A stretch of DNA of 36,647 nt from a virus. The stretch is from positions 1 to 36,647 of IMG/VR virus record IMGVR_UViG_3300005608_000013; one strand, 5' to 3'. This document shows, in pieces, positions 1 to 36,647 of this stretch. Numbering within the stretch: position 1 is the stretch's first letter; every line of letters begins with the position of its first letter. The position numbers and the translations under genes were made by a program. The notes beneath the pieces were generated by a model, which saw only the letters and a program-made list of their open reading frames with translations, had not been told where the DNA came from and made no database searches.

Positions 1-305
1 CACCACTTCTCAGTAGTGTCTAGCAACCACTCTTCATTATACTCCGTCCTATCTAGTCCTCTAAGTATTTCTAAAACTCTATTGACAGCATCCTCTGTTA
101 AATCTTTACGTTTCTCTACCTCAAGAGCAATAGCATTAGGCTCTGGAAGGTTATCATACTCATTAACAAATTCAGATATCTCTTTGAAGACTACCTTTTG
201 TGATAGGTCATCAAAGTATTCTTCTTTCACGAAAGGTAAAACCTTTCTCATGTAATCTGGATTGCAGATCAGATTACTAATAACAATTTCTTCTATACCT
301 GGCAT
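1..305 (-). CDS. gp41: Replicative DNA helicase gp41 (DnaB-type), N-terminal part only
   Basis: The reading frame starts with ATG at 305 and stays open through the left edge of the window, giving 101 codons. The N-terminus ([19 protein letters not shown]) and the segment ending LLDTTEKW match the all-helical N-terminal domain of T4 gp41, which has the same spacing of the acidic EEYF segment, the VNEYxxxP segment and the WLxxxTEK segment. T4 gp41 is the hexameric 5'-3' replication-fork helicase that works with primase gp61 and polymerase gp43. The RecA-like ATPase core lies outside the window. The start overlaps the stop of the upstream oxygenase gene by one base (TAATG), which suggests translational coupling. 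The identification rests on remembered family similarity and on position downstream of 43 and uvsX. Confidence 0.88.
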   Translation of the reverse strand, partial: MPGIEEIVISNLICNPDYMRKVLPFVKEEYFDDLSQKVVFKEISEFVNEYDNLPEPNAIALEVEKRKDLTEDAVNRVLEILRGLDRTEYNEEWLLDTTEKW

Positions 306-880
306 TATTGATAGTGTAGATATGTGCCAACAATGTATTTGTCATTGCTGATTGGTTGCTTACCTAGGTGAGGATACATCCATACTGGTGGAAAGCATAG
401 CACACTACCTTGCTTTGGTTTGATATCTAATTCAATAGCAGGGAAAGATGTCTCTCCTCCCTCCTCTACATCATTAAGATAGAAAAACATAACAAGAAAG
501 CGACGTGCTGTAGCATAGTCACCAACATCAATGTGGAGATCAAACCTATCTCCTGACTCTGCCGTATACTTTTTCATACGGATCTGCTCAATACTATTCT
601 TAGGTGGCCAGAATGGTGAGCACCCTGTATCTTTCATATAATATTCAGATACTGTTTGTATTGAAGCAATAATACTATTGTGGATTACACCCCACTTAGG
701 ATCACGTTGCTGCTCAGATAGCATCGTGATATTCATTTGTGTAAACTGAGGTTTATGTTGGTTATCCCAACGATCCTGTGCATCAGGTGTCTCATCAAAC
801 AACTTGATAGCATTGTTGCACAAGTTAGGGTCTAAGACACCATCATATACACGGATAAAATCCTTTAGATCACTCGCCAT
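305..880 (-). CDS. 2OG-Fe(II) oxygenase, prolyl 4-hydroxylase-like
   Basis: This 191-residue protein looks like a prolyl 4-hydroxylase-type 2-oxoglutarate/Fe(II) dioxygenase. The iron triad is visible as H116-x-D118 ([10 protein letters not shown]) and H171 (YPHLGKQP), and K181 ten residues on fits the 2-oxoglutarate-binding basic residue. The strand [15 protein letters not shown] between them is the classic double-stranded beta-helix segment. The family hydroxylates protein side chains or other small substrates; the substrate here is unknown. The ATG at 880 (MASDL) was chosen over an upstream ATG at 916 because it gives a normal 11-base overlap with the end of uvsX. Such oxygenases are common in T4-like cyanophages. 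It lies between uvsX and gene 41 and is probably co-transcribed with them. Confidence 0.85.
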
Positions 881-1889
881 AACAGAATTCTTTCTTAGCG
901 GCTTCGTCCAATTCATGCATTACTTCTTCTGTGAAGTATTTCTCGGGCGAAGCGAGAATAGACTTAGGATAAACAGAAGATTCACCAATACGATACCGAT
1001 TCCCGATCCGTTGGAAGACTCCATACTTCTCACCCAATTCCAGTAACCCATAATACTTGTCCAGTCCGCGTTCGTCATAGAATAACCTCGTCTCTACTTG
1101 TGAATTTTCTTTTGTAAGTCGAGACTTGACTGCCTTGACCTTGATAATATTACCGACAACATCTGTGCCATCTTTCTCTTTCTTCTTGGAAAGATATACG
1201 ATAGTGGAAGCAGAATACTTAAGACCACTACCGCCACCCATTTCTTTTGTGGGCACATAACTACCGACAACATCATAGGTATGATTAGTTACGATCATAG
1301 GTACATTAGCAAGACCTAGTTTCAAAGTCAAGACCCTAAAGGCACCTTTAAGGACTTGTGCTCTAGTCATATCTCGTGTGTCTTTACCTGCTGCAGTATC
1401 TTCCATCTCCTTAGAGGTGGAGAGATTGCCCAATGAATCCAACACAAACATCAACGGTTTGCGATCTGATTCCTTCTGAGTTAAGTATTTATCAACAATC
1501 TTAACTGCCTGTGTGCGGAATTCCTGCACGGTGGTGACAGGCACAATGATCATACGTTTAGAATCAATGCCTCTCTCCTCAATCATCTGTTTAGAAATAG
1601 CAGACTCTGACTCAAAATAAATGACACCTGCATCAGGGTCAGTGTTTAGAAAGTGACGGACAACAGACAAGGCATAGAATGTCTTACCTGTGCTACTCTC
1701 ACCTGCTAGTGCTGTGATCTTATTAGAAGGCAGACCACCATAGATACTACCACTCAACAGAGCGTTAAGAATATAAGATCCAGTATCTACATATTGATCA
1801 ATGTCACCTGCAGCGATGCCTTCAGAGGCAACCGTTGCATACTCATTGTCAATCTCCTTTACAATTTCAGTGAAAAAACTACTTGTCAT
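870..1889 (-). CDS. uvsX: RecA-like recombinase UvsX
   Basis: The product is a 339-residue strand-exchange ATPase of the UvsX/RecA family. A Walker A motif GESSTGKT lies at residues 63-70 and a Walker B LMFVLD at about 146-151, followed by SLGNLST. UvsX forms filaments on single-stranded DNA and drives recombination-dependent replication with the mediator UvsY (24590-25018 here) and helicase UvsW. The ATG at 1889 ([13 protein letters not shown]) is preferred because it lies two bases after the stop of gene 43; an upstream in-frame start at 1937 would overlap the polymerase and adds unrelated residues. T4 UvsX is somewhat longer (about 390 residues). The gene sits in the 43-uvsX-(oxygenase)-41 replication run. 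Confidence 0.95.
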
Positions 1890-1891
1890 AA

Positions 1892-4411
1892 TTAACCAAA
1901 CATGGCTTCTAGTGTGGCACGTTTCTTGGCAGACCATCCGATCTGATCAAGAATCACGGTGAGTGGATCAAGAAATGCTTTAGAAAATTGCATATCATAA
2001 TCAATGTATTCCTCTAGTTTAAACTCAGAGGGGAGTGTCCTAAAGAAAGAGATGACATTTTGGAAGTCACCCTTAGACCCATGACGACCAAGTTTATTAG
2101 GTGTCTTTAGGAAGACATACTTGATCTTTTCTCCCTCTTGAATCAAGGGATACTTGTGGGTAAGATTCTTTTCTTTGATAGAGTTATTATATAGTAGCAC
2201 ACCTCGGACGTGAATGGGGCAATGTGCTCCATACAACTCCTTAGGGTGGTGATACTTCTTGAGATTGTTGCATGACCGTGGAAATGCAATCTCATCTGTA
2301 GGTAGTGACTTAAACTTTTTCTCAAAATCTTTGACAAACTGCTGCACCTTCCTCTCATCAGTATTCATCATGAGTTTTAGGACGTCACGGAGTGCTCCAC
2401 GACATGATGATGGGGTGGAGGATTTGACTGCCTCAATACCCATGATCTTTAGTGAAGGCTCATTGTATCTGACACCCTCACTGTCCCATACGTTTAGAAT
2501 ATATCTTTTCTTAGCAGTCCAGACACCACGATTAGCGATGTTTTCTCGCTTCATAAACATCTTCTGCTCGTAGGCATTTACATAGGTTGCCAATTCTTGA
2601 TAAGAATTCTGTATATACTTTTCAAATTCCACATCACACACCTTCGCAAGGAACCGCAATACGCTTTGATCGCTCTCCTCTCTGCCCTTGAATATCTTTT
2701 TAACCAGAGGATCCATATGCAAATAAATGGAATCGGTATCAGAAGCAATAACATAATCTTTGTTGTCTGTCTCTAATAGTTTATTAAGAAATTTGTTTAT
2801 CTTATTTTCAATCCATCGGATAGAGACCTGACCAGATAGAGTGATTGCCTCAGCATTTGCCAAGTTATAATAGCGGAAGTATTGATTACCAATAGCACCA
2901 TAGGCACTATTGAGTTGAATCTTCCTTGCCATTTGGATGTTGTTGAAGGTGGAGATATCATTCTTTAGTTTAGGATCACCAGTCTTCTCAAACTCCTGCT
3001 TGGCAGCGAGCATTTTCTTCTTGAAGATCTTTCTTTCATCGTAGATGCGTTGCATCATCTCAGGAAGAAATCCATGTATATCCTTACGATACTGAGCACC
3101 ATTAGCACAGACAGCGTAATCAGGATGAGCAGTAAATTCTTCATCGAGGATCTTGTCCACAGAAACTCTAGGATGTCTCTCATCGACAAGCGTCTCAGGA
3201 GAGATGTTATACTGCATTATAAGGTGTGGATACAGAGAATTCAAGTCAAAACTACATACCCAGTCATAAACACCAGGCACAGGCTCTTTGACATATGCAC
3301 CCGCATACTTGTCATCTTTCTCGGATGTCTGCTTAGGGGGCACAACAATATTCTTCTGATACAAATCATTATAGATGAGAGTATCCCACATCTTTACCTG
3401 TGAAAACACATCATCAATGTTTACCTTGGCATCGTATGCCATAGTGACTGCCAACTCAACAAGTTTCATCTTGCCTTCTAGTTGATCAACCAGTTGCACG
3501 TCATGGATGTTGTAGTCTACAAACTTCTGCCAGTCAGATGTATAGAAGTCTTTAAAGTTTTCATACATGCTATGGTCAAGTTTGTGCTCACCCAATTCAA
3601 CAGTAGAGATATGCTCTAGACTGTAGGATTCTTGTGCGGAATAGGTAAACTTCTTGTATAGATCAAGGTAGTCAAGGATAGTGACACCTAGAATATCGTA
3701 AACAATATTTGCTCGGCCTTGCACATTTATGGTGCGATCTTTTACTACATTCCAAGGTGAGAGACTCTTCATCCACTTCTCTCCTAGGATCTTCTCAATC
3801 CTACGACAGATATAAGGCATGTCATAGAAGTTATTATTCCACCCTGTGATGATATCAGGGGTGTCATGCACCCAATGCTTGTGGAAATCCTGCAGCATTT
3901 CATGCTCAGTATTGAAGACACGATACTCCACATCCTTGGGAGGATCATACTCTCTCGTGCCCCATGTGATGATCTTCTTGGTCATCATATTCTTCATGGT
4001 GATGCACAACATATCCTCCTGACATGCTTCTACATCAGGGAATCCATTCTCACATGCAACCTCAATATCGATTGTCCATATACTCATCAAATTCATGTCA
4101 TAGTGGACACGAGTAGGGTGTTTCTGGGCGATGTGTTGGAAAACAAATCGCTCATACCCATGCACTTCCATTCCTTCTACGTCGGAATACTTCTGCAGGA
4201 AGTCTCGTGCCTCACGGACACCATCAAACTTTTTCTTATGTGCATACCTGCCATCCAGAGTCTTATACTTGGAGGTCTTTGATTGATTTGCAGGCACCAA
4301 ATAAAGAGAAGGGGATGTCTTCTCACGGTATTGCACACGCTCACCGTTACGATATCCCCTTACCAACGCAGTGTCACCAAAGATGATTACGTTAGTATAA
4401 AAATCACTCAT
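1892..4411 (-). CDS. gp43: Family B replicative DNA polymerase gp43
   Basis: This 839-residue family B polymerase is intact and slightly shorter than T4 gp43 (898). The 3'-5' exonuclease motifs are Exo I D115-x-E117 (IWTIDIEV), Exo II N192 to D197 (WNNNFYD) and Exo III Y300-xxx-D304. The polymerase motifs are A at D389 (SFDLNSLYP), B around K497 ([14 protein letters not shown]) and C as DTD at 558-560. A KKRY motif (AKKRYIL) follows. The enzyme copies the phage genome with clamp gp45 and loader gp44/62. The ATG at 4411 overlaps the preceding small gene by eight bases. No split or intron is seen. In T4 its translation is repressed by RegA, which is also encoded in this window. Confidence 0.97.
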
Positions 4412-4673
4412 TCTTGCCTTTCTTCTCTTTGGATTCTAGCATCACTAGATATTGTTTGGCAACCTTTGCCGAGGGATCCACCACAGTTAATACATCAGTA
4501 CTCTCGATGAATAGGTCTTCTTGATCACTGTAGTATGGAAACTTTTTAAGTCCTTCCTCTGTTACTTCATGGCAGTTTTGGATAAGGAAACTAGGCTCTT
4601 CATCCATCTCTACTAGGTCACCCAATAACGAGACCTGAGGGTGGTATTTCAGAATAATCAACTTTAACATCAT
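4404..4673 (-). CDS. Small Sm-like protein, possible paralogue A
   Basis: This 89-residue protein has no certain assignment. It reads as a small beta-barrel: LKLIILK and LLGDLVEMDEEP near the N-terminus, then FLIQNCHEV, DLFIESTDVLTVVDP and a short C-terminal helix (AKQYLVMLES). The ending V-x-x-V-x-x-P followed by a Tyr-containing helix is shared with the next gene (4618-5013) and with 22728-23150, suggesting one Sm/Hfq-like family. The start is uncertain: ATG at 4673 or 4670 overlaps the upstream gene by about 55 bases but keeps the first strand, which aligns with the paralogues; a shorter start at 4607 would lose it. Its stop overlaps the start of gene 43. Confidence 0.7.
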   Translation of the reverse strand: MMLKLIILKYHPQVSLLGDLVEMDEEPSFLIQNCHEVTEEGLKKFPYYSDQEDLFIESTDVLTVVDPSAKVAKQYLVMLESKEKKGKNE

Positions 4674-5013
4674 CTTTTCGTGACTTTTTAATGGTTTGCA
4701 ATGCCTCTTCGTATCGCTTGAGGACTTCCCAATGTGGATCAGCGATACTTACGACGTGTTGAAGTGAAATGAAATTAGACCCAACAGTCAAAGGGAAGAA
4801 TGGATAGAATCGCATACGAATATTACCAAGTGGATTCTCTTTACCTGCTTCTTCAACCAAGAATTCTTGGTCATTCATTTCCAGTTGAATGGAAAAGGAA
4901 TCAATAAATTCGTATGCAAGAACACGAGCATCATCGCCCTCAGAGTTTCTAACCTCTTTGATATCAGCGATTACGTCCTCGCCGTTTGCCATTCTTGCTA
5001 CCTTTACGCTCAT
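4618..5013 (-). CDS. Small Sm-like protein, possible paralogue B
   Basis: This 131-residue protein begins MSVKVARMANGEDVIADIKEV. The N-terminal pattern K-x-x-x-x-x-GE-x-V-x-x-x-I is typical of small Sm-like barrels that many phages encode without known function. It continues with alternating strands, then VVSIADPHWEVLKRYEEAL, a strand-Pro-helix ending shared with 4404-4673 and 22728-23150. The final 25 residues are charged and probably disordered. The ATG at 5013 was chosen over one at 5043 because it starts exactly at the conserved first strand. It overlaps the upstream 53-residue gene by 50 bases. A role in RNA or nucleoprotein handling is inference only. Confidence 0.75.
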   Translation of the reverse strand: MSVKVARMANGEDVIADIKEVRNSEGDDARVLAYEFIDSFSIQLEMNDQEFLVEEAGKENPLGNIRMRFYPFFPLTVGSNFISLQHVVSIADPHWEVLKRYEEALQTIKKSRKDDVKVDYSEIPPSGLVIG

Positions 5014-5125
5014 AGTTTTTCTCCAATAGGGATAGCACCTCATCTAGTTTATCAGATGGCACGTCCAAAGTCAACATACTTAGATCTTTGCAGTGAGGTG
5101 GTGCCAGATTTACATACATGTTCAT
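4964..5125 (-). CDS. Small basic-tailed protein, unknown function
   Basis: This 53-residue protein starts MNMYVNLAPPHCKDLSMLTL and ends in a strongly basic tail (KGSKNGKRRGRNR). Nothing in it is recognisable; the middle (VPSDKLDEVLSLLEKNYE) is probably a helix. The ATG at 5125 was chosen because GGAG lies about 9 bases upstream (5134-5138 on the opposite strand), a good ribosome binding site; longer in-frame starts would run into a terminator-like hairpin. The 3' end overlaps the next gene by 50 bases. It is the first gene of the run leading into gene 43. The basic tail suggests contact with nucleic acid, but this is a guess. Confidence 0.6.
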   Translation of the reverse strand: MNMYVNLAPPHCKDLSMLTLDVPSDKLDEVLSLLEKNYERKGSKNGKRRGRNR

Positions 5126-5142
5126 AGTCAGTGTCTCCAAAC

Positions 5143-5170
5143 AAAAAGAGACTCCTGTGTTAAGAGTCTC
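5143..5170 (-). terminator. Rho-independent terminator-like hairpin
   Basis: On the minus strand a perfect 7-bp stem (GAGACTC ... GAGTCTC, 5148-5154 with 5164-5170) with a 9-base loop is followed at once by TTTTT (5143-5147). It lies downstream of hsp20 and immediately upstream of the ribosome binding site of the first gene of the gene 43 run. It could end the hsp20 transcript, or act as an attenuator in the leader of the polymerase operon. Confidence 0.65.
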
Positions 5171-5203
5171 ATTTCTTGTGTAGTATATAGTATACCACAG
5201 TAT

Positions 5204-5386
5204 ATGTCCATGAAATTGTTGTCGGTGCTTAAGCACCCAGTGACCCAATTCAATTTGATTGTCCTAGGAATGCTAGGACTCATTCAGATCATACACACCC
5301 ATGCCCACTATAAAATGGAGATGGATGTGCATGCATACTGTAAACAGAATGCAGAGTGGGTAGAGTCCCAGTCTACTGAATATTAA
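5204..5386 (+). CDS. Small plus-strand membrane protein
   Basis: This 60-residue frame (MSMKLLSVLKHPVTQFNLIV at the start) is one of the few plus-strand genes. ATG codons at 5204 and 5210 are both possible, and neither has a clear Shine-Dalgarno sequence. A hydrophobic stretch (NLIVLGMLGLIQII) is followed by a hydrophilic tail with several His residues and one Cys. It reads like a single-pass membrane protein with a short external or periplasmic tail. Its 3' end overlaps the convergent hsp20 stop by 14 bases. The AT-rich palindromic segment just upstream (TAGTATATAGTATAC) could hold promoters in both directions. No function can be assigned. Confidence 0.55.
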   Translation: MSMKLLSVLKHPVTQFNLIVLGMLGLIQIIHTHAHYKMEMDVHAYCKQNAEWVESQSTEY

Positions 5387-5819
5387 ATACCTTTCTCTTC
5401 TGATGCTCTGGGACAATTTTTGTTAGTGTCACAGAGAGTAATCCATTATTAAATGACACGTCCCCTACCTCTACGTCATCGCTTAGATTAAATCCTCTAG
5501 CAAATGTCCTTGCTGCTACACCTCTATGGATGTATTCTTGCTTGTCTGTGTCATCCTTATCAACGGATCTGATCGTTAGCACGTTTGTTTCTGTAGCTAC
5601 TTCAATCTGGTCTCGATCCCAACCTGCTAGTGCTAATTCGATTCTCCATGTAGTGTCAGACTCTTTTACAATATTATATGGAGGGTATTGTGTCTGTGGA
5701 GACCCAATTCCATACGCATGTAGTCTATAAAATAGATCGTCAAACCCTACACTGTAGCGATTTGCTGCATCAAAAATTGCATCGACATCCTTAGATGTCC
5801 ACTTTGTTAGTCCTGTCAT
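5373..5819 (-). CDS. hsp20: Small heat shock protein Hsp20
   Basis: This 148-residue alpha-crystallin-type chaperone has an N-terminal arm of about 45 residues, then the crystallin domain from PPYNIVKESDTTWRIELALAG through NVLTIRS to FARGFNLSDDVEV and NGLLSVTLTKIVPE, ending with basic KRKVFNIQ. The family holds unfolding proteins without using ATP. A hsp20 gene is a hallmark of T4-like cyanophages and has been suggested to help protect host photosystems or assist assembly; the role here is inferred. The ATG at 5819 has an excellent ribosome binding site (AAAGGAG). A CTAAATA late-type promoter lies about 55 bases upstream, with a hairpin at the start of the leader. Confidence 0.93.
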   Translation of the reverse strand: MTGLTKWTSKDVDAIFDAANRYSVGFDDLFYRLHAYGIGSPQTQYPPYNIVKESDTTWRIELALAGWDRDQIEVATETNVLTIRSVDKDDTDKQEYIHRGVAARTFARGFNLSDDVEVGDVSFNNGLLSVTLTKIVPEHQKRKVFNIQ

Positions 5820-5848
5820 AATTCTCCTTTAAAAGCGAGTTTTGTTGT

Positions 5849-5869
5849 GTGATCCCCGAAGGCAATCAC
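5849..5869 (-). promoter_or_regulatory. hsp20: Stem-loop at the 5' end of the hsp20 leader
   Basis: On the minus strand GTGAT and ATCAC pair around an inner CC/GG stem, with one wobble pair, one mismatch and a three-base TTC loop. It would begin within a few bases of a transcript initiated at the CTAAATA element at 5873-5879. A 5'-end stem-loop could stabilise the mRNA or respond to temperature, but only the potential pairing is seen. Confidence 0.45.
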
Positions 5870-5872
5870 CTA

Positions 5873-5879
5873 TATTTAG
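5873..5879 (-). promoter_or_regulatory. Late promoter element for hsp20
   Basis: CTAAATA (within GCTAAATATAG) resembles the -10-like TATAAATA element recognised by the T4 late sigma gp55, which is encoded in this window. It lies about 55 bases upstream of the hsp20 start codon. The same core precedes several other genes here. Confidence 0.55.
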
Positions 5880-5952
5880 CGTCTATCACTACGTTTTGTA
5901 TAGGGTAATACCCGAAGAAATATTTGGTAACAACCGTCTAAAAATAAAATGC

Positions 5953-5959
5953 CTAAATA
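5953..5959 (+). promoter_or_regulatory. Late promoter element for the exported-protein genes
   Basis: CTAAATA on the plus strand, 29 bases upstream of the ATG at 5988. The spacing leaves room for a short leader with the GAGG ribosome binding site. It suggests that the three plus-strand exported proteins are made late, with the virion proteins. Confidence 0.55.
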
Positions 5960-5987
5960 GAGCTAGCACATCCCTCGCGAGGATAAA

Positions 5988-6491
5988 ATGAAAAAAATTT
6001 CAGCAGTGCTTTTCGGAATGTTTATGTTGACCGCACCCGCACAGGCGGATATTACGCATCGCTTGTCCAGTAGTGTACAACTCACTGTGGATGCAGCTGC
6101 AACAAATGTACAGAGAGTCGGTAGCTCATATGCTGTCACAGGTAACAACGTTACCACACAATATACACCTTCGGGTGGTAGTGCAACGAGCTCTATCGGT
6201 GCCCTTACTATCTCCTCAGGCGTTGGAGCGATCCCTTCGTTGTCAGCGACCCAAGCAACTGCAGGAGAAAGTTTCAGCTTCTCTCAAACCTTCTATCAAG
6301 GTGATGCTCTAGGTAGTAGTGCACCAACAGTAGGAGAAGTTCATAACTTCAGTAACCAGACAAGTACTGCTGCAGGTAGTGCAGGAAGTCTAGCTGGTAC
6401 TATTGATTCATCGTCAACGGTGGGTCTAACGGCTGGAGGAGCAGGCACATCTGCGACTGGACAATTCACTAGCGAAATCCTAATCAAGTAG
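5988..6491 (+). CDS. Exported protein, Ser/Thr/Gly-rich, unknown
   Basis: This 167-residue protein has a textbook Sec signal peptide: MKK, a hydrophobic core, then APAQA with predicted cleavage after residue 20. The mature part is low in charge and rich in Ser, Thr, Gly and Ala with alternating beta-like segments. It shares an order of motifs with the next gene: a Tyr-x-Val-Ser/Thr-Gly segment, an SxSIGxxT-like segment and FSFxxTF/Y followed by a Gly-Leu segment, suggesting a gene duplication. The ATG follows GAGG by five bases. An exported protein on the strand opposite to the virion genes is unusual in this phage group. No enzyme motif is seen; a role on the cell surface or in the periplasm is inference. 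Confidence 0.8.
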   Translation: MKKISAVLFGMFMLTAPAQADITHRLSSSVQLTVDAAATNVQRVGSSYAVTGNNVTTQYTPSGGSATSSIGALTISSGVGAIPSLSATQATAGESFSFSQTFYQGDALGSSAPTVGEVHNFSNQTSTAAGSAGSLAGTIDSSSTVGLTAGGAGTSATGQFTSEILIK

Positions 6492-6492
6492 G

Positions 6493-6957
6493 ATGATAAA
6501 GAGGTTTACTATAGGCATATTGTTACTGTGTAGCAGTGCTGCACAGGCAGTGCCTGTAGTACCTAATTTTCAGCAAGGCCAGATGACTAGCCACACAGAA
6601 ACTACTTCTGAAGTGACAGAAATTATAAATTCGATGGATTATTCCACAGGATATACATATAGTGTGTCAGGCCATGGCGTAAAACCTAGCGATAATAGTG
6701 CTATTACGCCCCAGAATTCAACAAGCATAGGTGTCACTGCTCCCCAAACATCTACATCTAGTAATGGTATTAATTCGACATGGACAGGATTGAATCTCGA
6801 CCCAAGCAACAGACCCACATGGGTACAGTCCACACCTGGTGGAAACTTCAGTTTCATGGAGACGTATCACGGACCAGGTCTTCAAAATCACACGATCATA
6901 GAAAGAACAACAAAAATTCAAAGCGTAACAGATACCACAAGTATCTTTACCCAGTAA
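6493..6957 (+). CDS. Exported protein, probable paralogue of the preceding gene
   Basis: This 154-residue protein starts MIKRFTIGILLLCSSAAQA, a Sec signal peptide with likely cleavage after residue 19. The mature part is Ser/Thr/Asn-rich. Segments YTYSVSGHGV, NSTSIGVT and GNFSFMETYHGPGL correspond in order to SYAVTGNNV, ATSSIGALT and ESFSFSQTFYQGDAL of the preceding protein, so the two are probably homologous. The start lies one base after the preceding stop (TAG G ATG), indicating coupling. A Cys at residue 13 is not in a proper lipobox. The 3' part overlaps the next frame, which may be reached by a frameshift. Function unknown. Confidence 0.75.
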   Translation: MIKRFTIGILLLCSSAAQAVPVVPNFQQGQMTSHTETTSEVTEIINSMDYSTGYTYSVSGHGVKPSDNSAITPQNSTSIGVTAPQTSTSSNGINSTWTGLNLDPSNRPTWVQSTPGGNFSFMETYHGPGLQNHTIIERTTKIQSVTDTTSIFTQ

Positions 6958-7703
6958 TAGCAGCTCTCTTTGCTGCTCCTGTTAACGCTGAAACAGTAGG
7001 TGGTGTGTCTGCGACAGCAAATCCAGTCGCGAATAGTTCTGGCTCAGTGACCAACCAGGCAATTCAAGTTTTACAAGGTCCGTATATACAAAATGGTTAT
7101 GGTGATGGCATTGTGTGTCAGGGACCTACCGCCAATTTCACACCATATGTCACAAGAAATACTTCATGGAATTTTCCATATGAATCGCACTATGATGATC
7201 CAGTGTACAACATGCTTGACCTTGTTGGTGACTTTGATGACAGTGGCAACCCGATACCAGATGGAATACCAGACAAACCTGGTGAAATTCTCTACCATCG
7301 CAGGATCAGGACAGGTCAGAAAGATAACTACAACTGGAATGCAGGTTTCTCTGCCACTATTTCGTGGCCACTAGATAGAAAAGCACAAGAGTTGTGTAAG
7401 GAAGCTGCAAAAAATCACAACGAATTGCGTGAGCAAATCCTTGCTAACCGTAGATTAGAATTTGAGCTTACCAGACTCACCAAATGTGGTCAGTTAGCTC
7501 AGGATGGTATTACTTTCGCTAGTTGGAGTCCTTACTTTAATCTATGCAAAGATGTGGTAGTGCAACCTAAGGTTATCCAAGGTGTGCCACATACACATAG
7601 TATTAATTCTTCCTCTTCAAAGGTGGTAAACCCCTCTGGAGACGGTAACGATCCGTCCTCCGTTCTGAAAGAGATAAGTATCGGGAATTCTTCCCAGAAG
7701 TAA
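6780..7703 (+). CDS. Exported Cys-containing protein, start unresolved
   Basis: This open frame clearly codes from about 6912: a basic segment (KRNRYHKYLYP) and a hydrophobic stretch ending AAPVNA form a signal-peptide-like start, followed by a soluble domain of about 240 residues. That domain has several Cys (IVCQGP, ELCKEA, TKCGQL, FNLCKD), an aromatic region, a heptad-like helix (KNHNELREQILANRRLEFEL) and an acidic DFDDSGNPIPDG loop. There is no ATG, GTG or TTG close to the signal segment; the nearest ATGs at 6780 and 6819 lie inside the preceding gene and have no ribosome binding site. A -1 frameshift at AAAAATT (6912-6918), another start codon or a sequencing error would each explain this. 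The listed start is only the longest frame. The 3' end overlaps the convergent gene by 101 bases. Confidence 0.62.
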   Translation: MDRIESRPKQQTHMGTVHTWWKLQFHGDVSRTRSSKSHDHRKNNKNSKRNRYHKYLYPVIAALFAAPVNAETVGGVSATANPVANSSGSVTNQAIQVLQGPYIQNGYGDGIVCQGPTANFTPYVTRNTSWNFPYESHYDDPVYNMLDLVGDFDDSGNPIPDGIPDKPGEILYHRRIRTGQKDNYNWNAGFSATISWPLDRKAQELCKEAAKNHNELREQILANRRLEFELTRLTKCGQLAQDGITFASWSPYFNLCKDVVVQPKVIQGVPHTHSINSSSSKVVNPSGDGNDPSSVLKEISIGNSSQK

Positions 7704-8397
7704 GTTTTTTCATTACCTTCTTAACAGCAGGTTTCACAACCTTTAGTAGTAAATCTGCTAAAGGTTTTGCTAATAGAGCAGAGGTTGTTGCAACTACAGC
7801 AATGGATGTTGTAGCCATTACTGCTCCTGCAGTAGGAATATTACCAACAATCTGATCAGGTACAGATACCTTGATCTTTATGGGGACACATTCAACCGTG
7901 TCTCCATTTTTTATGAGTTTATACTCGACAATCTTTTGATCACCAATTACTGTGCCTACTGGCTCCTTCGCTGCTTGGATCTCAGTAGGACATTCTTGCT
8001 GTACAGTCTCTGGTTTGGATATGTTTTTAGGCACCTCTGCAGGAGGCACTTCTGCTACAGGAGGCTCCTTATATACAGGCACAGGTGCCTTGTATTCATA
8101 CTGTATTTTACTAGCATCATAGTCTATAGGTGTGAAAGACGGTGTGCCTGAGTCACATAGGACTCTGGTGCCTCTAGTATCGTCTTGTCTTAGTTGATCC
8201 TGTATCTTACCAGTGCTTGATTGCTCCTTATGATATGTAACACAACCAGGTATATTAATAATTGGCGTGCCAATCTGTGAGGTTATGGGGTGCAGGTTAG
8301 GTAAAACCGTAGGCACCTCCCTTAACCACTCAGGAGTATAAATTTGAGGAATATTTCTTACTCCTACATCTCTAATCTGTAGATTCGGTATCGACAT
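7603..8397 (-). CDS. Pro-rich protein with C-terminal membrane segment, unknown
   Basis: This 264-residue protein starts MSIPNLQIRDVGVRNIPQIY and is not recognised. The first 95 residues are rich in Pro and Ile. A Pro/Glu/Val/Lys segment follows (VPVYKEPPVAEVPPAEVPK), then a region with two Cys. Near the C-terminus is a hydrophobic stretch (GAVMATTSIAVVATTSALLA) and a very basic tail (KKVMKKLTSGKNSR, KRKN). This looks like a membrane-anchored protein with an extended Pro-rich stalk, or a membrane-active one. The start at 8397 was chosen over 8463 because it gives a modest 26-base overlap with the upstream gene. Its last 101 bases are antisense to the end of the convergent exported-protein gene. 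Confidence 0.7.
   Translation of the reverse strand: MSIPNLQIRDVGVRNIPQIYTPEWLREVPTVLPNLHPITSQIGTPIINIPGCVTYHKEQSSTGKIQDQLRQDDTRGTRVLCDSGTPSFTPIDYDASKIQYEYKAPVPVYKEPPVAEVPPAEVPKNISKPETVQQECPTEIQAAKEPVGTVIGDQKIVEYKLIKNGDTVECVPIKIKVSVPDQIVGNIPTAGAVMATTSIAVVATTSALLAKPLADLLLKVVKPAVKKVMKKLTSGKNSRYLSLSERRTDRYRLQRGLPPLKRKN
7683..7712 (+). terminator. Weak terminator for the plus-strand genes
   Basis: GGGAA-TTC-TTCCC (7683-7695) forms a 5-bp hairpin and a TTTTTT run follows at 7705-7710, just past the stop at 7703. The gap between stem and T-run is longer than ideal. It lies in the convergent overlap. Confidence 0.35.
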
Positions 8398-8986
8398 CTT
8401 CTTGACATGCCTCACTAAATGATGTTGCCATCTCACCACCAATCTTTGCACCTTGGTCGGCACCGCCTAACGCAACCAACCCCGCCAATACAGGTCCAAC
8501 AAATGGTATACCAGAAACAACAGGGGCTGCTGCAGCACCCATACTAGCTCCCACCACACGACCTGTTTGTGCTCCACCGCCCTCCGACTTGATGCATTCG
8601 ACCGCACGGTCGTCGAGCTTTTTTGCCGAGAAACCTGCTACACTCCCATCTTGCCAAGATCTATGGTTGGAAACTGCACCACCTTGGTTAGTCTTACCAT
8701 CCATTACATACTCCTCAACAATCTGATGCTTGGATTTACCAAATCCTAAGAAACCACTCGGCTTAGTGATGTCCTTAGTGATGTGCATCGTCTTTGGATC
8801 GTTAGCAGTGTAACTCATTTTGTATCCATCCTTGGATGCTGATACAACATATGAGCTATATGGTCCTGTAGGTGGTTGGATTACAGGTATGTTGTTTTGC
8901 TTAGAGATCATCCCAATCATACCGATATGTCCAATGCCAATCAAAGCACCGAGACCACCCGCAAACCATTTAACAGGACTATTCAT
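8372..8986 (-). CDS. Membrane protein with glycine-zipper segment, unknown
   Basis: This 204-residue protein starts MNSPVKWFAGGLGALIGIGH, with an N-terminal hydrophobic segment likely to be a signal anchor. The middle is polar with a beta-like character. Residues from about 135 to 190 form a Gly/Ala-rich zipper (GASMGAAAAPVVSGIPFVGP, VLAGLVALGG) typical of proteins that insert into or oligomerise in membranes. The tail is acidic. The start ATG overlaps the stop of the 78-residue gene upstream (ATGA), so these are one translational unit. No family is recognised. Glycine zippers occur in pore-forming, lysis and surface-assembly proteins, so several roles are possible. Confidence 0.72.
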   Translation of the reverse strand: MNSPVKWFAGGLGALIGIGHIGMIGMISKQNNIPVIQPPTGPYSSYVVSASKDGYKMSYTANDPKTMHITKDITKPSGFLGFGKSKHQIVEEYVMDGKTNQGGAVSNHRSWQDGSVAGFSAKKLDDRAVECIKSEGGGAQTGRVVGASMGAAAAPVVSGIPFVGPVLAGLVALGGADQGAKIGGEMATSFSEACQEDVDTESTD

Positions 8987-9219
8987 CTTCCTGGTAGGGT
9001 AGGAATAGCAGGTCCAGTTGCCTTAGGAATCTTTGGCACCTCTGCATCAATAGCAACAGGAAGTGCATCAGACAATAACTCCGTAATAGCACCTGTAACA
9101 CGAGACTTTACATTCTCTTTGATTGCTTCTCTTTGTAGATAAGCATATCCACCTGTGCCTACAATGGCAAGAGAAACAACACCTGCGAAGAGAGCAAGTC
9201 CGTCAATAATTTTTCTCAT
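8983..9219 (-). CDS. Small single-pass membrane protein
   Basis: This 78-residue protein starts MRKIIDGLALFAGVVSLAIV. Its N-terminal hydrophobic stretch runs to about residue 25 and ends GGYAYLQREA. The rest is an amphipathic helix and a Pro-rich end (PKIPKATGPAIPTLPGR). The topology resembles an inner-membrane anchor with a periplasmic tail, in size and shape like an i-spanin, though no coiled coil is evident. AAGGAG-like bases (aaggagtaaatt, read on the minus strand) precede the ATG at 9219, a good ribosome binding site. It overlaps the next gene by four bases and follows the upstream gene after three bases. Confidence 0.72.
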   Translation of the reverse strand: MRKIIDGLALFAGVVSLAIVGTGGYAYLQREAIKENVKSRVTGAITELLSDALPVAIDAEVPKIPKATGPAIPTLPGR

Positions 9220-9222
9220 AAT

Positions 9223-9525
9223 TTACTCCTTTTCTTTTTTGGCAACGTATTCCACAGTGTATGTGGTCTTAGCACCTGCACCTGGCTTCTGATTGTTATC
9301 ATTCTTTTTGGTCGTGGCGACGCCAAAAGTAGCTAGTGTTCCTGTGAAGACTGAAGCTATAAAAGTTGGATCGATATTGGTCTTTGCTAGACCTGGCACC
9401 TGTAAATAATTAATTGTCAGGATAGCCGCGGACCACCCAAGGATAGTAAGACGCACCAAAGTGGCGACACCTTCATCCAGTAAGTCAAACTTTTTTTCTT
9501 TGTTTGGCTTAGAGGTTTCAGCCAT
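9223..9525 (-). CDS. Two-helix membrane protein, holin-like shape
   Basis: This 100-residue protein has a charged N-terminus (MAETSKPNKEKKFDLLDEG), a first hydrophobic helix (TILGWSAAILTINYL), a short loop, a second helix (FIASVFTGTLATFGVA) and a basic tail ending EYVAKKEKE. Two helices with a charged tail in about 100 residues is the layout of class II holins, so a lysis role is possible; nothing in the sequence proves it. It is the first gene of the four-gene minus-strand membrane set. A CTAAATA late-type element lies at 9546-9552, about 20 bases upstream of the start, and overlaps the end of regA. Confidence 0.72.
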   Translation of the reverse strand: MAETSKPNKEKKFDLLDEGVATLVRLTILGWSAAILTINYLQVPGLAKTNIDPTFIASVFTGTLATFGVATTKKNDNNQKPGAGAKTTYTVEYVAKKEKE

Positions 9526-9545
9526 GAATCTAAGTGTAAGTACTC

Positions 9546-9552
9546 TATTTAG
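9546..9552 (-). promoter_or_regulatory. Late promoter element for the membrane-protein genes
   Basis: CTAAATA on the minus strand (within GCTAAATAG), 21 bases upstream of the ATG at 9525 and overlapping the regA stop codon. It would separate expression of the membrane cassette from the early and middle regA transcript. Confidence 0.5.
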
Positions 9553-9980
9553 CTACTTAGAGATTCCACTGGTTGTTTTTTCTTTCCGATATTATATTTC
9601 GACTCTAAAGACCATTCCCCTTTGTCCTTATATGACAAAACTTTGATCTGATTAAGGGGTGCTAACTCTACATCATCCACTGGTGCGACAACTCCAATGA
9701 GTCCCCAGTCAGATAACAGTCTAGCGATACGATGTCTTCTCTGTACATCATTCTTAGTCATGTTTGACGGTTTACCATCTAGTGCAAACAATTCTTTGAA
9801 GTGTACTATGTAATACTTGCCCTTCTTATGAAGGATATGGCACGATTGATATAGTTTTTTCTCTTTACGAGAAGCTACACCGATCCTAGTAAGGGTTTCT
9901 CTAACTTTTAGGAAGTCATCTGGTTCTTTTAATGTAACCTCAACCATCATGCTAGGAGACCAAGAGATCTCATCACTCAT
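9549..9980 (-). CDS. regA: Translational repressor RegA
   Basis: This 143-residue RNA-binding repressor matches T4 RegA along its length: VEVTLKEPDDFLKVRETLTR, KLYQSCHILHKKGKYYIVHF, the RRHRIARLLSDWGLI segment and YNIGKKK near the end. RegA binds the translation initiation regions of early T4 mRNAs, including 44, 45, 62 and its own, and lowers their translation. All those genes lie directly upstream here, so the same feedback is likely. The N-terminus is about eight residues longer than in T4. The ATG overlaps the stop of gene 62 by four bases (ATGA), as in a coupled operon. The tail (VESLSS) overlaps the late promoter of the next gene set. Confidence 0.95.
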   Translation of the reverse strand: MSDEISWSPSMMVEVTLKEPDDFLKVRETLTRIGVASRKEKKLYQSCHILHKKGKYYIVHFKELFALDGKPSNMTKNDVQRRHRIARLLSDWGLIGVVAPVDDVELAPLNQIKVLSYKDKGEWSLESKYNIGKKKQPVESLSS

Positions 9981-10366
9981 TTCATTCCTCCGCTATTCAA
10001 TTTAGACCTAATAACTTGGATTTCTTCCTTGTTTAGCAGTTTCAGTGCTGCCTCTGCCTTCTCCGTAGAATAGTTATAGTACTTTTTAACTAGGTCAAGA
10101 TCTGGATGAGTGGACTTCTTTGCCCAAGGGGAAAACCTTTTAGATTTCCTAACACTATGTATAAAAAAGTTATATTGCATGTCCTTATCTAGTGTGCTAC
10201 CAAGGCGATTCATCTCATTGGAATGCATGATAGTGTCAATAAAATATGACAGTGCTTTGTTGACCATGAATGCAGGATAATGTCTCATATACCCCTCATC
10301 TTGGGTATAATCTGCATTCTTTAGGTTGATTGAGTTAACGTAGTCAAAGGGATTGTAGTCTGCGGA
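9977..10366 (-). CDS. gp62: Clamp loader small subunit gp62
   Basis: This 129-residue protein matches the gp62 subunit of the T4 clamp loader: YPAFMVNKALSYFIDTIMHS and MNRLGSTLDKDMQYNFFIHS with the following KRFSPWAKK are characteristic. T4 gp62 is longer (187). It joins four gp44 subunits to open and load the gp45 ring on DNA. The ATG at 10366 (MSADYNPFDYVNSINL) was chosen because NPFDYVNSI is the usual start of cyanophage gp62; upstream ATGs at 10393 and 10417 would lie deeper within pcyA. It overlaps pcyA by 23 bases and regA by 4. Adjacency to regA is conserved with T4. Confidence 0.88.
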   Translation of the reverse strand, partial: SADYNPFDYVNSINLKNADYTQDEGYMRHYPAFMVNKALSYFIDTIMHSNEMNRLGSTLDKDMQYNFFIHSVRKSKRFSPWAKKSTHPDLDLVKKYYNYSTEKAEAALKLLNKEEIQVIRSKLNSGGMK

Positions 10367-11051
10367 CATTTGGTTTATCAAATAAAATTTCATTAATGTA
10401 GTTGTCTGCCCATGCCTCATCAAACCACTGTGATAAGACCGCTTTCGTCTTTTTATTCTTTCTTTGTGAATTACAGTAGTGACACTGGTCATCTATCCTA
10501 TGCATGATAGGCACCCATTCTCCTAGTGTGCCATTGTCATCATCATACTCTGCATTTTTGATGCAATCAGTCATTACTTTGAGGTATTCACCAGTTACAC
10601 CTAGAAAATCCTCTCTTGCCTCAGGGGTTTTTAACCTAGCAAATTTACAGAAAGGAGAGAAGACATCCTCTGCCCACAGTGGTAGCATTCGCCAGTCATC
10701 AAACGTATATCTTGATGAAATTGGTGCTAATTTAGCACCTAAATCGACACCTGTGACAGGTGATATGTCAACTATGGCAGCAGTAACTTGTGTTGGTGTT
10801 TCTATTATATCACATCCAAAGATAGGGATGCGATACTTAGGAATAGGGTAGAAAACACAGTGCACAATCTTTAATTTCTCACCTAGAGATGCTCTTTCGA
10901 TGTGCAACTTTCTCATGCCTCTACACTTCCACATCTCATTGCGGATAGTGATATCACCCTTCCGAATTAGCTTGTGTTTTGACTCTAATATCTCAATAGC
11001 AGGTAATGAAACCAGACTTTGACGTAAGAGATCTGCTAATTCATCCTGCAT
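10344..11051 (-). CDS. pcyA: Phycocyanobilin:ferredoxin oxidoreductase PcyA
   Basis: This 235-residue protein is a ferredoxin-dependent bilin reductase closest to PcyA. Its C-terminal part (HYCNSQRKNKKTKAVLSQWF, then DEAWADNYINEILFD) follows the cyanobacterial PcyA pattern closely, more so than PebS. Catalytic residues known from Synechocystis PcyA all have counterparts: H74 and E76 as H50 and E52 (LHIE), H88 as H64 (VHCV) and D105 as D81 (FGCD). PcyA reduces biliverdin IX-alpha to phycocyanobilin using four electrons from ferredoxin. No heme oxygenase is in the window, so biliverdin would come from the host or a distant phage gene. It sits inside the replication operon between the methylase and gp62, overlapping both. 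Confidence 0.92.
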   Translation of the reverse strand: MQDELADLLRQSLVSLPAIEILESKHKLIRKGDITIRNEMWKCRGMRKLHIERASLGEKLKIVHCVFYPIPKYRIPIFGCDIIETPTQVTAAIVDISPVTGVDLGAKLAPISSRYTFDDWRMLPLWAEDVFSPFCKFARLKTPEAREDFLGVTGEYLKVMTDCIKNAEYDDDNGTLGEWVPIMHRIDDQCHYCNSQRKNKKTKAVLSQWFDEAWADNYINEILFDKPNVRRLQSL

Positions 11052-11892
11052 ACATGACCTCTAGAGGAGACGCAACTTTTGCTTCGTAATTTCTGATCAA
11101 TAACTCTTGTTGATTACGATTCTTACTTCCTCTGTGCTTCATGCCGTATGTTAACTGGAAATATTCTTGCTTATATGTATCAAACCACTCTTCAATCTCT
11201 TCGTCAATATTATATGTGATCATCCACTTATGAGGACACACCTGACAGTTATCATAGAAGATTTTATGGTCAAAATCCTTGTGCAATTCAGCGTTTGTGC
11301 CATACAGATATGATTTGATTTTGTATGGAGGATCTAGAAATACAAACACGTCACCACTATGATCATGATCATCATTCATGACCTCTGAATAGTCCATATT
11401 AGTGATATTCCAGTGTCCTATGAGGGATCCAACTGCCTTTAGATTCTCTGCTCCACGCACAGTAAAATTCTGTTTGGATGCAGTCTTAGAGAAGGATGAA
11501 TTCTCTGTCAACCCAGAATAAGAACACTTATTAAGAATCCAAAAAAGACAAGCTTGCTCAAAAGAGTCTGCTTCCGAGATATCTTCTTTGCACTGAAGAA
11601 ATAAATCTTTTGCCAATAATTCATCATGATGTTGTTGCTTATAATCTATCAGTTTATCTGATAATTCTTTGTAATCTGACTGTAATACCTTCCAAAAGTT
11701 ATACAAGTATCCATACAGGTCATTGACCCATACATCTGCAGTAGGATTGTCTTGAGTGAAGCGTAGTGCAACGCTACCACCACCCAAGAATGGCTCTCTA
11801 AACTCCTTACACTTAGGTGCCAACTTCAGTAATCGCTCTGCTGCTCTGGATTTACCACCAGGATAACGGAGCGGTGTCTTAATATACTTCAT
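11041..11892 (-). CDS. dam: DNA adenine-N6 methyltransferase, Dam-type (D12 class)
   Basis: This 283-residue methylase has the D12-class layout: N-terminal TPLRYPGGKSR, AdoMet motif I (EPFLGGGS, residues 33-40), a target-recognition middle part including KCSYSGLTENSSF and catalytic DPPY at residues 187-190. The family methylates adenine at N6, often in GATC. In phage it protects DNA from host restriction or tags it for packaging or replication. T4 also carries dam. No restriction partner is nearby, so it is a solitary methylase. It overlaps the preceding oxygenase by four bases (ATGA) and pcyA by 11. The exact recognition sequence cannot be read from the protein. Confidence 0.92.
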   Translation of the reverse strand: MKYIKTPLRYPGGKSRAAERLLKLAPKCKEFREPFLGGGSVALRFTQDNPTADVWVNDLYGYLYNFWKVLQSDYKELSDKLIDYKQQHHDELLAKDLFLQCKEDISEADSFEQACLFWILNKCSYSGLTENSSFSKTASKQNFTVRGAENLKAVGSLIGHWNITNMDYSEVMNDDHDHSGDVFVFLDPPYKIKSYLYGTNAELHKDFDHKIFYDNCQVCPHKWMITYNIDEEIEEWFDTYKQEYFQLTYGMKHRGSKNRNQQELLIRNYEAKVASPLEVMYAG

Positions 11893-12506
11893 AATATTTT
11901 GATGTTTGCCATCGGATAATCAAAAGGACCAGGATTTATTTTACCTGCAGGAAAAGCATTAAAACTAATGGTCATCCTGTCATAATCAAAAAAATGGCGA
12001 TCAGATTCATGGACTAACCATGAAGGAAACAGAATTAGTTTACCTGCATCTGCCGAGATCTTTTCAATAGGACCTCCACGGACTTTGAGGTTGTCAGATA
12101 TGACCTCCATACAGTCCATAACACGAGGATATACAGGATCATGGAAGACAGTTGCTACTCCTTTAGTGAGATAGAAAACTGCTGACACTAGAGACATATT
12201 ATGTCTGTGTCGTGGGTGACCAACCCCTGATTCTGCAGGTGCAATGTTACCCCACATGAGAGAGATTTCTAGTCTCTCACATTGCAGGGCATTTGCAAGT
12301 CTATATTCTTCAAGGCACTCCTTAAACCAATCTACGAGCGGACGGAATCTCTCATTTTTGTGAAGGTTTCCACACGTCGTTTCAACTCCCTCTGGGAAAT
12401 TAAACTGTTCTCGTTTCTCGGATCTAAGAGCGTCTTTAATTTCTTGAAGATCTCCTTCATAAGAAAACTCTGGGACAATAACAGGAAACAGTTGATTTAT
12501 TTTCAT
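11889..12506 (-). CDS. 2OG-Fe(II) oxygenase, tandem copy 2
   Basis: This 205-residue protein belongs to the putative 2OG-Fe(II) oxygenase group common in marine phages. It starts INQLFPVIVPEF and carries the metal-binding region (HPRHRHNMSLVSAVFYLT), the central VFHDPVYP segment, the strand GKLILFPSWLVHESD with the distal His, and RMTISFNAFP with the basic residue for 2-oxoglutarate. It is a diverged copy of the next gene upstream (12503-13138), with the same motif order. The substrate is unknown; hydroxylation of a protein, nucleotide or sugar are all possible. Start and stop overlap the neighbours by four bases each (ATGA), so the pair and dam are translated together. Confidence 0.82.
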   Translation of the reverse strand: MKINQLFPVIVPEFSYEGDLQEIKDALRSEKREQFNFPEGVETTCGNLHKNERFRPLVDWFKECLEEYRLANALQCERLEISLMWGNIAPAESGVGHPRHRHNMSLVSAVFYLTKGVATVFHDPVYPRVMDCMEVISDNLKVRGGPIEKISADAGKLILFPSWLVHESDRHFFDYDRMTISFNAFPAGKINPGPFDYPMANIKIL

Positions 12507-13138
12507 CTTACAGTCTTTCTCTCAAGATTCATCATGGGGACATCCCATGCACCTAAATTTTGATTACCAAATGGAAAGAGATTTGCTGAGACAGTAAACC
12601 TATCTGCCATTCTATCATTAGGTTGTGACCCATGCATCAGATAACTGGGGAAAATCAACAAAGTACCAGGATCTGGACGGTAATTATATCTTGTCTCCGA
12701 GTAAGGACCTCCATCTAAATGTAATTGTGCCCACTCTCGCTGTGCTAGAGGGTCAATAAACGTGGTGGGAGTGCCACCAGTTAGATAGTATACACAACTC
12801 CAATATGACATGGGATGTCTGTGTGGAGTGTGATGATGTCCAGTCTGTTTATTCGCTCTATTCGCCCACATAGAGGTGATTTCCATCCTTTCAGCAAGGA
12901 ATTTGTTATCCTTGAGGATTTCATTAGCACATTGCTCAATCCACATCTTCAACTCAGTCCACATAGGACGTTGCTCAAGGTGAGGATAGGACGTGCCAAC
13001 ACCACCATCTAGATTATATGCTCTATACTCCTCTTTTTCTGCTGAAAAGAGTGAGTTTCTCAACAAGTGACTACTACTGGTAAACTCCCATACCCTTACA
13101 GGAAACCATAGTTTCTCAGTATAGTTTTTATTTGGCAT
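12503..13138 (-). CDS. 2OG-Fe(II) oxygenase, tandem copy 1
   Basis: This 211-residue protein is the first of two adjacent oxygenases of one family. It has the region HHHTPHRHPMSYWSCVYYLT with the metal-binding His residues, FIDPLAQ, the strand GTLLIFPSYLMHGSQPND with the distal His and RFTVSANLFPFG with the basic 2-oxoglutarate residue. Compared with the second copy the order of motifs is the same but the sequence is clearly diverged, so the duplication is old or the two were acquired separately. The ATG at 13138 (MPNKNYTEK) is chosen over 13177 because AAGAGG lies about 5 bases upstream. It overlaps a 47-residue membrane gene upstream by 11 bases. Confidence 0.82.
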   Translation of the reverse strand: MPNKNYTEKLWFPVRVWEFTSSSHLLRNSLFSAEKEEYRAYNLDGGVGTSYPHLEQRPMWTELKMWIEQCANEILKDNKFLAERMEITSMWANRANKQTGHHHTPHRHPMSYWSCVYYLTGGTPTTFIDPLAQREWAQLHLDGGPYSETRYNYRPDPGTLLIFPSYLMHGSQPNDRMADRFTVSANLFPFGNQNLGAWDVPMMNLERKTVR

Positions 13139-13271
13139 TTTGCACCTCTTCTTGTTGAGATACCCCCATCCATACACTTATAATTGGGACTGCAATGATA
13201 CACAACCTTGCAAACCCAGTTAATGCGAGAATAATGAAGACACGTTTAGAAGATTTCCACCTGCTATTCAT
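13128..13271 (-). CDS. 47-residue membrane protein between gp44 and the oxygenases
   Basis: This small gene runs from ATG at 13271 to TAA at 13128. It starts MNSRWKSSKRVFIILALTGF and continues with a second hydrophobic part (ARLCIIAVPIISVW) and a polar tail (QQEEVQNAK). The ATG overlaps the gp44 stop as ATGA, and its own end overlaps the start of the first oxygenase by 11 bases. It fills the only gap between these genes. It is a basic N-terminus plus one or two membrane spans; function unknown. The overlaps on both sides support it as real. Confidence 0.68.
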   Translation of the reverse strand: MNSRWKSSKRVFIILALTGFARLCIIAVPIISVWMGVSQQEEVQNAK

Positions 13272-14209
13272 TTGAATTCACACCTCATCATGATCTCAGT
13301 CAAGAAAGCAACAGAGTTGATCTCCAAGTCCGCAACAAACGCTGCTTTATACTGATATTCACCAATAATAAGCACCGCCTCAGGGATAGACTGTGGCTGA
13401 AGATAATCATATAACTTATCATATATAGCACGAAACAGTAACTTGTAATCGTTATCCATATTCGTGACAATCCACTTACGCATGTTGGTAAACTCCTTGT
13501 TTTTAAGGTAACCAACAAGTTTATCGATGTTTTGGTTGCCAGATCTACCTAGAATACCAACATCAATTTTTCCTGTAGAAGAGTATGCCTGCAACTCATT
13601 AAGAGTGCGACGGAAGTCTGGGAAATACTTACCAACAACCTCTGCTACAACTTTTGCATCGTAGTCAATACCTTCTTTAGTAAGGATATCCATAACTCTT
13701 TTATGGAATGCTGTAGCAAGCACAGCACGATCCTTACCTTTAGTAGACATATCAACAACAGAGCACCGAGACTTGATAGGATCGATGATCTTGTTGATAT
13801 AGTTACAGGTGAAGATAAAACGACAGTTATTCTGAAATTCCTCGATGACAGCACGGAGTAGTAACTGCACATCGGGTGTAGAATTGTCTGCCTCATCAAT
13901 AATAACCACCTTATGCTTGCCACCGACAAGCGAGGAGGAAGATGCAAAGGACTTACATTTTGTGCGGACAGTATCTAAATAACGACCTTCATCAGATCCA
14001 TTGATTAGATAGTAATCCGCACCCATTTCTTCACACAGTGCCTTGGCAAGAGTAGTCTTACCAATACCTGCGGTGCCAGGCAACAGAAGATTAGGGATCT
14101 CCCCATTGTCAACGTATCCTTGGAAGACCGCACGATTGACATCTGTTAGGATACAATCAGAAACTGTCTTTGGACGATACTTTTCAACCCAAAGAAACAG
14201 TTTACTCAT
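13268..14209 (-). CDS. gp44: Clamp loader ATPase gp44
   Basis: This 313-residue AAA+ ATPase is the large subunit of the sliding-clamp loader. It has the start WVEKYRPKT typical of clamp loaders, Walker A GTAGIGKTT at residues 45-53, Walker B VVIIDEAD at 101-108 and the arginine-finger motif SRC at 147-149. Four copies with one gp62 use ATP to open gp45 and place it at primer ends. It is near T4 gp44 in length (319). The ATG overlaps the gp45 stop by one base (TAATG). The order 45-44-62-regA is that of T4, but here seven extra genes, including two oxygenases, dam and pcyA, or their small neighbours separate 44 from 62-regA. Confidence 0.96.
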   Translation of the reverse strand: MSKLFLWVEKYRPKTVSDCILTDVNRAVFQGYVDNGEIPNLLLPGTAGIGKTTLAKALCEEMGADYYLINGSDEGRYLDTVRTKCKSFASSSSLVGGKHKVVIIDEADNSTPDVQLLLRAVIEEFQNNCRFIFTCNYINKIIDPIKSRCSVVDMSTKGKDRAVLATAFHKRVMDILTKEGIDYDAKVVAEVVGKYFPDFRRTLNELQAYSSTGKIDVGILGRSGNQNIDKLVGYLKNKEFTNMRKWIVTNMDNDYKLLFRAIYDKLYDYLQPQSIPEAVLIIGEYQYKAAFVADLEINSVAFLTEIMMRCEFK

Positions 14210-14940
14210 TAGTCTTGATCAGGCTCCAGTGCGATAAAGTAATTGAGAGATGACTCAGACAAAGAGTTGAAATTAATCACATTCTTGTCAGAGATACACA
14301 CATGATATGTGCCATCAAGAATCTTAAGATTCTCAATCTTCAAGCAGTAACAGAAGTTACGCTCATGCTGAGGTTTAGCACCCCAGAAATCTGATTCCCA
14401 GATAACTTTATCAACTGGGACAGAGAATACATGACTGTTGTCAGTCTTCTTGTCTCTAACAGAGATAGAAAGATTACCTTGGAATGAATTGACACAGAAA
14501 TCAGTCACACCAAAATTGTATGCTGCTTCCTTGAGGAGTTTAAGATTCCTCATTGTCAACTCAAAGTTTACGACCTTCTCAGGAAGATTAGGATCGTAGG
14601 TCTTAGGAGGTTGGACGATAATATCAGGGTCAGACTTGACATAAGTTGCCTTACCCTTGGTTGCTTTGTCCGCAATATAAACTTTATTCTTTCCTAGGAA
14701 TACTAGATGCGGTTGCTCAAACATGGAGCAAGTCTTGACAAACAAAGGCAGGTCATAGATAGGAAGATCCTCAGGAAGATCCTCTGCCATCGATGAGAAG
14801 GCAAGGATATTCTTGTTGACTGCCATTGTTGCTAGTGTCTTCTCCGAAGCTTTAATAACAATAGATTTATTAATCTCACTAAAGTTTTTTAGCAGACCAA
14901 TGGTCTTTTTAGAGAGACGAATTTCAGATGCTTCATTCAT
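14209..14940 (-). CDS. gp45: Sliding clamp gp45
   Basis: This 243-residue protein is the polymerase processivity clamp, also needed in T4 as the mobile activator of late transcription with gp55 and gp33. The start (SKKTIGLLKNFSEINKSIVI) and the end (SLNYFIALEPDQD) match T4 gp45. Two similar domains fold as half of a PCNA-type subunit. The ATG at 14940 (MNEASEIRLSKKT) is preferred to 14955 because T4 gp45 starts close to the LSK segment; the two overlap the upstream gene by 8 or 23 bases. It lies directly upstream of its loader, gp44. Confidence 0.93.
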   Translation of the reverse strand: MNEASEIRLSKKTIGLLKNFSEINKSIVIKASEKTLATMAVNKNILAFSSMAEDLPEDLPIYDLPLFVKTCSMFEQPHLVFLGKNKVYIADKATKGKATYVKSDPDIIVQPPKTYDPNLPEKVVNFELTMRNLKLLKEAAYNFGVTDFCVNSFQGNLSISVRDKKTDNSHVFSVPVDKVIWESDFWGAKPQHERNFCYCLKIENLKILDGTYHVCISDKNVINFNSLSESSLNYFIALEPDQD

Positions 14941-15241
14941 GGAGTGTTGATTCAATTTGATTGTCGAGGCGAACGCGATTGCGATCGTTAAAACACATTA
15001 GAAGTATACAATAATGCATTGCCTTCATAATGTCAACCCTTGCGGTGCCTTTCTTGTCATAACGAGACAAGTATTTGATTGCGTTGGATCGGCAGAATGC
15101 TTCAGCATCACCGACTGCCTCAATCAGATCCAGTGTTTGCACACCTTCACCGTTGTCTGAGGAGTAGTGTTGCTGATATGTGCCACTAATATAGGATGAG
15201 ACCTCCTTCAAGATCCCATCCTCATTGTATTTGTATGCCAT
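14933..15241 (-). CDS. DUF3310-type small protein
   Basis: This 102-residue protein shows the pattern of the DUF3310 family: a YQQHYSS segment, LDLIEAVGDAEAFCRSNAIK, YLSRYDKKG and DIMKAMHYCILL. Many phages of bacteria and cyanobacteria encode such proteins, often near nucleotide or replication genes; their biochemical role is not established. It is placed between the CobS-like ATPase (TAATG overlap) and the clamp gene (8-base overlap), so it is made with the replication proteins. The conserved His, Tyr, Lys and Arg residues could form a ligand site. Confidence 0.8.
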   Translation of the reverse strand: MAYKYNEDGILKEVSSYISGTYQQHYSSDNGEGVQTLDLIEAVGDAEAFCRSNAIKYLSRYDKKGTARVDIMKAMHYCILLMCFNDRNRVRLDNQIESTLHE

Positions 15242-16335
15242 TACGAATTAAACAGAGTTTCTACTTGAGACATGTCTACCTCACCATCAATCTTATCATA
15301 AAGATCGAGGAATGACTGCTTTGTTTCGTCATCGAAACGGTTGAGGCAAACCTTGATTGCCTTTGCACGATCAGAGAAGATCGCATATGCACGAATGATG
15401 TGCACAAGACGACGAGTAGAGATGACTTCATCAACACCACCTTCTCTGAATGTCCTACGGATCATGTCTGCCCATGTCACAAGGTTAGCAATATATTTGT
15501 CGTCGCATGCATCCAACTCTTTGCAGTAGTTGTTAAGCATTTTTGTTTCGATAGCAGGAGTAGGATACTCTTGCTCAAATGTGAGAGGGAATCTCTCAAG
15601 GAATGCTTCGTTGAGCACGTTAGTGCCGATAAAACGACCATCGTCGCTACCTTTACCCTTCGTGTTTGCAGTAGCAATCACTGTGAATCCTTTTGCAGGT
15701 TTCACATACCTACCGATCTTCTTGAGGAAGACTCCACTACCTTCAAGAATAGACTGAAGACAGAGGATTTTGTTGGACGCAAGGTCAATCTCGTCTAGAA
15801 GGAGGACAGCTCCCCTCTCCAAAGCTTCGATGACAGGACCGTTGTGCCAAACTGTATTGCCATCCACAAGACGAAACCCACCAATAAGATCATCTTCGTC
15901 TGTTTCAATGGTAATGTTTACACGAATCAACTCTCTATTTAGAGCAGCACATGCTTGCTCTACACCCATAGTCTTACCGTTTCCTGACAAACCTGTGATG
16001 AATGCAGGATAGAATACTTTGGACTTGATGATCTTTTTGAGATCAGAGAAGTTACCGAAGGGGACAAAGTTGTTATCTTTAGTTGGAATCAAGCGATCTT
16101 GGACTGGTGTTGCTTTGTATGACTTCTCAAGAGTTTCCTTCTTCTCAGTAAGAGTAAGATCCCACTTGCCAATACCTTTCTTGTATTGCTTCAAGCGTTT
16201 TTTGACAGTCGCAACGGAGCAGTCAAAGTGATCTGCTGCAGCAACAAGTTGTTGGAAGGTAACTTCGTTACCGTGCTTACCAGAAAGATAAGTCTTGAGG
16301 TCTTCAGTGGTCACAGGGACAGGAGCGAATGGCAT
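15241..16335 (-). CDS. cobS: MoxR-type AAA+ ATPase, CobS-like
   Basis: This 364-residue AAA+ protein has Walker A GLSGNGKT at residues 115-122, a beta-hairpin insert region (DDLIGGFRLVDGN), Walker B VLLLDEID ending near 164, and sensor 1 ATANTKGKG. It belongs to the MoxR/CobS group and is usually named cobS in cyanophages. True CobS acts with CobN and CobT in cobalt insertion for vitamin B12, but neither CobN nor other cobalamin genes are here. The N-terminal 90 residues hold a small helical, possibly DNA-binding segment (CSVATVKKRLKQYKKG). MoxR ATPases work with VWA-domain partners; the VWA protein at 16907-19120 is a fitting partner. The chaperone-type role is inference. Confidence 0.88.
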   Translation of the reverse strand: MPFAPVPVTTEDLKTYLSGKHGNEVTFQQLVAAADHFDCSVATVKKRLKQYKKGIGKWDLTLTEKKETLEKSYKATPVQDRLIPTKDNNFVPFGNFSDLKKIIKSKVFYPAFITGLSGNGKTMGVEQACAALNRELIRVNITIETDEDDLIGGFRLVDGNTVWHNGPVIEALERGAVLLLDEIDLASNKILCLQSILEGSGVFLKKIGRYVKPAKGFTVIATANTKGKGSDDGRFIGTNVLNEAFLERFPLTFEQEYPTPAIETKMLNNYCKELDACDDKYIANLVTWADMIRRTFREGGVDEVISTRRLVHIIRAYAIFSDRAKAIKVCLNRFDDETKQSFLDLYDKIDGEVDMSQVETLFNS

Positions 16336-16360
16336 GTTTTGTATTTGTGTCTATACAGAT

Positions 16361-16366
16361 ATTATA
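16361..16366 (-). promoter_or_regulatory. Possible promoter -10 for the cobS-clamp operon
   Basis: A perfect TATAAT on the minus strand lies 26 bases upstream of the cobS start, overlapping the end of the preceding gene. No good -35 box is seen at the right distance, so it may need an activator, as T4 middle promoters do. Confidence 0.35.
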
Positions 16367-16910
16367 CAAGTAAAAAGTCGGCAATGCCACTCCGAGTGGA
16401 CAGTATCCAATCTGGTCTACGGTCTGGTTTGCGAAGGTAATTATCGGGTGCCCATGGTTTACTAGCAACATAGCGTTTGTATGCTGTTACTGTAGAGATA
16501 GTGGTATCGTATTTAAACTCGTCAGGACCTGCAAAGACAAAAGGTGTGTGCCTAGCACTACAACCTTCGGGTGCAATATGTGCTGCGAATCGTATAGACT
16601 TTTCGCAACCATGCTCTTTATTATATCTATATGTGTATTCCTCACAAAGTGCAATACCATGCTCTAGCAACCAAGCAATATTATGTGGAGATTCTGCAAC
16701 CCACTTGGTGCAAGGGTGATTACGAAAGGCACCCTTCTCTGTTTTGTATGGATCGCCATTAGACTTGAAAACCTGACCGATATTGTGATACCAGTCAGAG
16801 TAAACAATGGATAACATTTGGCATGTTTCTAATGGCATCTTAACAACGTGCTTATCTGGCAGTTGGTATGCTGCCAGATAGGGATCGTTATTAACTGCGA
16901 AGATATTCAT
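16362..16910 (-). CDS. Conserved phage protein with DKHVVKM and NHPC motifs
   Basis: This 182-residue protein starts MNIFAVNNDPYLAAYQL, followed by PDKHVVKMPLETCQML, then FRNHPCTKWVAESPHNIAWL and ALCEEYTYRYNKEHG. I recognise the pattern as a family widespread in phages whose members begin with xIFxxxxDP and carry DKHxVKM and NHPC-x-W motifs. I cannot assign a proven function; some relatives are labelled as pyrimidine-dimer glycosylases, which I do not consider supported here. His, Lys, Cys and Trp in these motifs look like active-site residues. It lies between the VWA protein (ATGA overlap) and cobS, so it may belong to that pair. Confidence 0.78.
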   Translation of the reverse strand: MNIFAVNNDPYLAAYQLPDKHVVKMPLETCQMLSIVYSDWYHNIGQVFKSNGDPYKTEKGAFRNHPCTKWVAESPHNIAWLLEHGIALCEEYTYRYNKEHGCEKSIRFAAHIAPEGCSARHTPFVFAGPDEFKYDTTISTVTAYKRYVASKPWAPDNYLRKPDRRPDWILSTRSGIADFLLV

Positions 16911-19120
16911 GCAATCTGTGTGATAAAGGAAGATAGAATCTTCTTGTTGTTTGCTTTAGCACCGAGGGACTTCTTGAATGCAGTCCTGATCTGTGCATTT
17001 GTTGCATCTTCTTGGACTTCAAACTCAGTGCTAGTCTCTAGAGATTTTTGACTGATAAGATACAACTCTTGGTAACCGTTTGTGTTAGGCATGCAAAGAG
17101 ACTTTTGCTTTTTCCATGATTTGATAATTGTTTCTGTTTCATGGTAGTCATAACCACAACCCCAACGGATGAAATGACCTGCATCTGATCCGTTGATTAC
17201 ACGGAAACCAATGAAGTTGGTAGATGGGAATGCATACTTGAGATATTCAAGGAGTCCTTTAGTCAATCCTGAGTGAGTATCGTTGGTTACCTTACCATGA
17301 TAACCGATCTTTCTGTCTCTGACAACTACTCGTCCGTGAAGACTTCCTCTCCAAAGAGAATTTGACTCGTGCCTAGGTTTCTGAATAATACCGATAGAGT
17401 TTGACTCACCGTCAGTCAAAGTAACAACGTGTAGTTTCTCAACACCATGTTGTTTCTTGAATGTTGGGATAAGAGTCTTGAGTGAAAGCAAGCAATCATT
17501 AAGAGGTGTGCCACCAAGATTTAGTTGGTTAGGAATAGGATAGTTGTAACCGTAGTAGTTGTAACGATTCTGGAAGTGACCGCTTAGACGGAATAGGTAG
17601 TGAGCAAGTCTCTCAAACTTCTGGTTGTTGACGTCACTAGTCAAGAATTCAATCAAACGCATTGACTGATAGATAGCAAACTGACCTTCAACTGGTGCTT
17701 TAGCGTATGCATTGAAGTCTTCATGGTCATGACCTCTACTATATCCGTTAGGATCACTGTCGTCACGATACTCCCAGTATTGATCACTGAATGCATATGC
17801 TACGAATGGAATCTTTGCTTTACGGCAGAAGAATGCGAGAGAAAGAAGTTGCTTCACAGTCTGATGAATCTGTTGATGCATAGATCCAGACCAGTCAAGA
17901 GTAAAGATTAGACCGTGATTCTTACCGTCAGGTGTGGTTGTAATCTTTCTGAAGATATCGTCGTTGTATTTGTATTGGAAAAGTTTTGTAGTATCTAGGA
18001 CACCAGTCTTGGAAACTGAAGCACGAGCATATGCTGCTGCAGATTTCTTACACTCAAACTCTTTAACCATGTAGTTGACTTCTTTGTTGATTGACTTACG
18101 AAACTCTCTGTAATCTTCGTCAATTTTAGTGAAGTCAATAGGAGCATAGCAATCGTGATTAGGATCTGTATAGCAATCATTTGCCCAGAATCTATCACAA
18201 TCATTTGTCCACTTGTCATGTGGCACAACGATGTGCTTAAGGTTTACCTCAGGGACATCAGCATATGTTGGGTGTGCATACTCATGAGTCTCTGCAAGAT
18301 CTTGTAGATTCTCTGCAAAATTCTTATCAGTTACACCGTCGCTGTAGTCATAACCACCTTCCTTTGTAGAAGTGTCACCTTCATCCCACTCTGACTCTTC
18401 ACCTTGGTCACCTCTCTCAGACTGATTTTGAGGAGAAGGATCATCACCTTGACCTGACTCATCAGATTCTTGTGGTTTATCCTGCTTTTCTTGGATAACA
18501 TCCATCTCTTGACTGTCACCTTGCTCATCACTAGAAGAAGGCATGTTGTCAACCTTTTCCATCTCCTTCTCTTGATCTTGAGACCACTCATAGATCTCTT
18601 TAGCAAGTGCACATACATCTTCAAAAGACTTACATGTGTCTGCCTTAGCAACCCACTCTTGCTCACCTTCAACAAAAGGAATAGGTTTAGTGTGATCAAC
18701 AACACCGACCTTGTAATGTAGATTGATACGGTCGATTAGTTTTAGTTGAGGAAGATCCATTGTATTGACACCGAAGAAGTCTTTGTCATTCAACTCACGG
18801 TATCCTGCAAAGAAATCTTTGCGAAGACCTGGAAACTTATCCTTCATCAACTTCTCGATACGCACATCCTCAAGGATATTGACATAAGACTTAGGGATAT
18901 CATAGGTATTTTCCCACTCATCTGCAGGTGTATATAGAGCATGACCTACTTCATGACCCACAAGCATGTCGTAAACGCTCTCAGAGGCGATCCAGAGGGG
19001 CAGAGAGAGGACACGATTCTTCACATCGAAGGATGCTGTCTCGCACTTACAATGCTCAACAGTTAGATTCTCAGTAGCGAGGAGTTTAGCGAGTGTGCCT
19101 TTGATGTCGTTTGTGTCCAT
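16907..19120 (-). CDS. VWA-domain protein with HExxH metallopeptidase motif, CobT/ViaA-like
   Basis: This 737-residue protein combines three parts. Residues 1-170 hold a zinc-metallopeptidase-like motif HEVGH (56-60) with a following LEDVRIEKL segment that could give the third ligand. Residues about 185-260 form a Glu/Asp/Ser/Gln-rich linker. The C-terminal half holds a von Willebrand A domain with the MIDAS motif DWSGS (409-413) and TDGES. CobT and related partners of MoxR-type ATPases share acidic linkers and VWA domains. The ATG at 19120 (MDTNDIKGTL) is preferred over 19165, which would extend into the terminator region. With the CobS-like ATPase 570 bases away it probably forms a remodelling complex; its target is unknown. 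Confidence 0.85.
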   Translation of the reverse strand: MDTNDIKGTLAKLLATENLTVEHCKCETASFDVKNRVLSLPLWIASESVYDMLVGHEVGHALYTPADEWENTYDIPKSYVNILEDVRIEKLMKDKFPGLRKDFFAGYRELNDKDFFGVNTMDLPQLKLIDRINLHYKVGVVDHTKPIPFVEGEQEWVAKADTCKSFEDVCALAKEIYEWSQDQEKEMEKVDNMPSSSDEQGDSQEMDVIQEKQDKPQESDESGQGDDPSPQNQSERGDQGEESEWDEGDTSTKEGGYDYSDGVTDKNFAENLQDLAETHEYAHPTYADVPEVNLKHIVVPHDKWTNDCDRFWANDCYTDPNHDCYAPIDFTKIDEDYREFRKSINKEVNYMVKEFECKKSAAAYARASVSKTGVLDTTKLFQYKYNDDIFRKITTTPDGKNHGLIFTLDWSGSMHQQIHQTVKQLLSLAFFCRKAKIPFVAYAFSDQYWEYRDDSDPNGYSRGHDHEDFNAYAKAPVEGQFAIYQSMRLIEFLTSDVNNQKFERLAHYLFRLSGHFQNRYNYYGYNYPIPNQLNLGGTPLNDCLLSLKTLIPTFKKQHGVEKLHVVTLTDGESNSIGIIQKPRHESNSLWRGSLHGRVVVRDRKIGYHGKVTNDTHSGLTKGLLEYLKYAFPSTNFIGFRVINGSDAGHFIRWGCGYDYHETETIIKSWKKQKSLCMPNTNGYQELYLISQKSLETSTEFEVQEDATNAQIRTAFKKSLGAKANNKKILSSFITQIA

Positions 19121-19143
19121 GTGTCGTTGTCTTGTATATACAC

Positions 19144-19149
19144 AGTATA
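19144..19149 (-). promoter_or_regulatory. Possible promoter -10 for the VWA-cobS operon
   Basis: TATACT on the minus strand, placed right after the gp46 terminator and 24 bases upstream of the VWA gene start. No matching -35 is visible. Its position after a strong terminator makes a new promoter necessary or likely. Confidence 0.35.
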
Positions 19150-19150
19150 A

Positions 19151-19176
19151 TAAAAAACCCTCCACTTGGAAGGGTT
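19151..19176 (-). terminator. Rho-independent terminator after gene 46
   Basis: On the minus strand AACCCTTC pairs with GGAGGGTT around a five-base loop (19156-19176) and a run of six T follows. This is a strong intrinsic terminator, 26 bases past the stop of gene 46. It separates the recombination operon from the VWA-cobS-clamp operon. Confidence 0.8.
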
Positions 19177-19201
19177 ATGCGACCACTTTGTCAACTGTCC
19201 A

Positions 19202-20920
19202 CTAAGGGTTATCCCTATACTTAAGGGATGAGAAGTCACTCTCCTTGACAAATTCAATACTAGACTCAAATGCGTCAACTAAGATATCAATCATTTTGTG
19301 AGAGATAACGTATATATTTGTGTTATCGCTCATTCTTCGCAAGATTTTGAGTAGATCAGTAGTAGCGTTAGCATCAAGACTAGAATCAAAGACTTCATCC
19401 AGTAGCAACAGATTAGTTGCTGTAGAATTCTTCATCCTAGCAATGTCTCTCCATGTAAACAGGAGTGCTAGGTCAATCTTCTGCTTTTCTCCTTCAGAGA
19501 ATGATGCATATGAAAAGATGTCTCTATGTCTACTCTTAATTACCTCATTGAATTCCTCGTCAAGAGTAAAATTGACATAGAAATCCATATCCTGCAGGTA
19601 TTTATTGATATGTTGGTTAATAATAGGGATAAACTTCTTAATAATCTTACTCTTGATACCATTATCACGCAACAAGGTGCTGACCACTTTGTGATGTGAC
19701 TCCTGTGCATTGACATCAGCACAATCTGCCACCGTTTTATCCAATTCTTCCTTGTATTGTGCTAATTTATCCTGCTCACACTCAAATTCTACTGTATTTG
19801 TCTTCTTTCCTTTGATTGCATTGAGTCTAGATGCAATAGTTTTCTTCTCTTTGTTGTATGCTTTGAGGTCTCCTTTGAGTCTTTGGTAAGATTCTGCCAT
19901 CTTAGTGTCTTCCTTGACCTTTTTGTCAAGTTTTGACAAGACTGTTTCCATTTCTTCCAGTTTTTTCTGGTAGTCTTCGTCTTTTACAGTAAATGCCTCT
20001 ACCTTTTCCTGTTTAATAGTCTCACTAATGGTCTGTGTGCAGGTAGGACAACTATCATTCTTAAGGAAAAAGTCTAGATCAGACAAATTCCTAGTAACTT
20101 TTGTCTTTACGGACGTAATATACTCTCTCATCTTGCCATATTGTGCCTGTGATGAGGCAGAGGAGGCAAGTTTGTCAGTCAGATCACGCAATGATGTCTC
20201 TGTGTCTGCAATATTTTTTTCTACAGTAAAGTTTTCCTCCTTCAATGCCATAAGTTGTGATGCAAGATCCTCTTTATGGGACTTCATCATGCTTTCCATG
20301 CGATGCACTGTAGCACTCTGCATGTCATATGTCTTTTGATGGAGTGAAACTGTATGCTCACACTCTTTTACTTCATTTCTAATGTCTCTCAAGCGATCCT
20401 TGAGCAACAAATTCATGCGTGAGAATACTTTGATGTCGAGGAGGTCTTCAATAACATCTCTTCGATGTGGAGCACTAAGTTGCATGAATGGAACAAAAGT
20501 GCTACTCCCAAGAATAACAACCTGTGTGAAAGATTTAAAATTAAACTTGAGTATCTTTTGCTCAAGATACTTTTGGTAGTCATTGTTTGCTGCAGTCTGG
20601 TCAATAAGAGTGCCGTTACGATAAATTTCAAAGACATTTGGTTTGATTCCCCTAATTACTTTGTATTTCGCTTGACCAACTCTAAACTCACACTCAACCA
20701 CACACTCACGCTCGTTGATTGTATTCACCAACTGAGACTTAGTAATCTTTCTGAATGGTTTATTAAACAATACGAAGCACAGAGCATCAAGCATTGTAGA
20801 TTTGCCTGCTCCATTCGCACCATATACGACTGTTGATCTGAATTCTTCCAGATCTAATTCAGTGAATCCATTTCCAGTAGATAGGAAATTTTTCCACTTC
20901 ACTTTTTCAAAAATAATCAT
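19202..20920 (-). CDS. gp46: Recombination endonuclease subunit gp46 (Rad50-like)
   Basis: This 572-residue SMC-type ATPase has Walker A GANGAGKS at residues 34-41, a long coiled coil on both sides of a zinc hook CPTC (291-294), the ABC signature SFSEGEKQK and Walker B NLLLLDEVFDSSLD. With gp47 it forms the Mre11/Rad50-like complex that resects DNA ends for recombination-dependent replication and degrades host DNA. It is close to T4 gp46 in length (560). The ATG overlaps the preceding DUF3110-type gene by four bases. A terminator follows its stop. Confidence 0.96.
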   Translation of the reverse strand: MIIFEKVKWKNFLSTGNGFTELDLEEFRSTVVYGANGAGKSTMLDALCFVLFNKPFRKITKSQLVNTINERECVVECEFRVGQAKYKVIRGIKPNVFEIYRNGTLIDQTAANNDYQKYLEQKILKFNFKSFTQVVILGSSTFVPFMQLSAPHRRDVIEDLLDIKVFSRMNLLLKDRLRDIRNEVKECEHTVSLHQKTYDMQSATVHRMESMMKSHKEDLASQLMALKEENFTVEKNIADTETSLRDLTDKLASSASSQAQYGKMREYITSVKTKVTRNLSDLDFFLKNDSCPTCTQTISETIKQEKVEAFTVKDEDYQKKLEEMETVLSKLDKKVKEDTKMAESYQRLKGDLKAYNKEKKTIASRLNAIKGKKTNTVEFECEQDKLAQYKEELDKTVADCADVNAQESHHKVVSTLLRDNGIKSKIIKKFIPIINQHINKYLQDMDFYVNFTLDEEFNEVIKSRHRDIFSYASFSEGEKQKIDLALLFTWRDIARMKNSTATNLLLLDEVFDSSLDANATTDLLKILRRMSDNTNIYVISHKMIDILVDAFESSIEFVKESDFSSLKYRDNP

Positions 20921-21186
20921 TCTATAACGGAAGGGGGAGGCACAACAAAATCATTCTCGGTAATTATACTATACCGATACCCATGCTGTCTACAGTTAGC
21001 AATCACATCTTTACGAGCAACCTCTGCTACTTCTAGATCTCTGGGAAAATCGACAGACATAAGCATCTCATGATACCTATCAGCATCGTCCTCTAGCTGA
21101 AAAATCTGCACGATACGCTCATGGGACTTATCATCCTTAACAGCGTATACACCGCCAGTTTTCTTTTCGACTAGGACATACATCAT
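20917..21186 (-). CDS. DUF3110-like protein between gp46 and gp47
   Basis: This 89-residue protein fits the DUF3110 pattern found mainly in cyanobacteria: VQIFQLEDDADRYHEML, DFPRDLEVAEV, then a GYRYSII segment and a final PPP. DUF3110 proteins are small, mostly uncharacterised, and common in photosynthetic lineages, so a host origin is plausible. It is inserted between genes 47 and 46 with ATGA overlaps on both sides, so it is translated with the nuclease subunits. Whether it touches the complex is unknown. The first ATG of two adjacent ones (21186) is chosen because it makes the overlap. Confidence 0.75.
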   Translation of the reverse strand: MMYVLVEKKTGGVYAVKDDKSHERIVQIFQLEDDADRYHEMLMSVDFPRDLEVAEVARKDVIANCRQHGYRYSIITENDFVVPPPSVIE

Positions 21187-22208
21187 ACTTCTACCGATTC
21201 AACATATAGATTCTTTAAGATAGCAAAGATCTCTTCTTTATGTGGAAGCTCTTGGACACACGTTTCCAATATGGTTAGCGTATCTTCTACTTCTACATCA
21301 GTTACATCTTCAAGGATGTAAGTATTGTCTTCAATAATTTTCAAGTCTGCTACACCCGCACATTGGATGTAACGAATGGTCTGGTCAAATTTAGCTTGGT
21401 CAGTCCTCTGGTCTACGATAAGTTTAACGTAGGTGTTAGTAAAATCAAGTCCTTTGATTTCTTCCAGAGTATCTTCATTGTAGTAGATCTTGTGGAAGAT
21501 CTCATATGGATTCTTATAAAATTTCAGTGCCAGAGTATCTGTATTTATGAGATGAAACCCTTTTTTCTGACCGTAATCATTCCAGTAAATTTGATTCGGG
21601 TTACCGAGATACTGGACATTCTTCTTCTTACTCTTTAAATGGAAGTGTCCTGATAAAACTTTATCAAACTTGGAGTATTGGTCGGCATCATCCCCATGTG
21701 ACATAATAACGCCAGGTATAGCTTCAAAACCAGTAAGCTCGAGATGACCCACACAGAGAGCAGCCTCACTAGTCTCGATCGCTCTTGCGGTAGCATCTCT
21801 GTTTTCATCACAGACCCAAGGAATACAACATACAGGCACACCGCCGATATTGTAGTCACCAGGTACGTCAATAATATTAATGTTGTCATAGTCTTTTAGG
21901 AGAAGACTAGGTGCATTGACCTTGAGAGTATTCTTAAAATAAATATCATGATTACCAATAAGCATATGCATAGTGACACCACGATCACGGAGTGGATTAA
22001 ACCACATCTCCTTTGCTGCGTCCAGACTATTGTAGTTAATAGTCTTTCGCTTATCGAATGTGTCACCGAGACAAAGAATCTCAGTGATGCCCTCCTTATC
22101 AATTAGAGGGAGGACAACCTGAGTATAAAATAATCTATATTTTTCTAGGAAAACTAAACTGTCATTGCGAACACCAAAGTGTTGATCAGTTATGACCAAT
22201 ACTTTCAT
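21183..22208 (-). CDS. gp47: Recombination endonuclease subunit gp47 (Mre11-like)
   Basis: This 341-residue metallophosphoesterase is the nuclease subunit partnered with gp46. Metal-binding motifs are D8-x-H10 (ITDQHFG), GDTFD at 48-52, GNHD at 85-88, a GHLE segment and GHFHLKS further on. It matches T4 gp47 in length (339). The enzyme processes double-strand ends for UvsX-driven recombination. The ATG at 22208 follows the gp55 stop by two bases, and its stop overlaps the DUF3110-like gene by four. All catalytic motifs look intact. Confidence 0.96.
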   Translation of the reverse strand: MKVLVITDQHFGVRNDSLVFLEKYRLFYTQVVLPLIDKEGITEILCLGDTFDKRKTINYNSLDAAKEMWFNPLRDRGVTMHMLIGNHDIYFKNTLKVNAPSLLLKDYDNINIIDVPGDYNIGGVPVCCIPWVCDENRDATARAIETSEAALCVGHLELTGFEAIPGVIMSHGDDADQYSKFDKVLSGHFHLKSKKKNVQYLGNPNQIYWNDYGQKKGFHLINTDTLALKFYKNPYEIFHKIYYNEDTLEEIKGLDFTNTYVKLIVDQRTDQAKFDQTIRYIQCAGVADLKIIEDNTYILEDVTDVEVEDTLTILETCVQELPHKEEIFAILKNLYVESVEV

Positions 22209-22210
22209 AA

Positions 22211-22681
22211 TTAACCTCGCATAGTAGTTTCGATTCTCGCTTTGATTGAATTCATTTGAGCATGATCATCTTTATTATCAGTAGAGAATACCTCATCGTA
22301 TCCGCTCTTCTCAATCAATTTATCTTTGATATCCATCTGACGTTTCTCTTTTGCGATACGACGTAGAAATGCATAATACACTATCTGCGTAAAATATGCA
22401 AATGGATTCGTAGACTTTGCAGGATCAAAGTTATCAATATACTGTACACAATTCTCAATCCCATCACAGATCATGTCATCCTTATACATGTAATTAATAA
22501 AGTTAGGACGATATGATAGATGAGTGGCAATCTTTAAGAAGCACTCTCCAATGTAGTTTGGGATTCTTGGTTTGGGTAGATCAAATTCAGCAGCATGCTT
22601 GACGTCCTTGCGGTATACCACGAGCTCGTCTAGAAACTTCTTATTATCTACATAGTGTTGTTTTTTCGCTTTCCGTGGCAT
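22211..22681 (-). CDS. gp55: Late-transcription sigma factor gp55
   Basis: This 156-residue protein is the T4-type late sigma factor. Diagnostic segments are the start (YVDNKKFLDELVVYRKD), FINYMYKDDMICDGIENCVQ and FDPAKSTNPFAYFTQIVYYA with the following RRIAKEKRQ, corresponding to sigma region 2. T4 gp55 directs host RNA polymerase to TATAAATA promoters together with gp33 and clamp gp45; such elements precede the structural genes in this window. The ATG at 22681 has GGAAG upstream. A sigma70-type promoter lies directly in front (22703-22731), so gp55 can be made before late genes are needed. Confidence 0.93.
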   Translation of the reverse strand: MPRKAKKQHYVDNKKFLDELVVYRKDVKHAAEFDLPKPRIPNYIGECFLKIATHLSYRPNFINYMYKDDMICDGIENCVQYIDNFDPAKSTNPFAYFTQIVYYAFLRRIAKEKRQMDIKDKLIEKSGYDEVFSTDNKDDHAQMNSIKARIETTMRG

Positions 22682-22702
22682 GTATTGCTTCCGAATATCT
22701 TA

Positions 22703-22731
22703 AGTATACACTAGTACATACTTAACGTCAA
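22703..22731 (-). promoter_or_regulatory. gp55: Sigma70-type promoter upstream of gp55
   Basis: On the minus strand TTGACG (22726-22731), a 17-base spacer and TATACT (22703-22708) form a near-consensus host-type promoter 22 bases before the gp55 start codon. The -35 box overlaps the stop of the preceding gene. A 24-base near-palindrome (22701-22724) covers the spacer and the -10. Confidence 0.72.
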
Positions 22732-23150
22732 CCTGTGTTACGCCATTGCTTCTCTAATTTCTTACGGAAGTCATCTACCCTACCAATGAGTCCCATGGAT
22801 TCATTGACTGGTGCCTTATAACCTTCTTCAGGACCTCCATATTCTCTTCGTAACCACATGCGATACATGGCAATAGAGTCATCACTCATAGGAGCAACAC
22901 ATATCACATCAGGCTCACGAATCAAATAAAAATCTTCTTCACTAAACATCATCCATTTAGTAAATCCTACAGCGAGACCTTGTGCTTTACCATCACTAAC
23001 AGGTGTTGCATGTGGTTTAGCAGGATTGGATACAAAAATTAGTGTATCTCCATGATCATCAGTTGCGATCATAGGACCGAGCAACTCTTCCCCAGACGTC
23101 AACTTAATGACACCGTAGAATTCTTGATCGTGTTGGATGTAGTTAATCAT
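22728..23150 (-). CDS. Small Sm-like protein, possible paralogue C
   Basis: This 140-residue protein starts MINYIQHDQEFYGVIKLTSG. The segment YGVIKLTSGEELLGPMI is the typical opening of small Sm-like barrels in phages. Further strands (DTLIFVSNP, GFTKWMMFS, FYLIREPDVICVAP) and a helix (IAMYRMWLRRE) follow, and the strand-Pro-helix end is shared with the genes at 4404 and 4618. The last 35 residues are a charged extension ending KLEKQWRNTG. It overlaps the end of uvsW by eight bases and lies upstream of gp55. Its function is unknown; RNA or protein binding is only a structural guess. Confidence 0.75.
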   Translation of the reverse strand: MINYIQHDQEFYGVIKLTSGEELLGPMIATDDHGDTLIFVSNPAKPHATPVSDGKAQGLAVGFTKWMMFSEEDFYLIREPDVICVAPMSDDSIAMYRMWLRREYGGPEEGYKAPVNESMGLIGRVDDFRKKLEKQWRNTG

Positions 23151-24603
23151 TTTTGAATCTTACTTTGGTGATTTCATAGTCAAACTCTTCAGACTCGTAT
23201 ATTTTCATCCTTTCTATAAGATGTCTGAAGGTGTAGTTATGATATGACCCCTTAGTGCAATCGTCGGCAATGTCGTAAAGAGTTGCTTGTGATTTGTTTT
23301 TTCCTTTCCTCAAAACTCTACCGATTGACTGTAGGTTTCGGACTCTAGATTTAGAGGGACTGGCAAATATCACATTATGCAAGTTGCGGATATTAATACC
23401 AGTAGAGAAGGTGCCATAGCTTGCTACTATTATAGCATCCTTTTCATTTTCGGTTATCCGTCTTGCCTCTTCACGGTCTTCAGTATCGATACCTCCGTGT
23501 ATAAAGAAGATTCGACGTGTAGTATTGTAACTATTTATCAGATTATGAAGAGGCTCACCATGCTTTTCAACGTAATTGAATAGAATTAAGGTGTTGCCAA
23601 CCGTATCTAATGCCAGTTTAGCGATAAATTTATTACGTCTCTCGTGCATGCATAGGTATTCTATCTCCTGTTGATAGTAATCAAACGGCACCCATCCATG
23701 TTTAAGTAATATAACATTTACTTTGAGTGGTGTAAGGTGTCCTTTCTTCTGTAGATCCTTAGTCTTTGTGACTTGATCCACGCTACCAAAGAGACCTTCC
23801 AATACTAGTTGGTGTGTTTGTAATCCATCTAGTGTCCCTGTCAGACCAACACGGTATTTTGTATCAACCATCTTAGTGAGGATACCTGACAATGATTTTG
23901 CTTTGTATAGATGTGCTTCGTCTCCTATAACAGCATCAAACCTATCAAAGAATTTTTTACCTTCCTTGTATATACTCTGCCATGTAGATATAACTACAGG
24001 ACTGTCAACATATTTCTCTTTCCCTGCTCTAATCTTATGGCAGTAAGCACTTGCTTTCCAACCATAAGTCTCAAAATCTTTATACAACTGCTCTACCAGT
24101 GATGTGGTAGGCACAATAATCAATACCTCTAGTCCTTTCTGCAGATACCAACGGACTAGTGCATATATGATCAGGGATTTTCCTGATCCTGTGGGGGATA
24201 ATAGTAACTTCCGACGCGACTTAAGTGCTGAATATATGCCTCGTAGTTGGTAGTCCCTTGCTTTGAAAGGGAGACCCAGAGACCCAACAAAAGTCTTTGT
24301 GCTTTCAGGTGTGACATAATCCTCGGTTTCTTCTGGGATACCGTAATGATCATCTAGTTTGATCGTATACTGATAACCCTTGTTAATAAAAAATTGTTGT
24401 AGGTAATCATATAGTCCTACATAGATTTCACCAGTGCCAGGTGAATATAATCTTATCTTACCATCCCATACACGCTTCTTGTAGTGAGGCATAAACTTTG
24501 CATTGGGGACATCAAAGCAAAAATACTCTGATAACTCCTTGTGTATATGCTGCTCAGTCTCAACCTTTAAATATACTTCATTCTTTTTCTTAACGTATGT
24601 CAT
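23143..24603 (-). CDS. uvsW: DNA/RNA helicase UvsW
   Basis: This 486-residue superfamily 2 helicase matches UvsW. Motif I is SPTGSGKS (residues 136-143), motif II DEAH (228-231), motif III GLTGTL, and motif VI SIGRVLRKGK near the end. An N-terminal part with PHYKKRVWDGKIRLY is the substrate-recognition domain of this family. UvsW unwinds branched DNA and R-loops, and in T4 shuts off origin-primed replication in favour of recombination-primed replication. The ATG at 24603 (MTYVKKKNEVYL) is preferred over 24627 because it overlaps uvsY by only 14 bases. All helicase motifs are present. Confidence 0.94.
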   Translation of the reverse strand: MTYVKKKNEVYLKVETEQHIHKELSEYFCFDVPNAKFMPHYKKRVWDGKIRLYSPGTGEIYVGLYDYLQQFFINKGYQYTIKLDDHYGIPEETEDYVTPESTKTFVGSLGLPFKARDYQLRGIYSALKSRRKLLLSPTGSGKSLIIYALVRWYLQKGLEVLIIVPTTSLVEQLYKDFETYGWKASAYCHKIRAGKEKYVDSPVVISTWQSIYKEGKKFFDRFDAVIGDEAHLYKAKSLSGILTKMVDTKYRVGLTGTLDGLQTHQLVLEGLFGSVDQVTKTKDLQKKGHLTPLKVNVILLKHGWVPFDYYQQEIEYLCMHERRNKFIAKLALDTVGNTLILFNYVEKHGEPLHNLINSYNTTRRIFFIHGGIDTEDREEARRITENEKDAIIVASYGTFSTGINIRNLHNVIFASPSKSRVRNLQSIGRVLRKGKNKSQATLYDIADDCTKGSYHNYTFRHLIERMKIYESEEFDYEITKVRFKND

Positions 24604-25018
24604 AGTATTTGATGATGTCAAATGCATTCTTTATCGAGAAACCTCTAGAGTCAATCTGTTTAAGAATCCTCTCACAACAATTTATACACGTTTCAAGGTA
24701 GTGTATCTTTGCTGTAAGTCTGCATAACTCATCATCACCGTCCATGTATACAGACAGATCTCCTTTCATAACCTTGTAAGGAAATGCTTTGCCATCCTCG
24801 TCGGTTTTTTTACCAGAATAATATTGCCACTTCTCCAACCGCATTACTTTTATATCTCTTTCTGCCTCGGATAACATGAGACGAAATTGATTTAACCATC
24901 GTAAATACTTGGAGTGCAACTTAGCAGTCTCCAAAGAGTCGTTAGCAAGAAGCTCAGGCAACTCCCTATGGAGCTCAGAGTCCTTCTCCCACATCTCTTC
25001 AATTTTATTAAGATTCAC
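24590..25018 (-). CDS. uvsY: Recombination mediator UvsY, GTG start
   Basis: This 142-residue protein matches UvsY: KYLRWLNQFRLMLSEAE, then WQYYSGKKTDEDG, and the C-terminal IDSRGFSIKNAFDIIKY, equal to SRGFAIK in T4. UvsY displaces single-strand binding protein and loads UvsX on DNA. The start codon appears to be GTG at 25018, which overlaps the TAG stop of the preceding gene; the next ATG is eight codons on. It is followed by uvsW, as in T4. T4 UvsY has 137 residues. Confidence 0.9.
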   Translation of the reverse strand: MNLNKIEEMWEKDSELHRELPELLANDSLETAKLHSKYLRWLNQFRLMLSEAERDIKVMRLEKWQYYSGKKTDEDGKAFPYKVMKGDLSVYMDGDDELCRLTAKIHYLETCINCCERILKQIDSRGFSIKNAFDIIKYYDIR

Positions 25019-25590
25019 TATTCGTAACTAGCAGAGCGTACGTTAGTTTCACCACTCTGAATCTCATACAAGAGGTATTTAAAGGTGGCGGTCGCTGTTG
25101 CGTACTGTGTGCCATCTATTGTAGCATTAAAATCCAATCCTTGCAATGATACAGGGAATAAACCTTTAAATACTACGTTAAAATTAGCGTTGAAGTTTGA
25201 ATTCAAGACCGTCATAGACGCATCTGCAGAAATAAGATCCCAGTCTTTTCCATCATACTGGAATCTATCTTTCATGAATTTAATAAACTCTGTCCTTTCT
25301 GCACCTTTCTCAGGGACACCGAGAGCACGCAACCAGTTGTGTAGGAGAAGATAGTTTTCCATATCCTCATCTATAATGAAAGACATTTCAAAGTCTTCAT
25401 ACTGGAATGTGCCTTCCAAAGGTAACTGACGTCCATACCTTGTGGATTGCATTGGTTGTGTGATTGTGATGGCAGGAATAGCAGCAGACTGAGAAAAGTA
25501 CACTACCTTAGGAAACTTAGGCATCACCATCTTGAATCCTATTGGTGATAGAAAGTTTCTATTCTCGATCTGTTTATTCCAAGTCGTCAT
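25018..25590 (-). CDS. Tail tube/baseplate-type structural protein
   Basis: This 190-residue protein looks like a gp19/gp54-type tube protein. It has an N-terminal FLSPIGFKMVMPKFPKVVYF, FEMSFIIDEDMENYLLLHNW in the middle and DGTQYATATATFKYLLYEI at the end, the beta-rich pattern of T4 tube and tube-initiator proteins. It is probably part of the baseplate or the first ring of the tail tube; which one cannot be settled by eye. It lies far from the 18-19-20 group but is preceded by a TATAAATA element (25652-25659). The ATG overlaps the stop of the preceding small membrane gene by one base. Confidence 0.72.
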   Translation of the reverse strand: MTTWNKQIENRNFLSPIGFKMVMPKFPKVVYFSQSAAIPAITITQPMQSTRYGRQLPLEGTFQYEDFEMSFIIDEDMENYLLLHNWLRALGVPEKGAERTEFIKFMKDRFQYDGKDWDLISADASMTVLNSNFNANFNVVFKGLFPVSLQGLDFNATIDGTQYATATATFKYLLYEIQSGETNVRSASYE

Positions 25591-25760
25591 TACATTGGTG
25601 CGTATGCAGGAACCATGATACCGCCTTCGGGATCATCGTCGTCGTCATCATTATTTATATCGAATAGGTCAAATACAACTTTAAGCACGAAGTGTGCGAA
25701 TAGTCCTACTGAAAACCCTTGTATAATTTTTATTAAAATAATACTATTGTCGTAATCCAT
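25590..25760 (-). CDS. 56-residue membrane protein with Asp run
   Basis: The frame starts MDYDNSIILIKIIQGFSVGL, continues with a hydrophobic segment to about residue 33 and then has six consecutive Asp residues before PEGGIMVPAYAPM. It is a single-pass membrane protein with an acidic soluble tail. The ATG at 25760 is chosen over 25796 because it keeps a 17-base overlap with the preceding gene. The late promoter for the next gene lies inside its Asp-coding part. Function unknown. Confidence 0.7.
   Translation of the reverse strand: MDYDNSIILIKIIQGFSVGLFAHFVLKVVFDLFDINNDDDDDDPEGGIMVPAYAPM
25652..25659 (-). promoter_or_regulatory. Late promoter TATAAATA inside the small membrane gene
   Basis: A perfect TATAAATA on the minus strand, 62 bases upstream of the tube-type protein start at 25590. 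It matches the T4 late consensus. It could drive the tube-type protein and read on into uvsY and uvsW. Confidence 0.6.
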
Positions 25761-26103
25761 ATCTGGTGATTGGTGCGAGATCATGCTTGACCGCATCCAC
25801 CACCTTATCTAAGATATCGATATCAATCCCCATGAATGGAGGTATGATACCCAACAACCTCAGAGTGCCGTCGAGGAATAGAGCTAAGCAAGTAAAACCT
25901 AAAATCATACTAATAACGGTTGCATCACGATTATGCTTTTTCATTGATTCTTCATCAATTCTGCGTGCCTCTTCCACGGCAGCAGCAATCATCGCGTCAA
26001 CTTCTCCCTTTGTGTATGCAACCTGTCTAATTTTTTCTTCAGTCATTGTGGAGAAGTCTAATATTTCTGTATTAGGAAATTCTTTAATCAGTTTGTTGAT
26101 CAT
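25744..26103 (-). CDS. Membrane protein with N-terminal helix, unknown
   Basis: This 119-residue protein starts MINKLIKEFPNTEILDFSTM. Residues to about 60 are charged and helical (VDAMIAAAVEEARRIDEESM), then one hydrophobic segment (ATVISMILGFTCLALFLDGT) and a shorter one (LLGIIPPFMGIDI) follow, with a tail (DAVKHDLAPITRYGLRQ). The 5' end overlaps the preceding 53-residue gene by 20 bases. No family is recognised. It probably sits in the inner membrane with its helical part in the cytoplasm. Confidence 0.7.
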   Translation of the reverse strand: MINKLIKEFPNTEILDFSTMTEEKIRQVAYTKGEVDAMIAAAVEEARRIDEESMKKHNRDATVISMILGFTCLALFLDGTLRLLGIIPPFMGIDIDILDKVVDAVKHDLAPITRYGLRQ

Positions 26104-26245
26104 TGACGTCCTTTGAATTGTACCAAAAGTCTTCCCAGTCTTTAGGAGAGTCAGTGACGTCCGTGATTCTGGGATGAATTTTGTTTTTCATTTTTTCGAT
26201 ATCCTCTAGGAGGTCATCGATGTTGTCTAAATCTTTTCTTGGCAT
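26084..26245 (-). CDS. 53-residue charged protein
   Basis: The frame runs from ATG at 26245 to TAA at 26084 and starts MPRKDLDNIDDLLEDIEKMK. It then reads NKIHPRITDVTD and DWEDFWYNSKDVND. The first half is an amphipathic, possibly coiled-coil helix; the second half is acidic with aromatic residues. It fills the space between the 60-residue gene and the membrane gene, with a 20-base overlap to the latter. Its function is unknown; confidence rests on packing and composition. Confidence 0.6.
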   Translation of the reverse strand: MPRKDLDNIDDLLEDIEKMKNKIHPRITDVTDSPKDWEDFWYNSKDVNDQQTD

Positions 26246-26246
26246 A

Positions 26247-26429
26247 CTATGCAATGTATTCTTGGAGCATGTCTAAGACATCGTTGAATGCTTTGTGAGC
26301 AGCATCCTTCTGCTCTTCAGTATACTCGCAATGATACGATCCGTCAAATAATCCTTTCTTATATTTGTAAACACGAGACAGCATATCAACTTTAGTGATA
26401 ATTCCTCTGGACATTACTTCATTCCTCAT
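26247..26429 (-). CDS. 60-residue conserved-looking protein after gp23
   Basis: The frame starts MRNEVMSRGIITKVDMLSRV and continues YKYKKGLFDGSYHCEYTEEQ, ending FNDVLDMLQEYIA. A longer frame starting with TTG at 26531 also exists, but ATG at 26429 is preferred because it overlaps the stop of an upstream 28-residue frame as ATGA, and because a late promoter at 26532-26538 would leave almost no leader for the TTG start. Tyr- and Lys-rich, probably cytoplasmic. Function unknown. Confidence 0.6.
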   Translation of the reverse strand: MRNEVMSRGIITKVDMLSRVYKYKKGLFDGSYHCEYTEEQKDAAHKAFNDVLDMLQEYIA

Positions 26430-26512
26430 GCTGATATTCTCAAAAGATACAGTGCGAATAAACAGATGATCAAACCAACCATAACTGTGTAAACGAAGTC
26501 GAATGCTACCAT
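26426..26512 (-). CDS. 28-residue membrane peptide
   Basis: ATG at 26512 opens a 28-codon frame starting MVAFDFVYTVMVGLIICLFA and ending LYLLRISA before TGA at 26426. It is almost entirely hydrophobic, with a single Arg near the end. Its stop overlaps the ATG of the next gene (ATGA). CACAAAGAG lies just before the start. A late-type element is about 20 bases upstream. The alternative is that this is an out-of-frame reading of a longer TTG-initiated gene. Confidence 0.5.
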   Translation of the reverse strand: MVAFDFVYTVMVGLIICLFALYLLRISA

Positions 26513-26531
26513 ACTCTTTGTGAGTTTTCAA

Positions 26532-26538
26532 TATTTAG
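26532..26538 (-). promoter_or_regulatory. Late promoter element after the gp23 terminator
   Basis: CTAAATA on the minus strand, about 20 bases before the 28-residue membrane peptide and just past the gp23 terminator. It restarts transcription for the small genes downstream. Confidence 0.5.
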
Positions 26539-26550
26539 GATTATCCTAAT

Positions 26551-26577
26551 GAAAAAGGGCGGCTTTCGCCACCCTTT
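26551..26577 (-). terminator. Terminator after gp23 with GNRA tetraloop
   Basis: On the minus strand AAAGGG pairs with CCCTTT and GGC with GCC across one mismatch, with a GAAA tetraloop (stem 26554-26577), and a short T-rich run follows. It lies 23 bases past the gp23 stop. A stable GNRA-capped hairpin is expected at the end of the most abundant late mRNA. Confidence 0.75.
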
Positions 26578-26599
26578 GTTTCTGTATCGTGACAGTATT

Positions 26600-27946
26600 T
26601 TACATAAGATTGTCAACAAGGACACGTCTGTAGTAGCGGTTCTTGTTAGGATCAAGATCGCCATTACCTTGGTCTGTGCCTTCAGCGAATGGGTTTGCAA
26701 CCATGCCATAACGAGTCTTAAACCCGATTTTTGGCTGGAAGGTGTCTTGACCCACAGCTCTGACCATTTGTAGGGGCACATATGGGCAGTAGAAGAGTCC
26801 TGCATCATATGCAGAGCTACCTTTGTATCCTGCGACGTAGAAGTGTCTGTCACTTACGTTTGCAGAATATGGATCAACATAAACCTTGATTCTACCGTTA
26901 AGAGTACCAGCAAGAGTGCTGCTGTTATCATCTGGGAGAAGGTTGCTGTTACCAGAAAGTGCAGGAGTGTAATCAAGCACACCAGCCATTGAAAGTGCAG
27001 ATGCCACATCAGCAGAGCAGATGAGGATGTTGCCCTTCCCACGACGAGTTTCATGCCCGATAGCATTCATGTCTCTTTCGATCTGGAATAGAAGACCTTT
27101 GAATTTCTCAACAGACCATCTACCGTTGGAGTCAACGTCGAGGTCGAAAACACCTGCAGTTGCTGTGTTATTCTGTGCACCAGGTCTTGCGACTTTGTAT
27201 ACAGATCTCACAACTTCACGGTTGATTTCAGCCAAAACTTCAGTTGACAGAATGTTTGCCAACTCAGACTCAGCATCAAGTCCGTGAACTGCCTTAAGGT
27301 CTTGAGCCAATTCAAGAGAATACTCTGCCTTGAGTGCTCTGGACTTCGCAGTCACAGTAACTTTCTCAATGCTGAAGTTCATCTCAGCGAATTGGTTACC
27401 AGCCGCATCACCCAATGCTTCAGACTCAGCAGTTGGCATACCACCTGAGAAGGTGTATGTGCCAGAGTCGTTAAGAAGACCTGGGTTGCTTCCTGATTGA
27501 GCAGTCCTTCCAAGATCAGACGCTGCGTTTTCTGCTGAAAACTCTGAATCTGCTTCGTTGAAGAATGCTTCTGTACCGCCTGTGCGGTTAGTGCCGTAGC
27601 GTGATCTCATCGCAAAGATCAGTCCAGTAGGACCAGTCATTGGTTGTACACCTGCGATGTCGTAAGCAATCAGCTTAGGCATGGATCTCCTGATTAGGGA
27701 GATAAGTACTGGGTCGAAACCTGCGACAGGACCTGTAGCGGTGCTACTACCACTGAAACCTGCAGTGCCTGCAGACATGGTAGGAGCGGCTTCAGTCAAT
27801 ACGCCAGCTTCTTCCTTGATAAATCTTTCTTGGTTCTCGAGAAGAACTGCGGTAACCGCCTTTCTGTAGTTATCACCGATATCAGGGATATCGTTATGAT
27901 TTAGAATGGGGTTCCACTTCTCCTGCAAGTGCTCGGAATTAAACAT
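26600..27946 (-). CDS. gp23: Major capsid protein gp23
   Basis: This 448-residue protein is the major head subunit of T4-like phages. Characteristic segments are the start (LQEKWNPILNH), FDPVLISLIRRSMPKLIAYD, IAGVQPMTGPTGLIFAMRSR and the end (RYYRRVLVDNLM). The precursor is cut by the gp21 protease after a hydrophobic-x-Glu site; LTE at residues 50-52 followed by AAPT fits. T4 gp23 is larger (521); cyanophage versions are shorter. It is preceded by gp22 and followed by a terminator. About 900 copies form the shell. Confidence 0.97.
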   Translation of the reverse strand: MFNSEHLQEKWNPILNHNDIPDIGDNYRKAVTAVLLENQERFIKEEAGVLTEAAPTMSAGTAGFSGSSTATGPVAGFDPVLISLIRRSMPKLIAYDIAGVQPMTGPTGLIFAMRSRYGTNRTGGTEAFFNEADSEFSAENAASDLGRTAQSGSNPGLLNDSGTYTFSGGMPTAESEALGDAAGNQFAEMNFSIEKVTVTAKSRALKAEYSLELAQDLKAVHGLDAESELANILSTEVLAEINREVVRSVYKVARPGAQNNTATAGVFDLDVDSNGRWSVEKFKGLLFQIERDMNAIGHETRRGKGNILICSADVASALSMAGVLDYTPALSGNSNLLPDDNSSTLAGTLNGRIKVYVDPYSANVSDRHFYVAGYKGSSAYDAGLFYCPYVPLQMVRAVGQDTFQPKIGFKTRYGMVANPFAEGTDQGNGDLDPNKNRYYRRVLVDNLM

Positions 27947-27976
27947 TTTCTGTTTTACCTAGGGATAGTGGGTTAA

Positions 27977-29023
27977 TTACTTTGACCAACGGGATAGAGC
28001 CTTAACATAGGCATCCATTCCTTCATTGATTGGCTCAGGATTCGCTACTTCGTTGTCCTCGGAAGGTGCAGATGCAGCTTCAGCAGACTTAGTAGAGAAA
28101 TAAGACTCTCTTAGGGTATGGATCTTTTCCTTGTATGACTCAACATCATCAAACTCAACAGCCTCTGCGAGAGCAGACAGTTTTTCGCGTTGCGAAAGGG
28201 TCAGACCCTCAGACGCTTCATTCACAATCCCATTCTTAATATAGCCGCCAATCTCCTTGGTCAGAGAAACATTCTCTTCGATTGACTGGTTGAGTTTATC
28301 TTCCATTTGATCGAGTTGTGAGGTCATCTCATCAACAAGATCAAGCTTCTCGTCAGGAATCTCAATGTGATTCTCAACGAAAACTTTTTTGATTCCGTCT
28401 AAGACATTTTCTGCCATCTCATTCTTGATACCGTGCTCAATAGCAAGGGAATTGGTATCCATCCAGTTTTTAACTGAATAAGAGAGATAGTCATCAACCT
28501 TTTCTGCAAGGTCTTTCTTGACAGTTTCAATTTCTTCTTCAAGGACTTTAGCGTATTCCTCGTGCATACGATCCAACTCTTCATTGAGTCTGGATACTAC
28601 CGCAGCTTCAAAGATAGTCTTTGCTTTCTCTTTGAATTCTTCGCTTAGGTTTTCGCCCTCGGTAAGTGCTTGTACGTCAGCTGAAAGATCGACTTCGATC
28701 ACTTCATTCTGCACTTCGTCCTCTGCAATTACTTCACCTTCAGGTTCGTGCCCCGCCTTGACGTCACCCTTTGCTGCAAATTCCGCTTTCTGACCACTAG
28801 CATCAGACGGTTTAGTCTGAGGAGGAGTCGCACCTTTATTGACTTTGATATTAAACTTGTTACTATCATCATCAGGTTTGGAATTCATTGGTGTAGGACC
28901 ACCAAGGTCTTGGATGCCACCAAGCTCAGGAGTGCCACCTTCCGTTTTAGGCATGGGGTCACCAGGTTTTGCGTTCTTGGTTACGGCGTTTTCATCCAGA
29001 GTTTTTTCTTCAATTTTAGACAT
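27977..29023 (-). CDS. gp22: Prohead core scaffold protein gp22
   Basis: This 348-residue protein is the main scaffold of the prohead. The first 110 residues are Pro/Gly/Asp/Lys-rich and disordered; from about 115 to 290 it is a long acidic coiled coil (LNEELDRMHEEYAKVLEEEI and onward), and the C-terminal part is KIHTLRESYFSTKSAEA to YVKALSRWSK. T4 gp22 is similar in character (269 residues) and is degraded by gp21 as the head matures. The ATG at 29023 has a strong ribosome binding site (AGGAG). A TATAAATA late promoter lies about 45 bases upstream. Confidence 0.92.
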   Translation of the reverse strand: MSKIEEKTLDENAVTKNAKPGDPMPKTEGGTPELGGIQDLGGPTPMNSKPDDDSNKFNIKVNKGATPPQTKPSDASGQKAEFAAKGDVKAGHEPEGEVIAEDEVQNEVIEVDLSADVQALTEGENLSEEFKEKAKTIFEAAVVSRLNEELDRMHEEYAKVLEEEIETVKKDLAEKVDDYLSYSVKNWMDTNSLAIEHGIKNEMAENVLDGIKKVFVENHIEIPDEKLDLVDEMTSQLDQMEDKLNQSIEENVSLTKEIGGYIKNGIVNEASEGLTLSQREKLSALAEAVEFDDVESYKEKIHTLRESYFSTKSAEAASAPSEDNEVANPEPINEGMDAYVKALSRWSK

Positions 29024-29064
29024 CGGGGTCTCCTAAGTGTACAAAGGGCGGTAATTGCTATAGT

Positions 29065-29072
29065 TATTTATA
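29065..29072 (-). promoter_or_regulatory. Late promoter TATAAATA for gp22-gp23
   Basis: A perfect T4 late consensus on the minus strand, 42 bases upstream of the gp22 start and just after the gp21 stop. It would drive scaffold and capsid together. Confidence 0.7.
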
Positions 29073-29074
29073 TA

Positions 29075-29722
29075 TTAGAAACTTTGAAGATACTGAGCAA
29101 ACGCGGAAAGTTTCCTTTCTTCCATTTGATTGCGTGTAGCGTTGTCAATTCTACGCTTAATTGTCTCAATGGTTTGCTCGTGAATTGCTCCACCTGCATA
29201 TACCCATTCCTTACCTTCCATGATACCATCTACAAAGGCATCAGGTGCGGAGGGATCGGCAACAATATCTGCTGCAGTTGCAAGCATAAAGTCATCCATG
29301 ACGACTTTCATGCCATTTTCTTCCTTGATTGTCCCCAGTCCTCTAGAGGAAACGCCGAGTTTTACACCTTCATCAAGAAGATTCTTGGCAATGTTACCCA
29401 TAGGAGTGTCGAGGATTCTCGCTTTTCCAATAAAATTGTTTCCCTCATTAGTAAGGGATGTGATTAGGTGTGACACACGGTCGAGATTAATCGTAGGACC
29501 ATCAGGATGACCCAACTCTCCGAGTGCACGTCCTTTCTTAATGTATGATTCGTTGTATTTATCAACTTCTCTTGAAAGAGTTGAGACAGGATACATCCTA
29601 CCGTTACGGTTTTTGATGGCACCTTGAAGGAACACGCCCTCAATAAAGTGACGCTTCTTTCCATCCTTGCCTTCGGTAATAGTTACCTTAGCGGATTCAA
29701 TTTCCTCCCTGATCAGTTTCAT
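29075..29722 (-). CDS. gp21: Prohead protease gp21
   Basis: This 215-residue serine protease matures the prohead. The catalytic residues are visible: His72 in GELGHPDGP and Ser125/126 in VSSRGLG. The start EEIESAKVTITEGKDGKKRH and the region RNGRMYPVSTLSREV are typical of T4 gp21 and the herpesvirus-like protease fold. It cuts gp22, gp23, gp67 and other core proteins and itself. T4 gp21 has 212 residues. The ATG overlaps the end of gp67 by 26 bases. Confidence 0.94.
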   Translation of the reverse strand: MKLIREEIESAKVTITEGKDGKKRHFIEGVFLQGAIKNRNGRMYPVSTLSREVDKYNESYIKKGRALGELGHPDGPTINLDRVSHLITSLTNEGNNFIGKARILDTPMGNIAKNLLDEGVKLGVSSRGLGTIKEENGMKVVMDDFMLATAADIVADPSAPDAFVDGIMEGKEWVYAGGAIHEQTIETIKRRIDNATRNQMEERKLSAFAQYLQSF

Positions 29723-29951
29723 CTTCGGGTGTCTCCTCTGGTTGTTCTTCTGTTTCAGTTGATGCTTCTGGTTGCTCTACCTCTTCCTCCTCGGGAGGCT
29801 CAGGTGCAAGAATAGTCTTGCCAACCTCTGCTTTTCTCGCATCGATTGCATCGACGGCAGCATCTTTCATTCCAGTAGCAACGTGATCACTCACGTCCTT
29901 CTGTCCTGCAAAAAGTGCATTAACAATATCTAAGGCTGCTTGAGTAGGCAT
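29697..29951 (-). CDS. gp67: Prohead core protein gp67
   Basis: This 84-residue protein has a helical N-terminal half (MPTQAALDIVNALFAGQKDV) and a very acidic C-terminal half (EPPEEEEVEQPE, ETEEQPEETPEDE). The composition, size (80 in T4) and the position between portal and protease fit gp67, an inner-core protein cleaved by gp21. Sequence identity cannot be judged by eye since the tail is low in complexity. It overlaps gp21 by 26 bases. Confidence 0.8.
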   Translation of the reverse strand: MPTQAALDIVNALFAGQKDVSDHVATGMKDAAVDAIDARKAEVGKTILAPEPPEEEEVEQPEASTETEEQPEETPEDETDQGGN

Positions 29952-29972
29952 AATTTAATGAATCAATAATAG

Positions 29973-29980
29973 TATTTATA
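29973..29980 (-). promoter_or_regulatory. Late promoter TATAAATA for gp67-gp21
   Basis: A perfect TATAAATA on the minus strand, overlapping the last codons of gp20 and 22 bases upstream of the gp67 start. Confidence 0.65.
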
Positions 29981-31607
29981 TATTTCCTTGCTCATAGTCT
30001 GCGGGATCGATACCTTGCTCCGCAGGATCAGGCTCAGGAGGTTGTAAAGACATCTCCATTTGTGCCAATTCCAGTTGTTGCATTGCCATTGGGTCGATCA
30101 ACTGTCCGCTATCTATTTCTTTCTTCATTTGCTTATCAATTTCGTTGAATTCTGCCTCAGTTTGACGTAGAATTTGACGTCTTAGATATTCTAATGAGAA
30201 ATATTTACCCGCATATGGATCCATTTGCTGCAGCAAAGCAAGTCTTTCATTAAGAATTTCTTGTTGCTTAAGCTCGGAGAAGTAGTTATCTGCAACGTAA
30301 TCGTATTGGATATGCTCCTTCATTACATCCCAATCATCCAGTGTAATTACACCTTTAAGGACTAATTGGGTCTTCAGTAGATCATTAAAAAGATCACTGA
30401 AACGTTTGCGGAGTCGGACTATAAACTTTTGGAATTTAACTTCGTCTCTGGTAATCTCTGCAGATCTACCAATGTTAAAGCTGTTGTCTGATTCCAGTCT
30501 GGACTCAGGGACGTTGAGTGCACGGTATAATTTCTTTTGGAAATACTTGACATCCTCCAACTCACCTAGGTTTTGACCACCTGGCAATGTAGAGATCTCT
30601 GTGCCTCTTCCTCCTTCACGTCTCGGTAGCCAGAAATCTTCTAGCATAGACATGAATTTCTTATCGTCACGAATCTCACCAGTATCCGCATTGTATACCA
30701 GTTTGTTTCTATATCGACTCATCACCTCGCGGAGATATTGCTCAGCTTTCTGCTTAGGCAGATTACCAACGTCAATGTAGAAGATTCGTCTTTCGGGTGC
30801 TCTGGATAGACGATAGATAACCAGAGAATCCTCAATCATTCTTAGTTGATTGAGTGCTTTGATTGCCTTATGTAGGTGAGATAAGACAATGTTTCTATTC
30901 ATGTCCCTCTTACCAGAGTGGACATAACAGATTGCGTCAGGTGCAATCTTTACACCTTTATTCTCAAATCCACGGAGTCCCTTAGGAGCATAGATGTAAT
31001 ACTCTAAACTCTTAGGCACTAGTGATTCGCCAGTAGGATCGCCAGGTCCGTTTGCTAAACCTGATCCCCCTTTACCTCTGTCAAATTCAACAACCTTCTT
31101 GATTTTGCGAGGGTCGATGTATCTTAATTCCGTGATACCCTCTGCAGGATTATCAGGATTAATCATCTTATGGTAGAAAAGTCTACCATCGATATACCAT
31201 CTACGGAAAATATCGTATGCTCTTCTATCAAAATCTAAAAGAGAGAGGACGTTTTCAAACTCTTCTCTAATTCTTTTCTTCATAGAATCGGAGACTTGGA
31301 GGTTAGAAAGCTCGATATCGATAGGATGATCGTCTAACTCACCTGCGATTGCCTCATTAACAACATCGTTGATAGCAGCATCCGCTTCTGGATGCAAACT
31401 CATCTCACGATATCTACCAATGAGATCCATCTCCGTGCCTTTCGATGACTCTTTGTCACCAAAATCCACATACTGTCCGAAATAACCACCCGCTACAATA
31501 GGTTCGGCAGCGTCCTCACTATCTTTACGCACGAAAGAAGGACCCTTCGCGTTTGGCGAGGAGCCCTTCTTCTTGCGATCAAGAGAATAACCAAATAGTT
31601 GTGCCAT
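29976..31607 (-). CDS. gp20: Portal vertex protein gp20
   Basis: This 543-residue protein is the portal, the 12-mer ring through which DNA enters and leaves the head. Conserved segments include YFGQYVDFGD, MDLIGRYREMSLHPEADAAI, RAYDIFRRWYIDGRLFYHKM, GITELRYIDPRKIKKV, and WLPRREGGRGTEISTLPGG. T4 gp20 has 524 residues. It is preceded by a CTAAATA late element. The C-terminal 60 residues are Gln/Met/Pro-rich, as in other cyanophages. The gene is widely used as a cyanophage marker. Confidence 0.97.
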   Translation of the reverse strand: MAQLFGYSLDRKKKGSSPNAKGPSFVRKDSEDAAEPIVAGGYFGQYVDFGDKESSKGTEMDLIGRYREMSLHPEADAAINDVVNEAIAGELDDHPIDIELSNLQVSDSMKKRIREEFENVLSLLDFDRRAYDIFRRWYIDGRLFYHKMINPDNPAEGITELRYIDPRKIKKVVEFDRGKGGSGLANGPGDPTGESLVPKSLEYYIYAPKGLRGFENKGVKIAPDAICYVHSGKRDMNRNIVLSHLHKAIKALNQLRMIEDSLVIYRLSRAPERRIFYIDVGNLPKQKAEQYLREVMSRYRNKLVYNADTGEIRDDKKFMSMLEDFWLPRREGGRGTEISTLPGGQNLGELEDVKYFQKKLYRALNVPESRLESDNSFNIGRSAEITRDEVKFQKFIVRLRKRFSDLFNDLLKTQLVLKGVITLDDWDVMKEHIQYDYVADNYFSELKQQEILNERLALLQQMDPYAGKYFSLEYLRRQILRQTEAEFNEIDKQMKKEIDSGQLIDPMAMQQLELAQMEMSLQPPEPDPAEQGIDPADYEQGNI

Positions 31608-31631
31608 TCAAATATGTAACTAGGTTGTAGT

Positions 31632-31638
31632 TATTTAG
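31632..31638 (-). promoter_or_regulatory. Late promoter element for gp20
   Basis: CTAAATA (within CGCTAAATAAC) on the minus strand, 25 bases upstream of the portal start and just past the gp19 stop. Confidence 0.55.
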
Positions 31639-31652
31639 CGACTTCCAAAAAC

Positions 31653-32297
31653 CTACTTTTGCTGATGGTGTGCTGCGTTAACGTCTGACGCATATGTCCA
31701 GTACTGAACCTGGAACTCTACAGTGTATTCTTCTGGTGTGTCGTTACTATCCCATGCAAGATCGATTGCTGAGATGTTACTTGGCCAGATACCCTCAAAC
31801 TTGTATGCTCTGGTTTGCTCAGACTGTCTGTCATATTGACGGACAACAGCATTAGTTTGATATTGTTGAGGTGCGTCGAATGATTGGAAATTCTGCTGAA
31901 GTGCTTGGATCTGTGTAGACCAATTTTCCAGTTGACTTCTAATCACGAAGTTAGCGTCGTTGAGTACTGTAACAGTCCATGGTTCGAATGTCCTGTCACC
32001 TGCAATTTTAATAGTACGTCCCCTATATGGGACTTCGATTACACCGACGGTAGACGCGGGGATGTTTGCTGCTTTGACAAGCAACGTTGCAAGTGTAGAA
32101 TCAGTATTAGTTTCACCTGCAGCGGCTTCTGCAGCATCACCTGCTCCACCTGATCCTCCGATTCCTGCTCCTTCCAATCCCGCTTGTGGGAAAGTTAATT
32201 CGACTTGAAACAGATTGGGGCGGGCAAGATCCCCAATCTTATTTCTAAAATCAAATATAGGAGAGTTAATCTGCCCTCCCTCTATATTATTTGCCAT
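31653..32297 (-). CDS. gp19: Tail tube protein gp19
   Basis: This 214-residue protein is the tail tube subunit. Diagnostic features are PIFDFRNKIGDLARPNLFQV, the region VPYRGRTIKIAGDRTFEPWT, and WPSNISAIDLAWDS followed by EEYTVEFQVQYW. T4 gp19 has 163 residues; the extra length is mainly an Ala/Gly/Glu-rich insert (about residues 40-60). Tube rings stack inside the gp18 sheath. The ATG at 32297 has AGGAG 8-10 bases upstream. It follows gp18 and precedes gp20, as in T4. Confidence 0.93.
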   Translation of the reverse strand: MANNIEGGQINSPIFDFRNKIGDLARPNLFQVELTFPQAGLEGAGIGGSGGAGDAAEAAAGETNTDSTLATLLVKAANIPASTVGVIEVPYRGRTIKIAGDRTFEPWTVTVLNDANFVIRSQLENWSTQIQALQQNFQSFDAPQQYQTNAVVRQYDRQSEQTRAYKFEGIWPSNISAIDLAWDSNDTPEEYTVEFQVQYWTYASDVNAAHHQQK

Positions 32298-32326
32298 GAG
32301 TTTAATCTCCTAAAATTTGAAATTGA

Positions 32327-32340
32327 CTACGAAGTCGTAG
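32327..32340 (-). terminator. Weak hairpin between gp18 and gp19
   Basis: CTACGA and TCGTAG form a perfect inverted repeat with almost no loop, followed on the minus strand by TCAATTTC. It is too weak for an efficient terminator, but could lower read-through or mark a processing site between sheath and tube genes. Confidence 0.3.
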
Positions 32341-32350
32341 CACGGTTTAC

Positions 32351-35122
32351 TTAGGTTGCAACTTCAGAGAAGCTAGCTCCAGTCCTTGTTGCAGTAAAGG
32401 TTAGAGTAATGAAGTTAATAGATCTAGTAGGTTTGATGAAGATCTCAGCATAAAACTCTCCTCTGTCAATAGACTCAGGTGGGTTGTTAGTGCTGTCGCA
32501 GACAACCAAGAAGTCAGTAACGCCACGTCGTGACTGTACGGATCTCATGAAAGGTTCTACGATATTCTTGAAACCTTGGCGAGTAAACTCGTCATTCAAT
32601 TCAAAGAGTTGTGTCTTAGCAGCTTGTGCAATCGCACCTTCCAAGACAAGGAATAGACGTCTTACGTTGATTCTATCGAATGCAGACTGATAAGCGAGAG
32701 CGGTCTTGTCTCCGAAGAGGACGATACCTTCGCCAGGGAATGCAACGATTGGGTTAACTCTAGCAGCGTAAAGTCTATCTCTGTGATCTTTAAGAGGAGA
32801 GTAAGCAAGTTTAACTGCGTTACGAAGTTGTCCTCTATTGAAACCTGCAGGTGAGAACCAAGGTTCCTGATTCAGAGTTGTGCTAAGTGTAAGACCTGCA
32901 ATGTCTGCGTTACATGGAATGTAACGATAAACATCGTTGTAACGGTCATAGATGTATTTGTAGTTATTGTCAAATACTGCGTATGAGGAAGATGAAAGTT
33001 GATCAAAGAAACTGATAGTCTTGTCAACAATGTCTGTTACGTTAGGAATACCGATGACGTCTGCTCTGTATGGAGAAACAAATGCCATGCAATCCTTACG
33101 AGTGCTTGCAATGTCGATTACCTTCTGTGCCTTAGCGATTGTGTCACTCATGTTGCTCATTGAAGGTCCCATAAGGACGTAATCAACTTCTTGAGTTTCA
33201 GCATCACTAAAGAGATCGTAACCTGCAAGTAGTGAAGGTCTGTCAACAGTGTATCCATCAACTCCACCTTGGAGGTGATACTTAACTGATCCGTTATTCT
33301 TAGTGCCGATAACAGGAATGCTGTTAGGGTCAAGACCAGAAGTGTCGTCTCCACCGAAGAGAGCATTGTCTGACTTAAGGAGGTCAAAGTCTCTGTTGAC
33401 TACGCTACCACCCCATGATCCGTCGGCAGTGCCAGAGCGGTCAAAGATGTTAGCAGTTTCGTGTGATCCCCAGTAGATATACTGAGACTTATTCATCAAC
33501 ACGTCAACATAGTAAAGTGACTCACCTTGAGGTGACTTAGCGTCAGATCCTTTAGACAAGTTAGTAAACTTCTCAAGCAATGCACCAGGTGTGCCTGTAA
33601 GTGCTCCGTCTCCATCAAGGACAAGGACGTGCAACAGGTCTCTGTATCCACCACGCTCATCTGCCCATGCTGATGTGCCTGGTCTTGGAGCAATGTTGAT
33701 CCACTTCTCTCCTTGACCATAAGGTCTAGACTCATAGTCACTAGCAACTGCAACAGCAGATACTGTAGCAGCGTTTCCGTCTACAACAGTTTGGTTTGCT
33801 TGGAAGAGAGGAGAAGTCTTGTTAAGAGAAACTCTCAATTCTCTAGAGATTGACAAGATCTTACCAGATGTGCCAGTAGCAGATCCAGGTGATCCTGCGT
33901 TGTTTGCCAACTCAGTAATAGTGTCGCCAACTTCCCAGTAGTCAGATGCAGTGCTGTCTACGCTGATCTCAAGTTTCTGAGTTTCCTTATCGTATGCAAC
34001 AAGGCGTCCAGAAATGTTTCCAGAAAGACCATTGTAGAAGTTGTCAGCAACAAAGTTACCAACCAAAGTGCTATTCTCTTCAAGAGTAAGGACTACAGTA
34101 TAAGAATAAACCTTACCGAAGATGTTAGCAGGAGAGTAAGAGATCTCTGCACCAGATGCAAATTCCCACTCAGCAGAAGATGGTTGTGCAAGGTAAAGGA
34201 TTTGATCCGCACCTGCGTCGGTGATCACAACTCTTAGAGAGTTACCGTGAGTACCAGCAGTTTTACCTGCCCACTTCCAGTTGTTAGAAGCATCCTTAAT
34301 AGTTGACTCGTATGCATCAAGATTCTTAATCAGAGGAGCAGTAATACCAGTAGAGGTTTGCTCGTTAATTGTAGTCTTGTTGGTTGAGACAGTTAGGAGA
34401 GTTACAGCAGATCCGTCAGTGTGTGCTGCAGCAGTTGTAGCAAGTGCACCACGAGTAACTGTAAGATCATTACCTGCGACACCTGAGACTTGAAGAATCT
34501 CGTCGTCAATTCTAATATAGGAGTTAGTACCTGCTCCGAGAGTTGCTACAGAAGCAACAGAGAGAGTGGTATCAGCATCAGTGAAAGTAGACCCTTCGTT
34601 AATAGTAGAAGCAGATCCTGCACCCTCGATGAGAGTAACTTGTGATCCTGCTGCGTGAGATACAGCTGCAGTTGCAAGTTGACCACGAGTAACAACAACG
34701 TCGTTACCAGAAACAGATCCGATTGAGACGATTTCAGCGTCGATCAAAAGAAGATCAGTTACATCGAAGTCAGTAGTAGACTGGACTGTAAGTGTAGTGT
34801 CGTTTGCACTAAAGACAGTATTGGTGAATTGTGCTGTGTCAATAGCATTCTTCAAAGAATTGCTCATTGCACGGACAATCTTCATGGTGCCACCATAAAG
34901 AAGATATTGTGCTGCACTAAACCAATACTCAAAATTTGAGTTAGTTGGTCTACCAAAAATTGCGAGAAGCTCCTTCTCACTAGTTACCGAGACGATTTGC
35001 TCTACTGGTCCTTTTTCAAAACTACCAACGATTGCGGCTACATTATCTACTGTAGCGTTAACAACGTTAGTTAGATCTCTTTCCAGTACAACAACACCTG
35101 GTGAAAGTTGCGTTGATGCCAT
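32351..35122 (-). CDS. gp18: Tail sheath protein gp18
   Basis: This 923-residue protein is the contractile sheath subunit. The N-terminus (LSPGVVVLERDLTNVV) and the C-terminal core (KIVRAMSN, MNKSQYIYWGSHETANIF, YRYIPCNADIAGLTLST, RINVRRLFLVLEGAIAQAA) fit T4 gp18 (659 residues). The extra length is partly due to two tandem repeats of about 65 residues at about 103-165 and 177-243, inserted after the first domain, and likely decorate the sheath surface. The ATG at 35122 has a strong ribosome binding site (TAGGAG) that lies in one arm of an inverted repeat. Confidence 0.95.
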   Translation of the reverse strand: MASTQLSPGVVVLERDLTNVVNATVDNVAAIVGSFEKGPVEQIVSVTSEKELLAIFGRPTNSNFEYWFSAAQYLLYGGTMKIVRAMSNSLKNAIDTAQFTNTVFSANDTTLTVQSTTDFDVTDLLLIDAEIVSIGSVSGNDVVVTRGQLATAAVSHAAGSQVTLIEGAGSASTINEGSTFTDADTTLSVASVATLGAGTNSYIRIDDEILQVSGVAGNDLTVTRGALATTAAAHTDGSAVTLLTVSTNKTTINEQTSTGITAPLIKNLDAYESTIKDASNNWKWAGKTAGTHGNSLRVVITDAGADQILYLAQPSSAEWEFASGAEISYSPANIFGKVYSYTVVLTLEENSTLVGNFVADNFYNGLSGNISGRLVAYDKETQKLEISVDSTASDYWEVGDTITELANNAGSPGSATGTSGKILSISRELRVSLNKTSPLFQANQTVVDGNAATVSAVAVASDYESRPYGQGEKWINIAPRPGTSAWADERGGYRDLLHVLVLDGDGALTGTPGALLEKFTNLSKGSDAKSPQGESLYYVDVLMNKSQYIYWGSHETANIFDRSGTADGSWGGSVVNRDFDLLKSDNALFGGDDTSGLDPNSIPVIGTKNNGSVKYHLQGGVDGYTVDRPSLLAGYDLFSDAETQEVDYVLMGPSMSNMSDTIAKAQKVIDIASTRKDCMAFVSPYRADVIGIPNVTDIVDKTISFFDQLSSSSYAVFDNNYKYIYDRYNDVYRYIPCNADIAGLTLSTTLNQEPWFSPAGFNRGQLRNAVKLAYSPLKDHRDRLYAARVNPIVAFPGEGIVLFGDKTALAYQSAFDRINVRRLFLVLEGAIAQAAKTQLFELNDEFTRQGFKNIVEPFMRSVQSRRGVTDFLVVCDSTNNPPESIDRGEFYAEIFIKPTRSINFITLTFTATRTGASFSEVAT
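34394..34816 (-). repeat. gp18: Tandem domain repeat within gp18
   Basis: Two copies of a beta-rich unit are spaced by 76 residues (34628-34816 and 34394-34594). Both follow the order DTTLxV, IDxEI, V-x-GND, VTRGxLAT, H-x-x-GSxVTL. Several positions are identical and others conservative, so this is a duplication inside the gene. Confidence 0.75.
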
Positions 35123-35133
35123 GTTTGTATACT

Positions 35134-35178
35134 CCTAAAACGGGTCTAACAGATGCTATGAATATTTATTGTTTTAGG
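35134..35178 (-). promoter_or_regulatory. gp18: Inverted repeat covering the gp18 ribosome binding site
   Basis: CCTAAAAC (35134-35141 on the plus strand) and GTTTTAGG (35171-35178) are perfect 8-base arms with 29 bases between. On the minus-strand RNA the second arm contains the AGG of the gp18 Shine-Dalgarno sequence. The late promoter element lies between the arms. Confidence 0.55.
35163..35170 (-). promoter_or_regulatory. Late promoter element for gp18
   Basis: AATAAATA on the minus strand, 41 bases upstream of the gp18 start. It matches the T4 late consensus at seven of eight positions. A transcript from here would begin inside the loop of the flanking inverted repeat. Confidence 0.55.
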
Positions 35179-35210
35179 TATTTCAAAGGGGTGATCATGA
35201 CGTGAGCATA

Positions 35211-35435
35211 CTACCAGTCAGGATAGTCAGACCATTTTACTCTTCTCTTTCGGGATTTATTTACTCTTCTTATCGTGCATTCCTTACATGTATATGCATA
35301 GGCAGATGGGACGTTGCCTCGGTCTTTCTTTGTCATGTAAAAACCATCTATCAAGTCAAACGTCCTTAGACACCGCCTGCATTGTCTCTCTACAAATAGT
35401 AGATTTTCTAAACTAAATTCATCTTCAATATTCAT
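35211..35435 (-). CDS. Small zinc-ribbon-like protein
   Basis: This 74-residue protein starts MNIEDEFSLENLLFVERQCR and has two Cys pairs, CRRC and CKEC, about 30 residues apart, followed by a basic stretch (RRVNKSRKRRVK). That is a probable zinc-binding knuckle with a DNA- or RNA-binding tail. The ATG at 35435 follows AAGGA by about 9 bases; a longer TTG frame at 35462 is less likely. It overlaps the 38-residue membrane gene by 11 bases. The target is unknown. Confidence 0.7.
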   Translation of the reverse strand: MNIEDEFSLENLLFVERQCRRCLRTFDLIDGFYMTKKDRGNVPSAYAYTCKECTIRRVNKSRKRRVKWSDYPDW

Positions 35436-35541
35436 CTTCGGACTTCCTTGCCCAATATCCAAATGTCACACCTGCAGTAAAGATTACAAGGACAAACAGA
35501 ATGTTTCCCATTGATACTAGGTTGCCTTCAATAATACTCAT
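35425..35541 (-). CDS. 38-residue membrane protein
   Basis: ATG at 35541 to TGA at 35425, starting MSIIEGNLVSMGNILFVLVI and continuing FTAGVTFGYWARKSEDEY. It has one membrane span and a charged C-terminus. The start overlaps the stop of the upstream gene (ATGA) and the end overlaps the zinc-ribbon-like gene. It fills the gap between them. Function unknown. Confidence 0.65.
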   Translation of the reverse strand: MSIIEGNLVSMGNILFVLVIFTAGVTFGYWARKSEDEY

Positions 35542-35729
35542 TTTATAAAGTTATGTTTAGATGTGCTACTCTTTGTCCTATTGTGGATGACAATAAATCT
35601 ATCTGCTGCAAACGTCCCTGCAAGACAAACATCGATCTCGTCACCATCTTCCCAGTTTACATCACCATTCTTTTTGGTATGAAGCATTGCTTCCTGTATC
35701 TGGTCAATTACTTCTTTCGTTAATTTCAT
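35538..35729 (-). CDS. Small protein of unknown function
   Basis: This 63-residue protein starts MKLTKEVIDQIQEAMLHTKK. A helix (residues 3-18) is followed by GDVNWEDGDEIDVCLAGTFA and FIVIHNRTK, an alpha-beta layout. The ATG at 35729 is preferred over a TTG 12 bases upstream. It overlaps the preceding gene by 26 bases and the next by 4. No family is recognised. Confidence 0.62.
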   Translation of the reverse strand: MKLTKEVIDQIQEAMLHTKKNGDVNWEDGDEIDVCLAGTFAADRFIVIHNRTKSSTSKHNFIK

Positions 35730-35883
35730 ACTCAATTTCAATAACTTTTGATGACCTCCCTACGGAGTTTGCTCTAGTCAGTCTCTTCATATTACCACCT
35801 AATGACTTAGCGATGTGCTCTAATTCTTCTAGACATTGTGCTTCGAGATCCTCGTATGGATCGTAATACCTGTCAACTTTCAT
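35704..35883 (-). CDS. 59-residue protein of unknown function
   Basis: ATG at 35883 to TGA at 35704, starting MKVDRYYDPYEDLEAQCLEE. It has an acidic helical first half (LEELEHIAKSLGGNMKRL) and a second half with NSVGRSSKVIEIEYEINE. The start overlaps the stop of the preceding gene as ATGA. It fills an otherwise empty 140-base gap. Function unknown. Confidence 0.65.
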   Translation of the reverse strand: MKVDRYYDPYEDLEAQCLEELEHIAKSLGGNMKRLTRANSVGRSSKVIEIEYEINERSN

Positions 35884-36065
35884 GAGATTCCGTATTGAGA
35901 TAAGTCGTACTCTGGTATAGTTAGGGGAGCACCCTCACGAGGTTTTGGATTTCCTATCTTCTGTAGGATATCACCAGGTATTTTTTTAAGAGTGATGTCA
36001 TAGGGTATGGGTGCGTTTGCTACGCATACCCTAATGCACTCAAGCTCTTCTTCAGTAAAGGTCAT
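35880..36065 (-). CDS. 61-residue protein of unknown function
   Basis: The frame starts MTFTEEELECIRVCVANAPI and contains DITLKKIPGDILQKIGNPKP, ending PEYDLSQYGIS. It is acidic, with two Cys near the start. It has ATGA overlaps with both neighbours (36062-36065 and 35880-35883), which strongly suggests a real gene in a coupled run. Confidence 0.68.
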   Translation of the reverse strand: MTFTEEELECIRVCVANAPIPYDITLKKIPGDILQKIGNPKPREGAPLTIPEYDLSQYGIS

Positions 36066-36250
36066 TTTTTCTTTGGATAAAGAGATTCAATTCTCTTCTT
36101 ACGAAGTTCCTCCTTCTTTCTTCTTGCTTCCACCTGCTCATCCCACCATTTAACTGGCCAACGATTCATTTTCAGAGCAGCAATCCACAACTTCTTTTTA
36201 GGAAGTAGTAGATACTTTCTCATTAATGATTGCAGGGTTGGGACTTTCAT
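36062..36250 (-). CDS. 62-residue basic protein
   Basis: The frame starts MKVPTLQSLMRKYLLLPKKK and continues with LWIAALKMNRWPVKWWDEQV, ending in a Lys/Arg/Glu helix (EARRKKEELRKKRIESL) and YPKKK. It is very basic and Trp-rich, and could bind nucleic acid or sit at a membrane surface. It is linked to both neighbours by overlaps (TAATG and ATGA). Function unknown. Confidence 0.68.
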   Translation of the reverse strand: MKVPTLQSLMRKYLLLPKKKLWIAALKMNRWPVKWWDEQVEARRKKEELRKKRIESLYPKKK

Positions 36251-36459
36251 TAATCGTCGTGATCGTCAAAAGGATCTTCCAATCCTTTATTATTAAAGAA
36301 TGCCTTATTGATTCCGTAGAAAATAAACAACACAGTAATGACTGCAATAGAGATCATCAGTGTGACATTAGGATCATAGTTGGCATGCGGAATAACCGCA
36401 TTACATTTTGTCCAAGTACCTGGTAAGGTATAGACTGGTGGACAGGATAAAAAAATCAT
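36250..36459 (-). CDS. 69-residue single-pass membrane protein
   Basis: The frame starts MIFLSCPPVYTLPGTWTKCN, followed by a membrane span (LMISIAVITVLFIFYGI) and an acidic tail (LEDPFDDHDD). The N-terminal part with two Cys may be outside and the acidic tail inside. It is coupled to the neighbours by ATGA (36456-36459) and TAATG (36250). Function unknown. Confidence 0.7.
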   Translation of the reverse strand: MIFLSCPPVYTLPGTWTKCNAVIPHANYDPNVTLMISIAVITVLFIFYGINKAFFNNKGLEDPFDDHDD

Positions 36460-36647
36460 CTAAATTCCCACATGTAAGATCGGTCTCCGTATTCATCAGT
36501 ATGCCATCGATCGCCATCTTTGTCAACAAACGTCTCCTCTTCAAATCCATCATCGATGAAACCAAAGGGTGCCATGTCTGCTTCAATCTGCTCTTTCTGC
36601 TCTTGATACAGACGTGCTCTAACGTCATTGTCATGCAACTCTCTGAA
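36456..36647 (-). CDS. Unknown protein, N-terminus outside the window
   Basis: The frame is open from the right edge (FRELHDNDVRARLYQEQKEQ) to the stop at 36456. A TTG at 36638 is possible, but the frame stays open upstream, so the true start is probably beyond the window. It is acidic (IDDGFEEETFVDKDGDRW, then HTDEYGDRSYMWEFR) with a helical first part. No family is recognised. It overlaps the next gene by four bases. Confidence 0.65.
   Translation of the reverse strand, partial: FRELHDNDVRARLYQEQKEQIEADMAPFGFIDDGFEEETFVDKDGDRWHTDEYGDRSYMWEFR

Follow-up and report, generated by a model that had tools for sequence, protein, structure and literature searches.

Much ocean carbon is moved when viruses lyse Prochlorococcus and Synechococcus. 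In coliphages, disruption of the envelope is carried out by Rz/Rz1-type spanins; in T7, the type II holin gene (17.5) lies between the genes for the tail fibre and the terminase small subunit (TerS), with Rz/Rz1 (18.5/18.7) just past TerS. Several other cyanophages carry endolysin cassettes (P60 gp37–gp39, S-CBP42 gp14-16, S-PM2 p156–p160, S-B68 and S-CREM2 gp168-170) that include exported proteins together with recognisable murein hydrolases (GH19, C39, lysozyme or lytic transglycosylase). Our literature search found neither a cyanophage holin–spanin study nor a paper on DUF6450, a family represented in the locus described here. For T4-like cyanophages, Sullivan 2010 (PMC3037559) noted five clustered hypotheticals (T4-GC 218, 219, 234, 235 and 237), proposed that they cluster 'for functional reasons' and recorded S-PM2 as the single T4-like exception; its main text gives no function, promoter analysis, T7-like link or lysis link.

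Here we analyse a seven-gene block (g1–g7, positions 5988–9525; Table 1) within a 36,647-nucleotide stretch, hereafter the window, from a T4-like cyanophage (IMG/VR record IMGVR_UViG_3300005608_000013; 97% to P-TIM40). In gene content and in the phages that carry it, the block matches the cluster noted in 2010; new relative to that report is the recurrence of its core, g7–g2–g3 with a relative of g4 (g4′), as an operon in the lysis slot of T7-like cyanophages. We propose that the block is probably the late lysis module, serving to open the host envelope, of most marine T4-like cyanophages, arranged as two convergent late operons. If this is true, one lysis module would be common to the host rather than to a phage lineage. 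The block also supplies named candidate lysis genes in phages for which genetic manipulation has been published (the REEP method was used to engineer Syn9, Syn5 and S-TIP37; PMC8776855), which makes the lysis question open to deletion tests.

Table 1 Genes and late-type elements of the block, in window coordinates
Feature	Position	Strand	Description
g1	5988-6491	+	exported, 167 aa, signal peptide ...APAQA; T4-GC 237, PHROG 564
g2	6493-6957	+	exported, 154 aa; T4-GC 236, DUF6322 (PF19847), PHROG 650
g3	6780-7703	+	exported; T4-GC 235, PHROG 848/1755; putative start codon, stop at 7703
g4	7603-8397	-	264 aa, Pro-rich, C-terminal TM, basic tail; T4-GC 234, PHROG 570
g5	8372-8986	-	204 aa, N-terminal TM and Gly/Ala-rich hydrophobic stretch; T4-GC 219, PHROG 605
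g6	8983-9219	-	78 aa, one N-terminal TM; T4-GC 414, PHROG 568
g7	9223-9525	-	100 aa, two TM; DUF6450 (PF20048), T4-GC 218, PHROG 721
CTAAATA, plus arm	5953-5959	+	28 nt 5' of g1 ATG
CTAAATA, minus arm	9546-9552	-	20 nt 5' of g7 ATG

All seven open reading frames of the layout described in the sequence-only reading, in which three plus-strand genes for exported proteins converge on four minus-strand genes for membrane proteins, are present. The Sec signal peptides of g1 and g2 both end in AQA. The predicted start of g3 is its first in-frame ATG, which lies within g2 in the −1 frame relative to that gene; its signal-like stretch (KRNRYHKYLYPVIAALFAAPVNA) is located at the end of g2 and the mature protein would begin at about 6990, such that the public P-TIM40 annotation, which starts g3 at a GTG at 7005, loses the signal. 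The 3′ end of g4 overlaps g3, and an alternative g4 start at 8463 is not conserved. The g2/g3 overlap is itself a conserved feature: g3 occupies the −1 frame of g2 in 177 of 178 loci, and the synonymous diversity of g2 drops within the overlap. We considered a programmed −1 frameshift from g2 into g3, for which the absence of the in-frame ATG from some T7-like loci would speak, but this codon is conserved in nearly all T4-like loci, making internal initiation of g3 the simpler explanation.

Each arm was also said to have its own CTAAATA late-type element, and the placement of these elements proves to be conserved, with the motif found 5′ of g1 in 44 of 80 relatives and 5′ of g7 in 25 of 71, compared with 1.2% of background windows; it occurs 5′ of g6 in 6 of 75 and 5′ of g2–g5 in none or one. 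An argument from the window alone was dropped, as the seven copies seen there are not a significant enrichment over the 6.1 expected.

The block is kept in other cyanophages: 40 T4-like loci have the complete set of seven, arranged as in the window, and a further 17 are missing g5 alone. Across relatives, g5 is optional and both g5 and g6 can be absent or displaced, pointing to a core of about five genes with accessories. All of the sequence relatives found belong to phages of marine or freshwater picocyanobacteria; a host origin was rejected, as the matches in genome contigs (single-cell, isolate and metagenome bins) look like phage contigs. A point against a lysis role is that the T4-like neighbourhood consists of replication genes, away from lysis genes. 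The core recurs in three unrelated phage lineages, one of which is represented by MED4-184, with g7–g1–g2–g3 facing g4–g6; the unrelated phage S-TIM5 also has the block, with g1–g4 apart from its g7 (the genes behind g7, gp020/gp021, were rejected as g2/g3, the true g1–g4 being located elsewhere in the genome). The proposal that the seven genes form a single late system with the host envelope as its target is thus supported by the conservation of the block, the late-type elements at both heads and the three lineages of the core, although g5 and g6 do not fit a single fixed unit. In some genomes the block has a different position or is broken up by insertions, and the regA–hsp20 junction of S-PM2 is unoccupied, as might be expected of a mobile cluster with another function held together by a plasmid-stability gene (Sullivan 2010, PMC3037559). 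We regard this explanation as barely credible: the 'plasmid stability' PHROG label of g6, a small single-pass protein, is without Pfam, NCBIfam or PADLOC support, and g6 was not found in the T7-like sets.

In T7-like cyanophages, [g4′]–g7–g2–g3 forms a compact overlapping operon, in essentially all of the 80 IMG/VR contigs whose ends permit the check. In P-SSP7 and P-SSP3 the set sits between the tail-fibre genes and the terminase small subunit, the slot of the T7 lysis genes, from which we infer that the block is probably host-bursting machinery. The correspondence extends to the parts: g7, like 17.5, is small with two transmembrane segments, and g2/g3, like 18.5/18.7, are an exported or anchored pair in overlapping frames with the second in the −1 frame (PHROG 650, the family of g2, includes P-SSP7 044). 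However, we found no sequence similarity between the block and these T7 genes, g2/g3 have neither lipobox nor transmembrane anchor, g3 starts inside g2 and runs past its end rather than being embedded, and the whole cyanophage set lies 5′ of TerS with no endolysin found. In the T7-like phages P60 and S-CBP42 the set is missing and the same slot encodes an endolysin (PHROG lysis 2.8e-31 for P60, in which the slot also encodes a one-TM coiled-coil protein). More generally, the endolysin cassettes listed above either sit in this T7-like slot or, in T4-like cyanophages, take the place of the block, and are without relatives of g1–g6.

The same near-complementarity is seen between genomes. Among 21 genomes, selected in part because they carry either system and given as raw counts with kinship ignored, none of the 12 with g3 has a GH19 endolysin and none of the 8 with GH19 has g3. 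None of the 12 cassette genomes has Amidase_2 or Peptidase_M15, with T7 scoring as the positive control for Amidase_2; a phage lysozyme occurs in one of the 12, within a 925-residue open reading frame. In S-PM2, regA directly adjoins hsp20, and a C39 peptidase, a lysozyme and a lytic transglycosylase with a signal peptide lie near nrdB. About 50 ACG-2014f records have this S-PM2-type C39/lysozyme pair, and none of them is among the cassette matches listed. Strict replacement of the endolysin by the block was rejected, as the freshwater phage DSL-LC02 has g1–g2–g3 and g7 as well as C39/lysozyme. Also on the opposing side are weak g7-like matches in cluster C phages with an endolysin; these contain stops inside the matched stretches.

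Of the four roles offered by the sequence-only reading (lysis, surface change, exclusion of other phages and fibre export), lysis is the best supported, by the T7 slot and the near-complementary distribution with endolysins. Envelope remodelling or superinfection exclusion, that is, late surface changes acting against other phages or in adsorption control, would also fit a set of proteins that are exported or lie in the membrane, the late-type elements and the confinement to picocyanobacterial phages, and cyanophages are reported to lack the T4 r genes for lysis inhibition and superinfection (PMC2984593). We nevertheless consider it unlikely, as the T7-like slot is a lysis slot, a distribution complementary to endolysins is unexpected for an exclusion system, the promoters are of late rather than early type and none of the seven genes matched any PADLOC family.

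Under the lysis proposal, g7 would form an inner-membrane pore of the class II holin kind, and g4 and g6 (with g5 when present) would be partners anchored in the inner membrane. The Sec-exported g1, g2 and g3 would act in the periplasm, disrupting the wall or the outer membrane as infection ends, and g4 may also count among these envelope disruptors. The size and predicted topology of g7 are those of a class II holin, with charged ends and hydrophobic segments at about residues 20–38 and 54–72, of which the latter is weak; values for T7 17.5 are similar, and the P-SSP7 orthologue is annotated with two transmembrane segments. Its position, in the lysis slot of T7-like relatives and behind a late-type element in T4-like phages, is also holin-like. 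Profile searches of curated holin families with g7 gave no match, returning only DUF6450 and PHROGs of unknown function. The spanin comparison is mixed: the g2/g3 frames overlap as in Rz/Rz1. An i-spanin has an N-terminal transmembrane segment and a periplasmic coiled coil; in g3 a 42-residue helix is modelled behind a cleavable-looking signal, and g6 has an N-terminal transmembrane segment and a short periplasmic tail. Neither g2 nor g3 has an o-spanin lipobox (the g2 signal ends in AxA, and Cys13 of the window g2 is absent from relatives) or an anchoring segment, such that they are not spanins by sequence. No murein hydrolase domain was detected in g1–g7 using Pfam, NCBIfam or PHROG lysis families, in line with the earlier observation that the seven genes lack a recognisable enzyme motif (Pfam, NCBIfam, PHROGs and PADLOC gave no known-enzyme match); cassette phages would therefore still need an unrecognised endolysin.

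DUF6450 (g7) and DUF6322 (g2) are families without assigned function, and profile searches of solved structures with g1, g2, g3, g4 and g7 gave nothing significant. AlphaFold2 modelling gave structures whose quality is medium or low (pLDDT 65.9 and 75.9, pTM 0.38); that of g2 has two strands of about 24 residues each, and that of g3 a β-domain in addition to the helix, with four conserved cysteines in the protein. Against the PDB, the g2 model had no Foldseek match below 1e-3. Its weak top match (E 5e-3, TM 0.23), which is to a phage tail protein, and its elongated β-form would suit virion or fibre-associated proteins, with g1–g4 as exported or membrane parts of the particle or its assembly, as would the position of the T7-like set after the tail-fibre cluster. 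Phage tails are assembled in the cytoplasm, and the signal peptides of g1–g3 speak against incorporation; we find this role distinctly improbable, even though Sullivan 2010 (PMC3037559) counted 18 hypotheticals among the virion proteins of S-SM1. The S-CREM2 virion list is neutral and unusable as a test because that phage lacks g3. Lower-ranked g2 matches include many long-hairpin β-pore proteins, not taken as evidence because their TM-scores are below 0.25.

Within the lysis proposal, we tentatively raise the possibility that g1–g3 represent a previously undescribed type of exported lysis protein, specific for the envelope of picocyanobacteria. In this view g1 and g2, as paralogues with putative long β-hairpins, and g3, as their presumed disulphide-bearing β-plus-helix partner, would open the outer membrane or wall with no need of a recognisable endolysin or spanin, and the module would have been exchanged between T4-like, T7-like, TIM5-like and MED4-184-like phages, serving in place of the classical endolysin cassette. 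Profile comparisons identify g1 and g2 as paralogues (hhalign 95.7%, E 8.8e-9) and a C-terminal domain of g4 as common to the T7-like g4′ (hhalign 95.6%, E 1.2e-8). Against viral models, the significant Foldseek matches of g3 are all to cyanophage or uncultured marine phage proteins.

The window (36.6 kb, IMG/VR) is part of a T4-like cyanophage and is 97.3% identical to P-TIM40 over the region, in which regA and hsp20 flank the seven genes. Both facing arms described in the sequence-only reading were recovered in full, g1, g2 and g3 (plus) converging on g4, g5, g6 and g7 (minus), and the signal-peptide-like starts that it saw in the plus arm were borne out: Sec signals are clear in the paralogues g1 and g2, and the stretch in g3 is signal-like and lies over the end of g2. 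The PHROGs matched by g1–g7 give no useful function, Pfam matches were limited to DUF6322 (g2) and DUF6450 (g7), and the name 'plasmid stability', carried by g6 (PHROG 568) in many records, is unsupported in Pfam, NCBIfam and PADLOC. Elsewhere in the window, as in P-TIM40, a pcyA-like ferredoxin oxidoreductase gene adjoins dam and two 2OG-Fe(II) oxygenase genes.

Positions and families of the cassette genes and related features (T4-GC numbers taken from the corresponding positions in the annotated loci of S-SM1 and P-SSM2; L-prefixed positions follow the own numbering of other DNA stretches)
Feature	Position	Strand	PHROG	T4-GC	Pfam
g1	5988-6491	plus	564	237	
g2	6493-6957	plus	650	236	DUF6322
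g3 (predicted start)	6780-7703	plus	848/1755	235	
g4	7603-8397	minus	570	234	
g5	8372-8986	minus	605	219	
g6	8983-9219	minus	568	414	
g7	9223-9525	minus	721	218	DUF6450
g2/g3 overlap	6780-6957				
pcyA-like gene	10344-11051				
MED4-184 set	L191:5741-8617				
S-PM2 lysozyme-like protein	L212:16208-16717				
DSL-LC02 g1-g2-g3 region	L214:4921-8526				
One-TM coiled-coil protein	L189:6393-6653				
One-TM coiled-coil protein	L193:4062-4325				
One-TM coiled-coil protein	L195:5432-5692				

Whether the block is kept in other cyanophages, a question raised by the same reading, is answered by the IMG/VR relatives, in which the order g1 g2 g3 facing g4 (g5) g6 g7 is preserved; 40 loci have all seven genes, 17 have all except g5 and a few have insertions between g4 and g7. 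Phage records carrying a given gene number between 365 and 444, and almost all of these bear cyanophage names. T4-GCs 218, 219, 234, 235 and 237 were previously described as a cluster in all cyanophages studied except S-PM2, with a supposed functional linkage and a mobility suggested to come from the 'plasmid stability' member (Sullivan et al. 2010, PMC3037559). Beyond that study, a core of the set is also found in phages other than T4-like ones. The whole cassette additionally appears, at 99% identity, on a 188,235-base contig of the bacterial assembly Nonlabens xiamenensis 1Q3; the contig is similar in size to P-TIM40, and the assembly is probably contaminated with cyanophage DNA.

The heptamer CTAAATA is known as a cyanophage late promoter. 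In the window alone it is not enriched (7 seen versus 6.1 expected). Across 92 T4-like loci, surveyed up to 120 nt upstream of each gene, it precedes g1 in 44/80 and g7 in 25/71, compared with 1.2% of background windows, in agreement with the late-type element claimed for each arm. It is almost never found upstream of g2–g5. On these placements the block comprises two conserved late-type operons.

Within the plus arm, g3 covers the last ~178 nt of g2; its frame is −1 relative to g2, as in 177 of 178 loci. The g3 start in T4-like loci is almost always an in-frame ATG ~54–58 codons upstream of the g2 stop; some T7-like loci lack any ATG for g3. Synonymous diversity in g2 is 0.87–0.88 ahead of the overlap versus 0.57–0.79 within it, the fall beginning near the g3 ATG; the overlap looks like genuine dual coding. 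Public annotations (P-TIM40, GTG at 7005; P-SSP7_045) place the g3 start too late, losing the signal.

In T7-like cyanophages (P-SSP7, P-SSP3, S-RIP2, P-RSP2 and 80 IMG/VR contigs), g7-g2-g3 occur as overlapping genes, several sets having a detectable g4′ upstream; g4′ and g4 have homologous C-terminal TM domains (hhalign 95.6%, E 1.2e-8). PHROGs independently places P-SSP7 044 and g2 in one family, phrog_650 (E 1.7e-32). The block is not confined to T4- and T7-like phages, as the unclassified phage MED4-184 (38 kb, excisionase annotated) carries the arms g7-g1-g2-g3 and g4-g6, which face each other. In S-TIM5, g1-g2-g3 face g4 beside the Hsp20 gene and g7 lies at another site. Gene position points to lysis: the P-SSP7 set sits between the tail-fibre genes and the terminase small subunit gene, where T7 has its type II holin, with Rz/Rz1 immediately after TerS; P60 and S-CBP42, T7-like cyanophages without the set, have an endolysin in this slot.

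Among 21 whole genomes, non-independent and chosen for one or other system, g3 is present in 12 and a GH19 endolysin in 8, never both, with Syn5 having neither. The 12 g3 genomes had no Amidase_2 (T7 serving as positive control) or Peptidase_M15 match, and phage lysozyme only within a 925-aa ORF of S-SM1. In S-PM2, regA adjoins hsp20 and g1–g7 are all absent; this phage encodes a lysozyme, a lytic transglycosylase with a signal peptide and a C39 peptidase (PHROG endolysin, 2e-99). The lysozyme is p157, annotated as a 72-aa 'putative lysin', the open frame of which extends upstream to give a 169-aa lysozyme-like protein. S-CRM01 lacks g3, g7 and phrog_181. Many of the 106 records that contain the C39 peptidase belong to ACG-2014f, and in all except one the name is Synechococcus phage or cyanophage; ACG-2014f never appears among the evenly sampled cassette matches listed. 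A clear exception is the freshwater phage DSL-LC02, which has g1-g2-g3 and g7 together with C39/lysozyme, so 'strict substitute' describes the set less well than 'partner', one that often travels with no recognisable endolysin. In DSL-LC02 a Pro-rich protein, its C terminus g4-like by eye, is encoded after g1-g2-g3 in the same orientation, and the C39 peptidase and lysozyme lie a few kb away.

Class II holins open the inner membrane once they have gathered there. g7 matches them in size, topology, slot and late element but has no holin profile match; g2/g3 share export and overlapping frames with Rz/Rz1, but no lipobox was found in them; and no endolysin was found by profile among g1–g7. We therefore call the block a lysis-like module, not a holin–spanin cassette. 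We propose that, late in infection, g7 would accumulate in the inner membrane and then open it in a class II holin-like manner, g4 and g6 (and g5) would reside there with periplasmic parts exposed, and g1–g3, Sec-exported beforehand, would act on the wall and outer membrane; murein might be cut by an unrecognised enzyme elsewhere, by one of g1–g4 or by host autolysins. Predicted models, of medium or low quality, give g2 two strands of ~24 residues (pLDDT ~80–90 there, pTM 0.38) and g3 a beta domain with a 42-residue helix, shapes compatible with an envelope role but not proof of one. A role of the block in lysis is, in our judgement, somewhat more likely than not; another envelope function, such as exclusion, seems unlikely, and association of its proteins with the virion unlikelier still.

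A one-TM coiled-coil family (phrog_12220 in P60 gp38 and Syn5 gp47) recurs beside the T7-like lysis slot or an endolysin: P60 gp38 follows the slot endolysin, Syn5, without a g3, g7 or GH19 match, keeps gp47 in the slot, and the T4-like S-B68, which has an endolysin and no g3, encodes a protein judged similar by eye near that endolysin. This family may be the spanin of cyanophages without the cassette.
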